This document shows positions 1-64,000 of a stretch of DNA of 64,000 nucleotides, piece after piece. Below the pieces are notes generated by a model. That model was not told the DNA's origin and did not search any database. It was given only the letters and a program-made list of their open reading frames with translations. Where the stretch lies: NCBI GenBank assembly GCA_016290775.1, contig JAEEVF010000002.1:186001-250000 (forward strand), read 5' to 3'. The position numbers were made by a program, and so were the translations under genes. Every line of letters starts with the position of its first letter. Position 1 is the stretch's first letter. The DNA comes from Acetatifactor sp. GTDB taxonomy: Bacteria > Bacillota > Clostridia > Lachnospirales > Lachnospiraceae.

Positions 1-984
1 GACAGGATCATCCACAACTGGCTTTCTTTGATCGGATATGACAAGATGTATGACTTGGTACGCGCAAAGATCCCGACGTTGGATGCATATGACGGCGTCA
101 GCGCGTTGATCGGGAAGATGGACGAAGCAGCGCAGGAATTTGGCTTTGACGGTCTCCCGGATGAAGCCAATTTGATCATTGCAGGCATTATGGTCTCGAT
201 CAAGGAATATAAAGAGGATCAGAAGAAATATAAGGACATTGTGGAGCTTTCCAATGCAAGGGGACGCCTTCGGGAGTTTTATGACAAGGTGAATTCCCTG
301 CTTCGGGATGAAATGTCGAAAAACATGCGCTGGACCATCAGCATCTTACAGCAGAAAACCATGGAGGAGACCTTTGACTATGCCTATAACATCAAGGCGC
401 CCTATTGCTACACGGCAGACATAGAACTGGTCAAGGAGGGCGGTGATTTTTCCAGCTTTACCGGAACCTATGTCGGGGACTTCAGTCTGGGGCTTGTAGC
501 GGACCTGAGCGACTACGATAAGATCTTTTGCCAGCGCGTGGCGGACCAATATACCGAGAACTCGAAAAAAGGGCAGCTGAACCACACATACAACGCCATC
601 TCAACAACCATCAACCAGCCGTCGGAAAGCGAATGCTATGTCAAGGGCGAGGGCGTTTCCGTAACGCTTTCCATGCCCTACGGGACCAACCGAATGAAGT
701 TCGAGCTTCCGCTGGATGCCACAAAGATGGAGTCGAAAAGCAAGGTTCTCATCGATAAGTCCTATACCTACGGATATTCCGGGAAGGATATGACCGAGAC
801 GATCACGCACACCAGGATCGAGGATTCCGAAACGGGGACGTCGCATCTATGGATCCATAGGGTGGTAACGGTCAAGGAATATTCGCAGAGCTTCGACGAG
901 GAGCAGGAAGGAACCGTCGGGGACATGGACGTGAGGCCGTACTTAAAAATGAATCTGGTGATCGATACAAGGATCGATGAATAA
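1..984 (+). CDS. Hypothetical protein, 5'-truncated by the window edge
   Basis: The reading frame is open from base 1, so the true start lies upstream. The first Leu codon at 28 is TTG with no ribosome site in front of it. The visible part (about 328 residues) has an acidic, helical first third, rich in Lys/Glu, with no membrane segment. The rest is probably beta-rich, with many Thr/Tyr/Ser residues. I do not recognise a family. The stop sits 22 bases before the start of the lipoprotein at 1007, so the two may be co-transcribed and act at the envelope. Function unknown. Confidence 0.7.
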   Translation, partial: DRIIHNWLSLIGYDKMYDLVRAKIPTLDAYDGVSALIGKMDEAAQEFGFDGLPDEANLIIAGIMVSIKEYKEDQKKYKDIVELSNARGRLREFYDKVNSLLRDEMSKNMRWTISILQQKTMEETFDYAYNIKAPYCYTADIELVKEGGDFSSFTGTYVGDFSLGLVADLSDYDKIFCQRVADQYTENSKKGQLNHTYNAISTTINQPSESECYVKGEGVSVTLSMPYGTNRMKFELPLDATKMESKSKVLIDKSYTYGYSGKDMTETITHTRIEDSETGTSHLWIHRVVTVKEYSQSFDEEQEGTVGDMDVRPYLKMNLVIDTRIDE

Positions 985-1006
985 TATGAAACGAAGGAGA
1001 AAAAAC

Positions 1007-1744
1007 ATGAAGAAGAGATTAGGTATCGTGTTGGCACTTTTGATCGCGCTGTCGCTTGTGGCATGCGGAAAGGACACCAGCGAGAGCTCTAAGGAATCTC
1101 AGGCAAGGTCTGACGCGCCGCTTGAGAGAGAGGACAACTCTTCGAAAACGAAGGAATCCTCGGAGGCAAAGACGGAGGCAGAAAATCAGAGCGAGGCGCA
1201 GGCAAGTACGGAAGGCACCGGATTCTCATCCATGACGGACATCCAGAGCGCCACGGACGTTGTGTGGGGCAAGCAGGATGACGCGACCCGCGCGGAGATC
1301 ATTGCTGCTGCACAGGCGGAAGGCATGGACGTATCCTTTGGAAACGACGGCAGCATGACCATCGTGGATACGGACGGCACGGTTCTTGTACAGAATTCCG
1401 ACGGAAGCTGGACGAGCAAGGAGCAGGACGGTTCCACCACCCAGCTGGGCGGCAACTGGCCCGACAATGAATTTACCAAGCTCATCCCCAAGCCCGAGTT
1501 CTCGCTGGCGGGAGCATCTACCGAAGAATATGAGTTCACCGCCGCTTTCCAGGGCGTTACCGTCGATCAGGTCAAGGAATATGCTGAAAAGGTAAAGGCT
1601 GCAGGCTTCACGGAAGATCCCGAGGAGCAAGATCAAGTCATCTACGGCATCACCGTTTATACCTACAGCGCGTACAATAAAGACGGATACCAGGTGGAGG
1701 TCAGTTTCACCAACGGCACCTGCGGCGTAACGGTTAGCAAGTAA
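1007..1744 (+). CDS. Putative lipoprotein
   Basis: A 245-residue secreted protein. The start at 1007 is chosen because GAAGGAG lies about 8 bases upstream; the in-frame ATG at 977 has no ribosome site and would overlap the previous gene. The N-terminus is a type II signal peptide: MKKR, a hydrophobic core, and lipobox LVAC, so it should be lipidated at that Cys and held on the outer face of the membrane. A Ser/Glu/Lys-rich linker of about 60 residues follows. The C-terminal half (roughly 60-245) is a compact acidic domain with repeated Gly-Asp-Gly/Asn-Asp-Gly turns. No catalytic motif is visible and the family is not recognised. Confidence 0.8.
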   Translation: MKKRLGIVLALLIALSLVACGKDTSESSKESQARSDAPLEREDNSSKTKESSEAKTEAENQSEAQASTEGTGFSSMTDIQSATDVVWGKQDDATRAEIIAAAQAEGMDVSFGNDGSMTIVDTDGTVLVQNSDGSWTSKEQDGSTTQLGGNWPDNEFTKLIPKPEFSLAGASTEEYEFTAAFQGVTVDQVKEYAEKVKAAGFTEDPEEQDQVIYGITVYTYSAYNKDGYQVEVSFTNGTCGVTVSK

Positions 1745-1857
1745 CACAAACACAGCCCAGACTTGTCGATTCGAAATTTGAAGGAGCAAGGATTTCTTTT
1801 GTAGCATCACGGAAGGGCTGACGGCAAAATAAGGATTCATCGAAATGAGGGATCATC

Positions 1858-3147
1858 ATGAGAAAGATTAGGGTGATCATTTTAGTTCTCATATTGGCTG
1901 TGTTCGCCACGAGTTGTCTGGGGAAGTCATGCGTTGCTTCGCCGGTTTCGTCGGCTCCCAAGAAATATGAAAAGCATTACGGGCTGGAGGAAGAAAAGTG
2001 GAATGGCCTTCCCAATATCTATGTTCGGGGGAATTACAGGGAAAAAAGCAACATAGTGCCGATCACCACGGAAAAAGCGACTGATGAGTACGCTTGCTAC
2101 AATCCCTTGCCGAGATATGTAAGCGAAGGAGACGGCGGCGCAATCATCCAGCTCAATAATTCCGTATATCGATTAACGAACGGGGAACCGGAGCTCCTTT
2201 TTAAGGCAGATCCATACATTTTGTCTTTGGTGTGTGCCACGAAGGATTATGTCGTTTATTTGTGTGATAGCGGAAGCAAAGACCCTGATTATGGGCATTA
2301 CCAAAACAGCATTTGGAGATATGATCTGGGCACGAAAACCACGACGCAGATATTTGACAGGGATTTCTACCTACCCAGTAGCTTTGGCCTACAAATCGTC
2401 GATGAATATTTAATGATTTACTGCGATGATACCTTGTACATAGCAAATCTGAAGGAGGATCAGGAGATCGTCTTCAAGGATTATAGCCTTTTGGAGGTGG
2501 ATGACGTTCAGAGCAAGCTTCCGGAAGGGTTTGAGGTGAGTGAAATCACGACATGGGATTATGACGATGAGCACCACATCGTCAAAGAAATGACCAAGGA
2601 TGGGAATCCGACCATCCTCTCGGAAAACGCATACGAAGGGCCGGACAGAGAAGAATCGCTCCCGATGGATAACAGATATCGCCTGGTCAAGAATTGCTCC
2701 TATTATGACGGGAATTATTACGTGACCTATACGGAGCCTCAACATGTGCAGTATTCAAGAGTTTCAGCGGTTTACGGAACGTCGGAGAGGGTCAACACGG
2801 ATCAGTGGAACAAGGATTATATTGAGATCATAAGAGGCCCGGAATATTCGAAGGCGGAACCTTATTATAATGAGTTTCACGTCAGGATCATTGGCTTTCT
2901 GCCTGAAACCAATGAGGTCATCCAGTATCAGTTTAATGACAAGTCATTGGTCATAAAGGATCTGGACGACAACACGGTTACCACGATCGAGAAGATCCTC
3001 CAAAAGTCAAAGACGATTCAATTCGAATGGATTGACACGAGACTTTATTGGTTTTATCTTGACGAAATGGAGGACTTCAACACCGAGACAGACAGATACG
3101 GCGGATGCTACGATTTTGGAGAACCAGCCAATGCAGACGAAAGCTAA
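1858..3147 (+). CDS. Putative lipoprotein, possibly beta-propeller
   Basis: A 429-residue exported protein. It begins with MRKIRVIILVLILAVFATSC, a type II signal peptide with a Cys at position 20, so it is probably lipid-anchored. The mature part is rich in Tyr, Asp and Ile. It shows recurring strand patterns such as YRLTNGEPELLF and SIWRYDLGTKTTTQIF, each a short beta hairpin followed by a turn, which is what propeller proteins of the DUF5050 kind look like. That fold is inference only. It follows the 1007 lipoprotein by 113 bases on the same strand and ends just before a large REP-like palindrome. The ribosome site is weak (GAGGGATC). Confidence 0.75.
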   Translation: MRKIRVIILVLILAVFATSCLGKSCVASPVSSAPKKYEKHYGLEEEKWNGLPNIYVRGNYREKSNIVPITTEKATDEYACYNPLPRYVSEGDGGAIIQLNNSVYRLTNGEPELLFKADPYILSLVCATKDYVVYLCDSGSKDPDYGHYQNSIWRYDLGTKTTTQIFDRDFYLPSSFGLQIVDEYLMIYCDDTLYIANLKEDQEIVFKDYSLLEVDDVQSKLPEGFEVSEITTWDYDDEHHIVKEMTKDGNPTILSENAYEGPDREESLPMDNRYRLVKNCSYYDGNYYVTYTEPQHVQYSRVSAVYGTSERVNTDQWNKDYIEIIRGPEYSKAEPYYNEFHVRIIGFLPETNEVIQYQFNDKSLVIKDLDDNTVTTIEKILQKSKTIQFEWIDTRLYWFYLDEMEDFNTETDRYGGCYDFGEPANADES

Positions 3148-3157
3148 GCTTTTTCGT

Positions 3158-3290
3158 GTGCCAGTGGGGACGGTTCTTTTTGACTCGTGCCAATGGGGAC
3201 GGTTCTTTTTGGCACATTTTGTCTTCAAGGACAAAACGTGCCAAAAAGAACCGTCCCCATTGGCACGAAAAGAACCGTCCCCACTGGCAC
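3158..3290. repeat. REP-like compound palindrome (four copies of one 24-29 bp unit)
   Basis: Two direct copies of a unit with core GGGGACGGTTCTTTTT (3158-3186 and 3187-3215) are followed by a spacer and then two copies in reverse orientation (3238-3266 and 3267-3290). The spacer itself folds (TTTTGTC...GACAAAA). Units begin with GTGCCA and end with TGGCAC, so each is flanked by its own short inverted ends. The whole can form a long cruciform or RNA hairpin. Copies of the same unit occur at 5149, 13947 and, as a core only, 5935. This resembles REP/REPIN elements mobilised by IS200-like (RAYT) transposases; no such transposase lies in this window. Confidence 0.85.
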
Positions 3291-3351
3291 ATTTTGGTTG
3301 GAGATGATATAATCATAAGAGGACTATGTTGAAGATTTCGGAGGATGAAAC

Positions 3352-4344
3352 ATGGGAAATCAAACGGAATACAATGATCCGAGCAAAATAGACAATCCGG
3401 ACGTCTTGGCGCTAACGCTCCGTACGGCGGTGAATCACAAGTATGACGGACCGAACGTTCACAATCCAAATGTTTTGCCCGGGAAGTGCGTGTTGGTTCT
3501 TTTGCTTCCCAGGATCCTTGACGTGCTGTGCTTTTGGGGCGCCGCAGGTATATTCTTTTGGAATCAGGAAAACGGGAATTACAAGTATTTTGCCAAGAGG
3601 ATCCTAAATCCGGGTTCGACGACCAATTTCTGGCATACGTTTCTGGAGTTAAAGACGATCCTTGCGACGGTTGCTTTTGCGGTGATCGTGGCGTTGGTAT
3701 TCTTGCTACGGGTCGCTTATCTCAAGGCAAAGCGCGTAAAGGAAAAAGAGACGATCCCCACGACAATGCAAAGCTTTCCCAACATCCACGTGCATCAAGG
3801 TGGCTTGTTCTTTTCAACCCTCTTTTTTGCGCTGCTCCTTTTCGCAGTGCATTTCGTTGTGTCGCTTATCCTGAGAAAGCATTGGGATGACATGCCGCTT
3901 GCCGTTGATCTTGGCATCACGGCGGGAATCCTTGCCTTGACGAATCTGTTTGCATGTATCAAGGTGGAATCGAACGTCATTCGCTGCCATAACTGTCACG
4001 TGATCTCGAGCATGATCAACCAGGAGTTCAAGGTGCTTGAGTCTTTTTTGGGGGATGCAACCGTAAAAAGGCCGGAGAGCACATATAAGAAAACGGAGAA
4101 GATCTATCATGGAGAGCGCATTCAGAGATCGACCACGACGAATTTCACCTTTGGCGAGTACCGCACCTACGCAAACGTACAGCATGACCGCGTCAGTGCG
4201 TCGTGTCGTTGCCCCTACTGTCTTGTGGTCTGTGATGAGGTATTCGTGGACGTGAATGATGATCTTTCGAACAAGAAGCTAAAGGACGTGCAGGCCTTTA
4301 CGGAAACGCAATGGCGCGAAAACAAGCATGGCACTTTCTTCTAA
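3352..4344 (+). CDS. Four-helix membrane protein with a Cys-rich cytoplasmic tail
   Basis: A 330-residue protein with GGAGG ten bases before the ATG. The N-terminus is polar. Hydrophobic segments lie at about 45-65, 100-120, 152-172 and 186-205. After the last helix come two Cys pairs, RCHNCH and CRCPYC, about 75 residues apart, which could form one zinc site. The tail between them is charged. No family was recognised. It stands alone between a REP-like palindrome and the L,D-transpeptidase gene. A membrane-bound zinc-ribbon protein of unknown role is the most that can be said. Confidence 0.75.
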   Translation: MGNQTEYNDPSKIDNPDVLALTLRTAVNHKYDGPNVHNPNVLPGKCVLVLLLPRILDVLCFWGAAGIFFWNQENGNYKYFAKRILNPGSTTNFWHTFLELKTILATVAFAVIVALVFLLRVAYLKAKRVKEKETIPTTMQSFPNIHVHQGGLFFSTLFFALLLFAVHFVVSLILRKHWDDMPLAVDLGITAGILALTNLFACIKVESNVIRCHNCHVISSMINQEFKVLESFLGDATVKRPESTYKKTEKIYHGERIQRSTTTNFTFGEYRTYANVQHDRVSASCRCPYCLVVCDEVFVDVNDDLSNKKLKDVQAFTETQWRENKHGTFF

Positions 4345-4406
4345 GGCAGGCCTTTGCTGAGACACGTAGCGCAGTATATTCGATCGAATTTTAGGGGGTC
4401 CCCCAT

Positions 4407-5147
4407 ATGAAACAACTTCTCTCCGTGATCATGATGATCCTGACGCTTGCAACCTCCCTTGCGGGGAGCACAAACAATGCGCAGGGGCAGACCACGGCGT
4501 ACCCCGATTCGCCTAAGTGGGTGGCGCAGCTCGGGAAAGAAAAGGATGCCACGCAGCTCTTTGTGGTTGCGGCCGTTGGCCAGACGACGGCATATATTTC
4601 CATGCATGAAAAGGACAAGAACGGCAAGTGGAAGGAGATCATGACGACGCCTGGGTATATTGGTAAGAAGGGTCTCGGAAAGACGAAGGAGGGTGACTCC
4701 AAGACGCCTCAGGGAACCTTTCATTTCAACGCTGCCTTCGGCATCGCGGCGGACCCTGGCTGCGCCATTCCCTATCATAAGGTCACGAAGGATGATTATT
4801 GGTCGGGCGATCCGCGCGAGGGCTATGCTTACAATCAACTCGTGAGCATCAAGGATTATCCTGGCCTTGACGTGAAGAACAAAAACACCGAGCATATCAT
4901 CGACATTGAGACGGAATATCAATATTGCCTCAACATCAGCTATAACGAGGAATGCGTGCCTGGCGTCGGCGGTGCGATCTTCCTGCACTGCTTTGGAAAG
5001 ATCAAGCCCTTTACCGGCGGGTGCGTTGCCATCCCCGAGGACTGCATGATCGAAGTGATGCGCCATGTAAAGCCAGAGTGCGTCGTCGTCATCGATTCCC
5101 TAAAGACCCTCAGCCCCGAGACCTGGAAACGCCTTGGGCTGGAGTAA
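4407..5147 (+). CDS. Secreted L,D-transpeptidase (YkuD-like)
   Basis: A 246-residue protein with an N-terminal signal peptide (MKQLLSVIMMILTLATSLAG). The second half carries the signature of YkuD/ErfK L,D-transpeptidases: His194 in FLHCFG and Cys206 in TGGCVAIP, the likely catalytic nucleophile. The typical family spelling is SHGC; here the residues are TGGC, as in the wider murein-L,D-transpeptidase branch. The segment KTPQGTFHF is another family hallmark. Expected role is peptidoglycan cross-linking or attachment outside the membrane. AGGGGG lies about 11 bases before the ATG. The stop is immediately followed by a REP-like unit at 5149. Confidence 0.88.
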   Translation: MKQLLSVIMMILTLATSLAGSTNNAQGQTTAYPDSPKWVAQLGKEKDATQLFVVAAVGQTTAYISMHEKDKNGKWKEIMTTPGYIGKKGLGKTKEGDSKTPQGTFHFNAAFGIAADPGCAIPYHKVTKDDYWSGDPREGYAYNQLVSIKDYPGLDVKNKNTEHIIDIETEYQYCLNISYNEECVPGVGGAIFLHCFGKIKPFTGGCVAIPEDCMIEVMRHVKPECVVVIDSLKTLSPETWKRLGLE

Positions 5148-5148
5148 C

Positions 5149-5177
5149 GTGCCAAAAAGAACCGTCCCCAGTGGCAC
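5149..5177. repeat. Single REP-like unit
   Basis: One reverse-orientation copy of the unit described at 3158-3290 (core AAAAAGAACCGTCCCC, ends GTGCCA/GGCAC). It begins one base after the stop codon of the L,D-transpeptidase gene. Only a short stem forms from the ends. Confidence 0.8.
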
Positions 5178-5247
5178 ACGCCCACAGTTGTTTTGACATG
5201 TTGTACGCGGTTTGATATACTGAAAATATAGAATTCTCGAGAGGGGT

Positions 5248-5928
5248 ATGCCTATGAGCGTGCAGGAGTTTATCATCAGGCTGTTCATTATCATCGTCAT
5301 CGGCGTGATCATCGGAATTGAAAGACAGATCGGGGGCCACCATATTGAGATCAAGACAACGTTTCTGATCGCCATCGGAACCTTTGCCTTTTGTATGATC
5401 GAGATCTTGCTGGGATACCCGGACATCCGAATGTCCGCGAACATCGTTACGGGCATCGGATTTTTGTGCAGCGGCGTGATCTTCAAAAACGGACTGACCG
5501 TGAACGGTCTGAACACCAGCGCGACATTGTGGTCCACGTCTGGCATCAGCATCCTTGTGGCGTATGGATATTTTAAGTACGCGTTCATTATCACGGCCTT
5601 CATGGTAATGCTCAATCTCGTCCTGAACATCACGGCCAAGAAGATCAAACCGATCAGTTTTCTTGTGGACAATACCAGTAACGCCTATCAGATCAACATC
5701 GTATGCCTGAAGGAAGAGGTGAATGCGATCAAGGAGAAGATCTACGAGCGCGTGACGGGTGATAAGAACATCATCAATTCCATTGCAGTGAACAGCATCA
5801 CCCCTGACAAATTCAGGGTATGCGTGAAGGTCGGTACGGCAGAGGATGACGATTACTTCGTCAAGCTGACCAATGAAATTTTCCTGATGAACGTCCTGTC
5901 AGTATCCTATGAAAAAGTAGAGCAATAA
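5248..5928 (+). CDS. MgtC/SapB family membrane protein
   Basis: A 226-residue protein. Residues 1-130 match the MgtC/SapB domain: an opening helix with GVIIGIERQ, then NIVTGIGFLCSGVIF and TSATLWSTSGI, the conserved membrane core. Four to five hydrophobic helices are visible. The C-terminal 80 residues form a small ACT-like cytoplasmic domain, as in many family members. Relatives are linked to growth at low magnesium, to intracellular survival and to control of ATP synthase; which applies here is unknown. GAGAGGGG precedes the ATG. A palindrome with a T-run directly follows the stop. Confidence 0.88.
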   Translation: MPMSVQEFIIRLFIIIVIGVIIGIERQIGGHHIEIKTTFLIAIGTFAFCMIEILLGYPDIRMSANIVTGIGFLCSGVIFKNGLTVNGLNTSATLWSTSGISILVAYGYFKYAFIITAFMVMLNLVLNITAKKIKPISFLVDNTSNAYQINIVCLKEEVNAIKEKIYERVTGDKNIINSIAVNSITPDKFRVCVKVGTAEDDDYFVKLTNEIFLMNVLSVSYEKVEQ

Positions 5929-5934
5929 TGAGTC

Positions 5935-5970
5935 AAAAAGAACCGTCCATGGCTTGGACGGTTCTTTTTT
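5935..5970 (+). terminator. Rho-independent terminator built from the REP-like core
   Basis: AAAAAGAACCGTCC, a 7-base loop and GGACGGTTCTTTTTT form a 14-bp stem with a T-run. It lies just after the MgtC-like gene and separates it from the fatty-acid operon. The stem sequence equals the core of the nearby REP-like units, so it may be a remodelled copy. Confidence 0.85.
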
Positions 5971-5983
5971 ATACAAAAAATAT

Positions 5984-6043
5984 CTTGACAATCAAAACAA
6001 TTTATTGTAGGATTCTAGGTGTTGATAGTTTGACAATCAAAAT
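5984..6043 (+). promoter_or_regulatory. Fatty-acid operon promoter with two FabT-like operators
   Basis: The -35 box TTGACA (5985-5990), a 17-base spacer and TAGGAT (6008-6013) form a good sigma-A promoter 67 bases ahead of acpP. The sequence TTGACAATCAAAA occurs twice, at 5985-5997 (covering the -35 box) and 6030-6042 (just past the expected start of transcription). Both are imperfect palindromes of the TTTGA-N3-TCAAA kind used by the MarR-family regulator FabT of streptococci. The MarR gene at 13478 ends this same operon and is the obvious ligand. Binding is inferred, not shown. Confidence 0.75.
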
Positions 6044-6079
6044 ACTTGAGTTTCAAAGAAAACCGTGGAGGTAGTAAAA

Positions 6080-6313
6080 ATGTTAGAGAAAATCATTGAG
6101 ATCATTGAGGAGCAGCTGTCCGTAGAGGGGATGGAGATCACGGAGAATACGAGATTCAAAGAGGATCTTGCGGCAGATTCCCTGGATCTGTTTGAACTTG
6201 CAATGGCGATCGAGGAGGCATTTAACATAGAGATCCCTTCGGAGGATCTTGAGAAGGTGACGACGGTCGGTTCCGTCATTGCCTATCTGAAGGAAAAGGG
6301 AGCTGTTGCATAA
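6080..6313 (+). CDS. acpP: Acyl carrier protein
   Basis: A 77-residue acidic protein, the usual ACP length. The phosphopantetheine attachment site is Ser34 in LAADSLDLFEL. It carries growing acyl chains for the Fab enzymes encoded downstream. The start at 6080 is set by GGAGGT at 6067; an in-frame GTG at 6065 lies inside that ribosome site and is rejected. First gene of the fatty-acid operon, preceded by two operator-like sites. The next gene starts one base after the stop. Confidence 0.95.
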   Translation: MLEKIIEIIEEQLSVEGMEITENTRFKEDLAADSLDLFELAMAIEEAFNIEIPSEDLEKVTTVGSVIAYLKEKGAVA

Positions 6314-6314
6314 G

Positions 6315-7241
6315 ATGGAGACGCGTGTCACAAAGCTTTTGGGAATCAAGTACCCGATCATTCAGGGGGGAATGGCTTGGGTAGCTGAGCATCACTTGGC
6401 CGCCGCGGTTTCAAACGCCGGCGGTCTCGGGATTCTCGGTGCGGCGTCCATGCCATGGGAACTGGTCCGTGAGGAGATCCGAAAATGCAAGGAACTCACG
6501 GACCGCCCGTTTGGCGTGAACGTGATGCTCTTAAACCCCAACGCGGAGCAGGTCGCGAAGGTCATCGTGGAAGAGGGCGTCAAGGTGGTCACAACCGGCG
6601 CAGGAAATCCCGCGAAGTTCATGCCTCTTTGGAAAGAGGCGGGCGTGAAGGTGATCCCGGTCGTTGCCAGCGTTGGGATGGCGAAGCTCATGGAGCGGGC
6701 AGGAGCGGACGCCGTGGTCGCGGAAGGAATGGAGAGCGGCGGGCATATCGGTTCGACGACGACCTTCGCATTGGTCCCGCAGGTGCGGGATGCGGTGCAG
6801 ATCCCTGTCATTGCGGCAGGCGGGATCGCGGACGGAAGAGGTCTTGCGGCGGCCTTAATGCTTGGCGCGGACGCCGTGCAGATGGGCACGATCTTTGTCG
6901 CGTCTAAGGAGTCCATCGTTCATCAAAACTATAAGGACCGCATTCTTAAGGCTAAGGACGTGGATTCGACGGTGACCGGAACGACGACGGGGCATCCCGT
7001 ACGTTGCCTTCGCAACAAGATGACAAGGGAGTACCTAAAGCTTGAGCAGGAAGGCGCGGATTTCATGGAGCTTGAAAAGCTGACGCTTGGTTCCCTTCGG
7101 GCTGCCGTGATCGACGGCGACGTGAACGGCGGAACGCTGATGGCAGGCCAGATCGCAGGCCTGATCTCGCAGGAAAGTACCTGCAGGGAGATTGTTGTTG
7201 GCATCACCGAGCAGGCGGAAAGACTTCTGAAAATGGCCTAA
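6315..7241 (+). CDS. fabK: Enoyl-ACP reductase II (FMN-dependent)
   Basis: A 308-residue TIM-barrel flavoprotein of the nitronate monooxygenase/FabK family. Seen motifs: YPIIQGGMAW at the N-terminus, NVMLLNP, ESGGHIG, and PVIAAGGIADGRG in the FMN phosphate-binding region. It catalyses the last, NAD(P)H-dependent step of each elongation cycle, reducing enoyl-ACP. FabK replaces the triclosan-sensitive FabI in many Firmicutes, and no fabI is visible here. It starts at the ATG one base after acpP. Position inside a fab operon favours FabK over nitronate monooxygenase. Confidence 0.93.
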   Translation: METRVTKLLGIKYPIIQGGMAWVAEHHLAAAVSNAGGLGILGAASMPWELVREEIRKCKELTDRPFGVNVMLLNPNAEQVAKVIVEEGVKVVTTGAGNPAKFMPLWKEAGVKVIPVVASVGMAKLMERAGADAVVAEGMESGGHIGSTTTFALVPQVRDAVQIPVIAAGGIADGRGLAAALMLGADAVQMGTIFVASKESIVHQNYKDRILKAKDVDSTVTGTTTGHPVRCLRNKMTREYLKLEQEGADFMELEKLTLGSLRAAVIDGDVNGGTLMAGQIAGLISQESTCREIVVGITEQAERLLKMA

Positions 7242-7316
7242 GGCACCACCGAGCAGCCAGAGCAACTGCTGGGAAGGGCCTGAGCAGGCCCAGATTCAAA
7301 CGAAAAGAGAGTACAT
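7242..7316 (+). other. Intercistronic hairpin between fabK and fabD
   Basis: This 75-base gap is the longest in the fatty-acid operon. It holds GGGCCTG-AG-CAGGCCC at 7276-7291, a strong short hairpin with no T-run, plus a weaker CAGC/GCTG fold upstream. It could stabilise or process the mRNA, or partly uncouple fabD expression. The ribosome site of fabD (AAAAGAGAG) follows it. Confidence 0.5.
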
Positions 7317-8231
7317 ATGAGTAAGATTGCAGTGATCTTTCCCGGGCAGGGGAGTCAGTACCTCGGCATGGGATATGATTTCTTTGAGGAGTTTTCCGTC
7401 GCCCGTCAAACCTATGAGCTTGCGGGCACGGCGGCAGGGCTGAACGTGAAGGCCTTGTGCTTTACGGAAAATGAAAGACTAAATCAGACGGAATATACAC
7501 AGATCGCCATGCTTGCGACGGAGGTCGCAATGTACAGGACGGCGGCTTCCCTGGGACTTCGCGCGGATGTTTGTGCGGGCCTTAGCCTTGGAGAATATGC
7601 CGCGCTCGCGGCTTCAGAAGTCATGGCGCTTACGGATTGTTTTCAGATCATCAGAAAGCGCGGAATGATCATGCAGGAAGCCTATCCTTCTGGCGGTGGC
7701 ATGGTGGCGGTCTTAGGGCTCACCGGGGAGCAGGTAGAGACTGCCATCAGCGGGATCGCCGACGTGTGGATCGCGAACTACAACTGCCCCGGCCAGATTG
7801 TGATCAGCGGCAAGCTTTCGGGCCTTGAGGAGGCAAGCGCAGCCCTGACGAAAGCAGGAGCAAGGCGCTGCGTTCCGCTGAAGGTGAGCGGCCCCTTTCA
7901 CAGCCCGTTGCTGGACGTTGCAGGGCGAAAGCTCCGGGAGGAGCTTCGCGGCGTGAACCTGGAAAACCCTTGGATCCCGTACGTGACCAACGTGGACGCG
8001 TCTTACGTGACGGACTGCGCAAGGGTCAAGGACTTGCTTGCCCGCCAGATCTACAGCTCCGTTCGCTGGCAGCAGAGCATGGAGCGTCTCATCGCGGACG
8101 GCGTGGACACCTTTGTGGAGATCGGCCCGGGAAAGACGCTGACGAGTTTCCTGAAGAAAATCGATCCAAAGGTCAAATGTTCTTCCATCGAAACGGTGGA
8201 AGAAATGAAGCGTGTCTTGGAGGAATTTTAG
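7317..8231 (+). CDS. fabD: Malonyl-CoA:ACP transacylase
   Basis: A 304-residue acyltransferase, the standard FabD length. The N-terminus has the FPGQGSQ motif; the nucleophile is Ser90 in GLSLGEYAAL and the partner His195 lies in GPFHSPLL. It moves the malonyl group from CoA to ACP, supplying the extender for FabF and FabH. It is followed directly, with no spacing, by fabG (stop 8229-8231, next ATG 8232), indicating translational coupling. Confidence 0.95.
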   Translation: MSKIAVIFPGQGSQYLGMGYDFFEEFSVARQTYELAGTAAGLNVKALCFTENERLNQTEYTQIAMLATEVAMYRTAASLGLRADVCAGLSLGEYAALAASEVMALTDCFQIIRKRGMIMQEAYPSGGGMVAVLGLTGEQVETAISGIADVWIANYNCPGQIVISGKLSGLEEASAALTKAGARRCVPLKVSGPFHSPLLDVAGRKLREELRGVNLENPWIPYVTNVDASYVTDCARVKDLLARQIYSSVRWQQSMERLIADGVDTFVEIGPGKTLTSFLKKIDPKVKCSSIETVEEMKRVLEEF

Positions 8232-8972
8232 ATGCTAGAGGGAATGATTGCATTAGTCACGGGGGCGTCCCGCGGGATCGGAAGGGCGATCGCGCAGAAG
8301 CTTGCAGAGCAAGGCGCGACCGTGATCGTGAATTATAGTGGCTCGGAGCAGGCCGCCAAAGAAACCGTGGAGGAGATCCTTCAAAAGGGCGGCAAGGCCG
8401 AGGAGATGAAATGCGACGTGTCAGATTTCGCGGCATGTGGGGATATGATCTCGAAGGTCCTTGAAAAATACGGCCGGATCGACATTCTTGTGAACAACGC
8501 GGGCATTACGAGGGACAATCTGATCCTTCGCATGAGTGAGGCGGAATATGACGGCGTCATGAACGTGAACCTAAAGGGCGCCTTTAACACGATCCGTCAT
8601 GCGAGCAAAGCATTCATCAAACAGCGGAGCGGCCGTGTCATCAACATTGCATCCGTCAGTGCGTTGCTCGGGAACCCCGGACAGGCGAATTATGCCGCTT
8701 CCAAAGCAGGCATGATCGGTCTGACAAGGAGTGTTGCGAGGGAGCTTGCGGTGCGAGGCATCTGCGTCAATGCAGTGGCGCCGGGCCTGATCGAATCCGA
8801 CATGACGGACCAGATGCCGCAGAAGGCAAAGGACGATCTGACGGAAAGAATCCCTCTCGGAAGAATGGGGAAGCCTGCTGACGTGGCGAACGTCGTGGCA
8901 TTTTTGGCGGACCCTGCCTCTTCCTATGTCACGGGTCAGGTGCTTTGCGTGGACGGAGGTTTGGCGATATGA
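8232..8972 (+). CDS. fabG: 3-oxoacyl-ACP reductase
   Basis: A 246-residue short-chain dehydrogenase. The NADPH-binding motif GASRGIG is near the N-terminus, NNAG follows, and the catalytic pair is Tyr154/Lys158 in YAASK. The C-terminus ([16 protein letters not shown]) is typical of FabG. It reduces 3-ketoacyl-ACP to 3-hydroxyacyl-ACP. It lies between fabD (abutting) and fabF (ATGA overlap). Confidence 0.95.
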
Positions 8973-10216
8973 GCAAGGGACGCAGGGTTGTGATCACGGG
9001 CATGGGCGCCCTCACGCCGATCGGAAACACGGTGCCGGAGTTTTGGCAGTCCGTGAAGGCCGGAAAAACAGGCTTTGGTGCGATCACACAGTTCGACGTG
9101 ACGGATTATGAATGCAAGATCGCGGCAGAGGTCAAGGGCTTTTGTCCCGAGGAATTCATGGAGAAAAAGGCGGCGCGCAGAATGGAACGCTTCGCGCAGT
9201 TTGCAGTCGCGGCTTCCGCGGAGGCGATCAAAAGCGCAGACCTTGACATTTCAAAGGAGGACGCATATCGCGTCGGCTGCGTGATCGGCTGCGGCGTCGG
9301 GAGCCTTCAGACCGCGGAGCGGGAATACACAAAGCTTACGACGCGCGGGCCTTCGAAGGTAGGACCTCTCATGGTGCCGATGATGATCTCGAACATGGCT
9401 GCCGGAAACGTCAGCATCCAATATGGTCTCAAAGGGAAAAGCCTCGACGTGGTGACGGCCTGCGCCACGGGGACCAATTGCATCGGCGAAGCCTTTCGCA
9501 CCATCCAATATGGCGATGCGGAGGTCATGCTCGCAGGAGGCACGGAAGGGAGCATCTGTCAGCTTGGCGTCTCAGGTTTTTCCGCCCTCACGGCGCTTTG
9601 TAAAAGCAATGATCCGGAGCGTTGCTCCATCCCGTTCGACAAGGACCGAAGCGGCTTTGTCATGGGTGAGGGCGCAGGGATCTTAGTTCTCGAAGAGCTT
9701 GAGCACGCAAAGGCCCGCGGCGCGAAGATCCTCGCGGAAGTCGTAGGCTACGGCTGCTCTTCGGATGCATATCACATCACGTCGCCGGAAGAAAGCGGCG
9801 AGGGCGCCGCGCAGGCCATGAAAAACGCCCTGCGGGACGCGGGAGTACAGCCTGCGGAAGTCTTTTACGTCAACGCCCACGGCACTTCCACTCATCACAA
9901 TGACCTGTTCGAGACGAGGGCGATCAAGCTTGCGTTTGGCGACCATGCCTACAAGCTCAAGGTGAATTCCACGAAGTCCATGATCGGGCATTTGCTCGGC
10001 GCGGCGGGCGCCGTGGAGCTGATCACCTGCGTGAAGGAGCTTGAGGAAGGTTGGATCCACCCGACCGTGGGCCTTCGCGAGCCCGACGAAGAGCTCGACC
10101 TCGATTATTGTAAGGAGGCTTGTGCATATGACGGCGAATACGCCTTGTCCAATTCCTTGGGCTTTGGCGGCCATAACGCAAGCTTGCTGATCCGAAAATT
10201 CGTGGAGGAATCATAA
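8969..10216 (+). CDS. fabF: 3-oxoacyl-ACP synthase II
   Basis: A 415-residue beta-ketoacyl-ACP synthase. The catalytic triad is Cys165 (TACATGTN), His304 (NAHGTST) and His341 ([11 protein letters not shown]). It condenses malonyl-ACP with the growing acyl chain. The start at 8969 overlaps the fabG stop as ATGA and has GGACGGAGG upstream; an earlier in-frame codon at 8945 would bury the start inside fabG. One base separates its stop from fabZ, where many related clusters carry accB. Confidence 0.95.
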
Positions 10217-10217
10217 C

Positions 10218-10649
10218 ATGTCAGTATATACGACAGCGCAGATCATGGAGATCTTGCCGCACAGGGCCCCGTTCCTTATGATCGATACGATCGAGGAGCT
10301 AGATCCGGGCACTCGGGCGGTGGGGCGCAAGTGCGTGACCTTTGGAGAGCCTTATTTTACGGGCCACTTTCCAGGAAATCCAGTGATGCCGGGCGTTCTT
10401 ATCGTCGAGGCCATGGCGCAGACGGGCGCAGTGGCACTTCTCGGTGAGCCGAAGTGGCGCGGGAAGACGGCATATTTCGCAGGCATAGACAAGGTCCGCT
10501 TTAAGAAGATGGTGCGTCCCGGTGACGTCCTTACCATCGAGACCAAGATCCTTTGGGTCAAAGGCCCCATGGGAAAAGGGGAGGCGACGGCCTGCGTGGA
10601 TGGTCAGGTGGCGGCAAAGGCGGAGCTTATGTTTGCGATCGGAGAGTGA
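10218..10649 (+). CDS. fabZ: 3-hydroxyacyl-ACP dehydratase
   Basis: A 143-residue hot-dog fold protein. The signature [19 protein letters not shown] contains the catalytic His50 and Glu64. It dehydrates 3-hydroxyacyl-ACP to the enoyl form used by FabK. No second dehydratase/isomerase (FabA or FabM) is visible, so how unsaturated chains are made, if they are, cannot be told from this window. The next ATG is 5 bases after its stop. Confidence 0.95.
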
Positions 10650-10654
10650 TCATC

Positions 10655-12487
10655 ATGAAAAGAGAATTTGGAAGGAAACACTGGCTCAGAGGGGCCTTGA
10701 AACTCGAGCCTCCAAAGCGCAACGTTCCAAAGTGGACGGAGAACGCAAAGGGCAGCGTGCAGGCCCAGCCCGCAGGGGCGGCGGATCCGCAGACGGCAAA
10801 GGCGACGGACCCCGCAACTTCGGTACCGGAGAAGAAAAAGGATGAGCCTTCCGATAAGATCAAGTGTCCCAAATGTGGGAAGCTTGTGGACAAGGCGAGA
10901 GTGGCGAAGCGCCGCTACGTCTGTCCTGAATGCAACGGGTATTTTCGCGTGACGACCGCGGCGCGTCTTCGCATGACGACGGACCGCGGAAGCTTTGAGG
11001 AATGGTTTGCAGACATGCCGGTGGTGAATCCTCTGGGCTATGAAGGCTATGAGGAGAAGCTGTCGCAGGCCAGGGAAAAGACGGGCCTTCGCGAAGCTTT
11101 CACGGTGGGAAGCTGCAAGATCTTCGGCGAAAAGGCCGTTGTAGGCGTCTGTGACGCCAGATTTATGATGGCAAGCATGGGGAGCGTATATGGCGAGAAG
11201 GTGACGGCCGCGATTGAGCGTGCCACGACGGAAAAGCTCCCCATGTTCTTGTTTTGCAGTTCGGGCGGCGCGAGGATGCAGGAGGGGATCATGTCCCTCA
11301 TGCAAATGGCAAAGACCTCGGCCGCGATCCGAAAGCACGGTGAGGCAGGCCTTTTGTACGTAACGATCCTGACGGATCCCACCACGGGCGGCGTCACCGC
11401 AAGCTTTGCGATGCTGGGGGACGTGATCATGGCGGAGCCCGGCGCACTGATCGGCTTTGCGGGTCCTCGCGTGATCAAGCAGACCATCGGACAAAAGCTC
11501 CCCGAGGGGTTTCAGTCAGCGGAATTCCTTTTGGAACATGGCTTCGTCGACGGGATCGTCAAGCGCATGAACCTCAAAAAGACCATGTATTTCCTGATCG
11601 TGACGCACAGGCAAAGGAAGGAAGGTTCCTTTGCGAACTTCATTGAAAACGGGGAAGGGTTTGTCCTGAGCGAGATCCTGAAGGAGCGAAGCGCCCTGAC
11701 GGAGAGCGTAAGCGCCTGGGACAAGGTCCGGGCCGCGCGCCACGTGGAGCGCCCCTCCGCGATGGATTACGTGGACAACATTTTTGATTATTTCGTCGAA
11801 CAGCATGGAGATCGGTATTTTGGGGAGGACGCGGCCATCGTCGGCGGCATCGCCTTTTTGGACGGCCAGCCCGTGACCATCATCGCGGACGTCAAGGGCA
11901 AGACCATGCGGGAATGCCAAATGAGAAACTTCGGCATGCCCCGCCCGGAAGGGTATCGAAAGGCGCTCCGCCTGATGAAGCAGGCGGAAAAATTCGGCCG
12001 CCCCGTCATCAGCTTTATCAACACGTCCGGCGCTTTTTGCGGCATCGAAGCGGAGGAGCGCGGGCAGGGCGAGGCGATCGCGAGAAACCTTCTTGAAATG
12101 GCCGGACTCACGGTTCCGGTGCTCTGCATTCTCATCGGGGAAGGCGGAAGCGGCGGCGCGCTGGCGACGGCGGTGGGCAACGAGGTCTGGATGCTGGAGA
12201 ACGCGACCTATTCCATCCTGTCGCCGGAGGGCTTTGCTTCTATTTTATGGAAGGACGCCACTCGCGCCAAGGAAGCCAGCGAGATCATGAATATCACCGC
12301 GCAGGACCTTCTTCGCCTGGGCGTGATCGAAAAGATCCTGCCGGAGTACGGCGGCGCAACGGCGCAGACGGCGAAAGCCATCGCGGGCAACATGAAAGAA
12401 GAGATCAAAGCATTCCTTCGACGCTTTGACGGCATGAGCGGCGAAGAGATCGCCGAGGGGCGCTATCAGAGGTTTCGAAAGTATTAG
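10655..12487 (+). CDS. accDA: Acetyl-CoA carboxylase carboxyltransferase, fused beta and alpha subunits
   Basis: One 610-residue chain. Residues about 60-340 are AccD, with a zinc ribbon (Cys71, 74, 90, 93) and the crotonase-like core ([21 protein letters not shown]). Residues about 350-610 are AccA ([36 protein letters not shown]). A low-complexity Ala/Pro/Lys stretch (30-65) precedes the ribbon. The N-terminal coiled region of standalone AccA is mostly missing, as expected for a fusion. It transfers carboxyl from biotin to acetyl-CoA. The biotin carrier (accB) and carboxylase (accC) are not in this operon. Start at 10655 chosen because the upstream in-frame codons lie inside fabZ. Confidence 0.93.
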
Positions 12488-12528
12488 GGGCCCTTGGGGG
12501 AAAGACAACAACTTGGAGGATAAATATC

Positions 12529-13467
12529 ATGAGCATAAAAATCTCAGGGACCGGAAGTGCACTGCCTGAGCGCGTCCTTACGAACGCGGATCTGGAAAAA
12601 ATGGTGGAGACCTCGGATGCATGGATCCTGGAGCGCACGGGGATCTCGCAGCGCAGGATCGTGGAGAACGACAATGTCGTGACGCTTGCCGAAAAGGCCT
12701 GCAGGGCCGCTTTGCAGGATGCCGGGAAAACCCCGGAGGACGTGGAGCTGATCATCGTCGCGACCTGCACCATGGAGGAATTTTTCCCTTGCGCGGCCTG
12801 CCAGCTGCAGGCAAGACTTGGGGCAGTTCATGCGGCCGGGTTTGACGTCAATGCCGCTTGCTCCGGCTTCTTATATGCCCTCGCCACGGCGCATGCATAT
12901 ATCACCGCAGGCCTTTACCGAAATGCATTGGTCGTGGGCGGCGAGGTGCTCTCGAGACTTGTGGATTACGAGGACAGGTCCAGCTGCATCTTGTTTGGCG
13001 ACGGCTCGGGCGCCGTGTTTGTGGAAAAGGCTTCGGAAGGAAAAGGACTCATCAGTCTTTCCCAAGGGTGCGACGGCCCCGGGGGCGTAGCGATCTCCTG
13101 CAAAACGGACGCCCTCGACAAGATCCACATGGACGGCCGCGCGGTATATGCCTTCGCCACCCGCCAGGTGCCGCTGTGTATTCAAGATAGCCTTGACAAG
13201 GCTGGCCTTGCGGCGGAGGAGATCGATCTTTTCCTGCTCCACCAGGCGAACCTTAGGATCCTTGAGACAATCGCTAAGCGACTGAATATACCGATGGAAA
13301 AGGTACCTCACAATCTGGACCGTTACGGAAACATTTCGTCGGCGACCATTCCGGTTTTGCTTGATGAACTGAGAAAACGTGGTAAAATAAAGGCAGGACA
13401 AAAGATCGTAATGGCTGGATTTGGCGCGGGACTGACCTACGGCTCCTGCGTGCTCATCTGGGAGTAA
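12529..13467 (+). CDS. fabH: 3-oxoacyl-ACP synthase III
   Basis: A 312-residue KAS III. The triad is Cys111 (NAACSGF), His238 (LLHQANLRI) and Asn268 (YGNISSATIP). It starts each chain by condensing acetyl-CoA (or a branched acyl-CoA) with malonyl-ACP. GGAGG lies ahead of the ATG. Its place late in the operon, next to the MarR gene, differs from streptococci, where fabT-fabH-acpP lead the cluster. Confidence 0.95.
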   Translation: MSIKISGTGSALPERVLTNADLEKMVETSDAWILERTGISQRRIVENDNVVTLAEKACRAALQDAGKTPEDVELIIVATCTMEEFFPCAACQLQARLGAVHAAGFDVNAACSGFLYALATAHAYITAGLYRNALVVGGEVLSRLVDYEDRSSCILFGDGSGAVFVEKASEGKGLISLSQGCDGPGGVAISCKTDALDKIHMDGRAVYAFATRQVPLCIQDSLDKAGLAAEEIDLFLLHQANLRILETIAKRLNIPMEKVPHNLDRYGNISSATIPVLLDELRKRGKIKAGQKIVMAGFGAGLTYGSCVLIWE

Positions 13468-13477
13468 GGGGTAGCGT

Positions 13478-13942
13478 ATGAACAACAAACATGGCGCCTT
13501 AAATGAAGTGCTCGTCGAGCTGTTTAACCATGTGCTCGACACCGAGTCGAAGGCAGTCATCACGGAAGAATTTAAAGACATCAGCAACAACGACATGCAC
13601 ATCATGGAGGCCATCGGCATCCGTGAGCCGCGCAACGTCTCGCAGATCGCAAAGTCGATGAACGTGACCGTCGGGACGCTGACCGTCAACATGAACAGCC
13701 TCGAAAAGAAGGGCTATATCCTGCGCGAGCGCAGCACGGCTGACAAGCGCGTGGTGTTTGTTACCCTGACGGAAAAGGGGCGAAAGGCCTTCTTTCACCA
13801 CCGCGACTTCCACAAGGCGATGATCCGCGCGGCCGTCAAGGACCTCGACCAGGACGAGATGAATGCCCTGATGAACTGCCTTGTGAAGCTGAACGTGTTC
13901 TTTAAATCCGGCAAGGTGGAACGCGACATGCAAAATGAATAG
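13478..13942 (+). CDS. MarR-family regulator, FabT-like
   Basis: A 154-residue winged-helix protein. The recognition region is NVSQIAKSMNVTVGTLTVNMNSLEKKGYI, and the wing follows (ERSTADKRVVFVTLTEKG), the standard MarR layout. It starts 10 bases after fabH stops. FabT of streptococci, a MarR protein in a fab cluster, represses the operon when bound to acyl-ACP. The two TTGACAATCAAAA sites ahead of acpP make the same loop likely here, but ligand and binding are inferred. Confidence 0.88.
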   Translation: MNNKHGALNEVLVELFNHVLDTESKAVITEEFKDISNNDMHIMEAIGIREPRNVSQIAKSMNVTVGTLTVNMNSLEKKGYILRERSTADKRVVFVTLTEKGRKAFFHHRDFHKAMIRAAVKDLDQDEMNALMNCLVKLNVFFKSGKVERDMQNE

Positions 13943-13946
13943 TAAT

Positions 13947-14008
13947 GTGCCAAAAAGAACCGTCCCCATTGGCAGTAATGTGCCAATGGGGACGGTTCTT
14001 TTTGGCAC
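13947..14008. repeat. Inverted pair of REP-like units
   Basis: Two units with the AAAAAGAACCGTCCCC core, first in reverse (13947-13974) and then in forward orientation (13980-14008), separated by GTAAT. Together they form a near-perfect stem of about 27 bp. They begin four bases after the MarR gene stops and may also help end the fatty-acid transcript. The same element occurs at 3158 and 5149. Confidence 0.85.
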
Positions 14009-14020
14009 GTCAAGTGAATA

Positions 14021-14055
14021 AAAAAGTGCCAGCGGTGATGCTGGCACTTTTTTTC
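14021..14055 (+). terminator. Rho-independent terminator of the fatty-acid operon
   Basis: AAAAAGTGCCAGC, the loop GGTGAT and GCTGGCACTTTTTTT form a 13-bp stem followed by a T-run. It lies just past the REP-like pair. Confidence 0.9.
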
Positions 14056-14057
14056 AG

Positions 14058-14073
14058 TTTATGTTAACATAAA
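14058..14073. promoter_or_regulatory. Perfect 16-bp palindrome ahead of the sigma-factor gene
   Basis: TTTATGTTAACATAAA reads the same on both strands. It lies 75 bases before the sigma-factor start and upstream of a TATATA box (14102-14107). It could be an operator; no protein is assigned. Confidence 0.5.
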
Positions 14074-14147
14074 TACGTAACCTCACCGCCCAAAATGGTG
14101 CTATATAGGGTGAAGGCCTTAAAACATGAGGAAGGAGGGAGAGAATC

Positions 14148-14708
14148 GTGGAAGACAATGATATCGTAGAGCTCTACTTGTCAAGAAACGAAGATGCGAT
14201 CAATCAAACGGCGATAAAATACGGCGCGAAGCTTAGAAACATCGCTTACAGAATATTAGAAGACTTTGAAACCTCGCAGGAATGTGAAAACAGTGCATAT
14301 TTTGAGACCTGGAGGTCTATTCCCCCGCACGAACCGCGGGACTATCTCTTCGCCTTTGTCGGCAGGATCATCCGGCACCTGGCGCTGGATTCCTACAGGG
14401 CGAACCACAGGCAAAAGAGGCAAGCCCTCTATTGCGAACTGACGCAGGAAATGCAGGAGTGCCTACCGGCACAAAACAACACGGAAGATGAATTCGAAGC
14501 CGAGGAACTGAGCGAGTGCATCAATGAATTCCTGTCGACAAAAAGCGAAGATCAACAGAACATTTTTGTGAGGAGATATTGGTATTTTGACCCCGTGGAG
14601 GACATTGCGAAAGCATATGGCTTCACGACGAGTAAGGTCAAAACGACGCTGTTTCGCCTCCGAGAGGACTTGAAGCGGCATTTGGAGGAAGGAGGGTATG
14701 ATATATGA
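14148..14708 (+). CDS. ECF-like RNA polymerase sigma factor
   Basis: A 186-residue sigma-70 family protein. Region 2 spans about residues 10-90 (RNIAYRILEDFETSQECEN, the usual 'AYRILGDxxDAEE' block) and region 4 spans 120-180 (EDIAKAYGFTTSKVKTTLFRLREDLKRHL). GTG start with AGGAAGGAGGG upstream. It overlaps the next gene by four bases (ATGA). That gene starts like an anti-sigma factor, so the two form a sigma/anti-sigma pair. The expected role is switching on envelope genes in answer to an outside signal. Confidence 0.85.
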   Translation: MEDNDIVELYLSRNEDAINQTAIKYGAKLRNIAYRILEDFETSQECENSAYFETWRSIPPHEPRDYLFAFVGRIIRHLALDSYRANHRQKRQALYCELTQEMQECLPAQNNTEDEFEAEELSECINEFLSTKSEDQQNIFVRRYWYFDPVEDIAKAYGFTTSKVKTTLFRLREDLKRHLEEGGYDI

Positions 14709-17071
14709 ATGAGCATGATCTCTTAGATGCCGTCGGCGGGATCGACGGGAAATATGTGGAAAATGCTTTGGACACAGATAAAAAATCCAAAAAGATCATC
14801 AGATGGAAAAAGTGGATGCCGGCCATGACGGCGGTTGCGGCTGCACTTGTGTTCCTGGTAGGACTTGCGATCTTTTTGAAGCTTCATTCCGGAAGTAGTC
14901 AGGAACCAGGTAAGCTCGTTGCCTCGTCAGAAGAGGGAGGGGGCGTGGGCACGAGTGGCAACGAGACAAAGACCAAGACGGATCCTGGCGTCACGCTCGC
15001 AAACGTAAGCACGGGGAGCTTCCACGTGAACTATGAGGAAGCACTCGCAAAATACACGCCTTCGGTGCCGGAATATCACGTAAATCCCGATCTGAGTAAC
15101 GTGAAGGACATCAACAGGTATTGGTTCTACGACAGCGAGATCGAAAAACTCGTGGCCAACAATTTTGTCGTGGCAGAGAGTCAGAACGCAGAGTTCTTTG
15201 ACATATATGAAAACAACAGGTATCTGGAATTCCCGAGCTTTATCACTTCGGATTCCATGATGCACACCTATCACCTGTATTTTGCGATGCTGCAAAAGAA
15301 GGTGGAAAAGCAGGCACTTTGCTCGGAGCTTGAAAAGCTGACGAGCCAGATGCTCGAGGATTCCAAGGCGCAATATGACGCCGTAAAGGGAAGCGAGTTT
15401 GAAGAGGCCGCAAAGCGCAACGTAGCTTATTTTGCACTGGGCGCTAAGCTCCTTGGCATGCCAAAGCAGGCGCCGGAATATGCAAAAGACTTAGTGGATA
15501 CGGAGTATTCCAAGATCATGGCTGCGTCCGCGATCGAAATGTCGCCGATCATGGAAGCCTTAGAGGACTATTCGCAGTACAAGCCTCGGGGCTATTATGA
15601 CGGCGATGAGCAGCTCGAGCGTTACTTCCGCGCGATGATGCTCTACGGACATATCAACTTTGTACAAAGCTCCGAAACGATGAACCGCTGCGCACTGCTG
15701 ATGACCATCGCCATGAACGGCGATGAGACCGGCAGAACGCTTTGGGGCAACATCTACGACGTGACGAGCTTCTTTGCCGGAACAAGTGATGACCTTTGCT
15801 ATTATGAATATCTTTCCGTCATCGACGAAGCTTATGGCAAGAACGTCACCGCAAAGGACCTGATCGGCAAGGACAGCGCCTTCCAAAAGTATGTGTACGG
15901 CATTATGGAGCTTCGCGCGCCGGAAATCAATTCCGTCGTGTTTAAGGATGACGAAGGTCAGACCGACAAGCGCCTTGAGTCCAAGGGCTTCCGCTTTATG
16001 GGACAGCGCTTTACGCTGGATGCCGCAATCTTCACGCGCCTGACCTACAGCCAGCTGAAGGAGGCGGATGACGGCGATAAGAGAATGCTTCCTGACGCCC
16101 TTGACGTAGCGGCGGCATATGGTTCCGACGTGGCACTTGAGCTCCTTGTCGAAGCCGGAAATGACAAGTATCCGAACTATCTTAACACCCTGCATAAGCT
16201 GCGCGAGAAAGTGCAGAACGCCGGTGATTATTGGTCTTCCTCGCTTTACGCAGGCTGGACCTACACGCTGCTTCCGCTCCTTGAGGAACGCGGCGAGGGC
16301 TATCCTTCCTTCATGACGAATAAGGAGTGGGAGAAGAAGAGCCTGGAAGGCTTCCTTGGAAGCTGGACGGAACTCAAGCATGACACCGTGCTTTACGCAA
16401 AGCAGTCCATGGCAGAGATGGGCGGCGGTGGCGACGAAGCGCCTGATGACAGAGGTTACGTGGAGCCGCAGCCGGAGCTCTATTCAAGGCTCTTAGCGCT
16501 GACGACCACCACCATCAATGGCCTTGAATCCAGGGGATATCTTGGCGCCAGCGAGAAGGAAGGTCTTGAGAGGCTTGCAGAGCTTGCAAGGAGACTGCGC
16601 GACATCTCCGTGAAGGAGCTTCAGAACGAGAAACTGACGGATGAGGACTATGATTTCATCCGCGATTACGGCGGCGCGCTCGAGCACCTTTGGTATGACA
16701 CCGTCAAGGAGGACGCGAACAATAAATATGCCGATTCGGCGGAATATCCCATGGCACTTGTGACCGACGTGGCAACGGATCCTAACGGCGCGTGCCTTGA
16801 GGAGGCCATTGGCGGCGCGTCCATGATCTATGTGATCTTCCCGCTGGACGGCGAGCTTCACATCGGCATTGGCGGCGTGTTCAATTACTATCAGTTCGTG
16901 CAGCCGATCTCGGATCGCCTGACTGACAAGGAATGGCGCATCAAGCTCGGCATTCAGCTTGACGACGAAGACCGCTACAGACCGGACCACAGCATCCAGG
17001 GTCCTGAGTGGACTTACACTTACCGGTACTCCTACTGGAGAGAGAATCCGAATTATACATATGACTATTAA
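14705..17071 (+). CDS. Anti-sigma-like N-terminus fused to an extracellular DUF3160 domain
   Basis: A 788-residue protein. Residues 1-35 (MNEHDLLDAVGGIDGKYV) match the cytoplasmic start of membrane anti-sigma factors in Lachnospiraceae. One membrane helix lies at about 40-62, followed by a Ser/Gly/Lys linker. From about 110 on is a large outer domain (YWFYDSEIEKLVANNFVV, FPSFITSDSMMHTYHLY, PMALVTDVAT) of DUF3160 type, whose biochemistry is unknown. Co-translation with the sigma factor (ATGA) suggests the outer domain senses something and the inner end holds the sigma factor. Start at 14705 set by GGAGGAAGGAGGG. Confidence 0.8.
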   Translation: MNEHDLLDAVGGIDGKYVENALDTDKKSKKIIRWKKWMPAMTAVAAALVFLVGLAIFLKLHSGSSQEPGKLVASSEEGGGVGTSGNETKTKTDPGVTLANVSTGSFHVNYEEALAKYTPSVPEYHVNPDLSNVKDINRYWFYDSEIEKLVANNFVVAESQNAEFFDIYENNRYLEFPSFITSDSMMHTYHLYFAMLQKKVEKQALCSELEKLTSQMLEDSKAQYDAVKGSEFEEAAKRNVAYFALGAKLLGMPKQAPEYAKDLVDTEYSKIMAASAIEMSPIMEALEDYSQYKPRGYYDGDEQLERYFRAMMLYGHINFVQSSETMNRCALLMTIAMNGDETGRTLWGNIYDVTSFFAGTSDDLCYYEYLSVIDEAYGKNVTAKDLIGKDSAFQKYVYGIMELRAPEINSVVFKDDEGQTDKRLESKGFRFMGQRFTLDAAIFTRLTYSQLKEADDGDKRMLPDALDVAAAYGSDVALELLVEAGNDKYPNYLNTLHKLREKVQNAGDYWSSSLYAGWTYTLLPLLEERGEGYPSFMTNKEWEKKSLEGFLGSWTELKHDTVLYAKQSMAEMGGGGDEAPDDRGYVEPQPELYSRLLALTTTTINGLESRGYLGASEKEGLERLAELARRLRDISVKELQNEKLTDEDYDFIRDYGGALEHLWYDTVKEDANNKYADSAEYPMALVTDVATDPNGACLEEAIGGASMIYVIFPLDGELHIGIGGVFNYYQFVQPISDRLTDKEWRIKLGIQLDDEDRYRPDHSIQGPEWTYTYRYSYWRENPNYTYDY

Positions 17072-17639
17072 GTCGAATTCAGACAAAAGAAAAAACGTCA
17101 AGAAGGTCCTGGCGATCACGCTGGGAAGCATTGGGGCGGTGGCGATCCTTGTGGTCGCCGCCTGCCTTCTTTGGTGGTACGGCTTCTTTTTGCCCCGCTG
17201 GATCAAGTGGGAGAAGGAGGAAGCCGCTTTTGAAGCGCTTAACGTGACGCTGAAGGGGAGGAAGGTAATAATCCGAGATAATAATACTGTTCTGTGGGAG
17301 ACCCAGGCCGACTGGTTCGTACAAGACATGCTCGTCAAGGACATCGACCGCGACGGCGCGGACGAACTCATCCTCCTTGTCTGGAAACACGGAAGCTACG
17401 GAGACCGCATGCCATTCTGGGAAGAAAAGAACGACAAGGAACTCCACCAACACATCTTCATCTACAAATACGACCCCAAAAAGGAAAATAAGGTGCGTCC
17501 GCTCTGGATGTCCTCCCAGATCCTTTACGAGATTGAATACATCTCCTCCGGCAAGGACAGCTTCCTCGACGTCACCGACCATGAAGGCACCACCCGCACC
17601 TGGATCTGGCAAGACTTCGGCCTCAAGCTAGTGCGGTAA
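17061..17639 (+). CDS. Membrane-anchored protein with an FG-GAP-like segment
   Basis: A 192-residue protein starting at an ATG that overlaps the end of the DUF3160 gene by 11 bases. It has a basic N-terminus, one hydrophobic helix (about 17-40) and an outer domain. The segment KDIDRDGADELILLVWKHG resembles an FG-GAP/VCBS calcium-binding blade. Overlap with the sigma/anti-sigma pair suggests one transcript. Function unknown. Confidence 0.7.
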   Translation: MTIKSNSDKRKNVKKVLAITLGSIGAVAILVVAACLLWWYGFFLPRWIKWEKEEAAFEALNVTLKGRKVIIRDNNTVLWETQADWFVQDMLVKDIDRDGADELILLVWKHGSYGDRMPFWEEKNDKELHQHIFIYKYDPKKENKVRPLWMSSQILYEIEYISSGKDSFLDVTDHEGTTRTWIWQDFGLKLVR

Positions 17640-17683
17640 GGATTCACATATATCAATTAGATTTCAACGAGGAGGGATCGGTC

Positions 17684-18145
17684 ATGTTAGCAGTTGGCAC
17701 AAAGGCGCCGGCGTTCACGCTGCCGGATCAGAACGGAAAAATGCATTCACTCAAGGATTATAAGGGGAAGAAGGTGATCCTCTACTTTTATCCGAAGGAT
17801 AACACCTCGGGCTGCACGAAGCAGGCCTGCGGCTTTTCCGACAGGAACCCACAGTTTACCGAGAAGGGTGCCGTGGTGCTGGGCGTCAGCAAGGACAGCG
17901 TGGCATCCCACAAGAAATTTGAGGAAAACTATGGCCTAAAGTTCACTTTGCTCTCGGACCCTGAGCGCAAAGTCATCGAAGCCTATGACGTCTGGAAAGA
18001 GAAGAAAAACTACGGCAAGGTTTCCATGGGCGTGGTGCGCACGACCTATCTGATCGACGAAAAAGGGATCATCATCCGTGCCAACGACAAGGTCAAGGCA
18101 GCTGACGACCCCGAGAAAATGCTGACAGAACTGTCGGAGGCCTAG
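17684..18145 (+). CDS. bcp: Thioredoxin-dependent thiol peroxidase (peroxiredoxin, BCP family)
   Basis: A 153-residue peroxiredoxin with peroxidatic Cys44 and likely resolving Cys49 in NTSGCTKQAC, the atypical 2-Cys BCP pattern. It begins with the family GxxAPxFxLPDQNG motif. It reduces hydrogen and organic peroxides with electrons from thioredoxin in the cytoplasm. GAGGAGGGAT precedes the ATG. The next gene starts at the base after its stop, so the two are coupled. Confidence 0.93.
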   Translation: MLAVGTKAPAFTLPDQNGKMHSLKDYKGKKVILYFYPKDNTSGCTKQACGFSDRNPQFTEKGAVVLGVSKDSVASHKKFEENYGLKFTLLSDPERKVIEAYDVWKEKKNYGKVSMGVVRTTYLIDEKGIIIRANDKVKAADDPEKMLTELSEA

Positions 18146-19000
18146 ATGCAGAACGAGGAAATGATTGGAACAAACAAAAAAATCACCGAGACCAACGAGA
18201 AAATCACCGAGATCAACGAGATGACCACAGAAGCGAACGAAAAGATCATCGAGACCAACAAAAATTACTGGGATGAGCATGCGGACCTGTGGTTTGGGAC
18301 GACGGCGCTTCCCGTTTACGGCGTTCATTTTCCGACGGAAGATGACCTACATTTATTCGGCGAGGTCCGCGGCAAGAAAATGCTGGAGATCTGCTGCGGC
18401 AGCGGACATTCGCTCCTTTACAATGCGCAAAAAGGCGCGGGAGAGCTCTGGGGCATCGACCTTTCGCAAAAGCAATTGGACAACGCGACAAAGCTGCTCA
18501 AAGACCATGGATACACGGCAAACCTACAATGCGCGAAAATGGAAGACGAATTGAACGTTCCAAAGGATTATTTTGACTATGTCTATTCCATCTACGGCAT
18601 TGGCTGGACGACGGACCTGCAGGGCACGTTTGACAAAATCGCGTCCTACCTGAAAAAGGACGGCATCTTCATATTCAGCTGGCATCACACGCTCAATTAC
18701 TGCATCGCCTGGTCCTGCGAGGAAAGAAAAGACCTATTTATCGACGACAAGCCTGTGATGATGAAGAGTTATTTCGACGAATCCTATTTCAAAATGCCCG
18801 TGCACGACAGCGAGATCATCCTGCGCAATCGCAAGATGTCAACATATGTGAATGCCCTGGCCAAAGCGGGGTTTGTCATTGAGCAGCTTGTGGAAGAGAG
18901 CGACGATGCCTCGCGAAATGCAAGAGGCGACCTGGATCTCAAGACCCGAAAGGCGCAGATGCTGCCGCTTTCGTTTTGTATCAAGGCAAGAAAATTATGA
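18146..19000 (+). CDS. SAM-dependent methyltransferase with a heptad-repeat N-terminus
   Basis: A 284-residue protein. Motif I of class I methyltransferases is LEICCGSGHSL, followed by ELWGIDLSQKQL and a motif IV-like region DYFDYVYSIYGIGW. The fold is that of small-molecule methyltransferases; the substrate is unknown. Residues 9-41 are four-and-a-half copies of a 7-residue unit (TNEKITE and variants) that would form a short helix. Directly abuts bcp. Confidence 0.85.
   Translation: MQNEEMIGTNKKITETNEKITEINEMTTEANEKIIETNKNYWDEHADLWFGTTALPVYGVHFPTEDDLHLFGEVRGKKMLEICCGSGHSLLYNAQKGAGELWGIDLSQKQLDNATKLLKDHGYTANLQCAKMEDELNVPKDYFDYVYSIYGIGWTTDLQGTFDKIASYLKKDGIFIFSWHHTLNYCIAWSCEERKDLFIDDKPVMMKSYFDESYFKMPVHDSEIILRNRKMSTYVNALAKAGFVIEQLVEESDDASRNARGDLDLKTRKAQMLPLSFCIKARKL
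18170..18268. repeat. 21-bp tandem repeat inside the methyltransferase gene
   Basis: Four full copies and part of a fifth of a 21-base unit (ACCAACGAGAAAATCACCGAG and variants), in frame, at 18170, 18191, 18212, 18233 and 18254. Each encodes seven residues such as TNEKITE. Copy number could change by slippage without breaking the frame. Confidence 0.85.
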
Positions 19001-19041
19001 CAATCATAAATGAAAAACAAAGGAATGAAAGGCATATCCAG

Positions 19042-19542
19042 ATGTTTAAGAAAGTAGTATTAGTAATTGTATGTTGCCTGGCCTTGGGGCTGGCGGCATG
19101 TGGAACGGAAGACAAAAAGGAAAGCGGATCGCCCATTCAGGGAGAGCCCATCGCCGAGAGTACCGGAAAAGCGGGGGAGAACGCTGGGGAAGAGAAAGCA
19201 GCAGCGACCGCATCAGAAGAAAGTTCGGCATCGTCCTCGGAAGCGACTCAGGCGACCGCCATCACGGAGGAGCAGGCGCTGGAGGCGATCAAGAACTACT
19301 GCATCCTTCAAAATCCGCAGTTAAAGGAAATGATGGAATCGGGAGACCAGTCGTTTTACTGGGCTTCGACCATGAATGAGAAAGGCGAGATCGTGATCCT
19401 GTACAGGTCCTACACGGCCGCACAGATCCGTTATTATATCGATCCGAACACCGGCGATACCTATGTCACGGAGTTCGTTCCCGGGATCACCGACGAGGAA
19501 GAGCAGACGGAAGAAACCTTTAACGTAAAGGATTATATGTAG
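19042..19542 (+). CDS. Putative lipoprotein
   Basis: A 166-residue exported protein. Signal peptide MFKKVVLVIVCCLALGLAACG has lipobox LAAC. A low-complexity Glu/Ser/Ala linker (about 25-70) leads to a small domain of 90 residues (AIKNYCILQNPQLKEMM, YYIDPNTGDTYVTEFVPGI), possibly PepSY-like or cystatin-like in outline but not assigned. Start 19042 chosen because it gives a clean signal peptide with GAAAGG upstream; an in-frame ATG at 18997 would add a charged leader. Confidence 0.78.
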   Translation: MFKKVVLVIVCCLALGLAACGTEDKKESGSPIQGEPIAESTGKAGENAGEEKAAATASEESSASSSEATQATAITEEQALEAIKNYCILQNPQLKEMMESGDQSFYWASTMNEKGEIVILYRSYTAAQIRYYIDPNTGDTYVTEFVPGITDEEEQTEETFNVKDYM

Positions 19543-19587
19543 TTCAAAAATTTCACCAGAAAGGAAGAAATTTTGCCGGTTTTATGT

Positions 19588-19661
19588 TATAATCATATAT
19601 TGAGCATGTAATACCATGGCGGGTTCATCTCCCGCCATTTTTCGCATGCGCACGTGTGCGC
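19588..19661 (+). promoter_or_regulatory. Promoter and short hairpin leader ahead of the histidine kinase
   Basis: An extended -10 box (TGT then TATAAT, 19588-19593) would start a transcript near 19600. It runs almost at once into ATGGCGGG-TTCATCT-CCCGCCAT with a T-run (19616-19642), then a second hairpin GCGCAC-GT-GTGCGC (19648-19661). The first is terminator-shaped yet lies before the kinase gene, so it may attenuate it; alternatively it ends the transcript of the lipoprotein gene. Confidence 0.5.
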
Positions 19662-19717
19662 CGGCCAGTGCTAAAAGCTCGGCGCGCCCGAATTTTGACT
19701 TGCGAGGACTTTTTTTG

Positions 19718-22612
19718 ATGAAAAAACGCAGCTTTTTTGACATATGCACCCTGATCACCAAGTTGATCTTTGGCTGCATGATCCTGTTGGCCATCACTTT
19801 ACTCGTGGTTTATGCGATCCACGACAAGGGTGGAGGCATCAAGATCGACGAGATCACGTACATTGAGCATTGGACCGTGAAGGACGGCGACGGCCGCACC
19901 TTCGAAACCGGCAGAAGCTACTTCGCGGAGAAGGAATATGATAAGGACTTCACCATCATTGCCACGCTGCCGGCCCGCATCGAGGAAAATGTATTTCTGT
20001 GCTTTCCAACGGGCAAGAACCTTTCGGTATATATAGGCGACGAGCTTCGTTACACGTACGATGAGATCAAAGACATAAAGCTTCCCGGCGGCGCGGTAAA
20101 GCGCTTCTTCCTTTTGATCCCGCTATCACCCGCGGATTCCGGCGCGCAGCTTCGCCTTGAGCGAGATGCCACGACCAAGAACGGCCAAGTCGTTCCCGTC
20201 ACCTTCGTCGGAACGCAGGGCGCGATCTACGCCCATATGATGCATGAATATGGCCTGACCTTCATGCTTGCGGAAGTGATCCAGATCTTTTCCGCGATCG
20301 TGGTGCTTGTGGGCGTGGCCCTGAGCATTATGTACCGTCGCAGGATCAACATGCTTTACGGCGCGCTCGGCATCTTTGTCGTTGCGTCCTGGGTTGTCGT
20401 GGATTCCTTCCTGTTCCCGTTCATTTTCGGGCATTATCACATTGACGGCGTCGTCAGCTACATGTTATCGCTGATGATCCCCTTTGGTCCTGCAATCTAC
20501 ATGAATGCCATCCAGCACGGACGGCATCAAAAGAGCATGATGGCAATCTTCCTGATTGCGAGCGCAAACGCCATCCTTTGGCCAATCCTGCATTTTACGG
20601 GCATTTTCCCGTTCTATGAAGCACTGTCCTACATCAACGTTTTCCAAGCCGTTGAAGCACTCATGGGCTTCTTTATCATGATTGCGGACATTGTGAGAGG
20701 GAAGGCGAAAGAATATAAATATACTGCCATCGGATTTGTGGGATTCATCCTTTGCGGCCTTTACGAAGTCATCAGCTTCTTGTTCTTTTCACCGCAGCAG
20801 GAAGAACTGCCGATGGTTGTCGGACTTGCCGTTTTCCTTGTATTCGTAGTCATCCAGCAGGTGGAGGACCTTCGCAAGACCTATGCGGAAAAGCAGCACG
20901 CGGTGGATCTGTCGCAGGCAAAATCCAGGTTCCTCGCGAGCATGTCGCATGAGATCCGCACGCCGATCAATTCGATCCTCGGCATGAATGAAATGATCCT
21001 TCGCGAGAACAAGGACAAGGTCATCGAGGAATATGCCCAGACCATAAGGAGCTCCGGGAATATGCTTTTGATGCTCGTGAATGACGTGCTGGACTTCTCC
21101 AGGATCGAGGCGGGAAAGCTGGAGATCAACGAGACGAAGTTCCGTCTCTCCGACGTGCTGCACGACGTGATCTCCCTTTGCAAGGAGCGCGCCCAGGAAA
21201 AATCGCTTGATTTCCAGGTGGAGATCGAGCCTGACGTTCCAAGTGGCCTGATCAGTGACGAATTCCGCATCCGCCAGATTTTGGTGAACTTACTGAGCAA
21301 TGCGGTGAAATATACCGACAAAGGGAGCGTGAAGCTCACGGTCGGCGCAGGGTCCGTCAACAAGGCGGAGACTCAGGTCTTCTTCAACGTGAAGGACACG
21401 GGACGCGGCATCCGCGAGGAAGATCAGAAATCCCTCTTTGACGCCTTCACCCGCGCGGACCTTGCAAAGAACAGCAGCATTGAAGGCACGGGCCTTGGCC
21501 TTGCCATCGTGCACAGCATCGTGACTTCCATGCACGGCACGATCATCGTGCACAGTGAATATGGCGTCGGATCGACCTTCATCGTGGCGCTCAACATGCA
21601 GGTGACGGACCCCACGCCCCTTACGAAGGAAGCGCTGGAGATGCGTAGTCAGGACCATTCCCATGAGGCAAAGTGTGATTATGTCGCGCCCACCGCATCG
21701 ATCCTTGCCGTGGACGACAACCAGTCGAATCTTACGATCGCAAGGCTGTTCCTGAAGAGGACCAAGGTGCAGACGGACTTTTGCGACAGTGGCGAAAAGG
21801 CCATTCAGAAGTGCAAGGAGAAGAAGTACGATCTGATCCTTCTAGATCATATGATGCCGCATCCCGACGGCGTGGAGACTTTCCATCACGTCAGGGAGGA
21901 CGCGGATTCGCGCAATAAGGAGACGCCCGTGATCGTGCTGACGGCGAATGCCGTGGCCGGCAGCAGGCAAAAGTATTTGGAGATCGGTTTTGAGGATTAT
22001 CTGACCAAGCCCCTGGACAGCCATTTGCTGGAGCAGACCATCAAGAAGTTCCTGCCCAAGGACAAGATCCAGCCGGCATATTCTCCCGACCACCCCGCAG
22101 AGGGTCTGACGGGAAGCCTGGTCGCTACTCCGACCATGAGCCTTGCAGGGAATGTGATTGAGAGTGCGAAGCTGACTGGCACCAGAGACGATGCACAGGC
22201 TGATACCGAAGACGAGCCTTTGGAGTTCTACCCGGAAGGGGAGGACGAAGGCGCAGATGACGCAGACCTTTTCAAAAAGATCTGTGCCATCGAGGGCCTT
22301 GACGTGAAAGTGCTCATGACGCATTGCTCAGACGATGAGTCCATCGCGGCGGAGATTCTCTCAGACATCGCCAAAGAAGGCGCAGGCCGCTGTGAAAGAA
22401 TGCGGAAAGCCTTAGCTGACAAGGACTATGCGGCATATGGCATCGACGCCCACGCGATCAAGGGCCTTATGGCGACTATTGGCCTTATGGACCTTTCCGA
22501 GCGTGCAAAGCAGCAGGAATTTGCCGCGAAGGAAGGCAACGTTGAACTCATTGAAAAGGACGGAGAGGGCATGATCCTCGCCTACGAAGAGCTGTGCAGG
22601 AAATTGAAATAG
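19718..22612 (+). CDS. Hybrid sensor histidine kinase (HisKA-HATPase-REC-Hpt)
   Basis: A 964-residue phosphorelay protein. Order: a membrane helix (about 8-35), an outer beta-rich domain to about 170, then seven or so helices (175-390) like the 7TM diverse-intracellular module. HisKA follows with His411 (MSHEIRTPIN), then the HATPase (NLLSNAVKYT, DTGRGIREED, GTGLGLAIV), a receiver with Asp710 (LLDHMMPHPDG), and a C-terminal Hpt with His912 (DAHAIKGLM). Phosphate should pass His411-Asp710-His912 and on to an unknown regulator elsewhere. Start 19718 follows GAGGA; an upstream in-frame ATG at 19616 lies inside a hairpin. Confidence 0.92.
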   Translation: MKKRSFFDICTLITKLIFGCMILLAITLLVVYAIHDKGGGIKIDEITYIEHWTVKDGDGRTFETGRSYFAEKEYDKDFTIIATLPARIEENVFLCFPTGKNLSVYIGDELRYTYDEIKDIKLPGGAVKRFFLLIPLSPADSGAQLRLERDATTKNGQVVPVTFVGTQGAIYAHMMHEYGLTFMLAEVIQIFSAIVVLVGVALSIMYRRRINMLYGALGIFVVASWVVVDSFLFPFIFGHYHIDGVVSYMLSLMIPFGPAIYMNAIQHGRHQKSMMAIFLIASANAILWPILHFTGIFPFYEALSYINVFQAVEALMGFFIMIADIVRGKAKEYKYTAIGFVGFILCGLYEVISFLFFSPQQEELPMVVGLAVFLVFVVIQQVEDLRKTYAEKQHAVDLSQAKSRFLASMSHEIRTPINSILGMNEMILRENKDKVIEEYAQTIRSSGNMLLMLVNDVLDFSRIEAGKLEINETKFRLSDVLHDVISLCKERAQEKSLDFQVEIEPDVPSGLISDEFRIRQILVNLLSNAVKYTDKGSVKLTVGAGSVNKAETQVFFNVKDTGRGIREEDQKSLFDAFTRADLAKNSSIEGTGLGLAIVHSIVTSMHGTIIVHSEYGVGSTFIVALNMQVTDPTPLTKEALEMRSQDHSHEAKCDYVAPTASILAVDDNQSNLTIARLFLKRTKVQTDFCDSGEKAIQKCKEKKYDLILLDHMMPHPDGVETFHHVREDADSRNKETPVIVLTANAVAGSRQKYLEIGFEDYLTKPLDSHLLEQTIKKFLPKDKIQPAYSPDHPAEGLTGSLVATPTMSLAGNVIESAKLTGTRDDAQADTEDEPLEFYPEGEDEGADDADLFKKICAIEGLDVKVLMTHCSDDESIAAEILSDIAKEGAGRCERMRKALADKDYAAYGIDAHAIKGLMATIGLMDLSERAKQQEFAAKEGNVELIEKDGEGMILAYEELCRKLK

Positions 22613-22645
22613 CGAAAAACTGAAATAACGAAAAACTGAAATAAC
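22605..22645. repeat. 16-bp tandem repeat at the 3' end of the kinase gene
   Basis: TGAAATAACGAAAAAC occurs as units at 22605, 22621 and, partly, 22637. The first unit contains the kinase stop codon and the others copy it downstream. Confidence 0.75.
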
Positions 22646-22719
22646 AACAAGCAAAGAGGGCAAGCAAAGGAAGAACACAAAAACAATTAACAAATTCAAG
22701 TGACAAGGAGGCGGAAGCG

Positions 22720-23625
22720 ATGGAAAGAGAAGTACAAGCGTATCTGTTCGGCCAGATCCTGGGAACTCATTCTTTTTTGCTGAAGGACGGGTTTCTGAAA
22801 CCAGATGAATACTCTGAGATCGGAGAGCAATATTTCCTCCCGGGCGGCGAGACCGGAACGGCCGCAACGGTGCTGGATTCCCTTGGTATATCCGTTCGCA
22901 TGGACGGCACGTTTCTCGGGACGCAGGTAGCTCCGATGCTCAAGGCGTTTTACGAAAACAAGAACGTGGACCTTTCTCCCATGAGCATCATGGATGATGA
23001 CAATGGTGTCATGGATTACGTCGTGATCGCAGGCCTTGTGCGTTCGCCCATGGGGCATTTCCAGACGCTGTTTTCCAGCGGAAAGCGCTGGTGGAGCGTG
23101 CCCCGCGTGGAGGACATCGCAGGCTGTCAGGTTGCCGCCATCGATCCCTTCTTTGGTGAGGAGACCCTGCTTGCCGCGGAGATCTGCGTAAAGCTTGGCA
23201 TCCCGTACGTGACCATCGACGCACCGCATGAAACCTATCTGCATCAGCATGCGGCGATCAACGTGGTTTCGAAGGAATGTGCCGGAAGTCATTATCAGGG
23301 CATGGCGCCTGAGGCCGTAATGGAGCTGATGATGCAGAATTCCAATGGCCTTACGATCCTCACCCAGGGCGGCGGCGAGATGCTGTATGGCAGAAAGGGC
23401 GGGCCTCTGCACCGCAGAAAGCCTTTTGACGTAGTGGTTCGCAGCACCCTTGGCGCTGGCGATACCTTCAAGGCAGGCTGTGTATTTGCACTGCTTCATG
23501 ACATGCCTGACGACGATATCGTGCGCTTTGCAAGCGCATGCTCCGCCGTTGCGATCTCAAGGTTCCCGCTCCCTTTGAATCCGCCAAAGCTTGAAGAGGT
23601 GGAGGAGATCCTTGCGAGAGGGTAA
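22720..23625 (+). CDS. PfkB-family carbohydrate kinase
   Basis: A 301-residue kinase with PfkB signature 2 near the C-terminus (STLGAGDTFKAG, with Asp as the catalytic base) and the early glycine pair PGGETGTAATVL. Members phosphorylate sugars or nucleosides. The substrate cannot be read from sequence. It stands alone between the histidine kinase and the EAL protein. AAGGAGGCGG lies before the ATG. Confidence 0.88.
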   Translation: MEREVQAYLFGQILGTHSFLLKDGFLKPDEYSEIGEQYFLPGGETGTAATVLDSLGISVRMDGTFLGTQVAPMLKAFYENKNVDLSPMSIMDDDNGVMDYVVIAGLVRSPMGHFQTLFSSGKRWWSVPRVEDIAGCQVAAIDPFFGEETLLAAEICVKLGIPYVTIDAPHETYLHQHAAINVVSKECAGSHYQGMAPEAVMELMMQNSNGLTILTQGGGEMLYGRKGGPLHRRKPFDVVVRSTLGAGDTFKAGCVFALLHDMPDDDIVRFASACSAVAISRFPLPLNPPKLEEVEEILARG

Positions 23626-23627
23626 TC

Positions 23628-23656
23628 CTGGCATGGGCTGAAAAATATGCTATAAT
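23628..23656 (+). promoter_or_regulatory. Promoter of the EAL-protein/DNA methyltransferase operon
   Basis: CTGGCA (23628-23633), a 17-base spacer and TATAAT (23651-23656), with TG one base before the -10 box (extended -10). It lies 66 bases ahead of the EAL gene. Confidence 0.65.
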
Positions 23657-23721
23657 GAATTGTTACGTGTTTGCTTGTATTCGGGGGAATATTAAGAATA
23701 AACAAGTAAGGAATGATTTCA

Positions 23722-26184
23722 ATGGCAAGAAAAAGCAGTAGGGAAAAACAATTTCGGATCGTAAAGAAGAACCGCACGGGGCTATCGCTGGCGATGGTTG
23801 CGTTTTTGTTTGGCGTGATCACGGCGTGCATCCTGCTCACAGTATTAATGTTCTTTATCATCGTTGTGGACATAAAATTTAGGGATGAGAGCGAAAGGGT
23901 AGAATTTTTGGCCAAGGTTTATGAAAAAGGCGTGGCTGCAAATGAGGACCCCAAGAAGAACGTTGCGCTGAATGATCAGATGTTTTCCGTCTTGGATGCT
24001 GACGGCAACATGATCATCGAACATGGCGTCAATCTGACGAGTTTGACCCCAAAAAAGCTTTACACAAATTCTGCAACAGTCCCTTATCAGGTTTATGTTA
24101 ACGACGAGTTCTTTTTTAATTTGCGTGATGAGAATGATCCTTCCGTCATCACACTCGGGTACGGACAAATATTCAAAGACATAGTGAAAAACTATTATAG
24201 TGACACCGAGACCGAGGCGAATGCTCTGGAGGAAGAGTGGGATCTGGAGAACATGACCGACGAAGAGATCCAGGAGTTGGGAATGCGCGAGGTCTGGGCA
24301 AGCTACGATTACGACATGGCGAGCTATCCCATCTGGTTTTCCGTTCCGGTCCTTGACGGAAAGGAAACCTTCATCAGTCTTTCACGGATCTCGCTTCGCA
24401 TGTCTGACGTGATTGTCATGTTTATAACGGTATTCGTGGTTCTTGGTTTTCTTTTATTGCTTGTGGTCATTCTGATCGTTCATCTCATCCGGAATGCGGC
24501 TCGCCAAAAGAAGGTCATCAACACCTTCCTGACGGATCCGGTGACGAAGGGGCACAACTGGACATGGTTCTTGCTTCGCCAGGAGCCGATCCTGAGGCGC
24601 TCTAGTATGGCAGATAAGAAGATCGCAATCGTCGAGGTCGTATTCATCAACTACCGCAATTTCTGCACCTGCCACTCTCTTTCGGAAGGCGAGCAGATGC
24701 TCTGCAAGGTGAATGACACCATCACGAAAAAACTTGCAAAGGGCGAGGTTTGCGCACACGTTGCGACCTCAAGCTTCGCAGTCTTACTGAAATATCAAAA
24801 CGAGATCGGCCTTCGCGAAAGGCTACGCACCATGATCGAAGACCTCGAAAACATCGACCGCGCGCACAAGTTTGCGTTCCATTTCGGCGTGGATCTGTTG
24901 CCTGTGCAAAAGAACGCTTCGGGGCGCATCGTCCGCAGAAAGAACCTCAACCTGGAGGAGGAATATAACAACGCCTGCACGGCGCGCGCAACGCTTTCGG
25001 GCAGCGACGACTCGCGCATTGCCTTCTTTGACCAAAAGCTCGTGCAGGAGAGAATGTGGGTGGACCAGGTGCACGAGCACCAGGAGCAGGCCATCAAGAA
25101 CGAAGAGTTTGTGGTATATTATCAGCCCAAATATGATCCTCAGACGAAGACGCTTCGCGGCGCTGAGGCGCTGATCCGCTGGAACAGTCCGGAGCTCGGT
25201 TTCATCGCACCCGGCAAGTTCATCCCAATCTTAGAGAAGAACGGTTTCATCACGGAGATAGACCATTATATGATCTCGCACGTGGCAAGGGATCAGAAGG
25301 CTTGGCTGGATCAGGGGCTGAAGTGTGTGCCCGTTTCGGTGAACGTATCTCGCGCGCACTTTATCGAGAGCGACCTTGCGGAGCAGATAAGGCGCATGGT
25401 GGACGAGGCTGGCGCACCGCGTAACATGATCGAGATCGAACTGACGGAGAGTGCCTTCTTTGATGACAAGAACGCGCTGATCAACACCATTCAGAAACTG
25501 AAGGAATATGGCTTCATGGTTTCCATGGACGACTTTGGTGCAGGCTATTCGTCCTTGAATTCCTTGAAGGACATGCCTTTGGACGTGCTCAAGCTCGATG
25601 CGGATTTCTTCCGCGGCGAGACCGAGGGAGGCCGCGGCGAGATCGTGGTTTCGGAGGCCATCAAGCTTGCAAAGAAGCTGAACATGCACACCGTGGCAGA
25701 GGGCGTGGAAGAAAAGGATCAGGTGGAATTCCTTGCAAAGCAAGGCTGCGACATGATCCAAGGGTACTTTTTCTCCGAGCCTTTGCCGAAGGAAAAATAT
25801 GTGGAGAGCATGCGCTCCGGCATTTCCGAAAGGGCAAAGGAGTTTGAACCTGCGGAAAAGAGTGAAAAGCCTTTCGAGGAAAAACCTTTTGAAGAAAAGC
25901 CCTTTGAGGAGAAGCCTTTTGAGGAAAAACCTTTTGAACATAAGGACGTGATAGCGCAGACCAAGGCTGAGGAAGCCCAGCTGAACGCAGCAACAGCGGC
26001 AGCGGCAGCGGCAGATGCAGTAGCGGTAGCAGCGGGTGCGACGGCAACCGCACAGGGAAAGCAGGCGGAGGAACCGCCGGCAGTGACGGAAGAAGGCGCG
26101 CTTGGCAAGGCAGCAATGGAAGCGCAGATGAAGGCAGTAGGACAAGAGGAACATGGATCAGAAGAACAAATCACAACGGAATAA
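23722..26184 (+). CDS. Membrane cyclic-di-GMP phosphodiesterase (degenerate GGDEF, EAL)
   Basis: An 820-residue protein. Membrane helices at about 25-50 and 230-255 bracket an outer sensor domain. A GGDEF-like domain (270-430) has lost its signature (ATSSFAVLL at the active loop), so it is probably regulatory. The EAL domain (435-690) keeps its key residues: Glu482 in AEALIRW, VNVSRAHF, ELTESAFF, MDDFGAGYSSL, LKLDADFF and AEGVEEKDQV. It should hydrolyse c-di-GMP. A five-copy EKPFE repeat and an Ala-rich tail end the chain. Start 23722 follows TAAGGA by 9 bases. The last 32 bases overlap the DNA methyltransferase gene. Confidence 0.9.
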   Translation: MARKSSREKQFRIVKKNRTGLSLAMVAFLFGVITACILLTVLMFFIIVVDIKFRDESERVEFLAKVYEKGVAANEDPKKNVALNDQMFSVLDADGNMIIEHGVNLTSLTPKKLYTNSATVPYQVYVNDEFFFNLRDENDPSVITLGYGQIFKDIVKNYYSDTETEANALEEEWDLENMTDEEIQELGMREVWASYDYDMASYPIWFSVPVLDGKETFISLSRISLRMSDVIVMFITVFVVLGFLLLLVVILIVHLIRNAARQKKVINTFLTDPVTKGHNWTWFLLRQEPILRRSSMADKKIAIVEVVFINYRNFCTCHSLSEGEQMLCKVNDTITKKLAKGEVCAHVATSSFAVLLKYQNEIGLRERLRTMIEDLENIDRAHKFAFHFGVDLLPVQKNASGRIVRRKNLNLEEEYNNACTARATLSGSDDSRIAFFDQKLVQERMWVDQVHEHQEQAIKNEEFVVYYQPKYDPQTKTLRGAEALIRWNSPELGFIAPGKFIPILEKNGFITEIDHYMISHVARDQKAWLDQGLKCVPVSVNVSRAHFIESDLAEQIRRMVDEAGAPRNMIEIELTESAFFDDKNALINTIQKLKEYGFMVSMDDFGAGYSSLNSLKDMPLDVLKLDADFFRGETEGGRGEIVVSEAIKLAKKLNMHTVAEGVEEKDQVEFLAKQGCDMIQGYFFSEPLPKEKYVESMRSGISERAKEFEPAEKSEKPFEEKPFEEKPFEEKPFEEKPFEHKDVIAQTKAEEAQLNAATAAAAAADAVAVAAGATATAQGKQAEEPPAVTEEGALGKAAMEAQMKAVGQEEHGSEEQITTE
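25864..25938. repeat. 15-bp tandem repeat coding for EKPFE units
   Basis: Five in-frame copies of a 15-base unit (GAAAAGCCTTTTGAG and variants) encode Glu-Lys-Pro-Phe-Glu, between the EAL domain and the Ala-rich tail. The variants differ mostly at third positions, so the protein repeat seems kept by selection. Confidence 0.88.
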
Positions 26185-27313
26185 AACCATAGATTTCCCG
26201 CTGGACAGTGCGGAGGGCAAGGCATATGCGGCGCGCACGTTAAAGCCCGGCAGAAAGGCCCTCACCCTGGACGGCGTGCTGGACCAGGTCCTTCTCGGCG
26301 ACAGCCTAAAGCTCATGGAAAAGCTCCCCAAGGGCTTTGCGGACCTGCTCATCGTGGATCCGCCCTACAACCTGGCGAAGGACTATCATGGCAATCAGTT
26401 CCAGCCAAAGAGCTTTGAACAGTACCGGGAGTATACTCTCGCCTGGCTCAAGGCTGCGCTTCCGCTCCTAAAACCCACGGCGAGTATATATGTTTGCTGC
26501 GACTGGAAGAGCAGTCTGATCATTGGCGAGGTGCTGCATGAACTGTTGCACGTGCGAAATCGCATTACGTGGCAGCGCGAAAAGGGGCGCGGCGCAAGCG
26601 CCAACTGGAAGAACGGCATGGAAGACGTGTGGTTTGCCACCATCGGAAATGAGTACACCTTCAACCTTGACGCAGTGAAGATCCGCAGGAAGGTCATCGC
26701 CCCTTACAGACAGGACGGCGCGCCAAAGGACTGGGAGGAGACGGCGGAGGGGAATTTCCGCAACACCTGTCCCTCGAATTTTTGGGACGACATTTCCATT
26801 CCCTATTGGTCCATGCCTGAAAACACGGCGCATCCCACGCAGAAGCCGGAAAAGCTGATCGCAAAGCTTCTCCTGGCAAGCTCGAACCTGGGCGACGTCG
26901 TGTTGGATCCCTTTGCAGGTTCCGGAACGACGGCCGTGACGGCAAAAAAACTGGGGCGTCATTTCGTGACCATCGAACAGAATGAATTATATTGCGCCTG
27001 GGCGCAAAAACGCCTGGAAATGGCGGACGTGGACGCGTCCATCCAAGGCTTTGCGGACGGCGTCTTCTGGGAGCGAAACACCTGGACGGGGCAGCGGAGC
27101 AACCAAGAGAAGGCCTCCACAAAGCAAGCACGTGCTGCGAAGAAACCGACAAAGAAGCAGGAGACTAAGCGTGCACGGGCTGTGAAGGAACCGACAAAGA
27201 AGCAAGAGACTAAGCCTGCACGTGCTGTGAAGAAACCAGCAAAGAAGCAGGAGACTAAGCCTGCACGTGCTGTGAAGAAACCTGCAAAGAAAAGCGGAAA
27301 AGCGAAGAAATAG
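26153..27313 (+). CDS. Site-specific DNA methyltransferase (beta class) with a basic repeat tail
   Basis: A 386-residue enzyme. Motif IV DPPY is at 69-72 and motif I DPFAGSGTT at 252-260; with IV before I and HPTQKPEKL between, this is the beta class of N6-adenine/N4-cytosine methyltransferases. No restriction nuclease gene is adjacent, so it looks like an orphan. Residues from about 323 on are four Lys/Ala/Arg/Pro-rich 15-residue repeats resembling a histone H1 tail, probably adding sequence-independent DNA affinity. The start overlaps the EAL gene by 32 bases. The target site is unknown. Confidence 0.9.
   Translation: MDQKNKSQRNKTIDFPLDSAEGKAYAARTLKPGRKALTLDGVLDQVLLGDSLKLMEKLPKGFADLLIVDPPYNLAKDYHGNQFQPKSFEQYREYTLAWLKAALPLLKPTASIYVCCDWKSSLIIGEVLHELLHVRNRITWQREKGRGASANWKNGMEDVWFATIGNEYTFNLDAVKIRRKVIAPYRQDGAPKDWEETAEGNFRNTCPSNFWDDISIPYWSMPENTAHPTQKPEKLIAKLLLASSNLGDVVLDPFAGSGTTAVTAKKLGRHFVTIEQNELYCAWAQKRLEMADVDASIQGFADGVFWERNTWTGQRSNQEKASTKQARAAKKPTKKQETKRARAVKEPTKKQETKPARAVKKPAKKQETKPARAVKKPAKKSGKAKK
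27119..27290. repeat. 45-bp tandem repeat coding for the basic tail
   Basis: Three full copies and a partial fourth of a 45-base unit at 27119, 27164, 27209 and 27254. Each encodes TK-ARA-KKP-KKQE with small changes. Confidence 0.88.
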
Positions 27314-27329
27314 GACAGGAGAATAAAAC

Positions 27330-27869
27330 ATGGTACGGATCGAAACAGATAGCAACATGACAAAGGCGCAGGCCAAGGAAGTCACCACCGTGCTCTTGAA
27401 CGCGCGACAGCTCATCAAAAACCCGGAAAAGAAGCTTGTCGACAGCTTCAAATTCATTCCCTTCGCGATCATATTCACGCTCATCGCGTTTGCGTCGTTC
27501 CTATTCTTTCTCAGTAGGGACAAGAACGATATGCTGGCGGCGTTTGGCCTTGGCATTGCCGTGATCGCGCTCGCCATCGAGATCGTGTTTGCGTTCCTCG
27601 TTGCAAAGTACTACAAGATGATGAAAAACCGCGACGCCAAAGTGATCGTAACGCTGGATGAAAACGGCGTTGTTTATGAAGAGGTCGGTGCAAAGACGAT
27701 CCATCTCGCATGGAATAGCATCTCCTTCATCCGCCTGTTCAAAGAGAGCGTTTGCATGTTCCCGAACGACCTTTCCGGCATTCTGGTCATCCTTTCGGCG
27801 AAAGAAGCTGAAAAAATACGGGAGTTCCTTGCGGAAACCCCCGTACAGGTGAAAACCATTGATCTGTAA
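27330..27869 (+). CDS. YcxB-like membrane protein
   Basis: A 179-residue protein with two adjacent hydrophobic helices (about 44-62 and 69-92). A C-terminal domain (NGVVYEEVGAKTIHLAWNSI, MFPNDLSGILVILS) has the look of the YcxB-like domain. AGGAGA precedes the ATG. It starts 16 bases after the DNA methyltransferase and probably shares its transcript. It is followed, tail to tail, by the GH31 gene. Function unknown. Confidence 0.75.
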   Translation: MVRIETDSNMTKAQAKEVTTVLLNARQLIKNPEKKLVDSFKFIPFAIIFTLIAFASFLFFLSRDKNDMLAAFGLGIAVIALAIEIVFAFLVAKYYKMMKNRDAKVIVTLDENGVVYEEVGAKTIHLAWNSISFIRLFKESVCMFPNDLSGILVILSAKEAEKIREFLAETPVQVKTIDL

Positions 27870-27872
27870 AGA

Positions 27873-29951
27873 CTAAAAGCAGTTTATCACTTCGCTGCCT
27901 TCCCGAACGAAGGCAAGGAATTCATGGATCTCCGCGTGGCAATAGGTCCATTGCCCGCTGGGGATCTTTTCTTTTGTCAGAGCGTTCACCCAGGAGCCTT
28001 CGGGGAGATATACCTTGCGATCCGTGGCGCCCTGCTCGTAGATCGGCGCGAACAAAATGTCGTGGCCGAAGAAATATTCATCCTCAATCTCGTAACATGT
28101 TTCGTCCGCGGGGTACTCCCAAAAGAGCGGGCGCATGATGGGTGCGCCTGTCTTCGAGGCTTCAGCCATATACTTGCAAATGTATTCTTTCAGGCGGGTG
28201 CGAAGCTCGATCAGGCTCTTGAGGATCGGGTAGTTTTTCTCGCCAAAGCTCCAGAGTTCGTTCGCACCGCCGGAAGGCTCAATGATGCCGGGATGCCTGA
28301 ATTCATAGGTGGATTCACGCACGCGCGCACCGTGCAGACGCATCACGGGGCAGAACACGCCGAACTGGAACCACCGCACGATCAATTCGCGGAAATACTC
28401 CGTTTCGATGTTGCCGGAGTGGAAGCCGCCGATGTCCGAATTCCACCAGGGAATGCCGCACATCGCCATCGAAAGGCCGCTCTTGATGCTCATCTTCAGG
28501 GCCTCGAAGGTGGAAGGAATGTCGCCGTTCCAAACGACCGCGCCGAACTTTTGGCTGCCGGGATAGGCCGCCCTCGTGAGGGATAACGGCGCCTCGCCCT
28601 CGGCGGAAAGCCCGTCATAAAAGAGCTTGGAGTAGTAATACGGGTAAAGCTGCGCCACCTGCGCGCCGTTGCCGAGATAATATTTCAGGTGCGAGGGCTG
28701 CTGAGGATGCACCTCCGGCTCCGCCTCGTCCAGCCAGAAGGTTTTGATGCCGTATTTGTAATAGTTCTCCTTCACCTTTCCCCAAACGAACTCGCGGGTT
28801 TTCGGGTTCATCACGTCGATGAAGGTCTGCTGCCCGTAGAAATCAAACGTGCCAAACTGCCCGTTTTCCGTACGCACCAGCATGTTCGCCTCGCTCATCT
28901 CGTGGTAGTTCTCGCTCTTCGGGTTGATGGTCGGCCAGACGGACACGATCAGCTCAATGCCAAGCTCCCTTAATTCCTGCACCATGGCCGCGGGATCGGG
29001 CCAATATTTCGGGTCGAATTTCCACTCGCCTTGCTCAGTCCAGTGGAAGAAGTCGATCACGATCGCATCGATGGGAATCCCCCGTTTTTTATATTCTCTC
29101 GCAACGCCAAGGAGTTCGTCCTGGCTTTCGTAGCGGAGCTTGCACTGCCAAAAGCCTGCTGCCCAGCGCGGGAAGGCGGGAGCATATCCCGTGAGGTCGC
29201 AGTAAAGCTTCATGACATCCGCGGGCGTTTCGCCGGCATATACGAAATAATCCGCCTGATAAGCACTGTCCGCCACGAACATGGTGTGGTTGCGCGTGGT
29301 CTCGCACCGGCCGGGCGAAGGATTGTTCCAAAACAGGCCGTAGCCCAGCGAAGAATAAAGCACCGGGAGCGTGGACTTGGTGTTGTAGTGGATGATCTGG
29401 CAGGTGCTGCCCTTGCGGTCGAACACGTCCACCAGTTCCTGGCCGCAGCCGTAAAAGTGCTCGCCCTCGTTGGCGTCAAAGAGCACTTGGATGCGGTAAT
29501 GATCACCCTCCACGTGAGCATATTTGTTCGTATAGTCGCCCTCGCACTTTTCATGCAAGATCGGCTTTCCGTAGCGATAATAGGTCAAAAGGCCGCCAAA
29601 CCAGGGCCGCCGCGTGTCGATCGTCGCGCTGACCGCGCCGTTCTCGATCGTGGCGACCTGGCCGCGAAGCAAAATTTGCTTAGCCCCGACCGCTGCTGAC
29701 TGCTTACAAGCCGCATCGCATTCTTCCGTACCTGCTTGGCTGCCTTCCTCGATTGTGACAGGGTGCCCGTCGATCAAGATTTGGCACGCATCCTCCGTGG
29801 CCGGCGCCTGCACGGTCCAGTTCTCGTCCAGCACCTTGCCGTTGCGCGTGCAGCGACACCGCAGACAGTCCGCGCCATACGGCTCGATCACGATTAGCTC
29901 ATCCTTCCGCTCAAAGCACAGCTTCTTACCTTCCATCCAAAGCTTACCCAT
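27873..29951 (-). CDS. Glycoside hydrolase family 31 (alpha-xylosidase/alpha-glucosidase type)
   Basis: A 692-residue cytoplasmic enzyme without signal peptide. The catalytic nucleophile is Asp408 in FWLDEAEPE and the acid/base is Asp477 in WNGD, the spacing seen in YicI-type alpha-xylosidases. Further family blocks are FWQCKLRYESQDELL and GIPWWNSDIGGF. It would release alpha-linked xylose or glucose from oligosaccharides. The start at 29951 has AGGAGG 7 bases upstream. It is divergent from an AraC regulator at 30104, which probably controls it. Confidence 0.92.
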   Translation of the reverse strand: MGKLWMEGKKLCFERKDELIVIEPYGADCLRCRCTRNGKVLDENWTVQAPATEDACQILIDGHPVTIEEGSQAGTEECDAACKQSAAVGAKQILLRGQVATIENGAVSATIDTRRPWFGGLLTYYRYGKPILHEKCEGDYTNKYAHVEGDHYRIQVLFDANEGEHFYGCGQELVDVFDRKGSTCQIIHYNTKSTLPVLYSSLGYGLFWNNPSPGRCETTRNHTMFVADSAYQADYFVYAGETPADVMKLYCDLTGYAPAFPRWAAGFWQCKLRYESQDELLGVAREYKKRGIPIDAIVIDFFHWTEQGEWKFDPKYWPDPAAMVQELRELGIELIVSVWPTINPKSENYHEMSEANMLVRTENGQFGTFDFYGQQTFIDVMNPKTREFVWGKVKENYYKYGIKTFWLDEAEPEVHPQQPSHLKYYLGNGAQVAQLYPYYYSKLFYDGLSAEGEAPLSLTRAAYPGSQKFGAVVWNGDIPSTFEALKMSIKSGLSMAMCGIPWWNSDIGGFHSGNIETEYFRELIVRWFQFGVFCPVMRLHGARVRESTYEFRHPGIIEPSGGANELWSFGEKNYPILKSLIELRTRLKEYICKYMAEASKTGAPIMRPLFWEYPADETCYEIEDEYFFGHDILFAPIYEQGATDRKVYLPEGSWVNALTKEKIPSGQWTYCHAEIHEFLAFVREGSEVINCF

Positions 29952-30067
29952 GGGAAACCTCCTTTGTTTTACTTTCAAATGTTTGCACGAGCGCCCAACT
30001 GTAGCACGCAAAGCACTTTTGATAAATACTTCTTGATGACATGATATTGCACTTTCTTGTAAAATGC

Positions 30068-30104
30068 TTGACGAAAATCACGATTTAGTTGTACTATTTT
30101 GCTA
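30068..30104 (+). promoter_or_regulatory. Promoter of the AraC-family gene, possibly leaderless
   Basis: TTGACG (30068-30073), an 18-base spacer and TACTAT (30092-30097). Transcription would begin about 30103-30105, which is the ATG itself, and no ribosome site is visible before it. Confidence 0.55.
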
Positions 30105-31081
30105 TGAGCAAAGAAAAGTGGTCTGAAGTTCATAAGGAAAAACAGCGACTTCTGGAAAACGTAAGTCACGAGACGGCGGCGCGCCCGTTCTCAATCCACC
30201 ACACGGAGGTGGGAGGAGACAATACAAACGCGCTTTATTTGCATTGTCATCCCGAGGCAGAATTCTATTATCTCGAGGAAGGCGACGTGACTTTTTTCGT
30301 GGAGGAGCAGAGCTTTGAATTGCATGCGGGCGATGCCATGTTCATTCCGCCCAATCTGATCCATCATGCAAGCAAGGCCGACGGCATGCCATGCAATTAC
30401 TGGGCGCTGGTCTTTTCGCTGGACTGGCTCTCCGGCTATCTTGGCGGCGAAGGCAACCTTTACGTGAACACCCTCCTGGACCACCGCCAGGAAGCCATCA
30501 TGGCGATCCAGGCAAGTGAGCAGGATAACACCAACCAAGCTGCGTGCACTGAGCGCCAAGCAATCCAAGAAGCAGACGCAGTTGCATGCGGAAATGACGC
30601 AAACTACGAAATCCTCGAGCGACTGAAACACCTTCGATTGTATGCGGATCGGCCCATCCAGGAATATGAACTTCGCCTCCTCGGCGAGTTAATGATCAGC
30701 GTTCAGGAAATATTTAATGTCGTTTCCGCAAAAGTGCGTTATAATGAGAGGACGGACGCGGCGCGCCTTGGCGTGCAGAAGGGCATCGATTACGTGATGG
30801 CGCATTATGATGAGAGCGTAACGCTGGAAGCCCTTGTAGAGTGTTCTGGATACAGCGAAAGCCACTTTTGCCACCGATTCAAATCCGCCACGGGTTACAC
30901 GCCGTTCGCGTACTTAAACCGTGTGCGCGTGATCAAGGCGGCGGAACTCCTCGTGACGACAAACGAGAAGATCACAAGCATCGCCAGCAAGTGTGGCTTC
31001 GACAACATCAGCTACTTCAACCGCGTTTTCCGCAAGCAGATGCACATGTCGCCTGGTCAATACCGAAATCAGAAAGGCTAA
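30104..31081 (+). CDS. AraC-family transcriptional regulator
   Basis: A 325-residue protein. The N-terminal cupin (HCHPEAEFYYLEEGDVTFFV, GDAMFIPPNLIHHA) is a sugar-sensing fold. The C-terminal 100 residues hold the two AraC helix-turn-helix motifs (VTLEALVECSGYSESHFCHRF and KITSIASKCGFDNISYFNRVF). It is divergent from the GH31 gene across 152 bases, so it likely activates that gene in answer to a xylose- or glucose-containing oligosaccharide. A polar Gln/Ala/Asn stretch (about 145-170) separates the domains. ATG at 30104 is preferred over an upstream TTG at 30089. Confidence 0.9.
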   Translation: MSKEKWSEVHKEKQRLLENVSHETAARPFSIHHTEVGGDNTNALYLHCHPEAEFYYLEEGDVTFFVEEQSFELHAGDAMFIPPNLIHHASKADGMPCNYWALVFSLDWLSGYLGGEGNLYVNTLLDHRQEAIMAIQASEQDNTNQAACTERQAIQEADAVACGNDANYEILERLKHLRLYADRPIQEYELRLLGELMISVQEIFNVVSAKVRYNERTDAARLGVQKGIDYVMAHYDESVTLEALVECSGYSESHFCHRFKSATGYTPFAYLNRVRVIKAAELLVTTNEKITSIASKCGFDNISYFNRVFRKQMHMSPGQYRNQKG

Positions 31082-31345
31082 AACAAGCCTCCTTACCGTG
31101 ACGGCGCGGGAGAACAATCGGAGTACAATGAACGAAGAAAAGGCGTCGGAGGAGGGGAATCTCTGAAGAATTACCGAAAAGAATTCGTGTGAATGTTCTA
31201 TGCGGTAGAGTGTTAAGAATAGATGAAAATTCATTACCGCACAAGACTGAAAAGAGATTGTATTGCGGTATGGATCTTGAAAACAAAGAAACTGACGATG
31301 CAAAATAAGAAACATGAAAAGATGGAAGGAAAGAAGGATAAAATC

Positions 31346-32887
31346 ATGACTAGAATAAAAAAAGTCGCAGATATCATGGGAAGAATCATATGCAGCATCA
31401 TGATAATCTTTGTCATTGGTTTTGCATTTGGCACGACCACGCAGGCAGCGGAAGATACCCCGCTCCTGATCATGACGAGGAGTTCTTCGATCGTCATCAA
31501 AAGCCCTGAAGATCTTCTGCGGATGGCGGAGAACCCATATGACATCTACGACCTTGGCTGCGACATTGACATGACGGGCGTGGAATGGAAGCCGTTCGCG
31601 TTTCACGGAACCTTGCGCGGCAACGGATTTTCGATCCTCAACCTGACGATCGGAGAGACGGGCGAGGCCGTGCGAGAAACCTTCGACGGCAACATGAAGG
31701 TCTATGACACTTTTTTTGCAGGCCTTTTCGACGAGCTGAGCGGGAGCACGAATGACAGCAGTAGCGCTGGCAACGACGATCAAGCAACCGGCGCTGGCGA
31801 CGACACCGATCAAACAACCAGCATCCGCCCGGCAACCATCACCGACCTGAATCTTGTGAACGTACGGATCGACGTGGAGACGGACCAGCCTTGTTTCATC
31901 GCGCCTTTTGCGGGTTACATGGAGAATGCGACCATCGATAACTGCACTGTGACGGGTATTTTGCAGCTTCGCGCCCATGACCGCATGTTTGGCGTGGGCG
32001 GAATTATCGGCTATGGATGCGGCACCGTGGATAATTGCACGGCCGACGTGACGCTGGTCTGTATCGACACCGACGCGTCCACGAAGGACGAACAGTTCAT
32101 GGGTGGCGTGTGTGCGGCGGGATATCCTGACATGCACAACAACAAGATCACGATCGCGGGATATGATTCCGACCACGGCTACGTGCACGACGGCGGGCTT
32201 GTTGGCATGTATATGTTCTACCCGAAGGGCAAGAAATATAAGGGTTCCATCACGGACAATTATGTTTCCGGGAAGATTACGTTTTACGAGGACAACAAGA
32301 ATCGCCGCGCTTACTGCACCGGCTTTATCGGCGAGATCATGAACTGGGATTTCGAGAACGGCCGCAACAAAAATGACTTTGTGCGCGATGAAGTGTTTAC
32401 CTACGACGTCGATCTGATGCCGCATTCCTGCGCGGATCCGCAGATGCGCGAGGAGGTGACGCCGCCTGGGTGTGAGTTTGGCTTCACGACCTATGTCTGC
32501 GAGACCTGCGGATATACTGAGACGGATCATTACACACTGAAGAATCATGCATATGAGTGGACCGTGGTGCAGGAGCCTACGACAGAGCAGTATGGCGAGC
32601 GCGAGGGCGTCTGCAAGGACTGCGGAGACACTTGCACGGACCTGATCCCGAAGCTTACTCCAACGCCGGAACCGACGCCGGAGGTAACCGTATCGATGCC
32701 AGTTGTAGGCTTCACCGAGGGAGACCCCGCGGACGCAGGAAATGCTCGTGATGACGCATGGCGAGCCGACGACAAAGCTGGCATGGCTAAAGGCTGGAGA
32801 ATCATCACGGCAGTTGGCCTGGGCGTGGTTGTTGTGGGTGTCATTGCGGTTTGGATTGTGAGCAAGCGGATTAAGCGGAAAAAGTAG
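31346..32887 (+). CDS. Secreted, C-terminally membrane-anchored protein with GLUG-like repeats
   Basis: A 513-residue surface protein. The signal peptide (MTRIKKVADIMGRI... ending TTTQA) and a C-terminal helix (about 485-506, GLGVVVVGVIAVWIV) followed by KRIKRKK anchor it by its tail. The outer part begins with a GLUG-like block (NPYDIYDLGCDIDMTGVEWKPF, GTLRGNGFSILNLTIG) and later has two CxxC pairs (VCETCG, VCKDCG) in a region like the bacterial 'CxxCG' surface repeats. Pro/Thr-rich stalk before the helix. Start 31346 is chosen for its AAGAAGGA site and signal peptide; in-frame ATGs lie upstream at 31223, 31298 and 31316. Confidence 0.8.
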   Translation: MTRIKKVADIMGRIICSIMIIFVIGFAFGTTTQAAEDTPLLIMTRSSSIVIKSPEDLLRMAENPYDIYDLGCDIDMTGVEWKPFAFHGTLRGNGFSILNLTIGETGEAVRETFDGNMKVYDTFFAGLFDELSGSTNDSSSAGNDDQATGAGDDTDQTTSIRPATITDLNLVNVRIDVETDQPCFIAPFAGYMENATIDNCTVTGILQLRAHDRMFGVGGIIGYGCGTVDNCTADVTLVCIDTDASTKDEQFMGGVCAAGYPDMHNNKITIAGYDSDHGYVHDGGLVGMYMFYPKGKKYKGSITDNYVSGKITFYEDNKNRRAYCTGFIGEIMNWDFENGRNKNDFVRDEVFTYDVDLMPHSCADPQMREEVTPPGCEFGFTTYVCETCGYTETDHYTLKNHAYEWTVVQEPTTEQYGEREGVCKDCGDTCTDLIPKLTPTPEPTPEVTVSMPVVGFTEGDPADAGNARDDAWRADDKAGMAKGWRIITAVGLGVVVVGVIAVWIVSKRIKRKK

Positions 32888-32942
32888 GAGATAAAGAAAT
32901 GCAGCGAATGCTACGCGTGTTATGAAGGACAAGATATTGCAT

Positions 32943-33034
32943 GACATAATTCCAAACTTGCTACATAAATGACATAAATTACATAATTGACATAAATGAC
33001 ATAAATTGTACTTGGGGGTATAATTTACATAAAT
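32943..33034 (+). promoter_or_regulatory. 9-bp repeat array and promoter ahead of the AAA ATPase
   Basis: Five head-to-tail 9-base units of the form (T/G)ACATAA(A/T)T fill 32962-33006, with further single copies at 32943 and 33026. The last unit supplies the -35 box ATGACA (32996-33001); 17 bases on is TATAAT (33019-33024). The array thus covers the upstream side of the promoter and the -35, as expected for cooperative binding of a regulator. Confidence 0.75.
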
Positions 33035-33063
33035 AAAAAACAAAAAGCAAAGAGGAGGAAGAC

Positions 33064-34218
33064 ATGTTTTCGAATCCCTTTTCACCTATCTTTGGAGGAA
33101 AACCTGACGTGTTTTTTGGACGCGAGAAAATATTGGCGATGTTTGATCATGCCATGATCGATACGGGTAGTGATGATCGCGCGTTGTTCCTCACTGGAAC
33201 TCGAGGTAGCGGGAAAACTGCGCTATTGGAACAACTCTCTATCAGGGCTAAGGCTCAAAAAAGAAAAGTGGTTGATCTCGGACCTGATAACACAATAGCA
33301 CAGCTTATTTACGCTTTGACAGGTTATGATGAAGTGACGAAAACTATTAATCCGCAAGCAAGCTTTAGCGTGTTGGGCGTTGGCGGTGGGGTAAGCGGCA
33401 AATCTGTGTCGAAGACCGAACATATCGGAAGAGAAGATTTGCAAACAGTTTTGCTGGAAGCCTGTTCGAATTATAAAAAAGGTCTTTTGGTTACGGTTGA
33501 CGAGATTCAAAAGGTTCCAATCGAAGACATATCGTCACTGTGTAATGCATTTCAAATGGCATCCAGGAAGGGCTGTGATATTATGTTGGCGGTGGCTGGT
33601 CTCCCCTATGCTTATTCTGCAGTGATAAGACATGAAGGATGTACATATTTGCGGAGAGCTACACATGAAGAGCTTGGTCTGTTCACATGGGAAGAAACTG
33701 CCGATGCATTTCATAAGATTTTTTCGGAAATCAAAGGGTTAAGTGTTAGCCAGAACATTATTGAAGAACTGAATCAGGCAAGTTATGGGCATCCATATTT
33801 AATGCAACTTCTAGGTTATCATCTTATTCTACACATTAATGATCGTGTAACGGATAAAAAACATAGCATTACGGATGACGAAGTACAAACCGCGATTACA
33901 AATGCTAAGTTTGCATATGAACAGCGTGCATTAAAACCATTGGTGGATGAATTGCCAAATAGCGAGAAAGAATATCTCGTAAAAATGTCAGAGTGCTTGA
34001 ATTCTGACCGATTGGCCAATGGGTCTGATATCGCACGCAAATTGGGTGTGACCATAACTAGAATCAGCAAGCAAAGAGCGTACCTTATTGACCATGGAAT
34101 CATAGCATCTCCGGAACATGGAAAGGTTATGTTCTGTGTTCCTTATTTAGCGGATTATGTAAAAAGGGGCGAGCATGTTTCAGATGCAATTACGGTCGCT
34201 AGAAAGCGTAAGGTGTGA
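33064..34218 (+). CDS. AAA ATPase with C-terminal winged helix
   Basis: A 384-residue protein. Walker A GTRGSGKT lies at about 44-51 and the Walker B-like LVTVDEIQK at about 145-153. The C-terminal part (KLGVTITRISKQRAYLIDHGII) is a winged helix, so the layout recalls Orc/Cdc6-type or AAA_16 ATPases. Base composition is more AT-rich than the neighbours, pointing to separate origin. AGAGGAGG precedes the ATG. The gene sits behind a 9-bp repeat array and 40-odd bases before a protein kinase gene. Role unknown; a mobile-element or defence regulator is possible. Confidence 0.8.
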   Translation: MFSNPFSPIFGGKPDVFFGREKILAMFDHAMIDTGSDDRALFLTGTRGSGKTALLEQLSIRAKAQKRKVVDLGPDNTIAQLIYALTGYDEVTKTINPQASFSVLGVGGGVSGKSVSKTEHIGREDLQTVLLEACSNYKKGLLVTVDEIQKVPIEDISSLCNAFQMASRKGCDIMLAVAGLPYAYSAVIRHEGCTYLRRATHEELGLFTWEETADAFHKIFSEIKGLSVSQNIIEELNQASYGHPYLMQLLGYHLILHINDRVTDKKHSITDDEVQTAITNAKFAYEQRALKPLVDELPNSEKEYLVKMSECLNSDRLANGSDIARKLGVTITRISKQRAYLIDHGIIASPEHGKVMFCVPYLADYVKRGEHVSDAITVARKRKV

Positions 34219-34260
34219 CGCAATTTGCGTTAGAAGTTTGATTCAAACAGGAGGTTACAT

Positions 34261-35172
34261 ATTACGGGGAATAGCATCAAGGGTTACGAGACACAAGTGG
34301 GCGACAGCCTTGGGGGAGGCTATGTCGTCCGAGGGTTACTGGGCACGGGCGGGAGTTCCCGCGTCTATCTGACAGAAAATGAAACGACGGGCGAGCTGTA
34401 TGCGGTCAAGGAGATTTCGACTGCCCAGGCGCACCAGCCAAGGAGCCGCACGGAAGACAAGAGCAGCACGCAAAAATCAAACAGCGCATCGACATGCGTG
34501 GGCGTCCTTGCGGAGCTGCGCCTGATCGAGAAGCTTTATCATCCCGCGTTGCCGCATGTTTGGGCTTCGTGGGAGGAAAACGGAAAAGTATACATTGCTA
34601 TGGATTACGTGGAAGGGACGCAGTTAAGTCGCCTTCTTCGCCAGCGCGGCGCCGTCTCAGAGGAGCAGGCCGTGGAGTGGGGAAAGCAGCTTTGCAAGGC
34701 ATTGGTATATCTCCACGCCTTCCATCCTTCCATCATCTACCGCGACATGAAGCCGGCCAATGTCATTCTGCAGAAAAATGGCAAGGTCAAGCTGATTGAT
34801 TTTGGGGCGATCACGCAGAAAACAAGGCGTTTCGGATGGGATGCCACGCCGCTCGGCACGCCAGGCTACGCCGCGCCGGAGCAGTACGGGAAAAGGCCGC
34901 GCTGCGACGCACGGACAGACATTTACGGACTTGGCGTGACGCTATATCATATGCTGACGGGACATGATCCGAGCGAACCGCCCTACCGCATTTGCGACAT
35001 TCGCGAGTGGAACAAAAAGCTTTCGCCGTCGCTTGCAAGGATCGTGCGCAGGTGCACTGCGAAATGGCCGTGCCTGCGGTATCAAAACTGCGCCGCGCTC
35101 CTAAAGGCACTCGAGACCTACCATGAGAAGGACGCGAAGAAGATGCGCCAGATCCTTACGTTCTCTTCGTGA
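34261..35172 (+). CDS. Serine/threonine protein kinase, start codon uncertain
   Basis: A kinase domain of about 291-303 residues filling the whole protein; no membrane helix or PASTA repeat. Seen motifs: Gly loop GTGGSSRVYL, YAVKEI, catalytic YRDMKPANVIL, DFG in LIDFGAI, GTPGYAAPEQY. All key residues are present, so it should be active. Start: AGGAGG at 34249-34254 points to the ATT codon at 34261, 6 bases on. No ATG, TTG or CTG lies in that frame before the GTG at 34297, which has only AAGGG 13 bases upstream. Both are possible; 34261 is given here. Confidence 0.75.
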   Translation: MTGNSIKGYETQVGDSLGGGYVVRGLLGTGGSSRVYLTENETTGELYAVKEISTAQAHQPRSRTEDKSSTQKSNSASTCVGVLAELRLIEKLYHPALPHVWASWEENGKVYIAMDYVEGTQLSRLLRQRGAVSEEQAVEWGKQLCKALVYLHAFHPSIIYRDMKPANVILQKNGKVKLIDFGAITQKTRRFGWDATPLGTPGYAAPEQYGKRPRCDARTDIYGLGVTLYHMLTGHDPSEPPYRICDIREWNKKLSPSLARIVRRCTAKWPCLRYQNCAALLKALETYHEKDAKKMRQILTFSS

Positions 35173-35335
35173 CAAATCCCGCAGAGTGTGGTATGTTAAA
35201 GATGATGCATGGGAGAAGGCATAAGTGACACGGATCGCGAAAAGAACAAAGCGAGTGCCGCGAAGCGCAGGAAGAGTGGAATGAATGCCTGCAAGAAGCA
35301 GGCACCTTGGAAACAGTCAGGAAGGGGTTACGGAA

Positions 35336-35905
35336 ATGGAAAAGGGAAAGTATTGCGTATCATCACCGAAGATCACGATCAAGGCAGTGGACGAGAATGA
35401 TCCTTGGAACGCAGATTGGGAAATCTTCCTGAACAAGGAAGACGTTAAGATTGGCAAATTGAATTTCGCAGGCGAGAAAGCACTGGGTACGGTGCCTTTG
35501 TATATGGAGCTGGAGAAACAGTACAGGAATAAGGGATATGGTACCGAAGCGGCCATTATGATCGTGGATTGGTTGTTCCATTTCCCTAATGTTTACGAGG
35601 TGTCCTGTGAGGTTGACAGAGAAAATGACAAGGGTGTCAAGTCCCTTCGCAAGGCAGGCTTTGTCAACCGTGACGGCGAAGGTGGCGGCAAAATGGTTCA
35701 TTACTCCATCACGAAGCAAAAAACGTCATGGACGGGTCTTTACCTGTTCCTCGGCATTGCCATCGGACTTGTGCTCGGCATCATTCTGCAGCATGCGATC
35801 GCTGGCATGATCGCCGGCGTTGTAATTGGCGTGTCCATCGGACTATCCTTGGACGTTAAGGCCAACAAGGCACGCGAGAAGATCACAGGTAAGCACCTAA
35901 AGTAA
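35336..35905 (+). CDS. GNAT acetyltransferase fused to two membrane helices
   Basis: A 189-residue protein. Residues 1-125 look like a GNAT domain: YMELEKQYRNKGYGTEAA is the acetyl-CoA-binding R/QxxGxG/A motif and KSLRKAGFVNRDG is the usual C-terminal block. Residues about 135-175 form two hydrophobic glycine-rich helices (LYLFLGIAIGLVLGIIL, AGMIAGVVIGVSIGL). The fusion is unusual. The start at 35336 has AGGAAGGGG 8 bases upstream; an in-frame ATG at 35285 lacks a site. Substrate unknown. Confidence 0.78.
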   Translation: MEKGKYCVSSPKITIKAVDENDPWNADWEIFLNKEDVKIGKLNFAGEKALGTVPLYMELEKQYRNKGYGTEAAIMIVDWLFHFPNVYEVSCEVDRENDKGVKSLRKAGFVNRDGEGGGKMVHYSITKQKTSWTGLYLFLGIAIGLVLGIILQHAIAGMIAGVVIGVSIGLSLDVKANKAREKITGKHLK

Positions 35906-35984
35906 GACCTGAAAAACCCAAAGGATCCAGATAAGAACGCAAGGAACAAGGCGTGAAAACGCATGAAGATGCAAGGAACAACAA

Positions 35985-36731
35985 ATGGAACAACGTAGGG
36001 AACAGTTGATCAGAACAGAGCTCTTGTTTGGAGAGGCGGCCATGGAACGGCTATGGAATTCCAGGGTCGCCGTTTTTGGCATAGGCGGAGTCGGCGGTCA
36101 TTGCGCGGAGGCACTTGCGCGCTCGGGCATTGGCACGATCGATCTTGTGGACAGCGACAGGGTGGCACTTTCGAACCTGAATCGTCAGCTGGTCGCAACT
36201 CGCTCCACGATTGGGGAATTTAAAACCGAGGCCATGAAACAAAGGATCCTGAATATCAATCCGGAGATCACGGTGAATGAGTGGCGTTGTTTTTTTCTTC
36301 CGGAAGAGCAAGAGAGATTTCCTTTCTCGGAATACGATTATGTCGTCGACGCCGTCGACACTGTCACGGCAAAGATCGGCCTTGTGATGGCCGCAAAAGA
36401 AGCCGGCGTGCCCATCATCAGCAGCATGGGTGCCGGCAACAAAATTGATCCTTCTAAGTTTGAGGTGGCGGACATTTACGACACCACCGTGTGTCCCCTT
36501 GCCAAGGTGATGCGCAGGGAACTGAAAAAGCGTGGCGTAAAGTCGCTCAAGTGCGTCTACTCCAAGGAGCTTCCCCTCGAGCATCAGCCCTCAGCCCTCG
36601 CAGCCCTGCAGGAGATCGAGGCAGATTCTAGCCGCCGCAGCACGCCGGGCTCCACGGCCTTCACGCCCTCCGTGGCAGGCCTAATTATTGCAGGTGAAGT
36701 AATTAAAGATCTTGTTTCCTTTTTTCCTTAA
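35985..36731 (+). CDS. tcdA: tRNA threonylcarbamoyladenosine dehydratase
   Basis: A 248-residue E1-like (ThiF/MoeB fold) enzyme. The ATP-binding motif is GIGGVGGH, with LVDSDRVALSNLNRQ next and the later VVDAVDTVTAK block. TcdA/CsdL cyclises t6A at tRNA position 37 to ct6A. The length and the sequence KSLKCVYSKE match TcdA rather than ThiF or MoeB. The 3' end overlaps the gtrA-like gene on the other strand by 29 bases. Confidence 0.9.
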   Translation: MEQRREQLIRTELLFGEAAMERLWNSRVAVFGIGGVGGHCAEALARSGIGTIDLVDSDRVALSNLNRQLVATRSTIGEFKTEAMKQRILNINPEITVNEWRCFFLPEEQERFPFSEYDYVVDAVDTVTAKIGLVMAAKEAGVPIISSMGAGNKIDPSKFEVADIYDTTVCPLAKVMRRELKKRGVKSLKCVYSKELPLEHQPSALAALQEIEADSSRRSTPGSTAFTPSVAGLIIAGEVIKDLVSFFP

Positions 36732-37251
36732 ACGCCCAAAACTTGTTCATGACAAAGTTGATGGGCACGGTGACGAAGATGTTCAGGATGGCGGCGATGG
36801 TGTCGCCGAGGAACTTTTCGTTGAAACTCTCAAAACCGATCTTGTGGCACAGGTCCGCAAGGGGCGTCATCCAGTTGGAAATGTGGATCACGTCAATCCA
36901 AATGAACAGGAGAAAAAGGCTTAGGAAGTAAGTCCCAAGGTACACCGTGAAGGTGCGGCTAAAGGTTTTTAGATGTCCCATAAGGCCGCCCTCAGGCTTT
37001 TTGAAAACAAACTTCTGATTCCAGTAATATGCATTGATCACGCTGACGAAAAAGCCGAGAAAACTGGCAGGTGCATAATGCATCTTGAAATAGACCAGTA
37101 TCGTGTACACCGCCTGGCTGATGATCGTATTGGATAAGCCGACAATTGAAAATTTGATGAACTGCCAAAAACTTTTTCCGTGCGTGCTTTCAACCTTTGC
37201 CACTTCTTGGCAATCTTCCTTCAACTTGATTTCCGAATCTCTATCATTCAT
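36703..37251 (-). CDS. GtrA-family membrane protein
   Basis: A 182-residue protein with four membrane helices (about 28-48, 58-78, 98-120, 150-170) and the GtrA start FIKFSIVGLSNTI and FVMNKFWAFK end. Members help flip or present a lipid-linked sugar. Its ATG overlaps the stop of the GT2 gene (ATGA), so the two are co-translated, the usual GtrA/GtrB pairing. Confidence 0.9.
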   Translation of the reverse strand: MNDRDSEIKLKEDCQEVAKVESTHGKSFWQFIKFSIVGLSNTIISQAVYTILVYFKMHYAPASFLGFFVSVINAYYWNQKFVFKKPEGGLMGHLKTFSRTFTVYLGTYFLSLFLLFIWIDVIHISNWMTPLADLCHKIGFESFNEKFLGDTIAAILNIFVTVPINFVMNKFWAFKEKRKQDL

Positions 37252-38210
37252 TCTCTAGTACTCACATTCTCCGTGCTTTCTTTATCTCTGCTTTCCACCA
37301 CGTCCTCAACGATGAACGGAGGGCGTTTTCTTGACGCGTCAAGGGTTCTCCAAAGGTACTCGCCAAGGATTCCGAGCATGCTCAGGATCAGGCCGGAGGA
37401 GAAGAGGATCACGACCATCAGCGACGACCAGCCGATCAGCGGCACGTTGTTGGTAAAGTACTCCCAAAAGACCTCGATCAGCATGCCGATGGCAAACAGG
37501 TCAAACAAAAATCCCACAAAGGTCATAAAACGGATGGGCACGTAGGAAAAGCTCATCATGGAGTCCATTGCCAGCTTTATCTTTTTTGCGAGGGTCCAGC
37601 GGGACTTGCCGATCTCGCGGTTCTTACGGTCAAAGTAGATCTTTTCGGTGCGGAAGCCCGACCACATTACCTGGAGCGTCAGGCTGGAATTCTTCTCATC
37701 AAGGAGCTTTAAGACCTCGATCACCTTGCGGTCGATCAGATAACAATCGCAGCCGCCGGCAGGCATGTCCTTGTTCACGAACTTGCGTACCATCAAGTAA
37801 TATAGGTTCGCAAAGAAGACTTTCACCTTGCTCTCATCGCGGGAGCGGCGGATGGCCAGCACCACGTTGTTGCCCTTCTTCCAGCTCTCATACATTTCCA
37901 GGATCAACGTCGAATCCTCCTGGAGGTCGGCCTGCTTGGTCACGGCGCAGTCGCCCGTGCAGACGCTAAGGCCCGCAAGGAGCGCGGCGTGCTCGCCAAA
38001 ATTCCTCGAAAGGTGCAGGAGCTTCACATGCTCATCCATGGCATGGATCTCGTTCAAAACCTTCCAGGAATCATCGCCGGAGCCGTCGTCCACAAAGACA
38101 AGCTCATAATCCCCGATCTGACCCAGGATCTTCTCCTTCATGTCCTCATAAAGCGGCATGAGCGTGTCAGCGTTGTAATATACCGGAATGACAATGGATA
38201 ATTTACTCAT
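37248..38210 (-). CDS. Family 2 glycosyltransferase (GtrB/ArnC type)
   Basis: A 320-residue enzyme. The GT-A domain has VIPVYYNADTL, VFVDDGSGDDS and ADLQED; GKSRWTLAKKIKLAMDS is the acceptor-side motif of polyprenyl-phosphate glycosyltransferases. Two C-terminal helices (about 230-255 and 265-290) hold it in the membrane. It should move a sugar from a nucleotide donor to undecaprenyl phosphate. Its partner GtrA overlaps it, and a sugar aminotransferase precedes it, so the sugar may be an amino sugar. Confidence 0.9.
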   Translation of the reverse strand: MSKLSIVIPVYYNADTLMPLYEDMKEKILGQIGDYELVFVDDGSGDDSWKVLNEIHAMDEHVKLLHLSRNFGEHAALLAGLSVCTGDCAVTKQADLQEDSTLILEMYESWKKGNNVVLAIRRSRDESKVKVFFANLYYLMVRKFVNKDMPAGGCDCYLIDRKVIEVLKLLDEKNSSLTLQVMWSGFRTEKIYFDRKNREIGKSRWTLAKKIKLAMDSMMSFSYVPIRFMTFVGFLFDLFAIGMLIEVFWEYFTNNVPLIGWSSLMVVILFSSGLILSMLGILGEYLWRTLDASRKRPPFIVEDVVESRDKESTENVSTRE

Positions 38211-38222
38211 GAAAAACTCTCC

Positions 38223-39314
38223 TTAAAATGCATTCAGTGCTTGGATCACTGCGCTTTGGTCCGCCTCGGTCATGCCATTGTACATGGGAATGGACAGGAC
38301 CGTGTTGGCGTAGCATTCCGTGATGGGGAAGTCCCCCTCATGGAAGCCAAGGTACGCATATGCCTCCGAAAGGTGGGGCGGAATGGGGTAGTGGATGATG
38401 GTGCCGATGCCCTTTTCGTCCAGATACGAGATCAGTCGGTCGCGCTCCTCACAACGGATGACGTACTGGTGCCAAACGTGGGTGCAGCCCTCGCGGGTCT
38501 TCGGCAGCACAAGCTTGGGATTCTTTAACTCCGCATGATATCTTTCCGCCAGCGCAGTGCGTTCGTCGGTCAGCTCCTGCATATGCGTAAGCTTCACGCG
38601 AAGGAGGCCGGCCTGGAGCTCGTCGAGACGGGAGTTTGCGCCAACAACCTTGTTGTAATAACGCTTTTCGCTTCCGTAATTGCGGTACATTTTCATTGCC
38701 GCGGCAAGCTCTTCGGAGTCAGTCACGATCGCGCCGCCGTCGCCGTAGCATCCAAGGTTCTTGGAAGGATAAAACGAAAAGCAGCCAAAGTCGCCGAAGG
38801 TGCCGGTCATCTTGCCGTTAAAGGTTGCGCCGTGGGACTGCGCGCAGTCCTCCACGAGACGCAGGTCATATTTCTTACAGAGCGCGGTCACCATGTCCAT
38901 CTTGCAGGCCTGTCCGTAAAGGTGCACCACCAAAATGGCCTTGGTCTTGTCCGTGATTTTCTCCTCGATTTTGGCGGGATCGATGTTATAGAATTCGTCC
39001 GGCTCCACGAACACGGGCGTTGCACCGTTGATCGTGATGCCCATCACGCTTGCGATATATGTGTTTGCGGGCACGATCACCTCGTCCCCGGCGCCGATGC
39101 CGAGCACGCGGAAGGACAGCCAGAGCGCATCCAGACCGTTCGCAAGGCCAACACAATGCTTGGCGCCGACATATGCCGCAAATTCCTCCTCGAATGAGGA
39201 AACTTCCTTGCCGAGCACGTACCAGCCCGAGCGAAGCACTTCGAGCGCCTTTGCCTCAAATTCTTCCTGATATTTGAAAAAGCCAAGATCCAAGCGGTTT
39301 GGCATGATCTTCAT
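38223..39314 (-). CDS. DegT/DnrJ/EryC1/StrS-family sugar aminotransferase
   Basis: A 363-residue PLP enzyme. Lys185 in FYPSKNLGCYGDGGA is the cofactor lysine; ANGLDAL, ANTYIAS and EDCAQSHGA are family blocks. The family converts NDP-keto-hexoses to amino sugars (FdtB, DesV and QdtB are close relatives). AGGAGG lies before the ATG. It is first in a three-gene minus-strand operon with the GT2 and GtrA genes, 12 bases apart, suggesting a glycan decorated with an amino sugar. Confidence 0.9.
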   Translation of the reverse strand: MKIMPNRLDLGFFKYQEEFEAKALEVLRSGWYVLGKEVSSFEEEFAAYVGAKHCVGLANGLDALWLSFRVLGIGAGDEVIVPANTYIASVMGITINGATPVFVEPDEFYNIDPAKIEEKITDKTKAILVVHLYGQACKMDMVTALCKKYDLRLVEDCAQSHGATFNGKMTGTFGDFGCFSFYPSKNLGCYGDGGAIVTDSEELAAAMKMYRNYGSEKRYYNKVVGANSRLDELQAGLLRVKLTHMQELTDERTALAERYHAELKNPKLVLPKTREGCTHVWHQYVIRCEERDRLISYLDEKGIGTIIHYPIPPHLSEAYAYLGFHEGDFPITECYANTVLSIPMYNGMTEADQSAVIQALNAF

Positions 39315-39407
39315 GGCGAAAATACCTCCTGGGACAATCTAAAACTCTAAAATAGAATTATACCTTAAAAGCCTTGATTTGGCAAGGAGAGATGCTCCCG
39401 CCAAAAC

Positions 39408-39436
39408 TTGAATTTTTCGCGGATTTCTGATATACT
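39408..39436 (+). promoter_or_regulatory. Promoter of the second GLUG-like gene
   Basis: TTGAAT (39408-39413), a 17-base spacer and TATACT (39431-39436), with TG one base before the -10 box. Confidence 0.7.
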
Positions 39437-39513
39437 ATATGGGCAGTGTCAAAAGCGGGCAGGTCAGACTTGCCCACGTGAAAATCAGAAATCGCAAAGA
39501 GAGGAAACTGATC

Positions 39514-41028
39514 ATGGCAGTGTTTTTGAGAATGTTTATGTTTTTTATGGCGTTTTCCTTTGTCCCGTCATTTAATAAGTATATGATCAAGTCGATGATC
39601 GCGAAGGAGCTTTACAAAGCGCGGATCGAGACTGGACAGGTGACGCCCTTGGATCCGCAGCCCACGCCCTCGGAAAAGCAAAGGACTATCAAGATTTCAC
39701 AAGAGATCAACAACAAGAATCGCCCTGAGGTGATCCGTGTTACGATCGAAGACAAGGGCCCCAATCAGGACCTTGGCGAGAGCGCATCCATCCGCGACAC
39801 CTATGAGATCGATTACATGGCAAGCGGCGTCGTTGGCCTTGTGGGCGTTCCCGTGCGCGTTGCATTTGACAGCGGGGCAGAGCCCAGGCTGACCTTCACC
39901 TATGACGTGAACGAGCTGCGCGGCATCCCCGAGCGCAACCTCATCATCCTGCATGAGGATCCGGAAGGCGGCTCCTACGTTCAGGTGGGGCCGGAGACCA
40001 TTGAATACAATGCACACACGGTTTCAGTTGACATTCCTGAGACAGGAACTTACCTGCTTGCGGACTGCTACCAGTGGTACACCGCATGGGGCGTGGACAT
40101 GTCGGAATATGCTTACGACGTCGACCCTTCCGAGGTGATCTCGAACTGGGAGAGAGAGTGCGACACCGGTTCCATCATGGAGCTTGTGGACAGACAGTGG
40201 GCCATGGCGAATGCGCCCGTGTTCCATGTTTCAACGCCGGAGCAGCTGGCAAGCGTGGTATATTACAACAACGCCATCGAGCGTTATGACCTTGGCTCGG
40301 ATGGGCTTTACCTCTACCTCGAAGAGGACATTGATCTTGCAGGATATGACTGGGTTCCCATGGGCTGGCTTGGACCGCAGAGCAATGCTTTCAACGGCAC
40401 CGTTGACGGTCAGGGTCACAAGATCAGCAACATGTCCATCAAAACACCTTACAACAATCACTGCGCGTTCATCGGCTACTCCACGGGCGTGGAGGTGCGC
40501 AACATCACCTTTGAGAATGCGTACATTGAAGGGGGCTATTACGCCGGGATCGTCGGCGGTGAGATTTACATGTCAAAGGAATGGGAGAACGTGCGCGTGA
40601 GCGGCGTGATCGCCGATGCGAGCGGTGAAGTCGGAAGCATCATCGGAAGAGAAGCGTACCTGCACTTCAAGAATTGTGAGGCCGACGTGATCAGCAAAAA
40701 GAGTGGCAGTTCAGAGACACGCCTTGAGTACTTCTCACATCGTCAGGAAGTGATCGCAAACACGCCTGCGACGGAGGATTTTCAGTTGATCAAAAATACG
40801 GACGGAAGCGTGACTCGTACCGAGAGCGACAAGGATTTCATGAACCTTTGCTGGCACTTGGAAGCAGACGGCGTGCAGCTTTTGCAGCGCGGCGCCGATG
40901 ACGAATTGACCTATGATCCGAACGGAATCTTCTACACCTACAAACAAGAAGGCCGCCAGTGTCTGATGTGGCTGGAGGCCTATACGGGTGAAACTTATAC
41001 GAGAGTTAGTAACATCTTGGAATATTGA
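39514..41028 (+). CDS. Secreted or membrane-tethered protein with GLUG-like repeats
   Basis: A 504-residue protein with a hydrophobic N-terminus (MAVFLRMFMFFMAFSFV) that is a signal or anchor. It then has a predicted beta domain (about 80-210) and a GLUG-like region from about 240 (LEEDIDLAGYDWVPMGWLG, FNGTVDGQGHKISNMSI, AGIVGGEIY). The same block types occur in the 31346 protein, though the two lack the same tail. Start 39514 follows AGAGAGGAAAC; the in-frame ATG at 39439 lacks a site and lies at the end of the promoter. Function unknown. Confidence 0.78.
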   Translation: MAVFLRMFMFFMAFSFVPSFNKYMIKSMIAKELYKARIETGQVTPLDPQPTPSEKQRTIKISQEINNKNRPEVIRVTIEDKGPNQDLGESASIRDTYEIDYMASGVVGLVGVPVRVAFDSGAEPRLTFTYDVNELRGIPERNLIILHEDPEGGSYVQVGPETIEYNAHTVSVDIPETGTYLLADCYQWYTAWGVDMSEYAYDVDPSEVISNWERECDTGSIMELVDRQWAMANAPVFHVSTPEQLASVVYYNNAIERYDLGSDGLYLYLEEDIDLAGYDWVPMGWLGPQSNAFNGTVDGQGHKISNMSIKTPYNNHCAFIGYSTGVEVRNITFENAYIEGGYYAGIVGGEIYMSKEWENVRVSGVIADASGEVGSIIGREAYLHFKNCEADVISKKSGSSETRLEYFSHRQEVIANTPATEDFQLIKNTDGSVTRTESDKDFMNLCWHLEADGVQLLQRGADDELTYDPNGIFYTYKQEGRQCLMWLEAYTGETYTRVSNILEY

Positions 41029-41049
41029 TCCGAATGCAAGTTTAAGGAC

Positions 41050-42417
41050 TTAGCTCTTTCTTCTGTCCCCTGCCTGCTTGTAATACAGGGCTTTGTTCTT
41101 TGAAAGATCTGCATCAGCCCTGCGATATACGTCCATGCAATTACGATCCTGTCCCGGCACGAAGGAAGCAACGCCTTTGGAGAAGGACAGGGTCTTTTTG
41201 TATGTTCTTTCCACGGTGTTGAAGGAATCAAGCTTTTCATTCAGCAGGTCAAAGGATGCCTGCAGCGTTTGCGGCGAGCTCGTTCTTGGAAGGACGATGA
41301 ATTCGTCGCTTCCGATGTGGAACACCTGCTCCGTGTCAAACACCTGAAGGAGCAAGGTTGCCGTGTCCTCAAGCATCTGATCGCCTATGGTCATGCCACA
41401 CTGATCGTTCACGGTACGAAGGTCATTCACGTCCACGATCATGATGGAGAAATCAGCCGTCTTCGTGAGGATCTCCTGATCAAGAGAACGCGTGGCGGCC
41501 ATATATGCCGTCTTATTGCCGACGCCGGTCAGAGGATCCGTGAAGTCCTGCTCACGCACGTTGGAAACATACTGCTTCACGCCGCGGTGCGCCTGCTGGA
41601 TCTTTTGTCCCAAGGCTTCGAAGGAGCTTGCAGTTGCGACGCCTTCCGCCTGCTTTGCCTTCTTGGCTTCAGGGTCAAACTGCGCGCCAGGGTTCATCTC
41701 GTGGTTTAGGACGTCGAGCTCATCCGAAAGCTCGGACAGCTCGCGATAGAGCGAATTGATCTTCCTGCGGAAGTGCGAGGTGATCAGGATGATCAGGCAG
41801 GCCGCCATCAGGAGCGAAACCGTGCCGATGAAAAGGATCGTGGCCGTGGACATTGCGATCTGATCATCAAACCAGGCGGCGTCATAGTCCACCGCAACAA
41901 TGCCTGCCACGCCGCCGTTGGAATCAAACACGGGGCAGTACGCGCTGTAAAATTTGCCCCATCTGTCCGTGAAGGGCGTTTGATCCACGCCTGCCGTGCC
42001 CTGACTGGCCTCGAAGAGCGCGTCCGTGCAGACCACGGGCTCACCAAACTTACCGGGATCCACGGGGTCGGGATCCACGATGAATACAAAGTTTTTATTG
42101 CCAAGGTGCTTTACTGCGTAGATATATTTCATGTCCATGTTCTGCTGGAAGAGATCCAAAACGCTCATGACTTGTTCAAAGGACTCCGTCTTGTTCTCAC
42201 AATCCTCAGCGGTGATGGACTTCAGCAGGTCGCCGTCAAGACTCGCCGCGGCCGTTTTTGCCGCATTCATCATGCGCTGGCGCATCAGCACCGTCATGGC
42301 GAGCTTGGACTGTGCGTTCAAAACGAACCCGAGTAAAAGGTCCACCGTGAGCAGGAACGTCAGCCCCAGCAGCAGGTATTTTGTTGTATAATTCCATTTT
42401 CTTCGTTTGATCTTCAT
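41050..42417 (-). CDS. Membrane diguanylate cyclase with an extracellular sensor
   Basis: A 455-residue protein. Helices at about 12-34 and 192-214 flank an outer sensor that resembles a Cache domain (KYIYAVKHL, GIVAVDYDAAWF). A coiled linker with many Glu/Leu leads to the GGDEF domain (290-445): DPLTGVGNK start, metal-binding DVNDLRTVND, and the active loop HIGSDEFIVL. GSDEF instead of GGDEF is found in active cyclases. No RxxD inhibitory site is seen before the loop. It makes c-di-GMP that the EAL protein at 23722 could degrade. Confidence 0.88.
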   Translation of the reverse strand: MKIKRRKWNYTTKYLLLGLTFLLTVDLLLGFVLNAQSKLAMTVLMRQRMMNAAKTAAASLDGDLLKSITAEDCENKTESFEQVMSVLDLFQQNMDMKYIYAVKHLGNKNFVFIVDPDPVDPGKFGEPVVCTDALFEASQGTAGVDQTPFTDRWGKFYSAYCPVFDSNGGVAGIVAVDYDAAWFDDQIAMSTATILFIGTVSLLMAACLIILITSHFRRKINSLYRELSELSDELDVLNHEMNPGAQFDPEAKKAKQAEGVATASSFEALGQKIQQAHRGVKQYVSNVREQDFTDPLTGVGNKTAYMAATRSLDQEILTKTADFSIMIVDVNDLRTVNDQCGMTIGDQMLEDTATLLLQVFDTEQVFHIGSDEFIVLPRTSSPQTLQASFDLLNEKLDSFNTVERTYKKTLSFSKGVASFVPGQDRNCMDVYRRADADLSKNKALYYKQAGDRRKS

Positions 42418-42533
42418 AACAATTCCTGAGTCATTTTACATTTGGCGGATTTTACACCATGTTCATTCTATCAAAAGACAAGGCCGTGTCAATTTTTCTA
42501 ACGTAAATAGTAATAATTTATCGCTCAGAATCT

Positions 42534-42562
42534 TGACATTACGGGGAGGGAATTCTTAGAAT
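42534..42562 (+). promoter_or_regulatory. Promoter of the copper-export operon
   Basis: TTGACA (42534-42539), a 17-base spacer and TAGAAT (42557-42562). The spacer contains ACGGGGAGGG, which could be part of a metal-regulator site, but no clear dyad was found. Confidence 0.7.
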
Positions 42563-42652
42563 GGAAATGAGGGTTGAATGACGGGCCGATGGTCTTTTGG
42601 TGTGGGGCGTTGGTGCCTGGGGCCCGCAAAATGCAAGAAAGGAGCCTGTTTT

Positions 42653-42832
42653 ATGGCTTGGATCATGCAGAATCTCGGGACGATCATAGTGTGCCTTGTT
42701 TTGATCGTGATCACGGGCGTGATCGTGCTTCATATGATCAAGAACAAGAAGAGTGGAAAGAGCTCGTGCGGCTGTAATTGCGGCGGTTGCCCGATGAGCG
42801 GCACGTGTCAAAAGGAAGTGAAGAAGGAATGA
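42653..42832 (+). CDS. FeoB-associated Cys-rich membrane protein
   Basis: A 59-residue protein: one membrane helix ([22 protein letters not shown]) then a Cys-rich tail [13 protein letters not shown]. This form usually lies next to feoB in Clostridia. Here the neighbour is a copper ATPase whose ATG overlaps its stop (ATGA). The tail could bind copper or iron. AAAGGAG precedes the ATG by 9 bases; an upstream in-frame start at 42578 has no site. Confidence 0.82.
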
Positions 42833-45618
42833 AGAAATTTGACGTTACTGGCATGAGCTGTGCGGCCTGCCAGGCGCGCGTGGAAAAGGCCGTGAACGGC
42901 CTTGAAGGCGTGACGAGCTGCTCCGTCAGCCTGCTGACAAATTCCATGGCCGTGGAAGGCAACGTCACAGACGAGCAGGTCATCGCCGCCGTCGAAAAGG
43001 CAGGGTATGGGGCCAAGGCGCAAGGCGCCGCGAGGAATGCACGGAATTCGGCAGGAAAAGGTGCAAGCGGCAGGGATGCTACAGGCGGTGCGACAGGTGC
43101 AGGAGACGGCAAAGCCGCAGGCGCGGAAGGTGCGTTCGGCGCGGATGACGCTGACGCATCAGAGAGCGCTGGCTACGAGGAAGACTTGGCGCGTCTTGCG
43201 GATCACGAGACGCCCGTGCTGGTGCGGAGGCTTGTATTCTCGTTAATATTCCTGCTGGTGCTCATGTACATCTCCATGGGACATGGCATGTTTGGCTGGC
43301 CGGTGCCCGCCATATTGCACGAAAACCCCGTCGCGAATGCGCTCGTGCAAATGGGCCTTAGCCTGATCGTCATGTGCATCAACGCACGGTTTTTCAAAAA
43401 CGGCATCAAGGGACTTTTGCATGCAAGCCCCAACATGGATACGCTTGTTTCGATGGGAAGCGGCGTGTCGTTCCTTTACAGCGTGGCGGTGACGGTATTG
43501 ATGTACGACGCGCGCAGCAAGGGCCTGGACGAAATGGTCATGCATTACGCCCACGGATTATACTATGAATCCGCTGCGATGATCCTGACTTTGATCACCG
43601 TCGGAAAGCTTTTGGAAGCAAGGTCCAAGGGAAAAACCACCGACGCACTGAAAGGCCTGATGCGCCTTTCGCCAAAGACCGCAAGGCTCGTGCGGGATGA
43701 TCAGGAAATCACCGTGCCCGCGGACCAGGTGCAGGTCGGTGACATCTTCCTGGTAAAGCCCGGCGAGAGCATTCCCGTGGACGGACGAGTGATCTCGGGA
43801 ACTTCGAGCGTGGACGAATCCGCCCTGACGGGCGAGAGCATTCCGGTGGACAAGGCATATGCCTCCGAAGTGAGCGCTGCATGTATCAATCAGTCGGGGT
43901 TCCTCAAGTGCGAGGCGACTCGTGTCGGCCGCGACACCACGCTTTCGCAAGTGATCCAGATGGTGAGCGACGCGGCGGCCACAAAGGCGCCCATCGCAAA
44001 GCTCGCGGACAAAGTCAGTGGTATTTTCGTACCCGTGGTGCTTGGCATCGCGCTGGTGACCTTCGTGATCTGGCTGATCCTTGGCCAGACGGGAAGCTTT
44101 GCCATTGCCCGCGCAATCTCGGTTTTGGTAATCAGTTGCCCTTGCGCGCTGGGGCTTGCAACGCCTGTCGCCATTATGGTCGGCAGCGGCGTGGGCGCAC
44201 GAAATGGAATTTTGTTCAAGTCCGCAACCTCCCTTGAGGAAACCGGCAAGGTTTCGACAGTAGTGCTGGACAAGACCGGCACCATCACCAACGGAAAGCC
44301 TGTCGTGACGGATGTGGTGGTGTTTTGGAAGGCATTGGGAGCAGTGTCGGAAGCTGAGGATGTGCAAGACGCAGGAAGCGCGGCTGCACAGCCAGCGGGA
44401 GAAGCACGGAAGACTGAGAGCACGCAGGCTGCCGAAGTGAGGCTTCTGCGGATTGCCGGAATGCTGGAAAAGAAGAGCGAGCACCCGCTCTCCAAGGCGA
44501 TTGTGGCAGCGTGTGAGGAACGCGGCATCGACGTCGGAAACGGCGCGGAAGGCTTCTTCGCCGTGCCCGGCAAAGGCATCTGCGGACTCGTCGACGACAA
44601 AATGACCTTCGGCGGAAATGAAGCATATGTGAAGGCGAATTATGAGGGGGACACTTCGTTACATGAGACCCTGGAACGACTCTCCGCGCAAGGCAAGACG
44701 CCCCTGATCTTCGCTACAAAGGACCAGATCCTTGGAGTGATCGCCGTGGCGGACACGCTCAAATCCGACAGTACGCAGGCTATTGCAGAACTGAAAAATC
44801 TTGGTCTGAACGTCGTACTCCTGACCGGTGACAACGAGCGGACGGCCAAAGCCCTTGGCGCACAAGCTGGCGTCGACAAAGTGATCGCAGGCGTTTTGCC
44901 GGACGGCAAGGCGAAAGTGATAGAAGAACTGAAGGCAGATGGTAAAGTACTCATGGTCGGCGATGGTATCAACGATGCGCCCGCACTTGTGACTGCGGAC
45001 ATTGGCGTGGCCATCGGCGCCGGAAGCGACATCGCGATCGATGCGGGCGAAGTCGTGCTCATGAAGAGCTCCATCATGGACGTGGTGACCGCGATCCGCC
45101 TCTCCAGAAAGACCCTTCGCAACATCAAGGAAAACCTGTTCTGGGCCTTTATCTACAATGTGTTTGGCATCCCGCTGGCAGCAGGCGCGTTCCACGCTTT
45201 AGGCCTCACGCTCAATCCCATGATCGGCGCCGCCGCCATGAGCCTTTCGAGCTTCTGCGTTGTCAGCAACGCCCTGCGGCTCAATCTTTTCAGGGCAAAG
45301 GCGAAAAGCGAAGAGAAAACGATGCCAACCAAGCCCGAGCAAGTATATAATGAAACTATGACAGACCAAGCCCCCGCGGGGCCAGAGATTTCAAAGGAGG
45401 AAGCAACTATGGAAAAGACCATCAAGATTGAAGGCATGATGTGTGGTCACTGCGAAATGCATGTGAAGAAGGCCCTGGAGGCACTGCCTGGCGTGAGCGA
45501 AGCCCTTGTCAGCCACGAGAAAGGCGAAGCCCTCGTAAAGCTGACCGCCGACATTCCCAACGACACCCTCAAGGAAGCCGTTGAATCCCAGGACTACAAA
45601 GTCCTCGGCATCCAGTAG
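42829..45618 (+). CDS. copA: Copper-translocating P-type ATPase with fused C-terminal CopZ-like domain
   Basis: A 929-residue P1B ATPase. N-terminal HMA domain with Cys11 and Cys14 (GMSCAAC); a Gly/Ala/Asp-rich linker (about 66-125); membrane helices from about 135; the transport motif Cys437-Pro-Cys439 ([11 protein letters not shown]); phosphorylation at Asp481 (DKTGT); HP motif [18 protein letters not shown]. It exports Cu+. Residues 861-929 are a second HMA domain (GMMCGHC) of exactly CopZ length, joined in frame after a loose linker. An internal ribosome site lies before its ATG (see 45409). The start overlaps the Cys-rich gene as ATGA. Confidence 0.93.
45409..45618 (+). CDS. copZ: Possible separately translated CopZ copper chaperone inside copA
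   Basis: The ATG at 45409 is in frame with copA and is preceded by AAGGAGG (45394-45400) with 8 bases between. Translation from here gives a free 69-residue HMA protein ([20 protein letters not shown]...), the size and shape of CopZ. This would yield both a fused and a free chaperone from one mRNA. Escherichia coli gets a chaperone from copA by frameshifting; here it would be by internal start. Seen: site and frame. Inferred: use. Confidence 0.65.
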
Positions 45619-45640
45619 CATCCGCTCCATATTGAAAGCT

Positions 45641-45682
45641 AAAACTGCCTGAAGGACCTAACGGCCCTCCAGGCAGTTTTTT
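45641..45682 (+). terminator. Terminator of the copper-export operon
   Basis: AAAACTGCCTGAAGG pairs with CCTCCAGGCAGTTTT (one mismatch), followed by TT. It lies 22 bases after copA stops. Confidence 0.88.
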
Positions 45683-45688
45683 GCGAAT

Positions 45689-45972
45689 ACTACGGCTGCG
45701 GCGGGAAAAACAAGCAATCCAAGGGTAGTGGTTTGCGGGAGACTACGGCTGCAACCCCAAAAACAAGCTTCCCGGGGGGTAGCGGATGGCCAAGTGCAAA
45801 AAATGAGTAGCAAGAGTTTGAATGTGAGTTGTGGGATTTGGAAGGAATTGGTAAAATAGAGGGTGTGGGGATGCGCAGGCAGAATGCGCCTGCGAGCAAA
45901 AGCGGGCAAAGGCCTGCGAGCGCAGGCCGGCCAACGGGCGGCAAGCAAAGCAACAAAAGGAGGGTTACGACG
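45689..45972. repeat. Tandem 53-bp repeat and GC-rich hairpins ahead of the nitroreductase gene
   Basis: The gap between copA and the nitroreductase gene (45619-45972) holds no gene. Two diverged 53-base copies start at 45689 and 45742 (ACTACGGCTGC... AAAAACAAGC...). Further on are hairpins: CGCAGGC/GCCTGCG around 45873-45895 and GCCTGCG-AG-CGCAGGC at about 45910-45926. These would lie in the 5' leader of the nitroreductase mRNA. The ribosome site AAAAGGAGGG follows at 45956. Confidence 0.65.
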
Positions 45973-46497
45973 ATGAATGAAACTTTGAAGGTATTGGAAT
46001 CGAGAAGAAGTTGCAGGAATTTTAAGCCTGACATGGTGAAGGAAGAGGATCTGAAGGCGATCGTGAAGGCGGGGACATATGCTGCGACGGGCATGGGCAA
46101 GCAAAGCCCGATCATCATTGCGGTGACGGACAAGACGCTGCGCGACCAGATCATGGTGGAGAACCGCAAATATGCCGCATGGGGCGGGGATTTCGATCCC
46201 TTCTACGGCGCGCCCGTGATCCTGATCGTCCTTGCGAAGAAGGACGTTCCGACTTACGTTTACGACGGTTCGCTGGTTCTGGGCAACCTCATGAACGCGG
46301 CCGAGAGCCTTGGCGTGGCAAGCATTTGGATCCACCGCGCGAAGGAAGAGTTCGAGTCCGAGTTTGGCAAGAAGCTCCTTGCGGACCTTGGCATTGAGGG
46401 CGAATATGAAGGCATTGGCCACTGTGCGCTGGGATATGCCGCCGAGCCCGCAAAGCCCGCCGCACCCAGGAAAGAGAATTACGTTTATTTCGTGTAA
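45973..46497 (+). CDS. Nitroreductase-family FMN oxidoreductase
   Basis: A 174-residue protein, the short nitroreductase class. SRRSCRNFKPDMV is the N-terminal FMN-binding motif; AGTYAATGMGKQSP and NLMNAAESLGVASIWI are the next family blocks. It reduces nitro compounds or quinones with NAD(P)H. The start at 45973 follows AAAAGGAGGG. An NAD(P)H oxidoreductase of the flavodoxin fold follows 12 bases later, so two flavoenzymes form an operon. Confidence 0.9.
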   Translation: MNETLKVLESRRSCRNFKPDMVKEEDLKAIVKAGTYAATGMGKQSPIIIAVTDKTLRDQIMVENRKYAAWGGDFDPFYGAPVILIVLAKKDVPTYVYDGSLVLGNLMNAAESLGVASIWIHRAKEEFESEFGKKLLADLGIEGEYEGIGHCALGYAAEPAKPAAPRKENYVYFV

Positions 46498-46509
46498 GGA
46501 GGAAAGACC

Positions 46510-47136
46510 GTGGAGAAGCTGAAGGTTTTACTGCTGAACGGAAGTCCGAGACCGAACGGCAATATTGCGCTGGCGCTTCATGAGATGGAGCGGGTGTTTG
46601 AGAAAAATGGCGTGGAATATGAGACCGTTCTCCTTGGCCGCACGGACATCCGCGGCTGCATCGCCTGCGAGACCTGCCGCAAGAACGGAAAGTGCGTTTT
46701 TGATGACGTCGTAAATGAGCTTGCCGTGAAGTTTGAAAAGGCAGACGGACTTGTCATCGGTGCGCCGGTATATTACGGCTCCGCGAATGGCACGCTGATG
46801 AACGCGCTGCAAAGACTCTTCTACAGCACGCATTTTGATAAGAGTTTCAAGGTCGGCGCGGCTGTTGTGAGCGCAAGACGCTCTGGCTGCACGGCGACGT
46901 TTGATGAGCTGAACAAGTTCTTCACGCTGTCCAACATGCCCATCGCGAGCAGCCAGTACTGGAACAACATTTACGGCTGGGAGCCCGGTGAAGGAAGCGT
47001 TGACGACGAGGGACGCCAGGTGATGCGCGTTCTCGCCCGCAACATGACCTTCCTCATGCAGAGCATCGCCCTCGGCAAGGACCAGCTTGGCCTGCCCGAG
47101 ACCGAGCCCCGCGTTTGGACCAATTTTACGCGCTGA
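46510..47136 (+). CDS. NAD(P)H-dependent FMN reductase (flavodoxin fold)
   Basis: A 208-residue protein with GTG start after AAGGAGG. The FMN phosphate-binding loop is LLLNGSPRPNGN; GRTDIRGCIACETCRKNGKC and GAPVYYGSANGTLMNALQRLFY match the iron-sulfur-flavoprotein-like/NADPH-FMN reductase branch. It probably moves electrons to quinones or to a small acceptor. Same operon as the nitroreductase. Confidence 0.9.
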   Translation: MEKLKVLLLNGSPRPNGNIALALHEMERVFEKNGVEYETVLLGRTDIRGCIACETCRKNGKCVFDDVVNELAVKFEKADGLVIGAPVYYGSANGTLMNALQRLFYSTHFDKSFKVGAAVVSARRSGCTATFDELNKFFTLSNMPIASSQYWNNIYGWEPGEGSVDDEGRQVMRVLARNMTFLMQSIALGKDQLGLPETEPRVWTNFTR

Positions 47137-47147
47137 AGTTAACCAAC

Positions 47148-47216
47148 CAAGCCCTGGCAACTCAGCAAGCCCGGGCAACTCAGCAAGCCCAGGCAACTCA
47201 GCAAGCCCGAACAATC
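47148..47216. repeat. 18-bp tandem repeat downstream of the FMN reductase
   Basis: Three full copies (47148, 47166, 47184) and a partial fourth of CAAGCCC-GGCAACTCAG. No coding role. It lies between the stop at 47136 and the terminator at 47271. Confidence 0.8.
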
Positions 47217-47270
47217 CGGGCAACCCTAACCAAGCATTTCTATCACCCCAATAAACCCAAACCCAAACAG

Positions 47271-47300
47271 AAAGAGCTGGCCACACAAGGCCAGCTCTTT
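47271..47300. terminator. Terminator between convergent genes
   Basis: AAAGAGCTGGCC and GGCCAGCTCTTT make a perfect 12-bp stem with loop ACACAA. The A and T runs on both sides mean it may serve both the FMN reductase and the aldo-keto reductase genes. Confidence 0.8.
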
Positions 47301-47317
47301 CTCATCCCTTAATTCCT

Positions 47318-48442
47318 TTATCTATCCAGCATCCCGGAGGCTTCCTTCAGGAGCTCGATGATCGGTAAGTGCTGCGGGCAAACGGCCTCGCACTGGCCGC
47401 ACCCAACGCAATCGCCGGCGCGTCCGTGTCCATCGTTTACCAAATGATTGTAGAAATTCTGCGGACGGAACTGCTCATTGTAAAGCTTGATCGTATTCAC
47501 GGCCTTGAACACGTCCGGAATGGAGATCCTCATCGGACAGCCGTCAGTACAGTAGCGACAAGCCGTACAGCCGATCTGCGGCACGTCCAGCATGCGGTCA
47601 CGAACCTCTTCCACAAGCGCCTTCTCGGCATCGCTCAGAGGCTCAAAATTCTTGAATGTCTGAATGTTATCCTGCATCTGATCCTCGGTGCTCATGCCGG
47701 AAAGGATCGTCATGACGCCGGGAAGTGAACCCATGTAACGCAGTGCCCAGGAAGCGATGGAAGCATTCGGACGAACGGCCTTGAACTTCTCTTCCAGGTC
47801 AGGGCGAAGGCTCGCAAGCGTGCCGCCCTTCACAGGCTCCATGATGATCATGGGAATGCCACGCTCATTCAAGATGTTGTACAACGCACCGGAACAAACC
47901 ACGGGATTCTCCCAGTCCGCGTAGTTCAACTGGATCTGCACAAACTCGATCTCAGGGTGCGCGTCAAGTACCTGTACTAAATATGCAGGGCTGCCGTGGA
48001 AGGAAAGACCAAAGTGCCGGATCTTCCCGGCCGCCTTCTTCTCAAGCCCCCAATTGTAGCAATCCAGGCGCTCGTAGGTGTTTCCGTTGCCGCCGTCCTC
48101 CACCGAATGGAGCAGATAGAAGTCGAAATAATCCAACCCGCAACGCTCAAGCTGCTCGTTGAACACGCGGTCGCGGTCCTCCTTCGTGCGCAGGCACCAA
48201 GCGGGAAGCTTCGTCGCAACCATAAAGCTCTCACGAGGATGGCGCTTCGTGATCGCTTCCTTCACCATGCGCTCTGACATGCCCCCATGATATACATACG
48301 CCGTGTCAAAGTAATTCATTCCGGCCGCCAGGTACGCGTCAACCATCTCGCAAACGCGAGCAAGGTCCACGGCGCCGTCCTTCTGCGGCAAACGCATCAT
48401 GCCAAACCCCAGCTTTGGCATCTTTGTCAGATCAATACCCAT
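47318..48442 (-). CDS. Aldo/keto reductase with a C-terminal ferredoxin-like domain
   Basis: A 374-residue protein. Residues 1-280 are an AKR barrel: GFGMMRLP, NYFDTAYVYHGG with catalytic Tyr, ATKLPAWCL and LHSVEDGG. Residues 285-365 carry two cysteine groups (CTACRYCTDGCP and CVGCGQCEAVCP) for 4Fe-4S clusters. Such fusions are common in Clostridia; the substrate is unknown. AAAGGAGGG precedes the ATG. Confidence 0.92.
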   Translation of the reverse strand: MGIDLTKMPKLGFGMMRLPQKDGAVDLARVCEMVDAYLAAGMNYFDTAYVYHGGMSERMVKEAITKRHPRESFMVATKLPAWCLRTKEDRDRVFNEQLERCGLDYFDFYLLHSVEDGGNGNTYERLDCYNWGLEKKAAGKIRHFGLSFHGSPAYLVQVLDAHPEIEFVQIQLNYADWENPVVCSGALYNILNERGIPMIIMEPVKGGTLASLRPDLEEKFKAVRPNASIASWALRYMGSLPGVMTILSGMSTEDQMQDNIQTFKNFEPLSDAEKALVEEVRDRMLDVPQIGCTACRYCTDGCPMRISIPDVFKAVNTIKLYNEQFRPQNFYNHLVNDGHGRAGDCVGCGQCEAVCPQHLPIIELLKEASGMLDR

Positions 48443-48772
48443 GTGATAACCCTCCTTTAGGATTATTATATCCTACCCCCTGTGACCTCGGTCAAGCGCT
48501 TTGCCCAAAATGACAAGATATAGGCACATTTAGCAAGTATTGACATCGGCATGCATGACATCGGCATAGCCCGGAATAATATCGGCATATTCCCATGTCA
48601 AAATGCAAAAAAGATGAAATGTTTCAAGAAAAAAGTGAAAAAAAGTTGAAACGTTTCAACTTTTTTACATCTAACACTTGATGAAAGAGGGTTTTCATGA
48701 TAAGATTGGAGCATAAGAAAAGGCACTTTTGATGAGTGAAAGCATTAGGGTTTATGAGCGGAGGTGGAACGG
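48443..48772. promoter_or_regulatory. Divergent control region with LacI-type operators
   Basis: This 330-base gap between the aldo/keto reductase and the AAA/DUF4143 gene holds no ORF I trust. At 48639-48666 is a perfect 28-bp palindrome centred on TTGAAACGTTTCAA; at 48615-48626 is TGAAATGTTTCA. Their centres are 32 bases (three helical turns) apart. Both fit LacI/GalR-family sites. Downstream is a promoter for the + strand gene: TTGATG (48678-48683), 17 bases, TAAGAT (48701-48706). ATCGGCAT-type direct repeats (about 48545-48590) lie further left. Confidence 0.65.
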
Positions 48773-50071
48773 ATGTTTCGCAAATTCACGCAAAAACTAA
48801 AGAAATGGGAGACAGATAAAACCAGGGAACCAATGATGGTGGTTGGAGCAAGGCAGGTTGGAAAAACTTGGCTCATTAAGGAATTCTGCAAAGAAAACTA
48901 CAAGGACTATGTGTACGTAAACTTTGAGCAGGATCCGACCATGGAATCCGTTTTTGCAGGTTCGCTGAATCCCCAGGTCATCATTGAAAACCTGGAGATC
49001 GTTACGGGCAAAAGCATCGATCCTGACGTGGCCATTTTCTTCGACGAAATACAAAAATGCGAAAGAGCCATTATGTCGCTAAAATATTTCTGCGAAGGAG
49101 ATACGAATTACAGAGTTTTATGCGCAGGAAGCCTCTTGGGAGTGAAACTGAATCGTTATGACAGCTCGTTTCCGGTTGGAAAAGTCAAAATGGAAGAGAT
49201 GTTTCCGATGGATTTCGAGGAATTCCTGATCGCGATGGATGAAGACAAGCTAAGGGGTAGGATAGAAGCTGCCTGCAATTCCATGCAGCCACTGCCGGAA
49301 GCCGTGCATGACAGGGCGCTCAAACTGTACCAGTGCTACCTTTACGTTGGCGGCATGCCTCGATGCGTTACAGATTTCTTGAACAAGGAATGCAAGATCA
49401 CGGATTTTGACAGAAGCATTCAAGAAAACTTGCTTATGGCCTATGCGGCAGACATGAACAAATACACGGTCAGTGCGGCTGAAAGCATCAAGATCGGCGA
49501 AGTGTTTGCGTCCGTTCCCAGACAGCTTGCGAGGGAGAATCCCAAATTCAAGTACAAGGACGTTCGGCCTAATGCAAACAAGAGAGATTTTTATGGGGCG
49601 CTCGACTGGCTGGTAGCGGCGAAACTGGTTTACAAGGTCGTAAAAGTGGAGTATCCGCAGTCTCCTTTGAAGGTATATACTGACGAAGGAATGTTCAAGG
49701 TATATCTATCCGACGTTGGCTTACTTGCCTGTGCTGCGGGAATCGCATTGAAGGACATTCAGCCCGATACGGAAAACCTGTACAAGGGGATCTTGACGGA
49801 GAACTATGTCGTTCAGGAATTGAATTCACGCGGCATTTCAACCTTTTACTACAAGCCGGATGCGGGAATGGAAATTGACTTGCTTTTGGACGTGAATGGA
49901 AGCATCGTTCCCATGGAAGTAAAATCCGGCAGGCATGTCAGGTCGACAAGCCTCAAGAACTATGATGAAAAGTACCATCCAAGCGAAATGATAAGGTTGT
50001 CCTACAAGAATTTTACCGTGACTGATCGGCTAAAATCGGTTCCTTTGTACGCGTTGTTTGCGCTGTTTTAG
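48773..50071 (+). CDS. AAA ATPase with DUF4143 domain
   Basis: A 432-residue protein of the AAA_14/DUF4143 family. Walker A is GARQVGKTWL (about 25-34), Walker B-like IFFDEIQKCE. The C-terminal domain (about 210-400) contains YLSDVGLLAC, ENYVVQEL and the nuclease-like EIDLLLDVNGSIVPMEVKSG block. Members are widespread, often in many copies, and of uncertain role. Start 48773 follows GGAGGTGG; GTG at 48764 lies within that site. Confidence 0.88.
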   Translation: MFRKFTQKLKKWETDKTREPMMVVGARQVGKTWLIKEFCKENYKDYVYVNFEQDPTMESVFAGSLNPQVIIENLEIVTGKSIDPDVAIFFDEIQKCERAIMSLKYFCEGDTNYRVLCAGSLLGVKLNRYDSSFPVGKVKMEEMFPMDFEEFLIAMDEDKLRGRIEAACNSMQPLPEAVHDRALKLYQCYLYVGGMPRCVTDFLNKECKITDFDRSIQENLLMAYAADMNKYTVSAAESIKIGEVFASVPRQLARENPKFKYKDVRPNANKRDFYGALDWLVAAKLVYKVVKVEYPQSPLKVYTDEGMFKVYLSDVGLLACAAGIALKDIQPDTENLYKGILTENYVVQELNSRGISTFYYKPDAGMEIDLLLDVNGSIVPMEVKSGRHVRSTSLKNYDEKYHPSEMIRLSYKNFTVTDRLKSVPLYALFALF

Positions 50072-50087
50072 AACTCGGAGGTACAAC

Positions 50088-50717
50088 ATGAAAGAAGAAT
50101 GGAAAGCAGGATCCGAACATCACTGGGGCGAGCCCGTCGACGTGGAGGCAGCCATGGCGCGCATGACATCCATGGAACCCTACCGCTGCAACTCCTTTGA
50201 AAACCCCATGCAACTAAAGAAAAAGGCCAGCGACCTGTTAAAACGCCTTGAAGGCTTGAATGACGCGGACTATGCCCAGCGCGAGGAGATCCTTTCTCAG
50301 CTTTTTGGAACCTACCACAAGCTTGCCTTTCCCGGCCCTGGCTTTCGCTGCGACTACGGCTTCAACATCCACTTCCACGGCCTTGCCGTGATCAATTACA
50401 ATGTTGTCATGCTCGACACCTCGCCGATCCACATCGGCGCTGGCGCCTTCATCGCGCCTGGCACCTGCCTTGCCTGTTCTGGCCATGCGATCCACCCCTC
50501 CCAGCGCAGCAAGATCCTCACCAGCGCGCCCATCGTCCTTGAAGACAATGTTTGGCTCGGCGCCAACGTCACCGTCCTCGGCGGCGTCACCATCGGCGAA
50601 GGCAGTGTCATCGCCGCCGGCAGCGTCGTCACCAAGTCCATCCCCGCCGGCGTCGTTGCCGCCGGCGTCCCCTGCAAAGTCATCCGCGAGATTACGGATG
50701 AGGATTTGATTGAGTGA
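50088..50717 (+). CDS. maa: Sugar O-acetyltransferase (maltose acetyltransferase type)
   Basis: A 209-residue hexapeptide-repeat enzyme. The N-terminal Mac domain (MTSMEPYRCNSFEN region) precedes a left-handed beta helix (IHIGAGAFIAPGT, VWLGANVTVLGGVTIGEGSVIAAGSVV). The catalytic His lies in CSGHAIHPSQRS. It acetylates a sugar hydroxyl with acetyl-CoA. GGAGG lies ahead of the ATG. It starts 16 bases after the AAA/DUF4143 gene stops; the in-frame start at 50058 would overlap that gene. Confidence 0.9.
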   Translation: MKEEWKAGSEHHWGEPVDVEAAMARMTSMEPYRCNSFENPMQLKKKASDLLKRLEGLNDADYAQREEILSQLFGTYHKLAFPGPGFRCDYGFNIHFHGLAVINYNVVMLDTSPIHIGAGAFIAPGTCLACSGHAIHPSQRSKILTSAPIVLEDNVWLGANVTVLGGVTIGEGSVIAAGSVVTKSIPAGVVAAGVPCKVIREITDEDLIE

Positions 50718-50737
50718 GGGGGAATAGAGAAGAGAGG

Positions 50738-50767
50738 AAAGCACCTGCTGATGGCGGGTGCTTTTTT
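50738..50767 (+). terminator. Terminator after the acetyltransferase gene
   Basis: AAAGCACCTGC and GCGGGTGCTTT pair (one wobble) with T-run TTTTTT. Confidence 0.85.
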
Positions 50768-50785
50768 AATTTGATCATCGGGGAG

Positions 50786-50823
50786 GTCAATTTTATCATT
50801 TGGGGGAAAATGATAAAATTGAC
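50786..50823. repeat. Perfect 16-bp inverted repeat at the edge of the accessory region
   Basis: Arms 50786-50801 (GTCAATTTTATCATTT) and 50808-50823 (its exact reverse complement) with six bases GGGGGA between. No T-run follows, so it is not a normal terminator. It lies 90 bases upstream of the deaminase gene and 35 bases before its promoter. Confidence 0.8.
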
Positions 50824-50857
50824 AGGTGGAAACGCTCGTTAATTTGCGTGGCATTGC

Positions 50858-50886
50858 TTGCGATTTCGATGGATTTTTGATATGAT
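50858..50886 (+). promoter_or_regulatory. Promoter of the deaminase/GIY-YIG/MazG/NERD operon
   Basis: TTGCGA (50858-50863), a 17-base spacer and TATGAT (50881-50886), 27 bases before the deaminase ATG. Confidence 0.6.
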
Positions 50887-50912
50887 TTTCTTGAGAAAAG
50901 GAAGATTTCAGA

Positions 50913-52046
50913 ATGGACAACAAACCGCAAACAACAACAATAATCATACTTTTCGCAGGCTTACTCATCTTTCTCGCTTTGGGGAACATGGACTTGGAGG
51001 GACAAGGCACTGCATTCGCAGAAGTTGTCATGTTTGTAATCGCGCATGCCAAGGATTTTGCCGCCTTGTTCGGAATAGCTTTGCTGGCAGTCGGTGTGTA
51101 TTATGCAATCGATGCGGTGGGGCAATTCCAAAAGATCCTTGAAGATGCTCGATATGTCAATGCCATAGATTACTTCTTGAACTGGACGGATGGGATTGAT
51201 AACGCATCAAAGAAAGCATTGGAAGAGGGGTATTTGAAGAATAAAAAGCATTGCATTTGCTTTGGTATACTCTATGATGGCACGAGAACGCAGGGTTCTT
51301 TCTTGTCATTTAGCGATGATAAACCAGAACACAATTTGATTGGTAAGAGATTCCAAGAAGGAAAAGAAGGAATTGAACGGTATTTTTGCCAATTTACCTA
51401 TGATGAGCTGGCTAATAAGGTGCCACTAGGGATGCCGGGGCCAAAGGGAGAATTGATCCAGCCGAGCGGTGAACTCTTTGACAGACAAAAGACGCGCCAG
51501 ACCTGCGCAGAAAGAAAGGTCGTTGCGAAGCTGGTTGATTTATATGGTTTGCAGGTACAGATTCCTGAAACGGAAAGTGCCGTGTTGGTTTTGCTTACGA
51601 ACTTCGAACCTTGTACAAATTGTAGTTCCATGATCCGAGACATAAACGAAAGGTGCGGGGATAAGTTTCAAATACAATCCATTTATGTTGATCTGATTGG
51701 CTATATATTACAGGAAAAAGACTCATTGCTCCGCATAAAGAAAGGGTATGAGCAGTCAATTGCTTCATATCAAAAGTTTTATAAATTGTTTGTGAAGCGG
51801 ACTCCCGCCATGGTACCAACGGAGAAGCAAAAGGCCAAACAAGAAGAACAGGCGATCAAGATGTTGCGCAGTACCGCAATCAAAATCGGAAAGGCAATGG
51901 CGCAAGGGGAATACGGTGATTTTGAGATCAAAAGAATCTTAAAGTGCTTTGTGAATTCTAATAGCAAAACGCAAGGAATAACTGAAGAACAAATAGATCA
52001 ACTATACAAAACAATTATTGAGCCACAGATAAAAAAGAGAAAGTAG
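50913..52046 (+). CDS. Membrane-anchored cytidine-deaminase-fold protein
   Basis: A 377-residue protein. Two helices at about 9-24 and 50-67 anchor it. The cytoplasmic part holds Cys198-Ala-Glu200 (TCAERKVVAKL) and Pro233-Cys234-x-x-Cys237 (FEPCTNCSSM), the zinc-site and proton-shuttle pattern of the deaminase superfamily ([HC]xE...PCxxC), with Cys rather than His in the first position as in several bacterial toxin-type deaminases. The tail (240-377) is helical and Lys-rich. Whether it acts on a nucleotide, DNA or RNA is unknown. First gene of a four-gene operon; GAAAAGGAAG precedes the ATG. Confidence 0.8.
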   Translation: MDNKPQTTTIIILFAGLLIFLALGNMDLEGQGTAFAEVVMFVIAHAKDFAALFGIALLAVGVYYAIDAVGQFQKILEDARYVNAIDYFLNWTDGIDNASKKALEEGYLKNKKHCICFGILYDGTRTQGSFLSFSDDKPEHNLIGKRFQEGKEGIERYFCQFTYDELANKVPLGMPGPKGELIQPSGELFDRQKTRQTCAERKVVAKLVDLYGLQVQIPETESAVLVLLTNFEPCTNCSSMIRDINERCGDKFQIQSIYVDLIGYILQEKDSLLRIKKGYEQSIASYQKFYKLFVKRTPAMVPTEKQKAKQEEQAIKMLRSTAIKIGKAMAQGEYGDFEIKRILKCFVNSNSKTQGITEEQIDQLYKTIIEPQIKKRK

Positions 52047-52075
52047 AAAATTGCCGCATCAATCAGGAGGTCCGC

Positions 52076-53734
52076 ATGATTACAATCAAGGAGTTTGAGT
52101 ATTCCGTAAATGCCCTAAAAGACATGGAACGGTCATGGTATGCGAAAAACTGGCCGGTTGTATATATCATGCATAACGATACGGATGCATATGTTGGCGA
52201 GACGCTGGACGGAATCCGTCGGACGAAGCAGCACCTGGATGAGGAAACGGACACGGACTATAAGCTCATCTGCATGCTGACGAACAAGGATTTCAACAAG
52301 TCTGTCGTTCTTGACATGGAGTCCTTCCTGATCAAATATATGAGCGCTGACCAGAAATACCGCTTGCACAACGGCAACGCGGGCGTGGTGAATCACAACT
52401 ATTTCAATCGCGAGATCTATCAAGATGATTTCAGGGAGGCGTGGTCGAAGCTGCTGGATCTTGGCCTGGCAGACAAAACGCTTGAGGCCATCGAGAATTC
52501 GGACCTGTTCAAATACTCACCTTATAAGGCGTTGACGGAAGAGCAGAAGGATGCGCTATACAGGATCATGAATGCCATTAAGAAACACAATGTCAGCGGC
52601 AATCAAAACCTCATTGTCGTAAACGGCGAGGCCGGAACGGGCAAGACAATCCTTGCCGTTTATCTGATCAAGCTTCTCAAGGAAATCACAGATCAGAAGT
52701 TGTCGTTTTATCCCGATGAAGACGGCATTGACGGCATGGATTATCTCAACGCGTTTGCGAAAAAGATAGGAAACATGAAGGTTGGTTTTGTCGTTCCGAT
52801 GCAATCACTGAGAGAATCGCTAAAGGGCGTATTTTCTGGCGTTGATGGCTTGTCGCCGGACATGATCATCAAGCCAACGGATCTTGAGGATGACGTGTAT
52901 TACGATCTTCTTGTGGTTGATGAGGCGCATAGGCTTCACAGACGCAAGAATTTGGCGCAATATCCCTTGTTCGATAATGTGAACAAAAAGCTTGGACTGG
53001 ATGAAAACGGAACGGAATTGGATTGGGTCATCAAGCGAAGTCGTATGCAGTTGATCTTTTATGATTCAGCACAATCGGTACGGCCTTCCGACATTGACCG
53101 CACGCAATTCCAGACCATCGTTGACCAGCATCAATGTGAGCAGATCGAACTGAAGTCACAGCTTCGCTGCAAGGGCGGAAATGACTATGTCGAATATGTG
53201 AAAAATGTGCTCGAAGGCATGGCCCGCAAACGGCAAGATAACTTTGGAAATTACGATCTTAGATTCTTTGATAATCCCGATGAACTGGTTGTAGAGATCC
53301 AGAAAAAGGACAAAGAGTATGGCCTGTGCCGGATGGTCGCGGGTTATGCGTGGGAGTGGAAATCAAAGGCTGACAAAAATGCATATGATATCACCTTGAA
53401 TGGTAAGGACTATCGCTGGAACACGAAGGCCGTGGACTGGATCAACAGTGACAATGCGGTGAACGAAATAGGCTGCATTCACACGGTTCAAGGATACGAT
53501 CTGAACATCGCTGGAGTAATCTTTGGCGAAGACATCTATTATGACAAGGATGACGATTGCATTAAGATCAATTCTTCGAAATACTACGATAGCCTCGGAA
53601 AGACGAAGGATGCTGACAAACTGAAGGAATACATCGTTCACATCTACGAGACATTGATGACGCGTGGAATTCAGGGAACCTATGTATATGTCTGCGATCC
53701 CGCGCTTCGCGAATATCTGAGAAAGTATTTTTAG
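52076..53734 (+). CDS. GIY-YIG nuclease fused to a DUF2075 (Schlafen-3-like) helicase
   Basis: A 552-residue protein. Residues about 27-100 are a GIY-YIG domain (VVYIMHNDTDAYVGET, then GIRRTKQHL with the Arg and His positions). Residues about 155-550 are the DUF2075 ATPase: Walker A GEAGTGKT (184-191), Walker B VVDEAHRLH (281-289), HTVQGYDLNIAGVIFGED near the C-terminus. DUF2075 is an SF1-like helicase family found in phage-defence genes and beside MazG-like genes. AGGAGG precedes the ATG. Starts 29 bases after the deaminase. Confidence 0.88.
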   Translation: MITIKEFEYSVNALKDMERSWYAKNWPVVYIMHNDTDAYVGETLDGIRRTKQHLDEETDTDYKLICMLTNKDFNKSVVLDMESFLIKYMSADQKYRLHNGNAGVVNHNYFNREIYQDDFREAWSKLLDLGLADKTLEAIENSDLFKYSPYKALTEEQKDALYRIMNAIKKHNVSGNQNLIVVNGEAGTGKTILAVYLIKLLKEITDQKLSFYPDEDGIDGMDYLNAFAKKIGNMKVGFVVPMQSLRESLKGVFSGVDGLSPDMIIKPTDLEDDVYYDLLVVDEAHRLHRRKNLAQYPLFDNVNKKLGLDENGTELDWVIKRSRMQLIFYDSAQSVRPSDIDRTQFQTIVDQHQCEQIELKSQLRCKGGNDYVEYVKNVLEGMARKRQDNFGNYDLRFFDNPDELVVEIQKKDKEYGLCRMVAGYAWEWKSKADKNAYDITLNGKDYRWNTKAVDWINSDNAVNEIGCIHTVQGYDLNIAGVIFGEDIYYDKDDDCIKINSSKYYDSLGKTKDADKLKEYIVHIYETLMTRGIQGTYVYVCDPALREYLRKYF

Positions 53735-53757
53735 CACTTTGAACGGAGGAATGCATC

Positions 53758-54078
53758 ATGGATTTCAACGAAACATGTAATAGAATTGCGCAGTTCACCA
53801 AGGACCGTGACTGGGATCAGTTTCACAGTTCAGATAATCTTGCAAAGTCTATTGCAATTGAGGCTGGAGAACTTCTCGAATGTTTCCAGTGGGGCCCTTG
53901 CACCGACAAAAATGAACTGCGAGAAGAACTCGCGGATGTCATGAATTACTGCATCCAGCTGGCCCAGAAGGAAGGCTTTGACATTTGTGAGATCCTGAAT
54001 GAGAAAATCGATAAGAATGAAAAGAAATACCCAGTGGAAAAGAGCAAAGGCGTAAGCACAAAGTACGATAGGTTGTGA
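53758..54078 (+). CDS. MazG-like nucleotide pyrophosphohydrolase
   Basis: A 106-residue all-alpha NTP-PPase. Metal-binding residues Glu35, Glu38, Glu57 and Asp60 form the ExxE...ExxD motif (AIEAGELLECFQW, EELADVMNYC). Relatives hydrolyse (d)NTPs to monophosphates; in a defence setting this could empty nucleotide pools or remove a signal. It lies 23 bases after the GIY-YIG/DUF2075 gene. GGAGGAA precedes the ATG. Confidence 0.9.
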   Translation: MDFNETCNRIAQFTKDRDWDQFHSSDNLAKSIAIEAGELLECFQWGPCTDKNELREELADVMNYCIQLAQKEGFDICEILNEKIDKNEKKYPVEKSKGVSTKYDRL

Positions 54079-54100
54079 TGGCAAACGGAGGCTTGATATT

Positions 54101-54715
54101 ATGAATGTCATGCCATATTGGGTGCTTGGCTTAATTGTTTTGGCGGCAGTGTTATGCATCATATTCTTTATCTGGTTGGCCCTCAAGGTCGGCGTTCGGC
54201 CGATCGAGTTGCCGGAAAAGCGCGCGGGGCGGCTGGGTGAAAGGTTTGCATATGAGGTGATTAGCGAAATCCTTCGGAAAGACGATGTTTTGCTGACCAA
54301 CATAACCGTAACCTTTGATGGAAAACAAGCAGAGTTCGATGATGTCATTATCAATTCAACTGGCGTATATATCATCGAAGTGAAGAATTACAGCGGTGAG
54401 CTGTTTGGGGATGAAGACGATTGCGAGTGGATTAAAAACAAGATGACGCCAGGCGGCCAATTCTACCAGAAAACTGTCAAAAACCCCATCAAACAAGTAA
54501 AACGCCAGGTAAACGTGCTGTCGCAGTACTTGCAAAATAATGGTATCAATGCCTGGATCAAGGGCTATGTTTTCTTTGTTGAACAGAATTGCCCGGTGCA
54601 GAGTGAATATGTTCTCGCAACCCAGCGCGACATAGATGAAGCGGTCCACAGACCTGGGGATGAGACGCTGGATGAGAGGACGATAGACAGGATACGGGAA
54701 GTGTTGAAAGGCTAG
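54101..54715 (+). CDS. Membrane-anchored NERD-domain nuclease
   Basis: A 204-residue protein with an N-terminal helix (about 6-28) and a NERD domain (about 45-150): GRLGERFAYEVI, DDVIINSTGVYIIEVKNYSG (the D...ExK nuclease core) and IKQVKRQVNVL. NERD proteins are predicted nucleases of the restriction-endonuclease fold. Last gene of the operon, 22 bases after the MazG-like gene, and followed by a terminator. Like the deaminase it is tied to the membrane. Confidence 0.88.
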   Translation: MNVMPYWVLGLIVLAAVLCIIFFIWLALKVGVRPIELPEKRAGRLGERFAYEVISEILRKDDVLLTNITVTFDGKQAEFDDVIINSTGVYIIEVKNYSGELFGDEDDCEWIKNKMTPGGQFYQKTVKNPIKQVKRQVNVLSQYLQNNGINAWIKGYVFFVEQNCPVQSEYVLATQRDIDEAVHRPGDETLDERTIDRIREVLKG

Positions 54716-54717
54716 GT

Positions 54718-54753
54718 AAAAGACTCAGAAGATGATATTCTTCTGAGTCTTTT
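54718..54753 (+). terminator. Terminator of the four-gene operon
   Basis: AAAGACTCAGAAG, 8-base loop, CTTCTGAGTCTTTTT: a 13-bp perfect stem with T-run, three bases after the NERD stop. Confidence 0.92.
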
Positions 54754-55170
54754 TGGTTCACAAGAAAAATTTTTAGAATGTGTAAGGCACCATGCTGGTA
54801 AAGATATCGTGTAATTCATTTGTCAACATTAAGTTAAATTGTCTGTAAAAGGGTATGTTGTCGAACTTCATATGCTTATTATACTTTATGTGGTGGTCCA
54901 AAACAACAAGGAATTCAAGGGAATTCTAAGCAAAAGAGTCCTTTATATTGCCAGATTAGAATTCTCGCTTGGAATGTGCTGCATGGGCGAAAATGAGATT
55001 AGCAGTAATAAAAAATATCAAAAAGCAGATTTGCGAGTGATAAAACAGCACTATAAATGGACTTTAGAAAAATTTAATGATATTTCTGTGGATAAATAAT
55101 TGCATTTTCTGATTTTGGGTGTATAATGTAACTGTAAGAGTTTTCCACTCACAAAGGAGGTTATGTATTA
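54754..55170 (+). other. AT-rich gap with no firm gene, ending in a promoter
   Basis: No protein-coding gene can be supported in these 417 bases. A frame open from 54839 to 55099 (up to 86 residues) lacks a ribosome site and known features; it may be a gene remnant. Near the right end TTGCAT (55100-55105), 16 bases and TATAAT (55122-55127) form a promoter for the XRE gene at 55171. Confidence 0.55.
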
Positions 55171-56340
55171 ATGGCTAAAGATCAATTAAGTGTAGAAGGG
55201 TATTTGCCTAGCCTTGGCGAACTGTTAGGGTCCGCTAGGGAGAAGTATGGTTTTACCAAGAAAGAGATGGCTGAGAAGTTTGGGTTTGATGAATCGACTT
55301 ATGGCAGACTGGAAAATGGGAAAACTCGAAAAATGAATTCAAAGGAGATCGAAAAACTCAAACAAATGGCACCGTATATCGGTGTGCCTTATTCTGAATT
55401 GCTGGCGGCGGCCGGATTAAGTTCTGAGATGAAAAGGGAAGTGCTTTATGATTTCGACGGATCAGAAATTGATTATGCGTCGGCAGTCAAGTTTCTGTAC
55501 AAAGCCGATCCCAAGTTGTTTTCATATGCTGAAAGTATAGGCAAAATGCCGCTTAAAAGAATAAAACTGCTTGAGAAAATGATTGAAATGTTCCTGGACA
55601 GTGAACTTGAAAAGGATCCCTCCAAGAAACTCATTGCGGATAATATCACGAATAATCTCGAACTATATGGCATGAGAAGCGGTGTAAATCGGGCGAAAGC
55701 GGCTTTGGAGGAGTGGGGGCTAGAAACAAGGAACAACTATGGGTTCAGAAATAACGAGGTTTTTGTAATGCCTTCGAAGAGGCCGTTATCTATAGCTGAG
55801 GAGTATGAACGGATGGCGGCTTACGAATATGCGGTCGTCAAGACAAAGCAACCACGCGGTATCAGTGCCTATAATGCGAATTTTGATTTTCGGAATTTGA
55901 GGTTCATGACATGTATTACATTCGAAATAGATTCACGGTATAAAGCTAGTATTCAAATGCATTGTCAAAGCATGATTGATGAGGATGAAATAATGGGTTT
56001 GATGCAAGGGTTCAGTAATGTACACATAATACCCGGGGTTGTGATGTTCGAAGATGCCTCAAGCGGAATTGATGAAGATGAGAATGGATGGGATGTGAAT
56101 TATATCGGAACCGTTGGTTCGATTCATGAGCAAGAGGCATACTTCAAAGTTCAGGAACTAATATCTCATCTAAAGAAATATGGTGGCGGAACGGTTACGC
56201 TAAGCGATCTCGGTCGAAGTGACTTGGAGATGTGGGGTGTAGCACTGGGATATCAAAGGAAAATGGAACAGATAATGCAACAAAGGGCAAACAAAGCGCA
56301 AAAAGAAAACAGCGAAAGGATATCGCAAATGGAGAAATAA
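55171..56340 (+). CDS. XRE-type helix-turn-helix protein with a large C-terminal domain
   Basis: A 389-residue protein. Residues about 12-75 are an XRE domain (LLGSAREKYGFTKKEMAEKFGFDESTYGRLENGK). The remaining 310 residues are not assigned; a conserved-looking part at about 225-345 (DFRNLRFMTCITFEIDSRY, DVNYIGTVGSIHEQEAYF) may sense a ligand. AAAGGAGG precedes the ATG. It heads a set of two unknown genes and is AT-rich. It could regulate the neighbouring accessory genes. Confidence 0.8.
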   Translation: MAKDQLSVEGYLPSLGELLGSAREKYGFTKKEMAEKFGFDESTYGRLENGKTRKMNSKEIEKLKQMAPYIGVPYSELLAAAGLSSEMKREVLYDFDGSEIDYASAVKFLYKADPKLFSYAESIGKMPLKRIKLLEKMIEMFLDSELEKDPSKKLIADNITNNLELYGMRSGVNRAKAALEEWGLETRNNYGFRNNEVFVMPSKRPLSIAEEYERMAAYEYAVVKTKQPRGISAYNANFDFRNLRFMTCITFEIDSRYKASIQMHCQSMIDEDEIMGLMQGFSNVHIIPGVVMFEDASSGIDEDENGWDVNYIGTVGSIHEQEAYFKVQELISHLKKYGGGTVTLSDLGRSDLEMWGVALGYQRKMEQIMQQRANKAQKENSERISQMEK

Positions 56341-56361
56341 TGAGCTTTAGGAGGTGTAACA

Positions 56362-56778
56362 ATGCCGATCGAGGAAAAATTCACATGGTTGATGAAACTG
56401 AAAAAACAATTTATACCCAGTCAGAAAAGTGACGAGGTCGGTGAAGCGTTTTCAAAGATGAGAGACATGGCAACACAGCTGGAAGTAGAGATTTCAAGGT
56501 GTTGTCCGATGAATGGGGCGCGGGAGGTCCCTGTCATGTGGTGGGACGGCCTGTCAGGAGCATATAGAATTGCTTATCCGGCAGAGGCTGACAGGGAGGT
56601 TATAGTTGGCCTCGTTACGATGGCAGTGCTGCTGATCATTTTCTCGCATTCAAATAATCGTTTCAGCTATGAATCAATCAACGGATATGACAACATGGGT
56701 GATTATTTTACAGAAAAAATCTGTGATGAGACAAGTAAGATCGTGCAGGTATTGCAGAAGTGGGGAATCACCTATTAA
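56362..56778 (+). CDS. Hypothetical protein
   Basis: A 138-residue protein with TTAGGAGGTG before the ATG, 21 bases after the XRE gene. It has a basic helical N-terminus and one hydrophobic stretch (about 74-92, VIVGLVTMAVLLIIF) that could be a buried helix or a membrane segment. No family recognised. Its place between an XRE regulator and a DisA_N-like gene suggests one operon. Confidence 0.7.
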   Translation: MPIEEKFTWLMKLKKQFIPSQKSDEVGEAFSKMRDMATQLEVEISRCCPMNGAREVPVMWWDGLSGAYRIAYPAEADREVIVGLVTMAVLLIIFSHSNNRFSYESINGYDNMGDYFTEKICDETSKIVQVLQKWGITY

Positions 56779-56822
56779 CGGCATTGTTCCAACGTGTATC
56801 ATTTGGCGTGTGAGAAGGGAGT

Positions 56823-58001
56823 GTGAATAGCTCGGTGAATTGTGAATTAAACTACAAATATCACAAGTTCTTGACGAGTATTCTGAAGGATGCGATATCT
56901 TATTTTTGGCCCCCGAGCAGTGGACCAACCATGAAATGCCGCATTCTCGAGGAGCGTTGCCAGCCAGAGGGGAGTATTTGGGAAAAGGCATTTGATCTGC
57001 CTGGGGGAGAAGTAAACCTTCGCATGATGGCGGAGGGGGAGTTTTATGGCCTTTTGCATGAAAGCTATGTGGCGTATGGAGAGCATTCTGTATTGCCTGA
57101 CCTAATGTATGCCATCCTTGACACGATTTATGAATGCCTGAAGGCATGCCAGAATGATGACATTAGGTACCCCACGAAGTTTGCCTGGGAGATGGTAGGG
57201 CGCACCGTCGTAAACGAGTATTGTCGTCGGCATGGTTTGTTGGGGCTTGAAATGTTCTCAGCGCTGTCGCAGATTTATTACGAAGGACATGAGTGTGAGG
57301 GAAAGATGATTTATTGCGATTCCAATGTGCTTTCGGGTGACATCATTCGTTTTGAACAACCACTCCGATTGGAAGGGTCAAATCAGAAGAGAATTCGTAA
57401 GCTTTTGGAAGCGACTGGCGATGAGAAGTATCTGCTGGTTGATATTGGAAATTCTCAGATCATTGGCATTGGACAGCTGGAAGCTCCGAGCGGACTGGTT
57501 GTTGAGTTTTGCGGTTTCTCTCAGTGGAGAGTTACTTACGAAGGCAAGACTGTGTTTGAGTGCAAGTGCGGGAATTACAAGCTTGTGAAGACTCAGAATG
57601 AGAATATTTCCGGCGAGGAGCTGAAGCGCTATAAGAAGCTTATTGACCTAATCGTGAAAAACAAGCACGGCGCGTTGATCGTCCAGAGCGACCATGCGGA
57701 AGAGGAGGCAACGAGACTGTGTGATTTGGAGCGCGGATACAAGATCAAGAGAATTGATGTTTCCCACAATCAGGACTTGATCGAGATGGCAACAAGAATT
57801 GACGGTGCCATTATGGTTGATGAGAAGGGATGTTGTTATGCCATGGGAGTGATCCTCGACGGCCCGGCTGCTAAGGGCAATCCGGAAAAGGGTGCGCGGC
57901 ACAATTCGGCGAAATCATATGTTGCATGGCGAAAAAAGAAAAAGGAGCACATTAAGGCGATTGTAGTTTCTGAAGACGGACCGGTAACGGTTTTCGATTG
58001 A
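56823..58001 (+). CDS. DisA_N-like nucleotidyltransferase/sensor-domain protein
   Basis: A 392-residue protein. The last 120 residues align by eye with the diadenylate cyclase (DisA_N) fold: KHGALIVQSD, then Asp327-Gly328-Ala329 (the DGA motif), then Arg359-His360-Asn361 (GARHNSAKSY) where active enzymes have RHR, and IVVSEDGPVTVF at the end. The altered RHR suggests a weak enzyme, or one of the proposed DAC-type sensor domains that bind rather than make c-di-AMP. Residues 1-270 are not assigned. GTG start is uncertain: the site GAAGGGA lies only a few bases before it. Confidence 0.7.
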   Translation: MNSSVNCELNYKYHKFLTSILKDAISYFWPPSSGPTMKCRILEERCQPEGSIWEKAFDLPGGEVNLRMMAEGEFYGLLHESYVAYGEHSVLPDLMYAILDTIYECLKACQNDDIRYPTKFAWEMVGRTVVNEYCRRHGLLGLEMFSALSQIYYEGHECEGKMIYCDSNVLSGDIIRFEQPLRLEGSNQKRIRKLLEATGDEKYLLVDIGNSQIIGIGQLEAPSGLVVEFCGFSQWRVTYEGKTVFECKCGNYKLVKTQNENISGEELKRYKKLIDLIVKNKHGALIVQSDHAEEEATRLCDLERGYKIKRIDVSHNQDLIEMATRIDGAIMVDEKGCCYAMGVILDGPAAKGNPEKGARHNSAKSYVAWRKKKKEHIKAIVVSEDGPVTVFD

Positions 58002-58008
58002 TCGGCAT

Positions 58009-58041
58009 AAGACCATTCCACTTGTGGAGTGGTCTTTTTTT
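58009..58041 (+). terminator. Terminator after the DisA_N-like gene
   Basis: AAGACCATTCCAC and GTGGAGTGGTCTT pair with one wobble and a TT loop, then a T-run. Confidence 0.9.
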
Positions 58042-58056
58042 GCACACGCGGATTTA

Positions 58057-58106
58057 ATGATAGAATATTGACAAAATCCTATCATCATGATAAGCTAATG
58101 ATAGGA
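58057..58106 (+). promoter_or_regulatory. Promoter and operator of the toxin-antitoxin pair
   Basis: TTGACA (58068-58073), 17 bases and an extended -10 (TGA, TAAGCT at 58091-58096). TCCTATCAT (58077-58085) and ATGATAGGA (58098-58106) form a perfect 9-bp inverted repeat across the spacer and -10 box; an extra half site ATGATAG lies at 58057. This is what autoregulation by the antitoxin would need. Confidence 0.7.
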
Positions 58107-58154
58107 TAATTAAAAAAGTATATCATCTGCTATTTGGGGGTTATAGTATAGAAC

Positions 58155-58535
58155 ATGACAAAAAAGGACATAGAGCAGTATCTTTCCGAGGTGAAGGATG
58201 CTGTGAAAAAGGGGAATTACAGGATTGATCGGAACGCCAGGCGGCAGGATAACATTAATCTGTTTCTGGATTACGTGATTGATGAGGCGAAGGCCAAAGA
58301 AATCATATTAAACCTTACTGCAATGGATTTTTCGGGGATCTTGAGGAATGAACACAAGGGGTTTGAACATGAGAAGCTGTATGTATTTGGCAAGGATGTC
58401 AAGCTTTTGGAGAGAACTGGAACGAAAGTGAAAACGGTGTCGTTGTACATCAAATTCAACAAGCTGAAGAACTGTTTTGTGATCGTCGTTTCGTTTCACG
58501 AACAGAAGCATCCGCTTACATACTATTTTCACTAA
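58155..58535 (+). CDS. MqsR-family toxin
   Basis: A 126-residue protein. It lines up by eye with MqsR of Escherichia coli over its length: EVKDAVKKGNYRI, NLTAMDFSGILRNE where MqsR has GLSESDFYKSM, and VSLYIKFNKLKNCFVIVVSFHEQ where MqsR has VYLKITVIHDVLIVSFKE. MqsR is an mRNA interferase that cuts at GCU. The catalytic residues were not checked. The antitoxin gene follows by 27 bases. The ribosome site is poor (GGGGGTTA), which fits low toxin output. Confidence 0.78.
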   Translation: MTKKDIEQYLSEVKDAVKKGNYRIDRNARRQDNINLFLDYVIDEAKAKEIILNLTAMDFSGILRNEHKGFEHEKLYVFGKDVKLLERTGTKVKTVSLYIKFNKLKNCFVIVVSFHEQKHPLTYYFH

Positions 58536-58562
58536 CCACAAATCATATCGGAGGTGTTAATG

Positions 58563-59573
58563 ATGGCTGATAAGGGAAGAAGGGACTTTTGCATCGAGTG
58601 CAGGAAAGAGACGGAGTACTTTTTGCAGAAGCGGGATATTGTAAAAAACATTAGGGATAAGGAGTTTGTCTTCACGATCACGGTGGCGGTGTGCGCGGAG
58701 TGCGGCGAGGAAATGAGCATTCCCGGGCTCATGGATAAGAACGTGCAGGAGATCGACGAGCAGTACCGGGCGGCAGAAGGGCTGGTGTCGATCGATGACA
58801 TTGAAAAGCTGATGAAGGTATATAAAATCGGCAAAGCGCCGCTGTCTCTGGCGCTTGGATTTGGCGAGGTGACCATCACGAGGTACCTGGAAGGACAGGT
58901 GCCTTCGAAGGAATATTCTGATGTCATCAAAGAGGCGCTTTCATCCCCGGCATACATGAAGCGGCTCCTTGTGGAGAACCGCGAGAAGCTGACGGATGCG
59001 GCGTACAGGAAGGCATATGCGGCGGCCGAAAGCATTGAGAGTCTGTTTTCTGTTTCGGATAAGATGCTCAGCGTGATCGCATATATCTTCGAAAGGCTCG
59101 AAGAGGTGACGCCGCTGATGCTACAGAAGCTCCTTTACTTTATCCAGGGCGTTTATTCCGCACTTTATGGGAAGCCGATCTTTGAAGAGGATTGCAGGGC
59201 GTGGGTGCATGGCCCGGTTTATCCTGAGGTTTACGAACTGTTCCGGGATTTTAAATATAACCCGATCGAGGACGCGCGGTTTGCGCTGTTAGAGGGCGCG
59301 AAGGGTGCCTTGACGGAGGATGAGAAGCATGTGATCGATCTTGTTTTGAATACGTTTGGGATGTATGGCGGGAAGGTTTTGGAAAAGATCACGCACAATG
59401 AGGAGCCGTGGATGGAAGCGCGAAAGGGGTACGGAGACGGCGTCCCGTCCAATGAGGTTCTGCAGAAGGAGCGGATCATGAAGTATTACATTCTGATCAA
59501 CCAGAAATACGGCATCGGCACGGAGGACGGCCTTAGGACCTATATCCATGATATGCTCGCGAAGGCATCGTGA
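58563..59573 (+). CDS. Antitoxin with an MqsA-like zinc/HTH part joined to a Panacea domain
   Basis: A 336-residue protein. Cys10, Cys13, Cys44 and Cys47 are a zinc site (DFCIECRK, VCAECGEE), as in MqsA. Residues about 70-115 are the HTH (PLSLALGFGEVTITRYLEGQVPSKEYSDVI). Residues about 165-290 are the Panacea (DUF4065/SocA-like) domain (LQKLLYFIQGVYSALYGKPIF, AWVHGPVYPEVYELF). Panacea proteins neutralise many unrelated toxins. The N-terminal part probably represses the promoter at 58068. The start has GGAGG 8 bases upstream; an ATG three bases earlier is also possible. Confidence 0.88.
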   Translation: MADKGRRDFCIECRKETEYFLQKRDIVKNIRDKEFVFTITVAVCAECGEEMSIPGLMDKNVQEIDEQYRAAEGLVSIDDIEKLMKVYKIGKAPLSLALGFGEVTITRYLEGQVPSKEYSDVIKEALSSPAYMKRLLVENREKLTDAAYRKAYAAAESIESLFSVSDKMLSVIAYIFERLEEVTPLMLQKLLYFIQGVYSALYGKPIFEEDCRAWVHGPVYPEVYELFRDFKYNPIEDARFALLEGAKGALTEDEKHVIDLVLNTFGMYGGKVLEKITHNEEPWMEARKGYGDGVPSNEVLQKERIMKYYILINQKYGIGTEDGLRTYIHDMLAKAS

Positions 59574-59590
59574 GAGATGCCAGATTTAAG

Positions 59591-59621
59591 GCTCAGAAGG
59601 TTTCGGCCTTCTGGGCTTTTT
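59591..59621 (+). terminator. Terminator of the toxin-antitoxin operon
   Basis: GCTCAGAAGG and CCTTCTGGGC pair (one wobble) around TTTCGG, then TTTTT. Confidence 0.85.
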
Positions 59622-59701
59622 GTTTCCGCAAGCAGTCGCGTCTGGGCTGCGCGGAAGCCCGCCAGTGCGTTTTAGCGGGGGGTATCGTGCGACAATTTTT
59701 A

Positions 59702-59730
59702 TTGTGCCTGGGGCGTGGCGATGGTATAAT
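59702..59730 (+). promoter_or_regulatory. Promoter before the gene at 59762
   Basis: TTGTGC (59702-59707), 17 bases and TATAAT (59725-59730), with TG one base before the -10 box. Confidence 0.7.
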
Positions 59731-59761
59731 ATAACATGGGATGAAAGGAGGCATATTCCTT

Positions 59762-60400
59762 ATGGGATTGATTATAAAGGAGCTGTCGAAGCGCATTCAG
59801 AAGACGGTCTCGCCGCTGACGGATAAGGTGCTGACGGGGTGGGACAAGGTGGTCGGCGCGGTGGACGTAAAGACGCAGCAAAGGCTGCGGAAGTTCATGG
59901 AGCAGGGCGACCGGCACACGCGGCTTTGGCTGGAGGACCTACGGGTCGAAGGGAAGAATTCGTTTGACGCAAAGAACGAGCGCGGGGACCGAAAGCTCCA
60001 GGTGCTGAAGGGCACGAGGAAGGGGAAGACGGTATATTCCGTGCACAGTCTTGTGGGGCGCGAACTGGCCTGCGTCGTGGAGAACATGCCGTTCCTGGAC
60101 AAGGTGTTTAAGTCGGAGGACGCGTCCATAACATATGAATTATATGATGGCGAATTGAAGATTGGCGAGGCGGTCGTGGGCGTCACCGAGGCGCGCAGGG
60201 TAACGCTGAAGGGAAGCAGGCTTACGCTGGGCGGCAGGCCTTCTGAGATGGAGTTTTGGGTGCAGGATGACGAGGGCGAGATCGTGATGATCGCAGGTCC
60301 CACGCAGGGGCACCTGTGCCTGGAGATTGGGCAGCCCGCGAAGGAATTAGCCAGCGTTTTGATCGCGATCGCGGTGAATCTGGCGGCGAGAGCATATTAA
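59762..60400 (+). CDS. Hypothetical protein, possibly LURP-one/scramblase-like
   Basis: A 212-residue cytoplasmic protein with AAAGGAGG before the ATG at 59762. The middle (about 75-200) is rich in short strands (KLQVLKGTRKGKTVYSVHSL, ITYELYDGELKIGEAVVG, MEFWVQDDEGEIVMIAG), the look of a LURP-one/scramblase barrel, but no firm match is made. It ends with a hydrophobic stretch LASVLIAIAVNLAARAY. It starts an operon with the M48 protease gene 21 bases later. Confidence 0.7.
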   Translation: MGLIIKELSKRIQKTVSPLTDKVLTGWDKVVGAVDVKTQQRLRKFMEQGDRHTRLWLEDLRVEGKNSFDAKNERGDRKLQVLKGTRKGKTVYSVHSLVGRELACVVENMPFLDKVFKSEDASITYELYDGELKIGEAVVGVTEARRVTLKGSRLTLGGRPSEMEFWVQDDEGEIVMIAGPTQGHLCLEIGQPAKELASVLIAIAVNLAARAY

Positions 60401-60421
60401 AGAAAAAGGAGGACACACATT

Positions 60422-61777
60422 ATGGCAGTAGATTCTATGTATTACGTTCACGAGGCGGACAAGGCGGCGCTGAAGGCGCTTCAGGCAATTCCGGGGTTTA
60501 GCGCGCTCATGAAGGCGTTCATGAAGGTTTGGAACGAGCGGCTGTTCCGCATTTCCAACATGTCGACGCACATCAGGCTGAGCGAGACGCAGCTCCCGAA
60601 GTATTATAATATGCTTCCGCCGATCTGCGAGAAGCTTGGGATCGAGGTGCCTGAGCTCTACCTCGAGATGGATGTGAGGCCGAATTCATATACCAGCGGC
60701 GAGACGAAGCCGTTCATCGTGATCACGTCGGGGCTTTTGAACAGTGTTCCGGAGGAGCTGATCCCCACGGTGCTGGCGCATGAGTGCGGTCACATCGCAT
60801 GCCATCACGTGCTTTACCGCACCATGGGTTCCATGCTTTTGGATTCCACGAGGTCGGCGCTTTCCTATTTCCTGCCGCACGCAGGGCTTCTGACGCTCCC
60901 TTTGGTGGTTGGATTCTACTATTGGATGCGTTGCAGTGAGCTGTCGGCGGACCGCGCGGCGGTGATCGTGGACGGCGACGCGAAGAAGATGTCGGACGTG
61001 TGCCTGTGCTTTGCAGGATATGACAAGGAGATTGCCGGCGCTGCGAACAAGGAAGAGTTCATGAAGCAGGCGGAGGAATATCGTGAGATGATCAAGGGCT
61101 CCGCTTGGGACAAGACGCTGGAATTCTTCTCGTTGTTTAACGAGTCTCATCCCTTCACGGCAGTGCGTGCGCTGGAGTGCGTTGAGTTTGAAAAGAGCGA
61201 GCAGTTTAGGAGCATCATGGATGGGACTTATATGAACCAGCCGACGGGCGGTAGCGGAAGTGGCTTCGGCGGCTTTGGCGGCTTTGGCGGCGGCTCCGAC
61301 AACGGCGGAGCTGACGGCGATGGCGCTGGCTCTGACGACACGTTGAAGGCGCCCTGGGTGAAGGATGATGAAGAGGATGCTGTCAAGGCAGATGACAACG
61401 CTAGCAACGCAAATTCCGCTCCGCTGAAGGCTCCTTGGGCAGATTACGCCGATGACGGCACGCCCGCTGGATCCGGTTCGGGCAGTGGCTCGGGTAGCGG
61501 TTCAGGCTTTGGTTCTGGCAGTGGCTCGAATTCTGGTTCGGGCTTTGGCGGCTTTGGCTCCGGCAGCTCCGACGAAAAGAAGCAGTGGTTTAAGTTTGAC
61601 GGTACCATGCCTGATTTCTCTAAGTTTACGCAAGCCTTCAAGAAGTCCGGGGAGAGCGCAGAGCCCTCCGATTCAGCTCTCGCGGGCGACCTTCGAAACC
61701 TCAAGGCCCTCCTCGACGAAGGCCTGATCTCGAAGGACGAATATGAAGCAAAGAAGAAGCAGTTGTTGGGGTTGTAA
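60422..61777 (+). CDS. M48-family zinc metallopeptidase with a SHOCT tail
   Basis: A 451-residue protein. The zinc site is His120-Glu121-Cys-Gly-His124 with Glu173 (CSELSADRAA) as third ligand. Helices flank it (about 132-168), as in HtpX/Ste24-type enzymes. From about 275 the chain is Gly/Ser/Asp-rich and disordered. It closes with a SHOCT domain (LRNLKALLDEGLISKDEYEAKKKQLL). AAAGGAGGA precedes the ATG. It is probably a membrane-associated housekeeping protease. Confidence 0.9.
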   Translation: MAVDSMYYVHEADKAALKALQAIPGFSALMKAFMKVWNERLFRISNMSTHIRLSETQLPKYYNMLPPICEKLGIEVPELYLEMDVRPNSYTSGETKPFIVITSGLLNSVPEELIPTVLAHECGHIACHHVLYRTMGSMLLDSTRSALSYFLPHAGLLTLPLVVGFYYWMRCSELSADRAAVIVDGDAKKMSDVCLCFAGYDKEIAGAANKEEFMKQAEEYREMIKGSAWDKTLEFFSLFNESHPFTAVRALECVEFEKSEQFRSIMDGTYMNQPTGGSGSGFGGFGGFGGGSDNGGADGDGAGSDDTLKAPWVKDDEEDAVKADDNASNANSAPLKAPWADYADDGTPAGSGSGSGSGSGSGFGSGSGSNSGSGFGGFGSGSSDEKKQWFKFDGTMPDFSKFTQAFKKSGESAEPSDSALAGDLRNLKALLDEGLISKDEYEAKKKQLLGL

Positions 61778-61845
61778 TTTAGCGTGTTAGTTGCGGCGGC
61801 CTGAGATCGCAGGCCGCTGCAACGCAGTTTATTAGGGGGAAAACT

Positions 61846-62199
61846 ATGGGGAGTTTTCGGCTCTTGATTTTCATTGCGGTGGGCGCTTTTATTGTGGCGA
61901 AGCTTGCGAAGTTTGTCTGGCACATTGTGGAGCGGACGCATTGCAAGGCCACCGTACAAGGCCATTTTGTGTACCCGAATTACCGCACGATCATCAGCGG
62001 CAGGTACTTCACGCACACTTACGTGCCCGTCTATGAGTATGAGGTCGACGGCAAGATCTACCACGCGGAGATCGAGCTGCAAAACCCTGATCCGACGGCC
62101 TTCATGGGCAAAGTCGAAGTGGAATATGACACCGCCGACCCGACGGTGTGCTTCATCCTGAACAAACGCGGCACCATGATGATCAAGGAAGAACACTAG
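61846..62199 (+). CDS. DUF3592-like small membrane protein
   Basis: A 117-residue protein: one helix (about 3-25) and then a domain with TVQGHFVYPNYRTIIS, PVYEYEVDGKIYHAEI and PTVCFIL, the pattern of DUF3592-type proteins. Site GGGGGAAAACT precedes the ATG. It is followed within 10 bases by a membrane permease-like gene. Function unknown. Confidence 0.8.
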   Translation: MGSFRLLIFIAVGAFIVAKLAKFVWHIVERTHCKATVQGHFVYPNYRTIISGRYFTHTYVPVYEYEVDGKIYHAEIELQNPDPTAFMGKVEVEYDTADPTVCFILNKRGTMMIKEEH

Positions 62200-62208
62200 G
62201 TGAATTTT

Positions 62209-62760
62209 ATGAAAGAATTGTCTGAAAAACAACGAACTGGAATCGGGATCTTCCTGCTGACCGTGCTCGGCGCGTTCGTGGGATGGGTCTACGAAATGAT
62301 ATTCTATCGAATTGACTTAGGGTATTTTATCAAACGCGGCCACGGCTTCGGACCGTGGCTGCCGATCTATGCCTTCGGCGCGCTGGGGCTCCTCCTCATC
62401 GTGACGAAAAAGAAGCTCCACCCCGCGGTGCTGTTCGTGTTGTCCGTGGTCGGCTCGGGCATCATCGAGTACGTGACCGGCTGGGTGCTGTACAACTGGA
62501 TGGGCGTGCGCCTGTGGGATTACAATGTCGAGATCTGGAACTGGGGCAACATTGACGGCTATGTCTGCGCCCGCTCCGTGCTGCTCTTTGGCGTGTTCGG
62601 CGCCGTGTTTGGCGCGCTCATCGTGCCGCCGTTCATGCGCTTTGTGCAGAAGGCGAAGGCCCGCCCCCTCGTGATCGTGACCACCGTCCTCGCCATCATC
62701 GTCGGCGCCGACGTCATCTACGGCTACGTGATCAAATCCTTCATCAACGGAGGGCTGTAA
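62209..62760 (+). CDS. Putative CmpB-type ABC transporter permease
   Basis: A 183-residue protein with about five hydrophobic helices (11-31, 45-65, 70-92, 120-142, 155-175). Features FVGWVYEMIFY near the N-terminus, GSGIIEYVTGWVL and WDY fit the ABC_trans_CmpB (DUF1113-like) family of putative permeases. No ATPase gene is adjacent. Start set at ATG 62209; GTG at 62200 abuts the previous stop and is the alternative. Confidence 0.8.
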   Translation: MKELSEKQRTGIGIFLLTVLGAFVGWVYEMIFYRIDLGYFIKRGHGFGPWLPIYAFGALGLLLIVTKKKLHPAVLFVLSVVGSGIIEYVTGWVLYNWMGVRLWDYNVEIWNWGNIDGYVCARSVLLFGVFGAVFGALIVPPFMRFVQKAKARPLVIVTTVLAIIVGADVIYGYVIKSFINGGL

Positions 62761-62802
62761 ACATAGGGCAACAGTCCAAAATCCCATCAAAATAAGAATT
62801 TT

Positions 62803-62851
62803 AAAAAACTTGTTTGTCCAACTTGAACAAACAAGTTTTTTGCGTTATAAT
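62803..62851 (+). promoter_or_regulatory. Promoter set in a 15-bp inverted repeat, before the DUF3990 operon
   Basis: AAAAAACTTGTTTGT (62803-62817) and its exact complement (62827-62841) flank CCAACTTGA. TTGAAC (62823-62828), 17 bases and TATAAT (62846-62851) form a promoter whose -35 sits in the loop and right arm. The repeat can end the upstream transcript and can also serve as an operator for the HTH domain encoded next. Confidence 0.75.
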
Positions 62852-62873
62852 AGTCGCAAAGGAGCTGATTGAA

Positions 62874-63725
62874 ATGATCAAAGTTAATTGCGATTACAAG
62901 ATAAAAGAAGATGTCCAGTTCATTTTGGAGGCAGAAAAGATCACTGTCGCTGAGCTTTCCGAGCGTACAAAGATATCCAGAACTACGCTGGAAGAAATTG
63001 AAGAAAAGGGTGTGACGACGGAAAGTGTTTGTGAGAAGCTCTATTCGTATGCATATGAAGAAAACTACAGGATCAATTCCGTCAAAGAAGAGTTCATGAA
63101 GGAGAAATCCAAGAATGTTCTGTTCCACGGCTCCAAGGCGGGCCTGTCGGAGATCACGATTTCTGGTGCACGGGCGAACTGTGATTTTGGAAAAGGGTTC
63201 TATCTCGGAGAAACCTATGCGCAGGCGCTGGCATTTGTTTGCGAGAATGAGAAGTCGTCGGTATATTCCTTTGCATATTCTCTCGAAGACCTCAAAATAA
63301 AAAGGTTTGATTGTTCCATGGAGTGGATGATGGCCATCTGTTATCACAGAGGCACGCTGGGCGCATACTCCAAGAATGCAATGGTTCGCTCGATCGTTGA
63401 CGAAATTGAAGCATCGGATGTGATCATCGCGCCGATCGCAGACAATAAAATGTTTTATATCATGACGCAGTTTACCGACGGAGAAATCAATGCTGATGTG
63501 GCGCTGCATTCCTTGTCGGCATCCAGACTGGGGCTGCAGTATATTTTCAGGACGGACAAAGCCTTGGAAAAACTGACGCCGATCGAAAAACACTATCTGT
63601 GCATTCCGGAACGCGAAGACTGCAAGAAGCTATTAAATGAGCGAAGCTATGAGATTGACACGAAGCTGAAACTCGCCAAAAGAGAGTTTAGAACGGGGTT
63701 GTACATTGAGGAATTATTGAAATGA
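62874..63725 (+). CDS. HTH-DUF3990 protein (ADP-ribosyltransferase-like toxin)
   Basis: A 283-residue protein. Residues 1-65 are a small HTH (VAELSERTKISRTTLEEIEE). Residues about 80-245 are DUF3990: LFHGSKAGLSEI, GARANCDFGKGFYLGETYAQALAFV, a distant relative of ADP-ribosyltransferases, where HG and the Y/GFY positions bind NAD. Members are associated with toxin-antitoxin modules. The start at 62874 follows AAAGGAG; the ATG overlap with the next gene (ATGA) shows co-translation. Target unknown. Confidence 0.82.
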   Translation: MIKVNCDYKIKEDVQFILEAEKITVAELSERTKISRTTLEEIEEKGVTTESVCEKLYSYAYEENYRINSVKEEFMKEKSKNVLFHGSKAGLSEITISGARANCDFGKGFYLGETYAQALAFVCENEKSSVYSFAYSLEDLKIKRFDCSMEWMMAICYHRGTLGAYSKNAMVRSIVDEIEASDVIIAPIADNKMFYIMTQFTDGEINADVALHSLSASRLGLQYIFRTDKALEKLTPIEKHYLCIPEREDCKKLLNERSYEIDTKLKLAKREFRTGLYIEELLK

Positions 63726-64000
63726 GAAAATTCGATCACAATGGTTTGTTGTTAGCAGAATATCAGGGGAAATTGTTTGAAAAGTCCACGGAACTGGGAT
63801 GTTCTACTGGGATTTTCATGCGCCGTTTTTTGCATTCGGACCTGCTAAAAAAACTGGATGGTAATAATCCGGCGTCGCTCTCGCTGAACGTTCAGGACGG
63901 ACTGCAGAGCATCCAAGAGCAATTTGGAGAGACGAACTACGGACAGGTGAAGTACTCTAAAAGCGCTATGTTTTGGATAGGCTACATGTATCGATATATT
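63722..64000 (+). CDS. Probable antitoxin or partner of the DUF3990 protein, 3'-truncated
   Basis: The frame opens at 63722 (ATGA overlap with the DUF3990 stop) and runs off the window. About 93 residues are seen: helical, polar, with the motif FMRRFLHSDLLKKLD and AMFWIGYMYRYI at the visible end. No family is claimed. Position after the toxin gene suggests an antitoxin or partner. Confidence 0.65.
   Translation, partial: MRKFDHNGLLLAEYQGKLFEKSTELGCSTGIFMRRFLHSDLLKKLDGNNPASLSLNVQDGLQSIQEQFGETNYGQVKYSKSAMFWIGYMYRYI

Follow-up and report, generated by a model that had tools for sequence, protein, structure and literature searches.

Within the 64,000-nucleotide stretch of Acetatifactor sp. DNA that we analysed (the window), four open reading frames on the + strand form an operon between positions 50913 and 54715. 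Gene 1 (50913-52046, 377 amino acids) encodes a predicted deaminase-fold protein that begins with two hydrophobic segments and carries the residues C198-A-E200 and P233-C234-x-x-C237. Gene 2 (52076-53734, 552 amino acids) encodes a GIY-YIG domain joined to a Schlafen group 3 helicase, as judged from Pfam and alignment. Gene 3 (53758-54078, 106 amino acids) matches, by sequence and profile, a MazG-like pyrophosphohydrolase of the dCTP pyrophosphatase 1 (DCTPP1) type, and gene 4 (54101-54715, 204 amino acids) specifies one N-terminal hydrophobic segment followed by a NERD (nuclease-related) domain, as seen from Pfam and hydropathy. A first-pass annotation, made from the letters of the window, had described a four-gene operon with gaps of 22-29 bases, and the measured gaps (29, 23 and 22 bases, in order) agree with it. 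The same annotation credited all four genes with good ribosome binding sites. This holds for genes 2 to 4, where the Shine-Dalgarno sequences are strong (AGGAGG, GGAGG and GGAGG), but the site of gene 1 is weaker (AAGGA).

The strong terminator claimed behind gene 4 is present as a hairpin followed by a T run (54718-54757, + strand), with a stem (54718-54732/54739-54753) complementary at 15 of 15 positions; a simple terminator scan did not have the 54718-54753 hairpin among its output. The claim of a single promoter fared less well. An extended -10 promoter-like site lies at 50858-50886 (+ strand) and ends 26 bases before gene 1, but the sigma-70-like scan that found it gave nine sites against 9.4 expected from shuffled sequence, which is not above chance. 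Upstream of gene 1, an inverted repeat with 16-bp arms and a 6-base loop (50786-50801/50808-50823) is indeed perfect (16/16 complementary). It had been said to mark the left edge of the operon, which it does by position only, with no sign of a mobile-element end or an operator. Possibly it is an operator or a hairpin. The exact palindrome at 50786-50823 occurs once in the organism's own 3.19-Mb genome, which rules it out as the end of a multi-copy mobile element.

The operon lies within a region of low GC content. Gene by gene, the values across 50.9-58.5 kb are 42-47%, against 57-58% for the flanking genes (an acetyltransferase gene on the left, and the gene at 59741 and an M48 gene on the right), and this stretch looks like acquired DNA. 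Relatives of the M48 gene occur in six of 138 genomes of the genus. In the three M48-bearing genomes that were checked no other gene of the window found a match, and an empty site was therefore not demonstrable. Just downstream in the window are a DACNH-DAC gene with a weak match to an anti-phage model and a pair of toxin-antitoxin-like genes.

Gene 2 matches the Pfam family of Schlafen group 3 (DUF2075) helicases, PF09848, with an E-value of 2.2e-66 and 225 bits against a cut-off of 24. The Pfam match to GIY-YIG is below its cut-off (E 0.095). In an alignment of relatives, the GIY-YIG residues Y30, Y39, G41, R49, E82 and N99 are invariant in all 79 sequences and H53 is kept in 78 of them, and the helicase residues K190, D282, E283 and H285, which belong to the Walker A motif and DEAH-type box, are likewise invariant (79/79). 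The protein has the tyrosines, the catalytic arginine and glutamate, and the asparagine by which members of the GIY-YIG family are recognized, as well as the features of a DUF2075 helicase. No modification-sensing domain is seen in gene 2. When the operon was compared with PADLOC models, genes 2 and 4 matched only partly, to larger models, and gene 3 had no match, so that no named system fits.

Gene 3 matches the MazG-like family PF12643 (E 2.3e-18, 66.7 bits; cut-off 27). Among proteins of solved structure it is closest to mouse RS21-C6 and human dCTP pyrophosphatase 1 (E 1.4e-16), with E. coli MazG far behind at 0.02, and it has in common with DCTPP1/RS21-C6 the motif RDWxQFH and the C-terminal motif YPVxxSxGxxxKY. 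Of 74 MazG open reading frames at helicase loci, 64 retain the first motif and 66 the second. By analogy with these relatives, the substrate of gene 3 would be dCTP. DCTPP1 is described as preferring dCTP, whether plain, methylated or halogenated (PMC4491611, from excerpts), and its substrates are reported to include 5-methyl, 5-formyl and 5-halogenated dCTP (PMC7162842, PMC4491611). In human cells, the dCMP that it releases is said to feed dCMP deaminase (PMC7162842), and a mycobacterial MazG reportedly clears 5-OH-dCTP (PMC3855555). Gene 4 matches the NERD family PF08378 (E 1.4e-23, 83.9 bits; cut-off 22.1), and its NERD domain contains, as read by eye, an E-F-D-D...E-V-K stretch; a search of this domain against solved structures gave no match. 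In BREX PglW, the NERD domain is, in the view of the authors of PMC12839542 as excerpted, a nuclease effector. The names that the first-pass annotation gave to the proteins of genes 2, 3 and 4 are thus correct. Its statement that the first and last proteins are tied to the membrane is likely right too: on Kyte-Doolittle hydropathy, gene 1 begins with two hydrophobic segments and gene 4 with one.

The identity of gene 1 is less straightforward. Three Pfam families match it at E-values up to 0.5, and all three are deaminases that match at the same residues: PF00383 (E 0.0033, 17.7 bits against a cut-off of 25) and two toxin-type families, PF14424 (E 0.043, 14.4 bits against 29.6) and PF14440 (E 0.18, below cut-off). 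No match was found in PADLOC, NCBIfam or PHROGs, and a PF00383 search of the organism's own whole genome returned four deaminases, gene 1 not among them. A search of 5.8 billion proteins gave one other relative, P0002, which is encoded on a 2.7-kb contig and is 52% identical to gene 1. P0002 keeps both hydrophobic segments and the CAE/PCxxC motif. Its top Pfam match is a phage-holin family, at the transmembrane part, and the next two are deaminase families found also with gene 1; these likewise miss their cut-offs. We then aligned the soluble part of gene 1, as a profile of two sequences, with 14 housekeeping deaminases by hhalign, which gave a probability of 68.7 and a P-value of 4.6e-5. The deaminases came from 30 loci of relatives, 15 of which gave no qualifying open reading frame, and one long frame was dropped. 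The register places C-A-E opposite H-A-E and EPCTNC opposite EPCQMC, so that the zinc motifs are aligned. As controls, 40 column shuffles reached a maximum probability of 2.0, and a helicase profile gave 0.1. Two AlphaFold models of the deaminase had mean pLDDT values of 39.8 and 38.4, and a search of solved structures with the deaminase profile gave chance-level matches only (best E 0.1). In sum, the assignment of gene 1 as a deaminase has its motifs in register with known members but fails the Pfam cut-off. A deaminase fold is likely from the sequence comparisons but not proven; the profiles behind it come from two sequences and score below threshold.

Such a deaminase would be a separate and very rare family. 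The protein searches for gene 1 were run with the whole protein, with alignment A1 and with residues 176-275, and had the same outcome. Searches of genome contigs and viral contigs yielded 171 and 147 stretches with the pattern, respectively, none of them related, and plasmid and phage records gave no match at E-values up to 1. Gene 1 is present in one of the 138 genomes of the genus, which is its own, and no relative was found in 398 genomes of the phylum or at the best 80 of at least 291 helicase loci described below. Three weak matches in the genus genomes (E 0.002-0.01) were rejected as chance; they are open reading frames of 352-355 amino acids that by eye read as site-specific recombinases. 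A motif scan of picked open reading frames from 88 loci gave three further candidates, of which one (L098) is an ordinary-looking deaminase of 163 amino acids that lies about 7 kb from the helicase, and two (L092 and L093) look like chance.

The first-pass annotation took the four genes as a possible anti-phage system and named a failure to find them together elsewhere as a refutation. One conserved four-gene system is indeed not supported. Apart from the P0002 contig, which was left out, the set was not found elsewhere among the best 80 of at least 291 helicase loci, the 398 phylum genomes and the 138 genus genomes. What recurs instead is the helicase together with MazG. A helicase profile scan of named genomes gave at least 291 confirmed loci, and we analysed the best 80, a sample that leans to close relatives and has Marinobacter, Microbacterium and Cryobacterium among its recurring genera. 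At 73 of these best 80 loci, from several phyla, mazG is adjacent to the helicase gene on the same strand (71 with mazG just upstream, one with mazG just downstream as found by tblastn, and the abutting L034, which was added by hand). At one other of the best 80 (L051) mazG is next to the helicase gene on the opposite strand, and at six it is missing. The order helicase then mazG seen here is shared with L014, L020 and L082, whereas mazG comes first at most loci. The closest pair among the best 80 of at least 291 is that of Butyrivibrio sp. NC2002 (L082), with a helicase 67% and a MazG 79% identical to ours. The helicase also occurs in 38 of 72,556 plasmid records and four of 50,697 phage records. 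The first-pass annotation had proposed to examine whether the genes stay together and vary in presence between close strains. The variation is seen for the helicase, whose presence is patchy (9 of 146 relatives' genomes, including this one), but in the genomes searched the four genes stand together only here. At the eight other relatives' helicase loci, mazG is adjacent in four and not adjacent in four, two of the latter being at contig ends. Because it is missing beside the helicase at six of the best 80 loci and four of these eight, MazG is not obligatory. The conserved unit is the helicase plus MazG, and the two membrane genes are a rare, possibly unique, partner set.

Other partners accompany the pair elsewhere. 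These were sought with single sequences, so that divergent ones may be missed. A NERD gene stands beside the pair at two of the best 80 of at least 291 loci, on the same strand and 25 bases after the helicase gene in L057, and on the opposite strand in L046. In Butyrivibrio NC2002, the gene order is HNH, PLD-DUF3427, NUDIX-methyltransferase, helicase, mazG and a macro-domain gene, and PADLOC assigns the PLD-DUF3427 protein (2.7e-241) to the type IV methyl-directed restriction enzymes. Strong relatives of this SauUSI-like enzyme adjoin the pair at six of the best 80 loci (L024, L026, L028, L076, L077 and L082), five of which also have NUDIX hydrolases, and weak relatives are near the pair at three more. 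On an unverified phage contig (MT836409, L111), the genes for the PLD-DUF3427 enzyme, MazG and the helicase are consecutive. As a control, DUF3427 was sought in the genomes of 40 of the best 80 loci, hand-chosen and mainly on longer contigs. A single DUF3427 gene was found in 15 of the 40 and adjoins the helicase gene in six, where it is the sole DUF3427 gene found in its genome; by a rough estimate (10 kb in 3 Mb), about 0.05 such cases would be expected by chance. C5 methylases and MTaX1-HNH genes each occur at four of the best 80 loci, and most of these loci have no defence gene recognized by the probes used. From the type IV-like enzymes, C5 methylases and MTaX1-HNH genes, the pair can be said to keep company with restriction genes, while its partners change.

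The operon can thus be described as a widespread core with a rare partner set, the function of which we infer. The reading that we favour, to which we give a probability of roughly 40%, is that of a modular anti-phage locus whose predicted proteins would cut foreign DNA and drain cytosine nucleotides. The protein of gene 2 would move along the invading DNA by its helicase and cut it with the GIY-YIG domain. MazG (gene 3) would convert dCTP, and perhaps 5-modified dCTP, to dCMP, which the deaminase (gene 1) would convert to dUMP, much as DCTPP1 and then dCMP deaminase act in human cells. The NERD protein (gene 4) would cut DNA once more on the inner side of the membrane, the place where the phage genome comes in. 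Helicase and MazG would form the core, to which the membrane proteins of genes 1 and 4 would have been added as a locally acquired partner set. Anti-phage use is plausible judging from the neighbours, since a type IV-like enzyme is beside the pair at six of the best 80 loci. The C5 methylases at other loci, the DACNH-DAC and toxin-antitoxin-like genes downstream in the window and the patchy presence of the helicase also speak in favour of this reading. Against it stand the single sighting of the four-gene set, the sub-threshold matches of gene 1, the helicase loci that lack MazG and the many loci at which the probes recognized no defence gene.

The locus might alternatively hold two independent units: the pair would suffice by itself for defence or repair, and genes 1 and 4 would be functionally unrelated neighbours in the low-GC island. 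This is possible, if on the doubtful side. The pair stands by itself at most of the best 80 of at least 291 loci, that of Butyrivibrio NC2002 has other partners, a NERD gene is near the pair at only two of the 80 (once on the opposite strand), and the low GC content of 50.9-58.5 kb relative to its flanks fits a shared island. However, all four genes are separated by short gaps and share one terminator, and the same-strand NERD gene of L057 is a second, independent pairing. Another explanation is surveillance of modified cytosine, in which the helicase-nuclease would cut DNA with modified cytosines while MazG and the deaminase would take modified dCTP through modified dCMP to a uracil-type nucleotide, thereby starving the phage and keeping host DNA unmarked. 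The acceptance of modified dCTP by DCTPP1 (PMC7162842, PMC4491611) is consistent with this, as are the recurrent PLD-DUF3427 neighbour with its accompanying NUDIX hydrolases, the reported prediction that DUF3427 binds modified DNA (PMC7159879), and the existence of a GIY-YIG enzyme, CMoRE, described as cutting 5hmC DNA (PMC12923530). The lack of a visible modification-sensing domain in gene 2, and the chance that the type IV enzyme is a mere island neighbour, weigh against it, and we consider it unlikely. Its most specific form, in which the GIY-YIG helicase cuts modified-cytosine phage DNA and a DCTPP1-like MazG and a membrane deaminase of a new family take modified dCTP to uracil nucleotides at the membrane, is more unlikely again.

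Two further alternatives concern gene 1. It could be an orphan membrane protein, not a deaminase, in which CAE/PCxxC arose by chance, as every curated cut-off is missed, three further libraries have no match and the AlphaFold models are poor. Yet all three Pfam matches are deaminases at the same residues, the motif is kept in P0002, and the hhalign probability of 68.7 far exceeds those of the shuffles and the helicase profile, which makes this explanation improbable. Alternatively, gene 1 could be a membrane-held deaminase resembling the toxin deaminases, which would mutate or edit incoming phage DNA or RNA and not nucleotides. Its second and third Pfam matches are of the toxin type, and C-A-E replaces H-A-E. 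The top match is nonetheless PF00383, and the relatives of its partner MazG act on dCTP; we regard an editing role as most improbable.

If the favoured reading of a modular anti-phage locus is true, the widespread helicase-MazG pair would be an undescribed defence core coupling DNA cleavage to dCTP pool control, and the Schlafen helicase domain would have a bacterial relative in a defence setting. The type IV-like restriction enzymes that recur in the neighbourhood would connect the pair, in a specific way that can be tested, with phages whose cytosine is modified. Our search of the open-access literature, with subscription papers and bioRxiv outside its scope, found no description of the pair as a system. 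A preprint that deals with anti-phage defence by bacterial Schlafens, cited in the excerpted PMC12839542, may touch on the DUF2075 helicase.

Several known systems resemble parts of the operon. Both dCTP deaminase and RADAR are nucleotide-pool defences. Clover, with its dGTPase, is reported to be another (PMC12265719). The operon resembles these in that nucleotide pools would be attacked; it has no dGTPase and no RdrA or RdrB, its predicted deaminase is of a different, unassigned family, and a nuclease-helicase stands beside it. The dCTP to dCMP to dUMP logic proposed for genes 3 and 1 is that of human DCTPP1 and dCMP deaminase, which in contrast are not defence proteins, are not membrane-bound and have unlinked genes. 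SNIPE is described as a GIY-YIG nuclease at the membrane that cleaves phage DNA as it is injected (PMC13190303, from excerpts), and it shares with the operon the GIY-YIG nuclease domain and membrane anchoring within the system. SNIPE unites transmembrane, DUF4041 and GIY-YIG parts in one protein, whereas here GIY-YIG is joined to a helicase, the anchors are on other proteins, DUF4041 is absent from the Pfam matches of gene 2, and no transmembrane segment is evident in that protein. CMoRE, or PD-T4-3, a type IV GIY-YIG restriction enzyme, likewise has an N-terminal GIY-YIG domain and a C-terminal partner domain; it consists of one gene and carries a modification-sensing domain, where gene 2 has a helicase instead and MazG alongside. 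The SauUSI-like type IV enzymes (PLD, helicase and DUF3427) are also nuclease-helicase fusions, and they are neighbours of the pair at six loci, but they use different nuclease and helicase families and none is in the present operon. The helicase-MazG pairs of public genomes share with this operon the same two adjacent genes (73 of the best 80 of at least 291 loci) and the same catalytic residues, and to this pair the present operon adds membrane genes on either side.

Relatives of the helicase encoded in the four-gene operon also occur in other genomic settings and with other domain arrangements. In two fetched loci (L018, 6300-8237; L019, 932-2857), the GIY-YIG domain of the related helicase is replaced by a different N-terminal region, which looks nuclease-like when the sequence is judged by eye. 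As this region stands in place of GIY-YIG, the nuclease domain of these helicases may be exchangeable. One of the two GIY-YIG-less helicases is adjoined by mazG. A GIY-YIG helicase without mazG is carried by a genome of the same genus (L013, 5904-10803); with a C5 DNA methylase on one side of it and a Schlafen AlbA_2 gene on the other, its surroundings are restriction-like. In MT836409.1 (L111, 3459-8713), the PLD-DUF3427 enzyme, mazG and the GIY-YIG helicase are consecutive. This record is an unverified phage contig from human faeces and may be bacterial DNA.

Directly downstream of the operon (55171-57998), an XRE regulator gene (389 aa) and a 138-aa ORF are accompanied by the gene for a DACNH-DAC protein of 392 aa (DACNH 3e-12, DAC 4e-10); the group possibly represents a second conflict locus. 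Against the NCBIfam model DS2_3_antiphage the DACNH-DAC protein scores 155 bits, under the cut-off of 630, with the match confined to its C-terminal part. In a toxin-antitoxin-like pair (58155-59573), a 126-aa ORF matches MqsR weakly (E 0.026), and its partner is an MqsA-type/SocA Panacea protein of 339 aa (PF13274, 2e-26). The window also encodes an HTH-DUF3990 protein (62814-63725; PF13151, 4e-33), which has a weak PARP-like match as well, and an AAA_14/DUF4143 ATPase (48764-50071; GC 46%) that fits the PADLOC candidate family PDC-S01 (3e-150).
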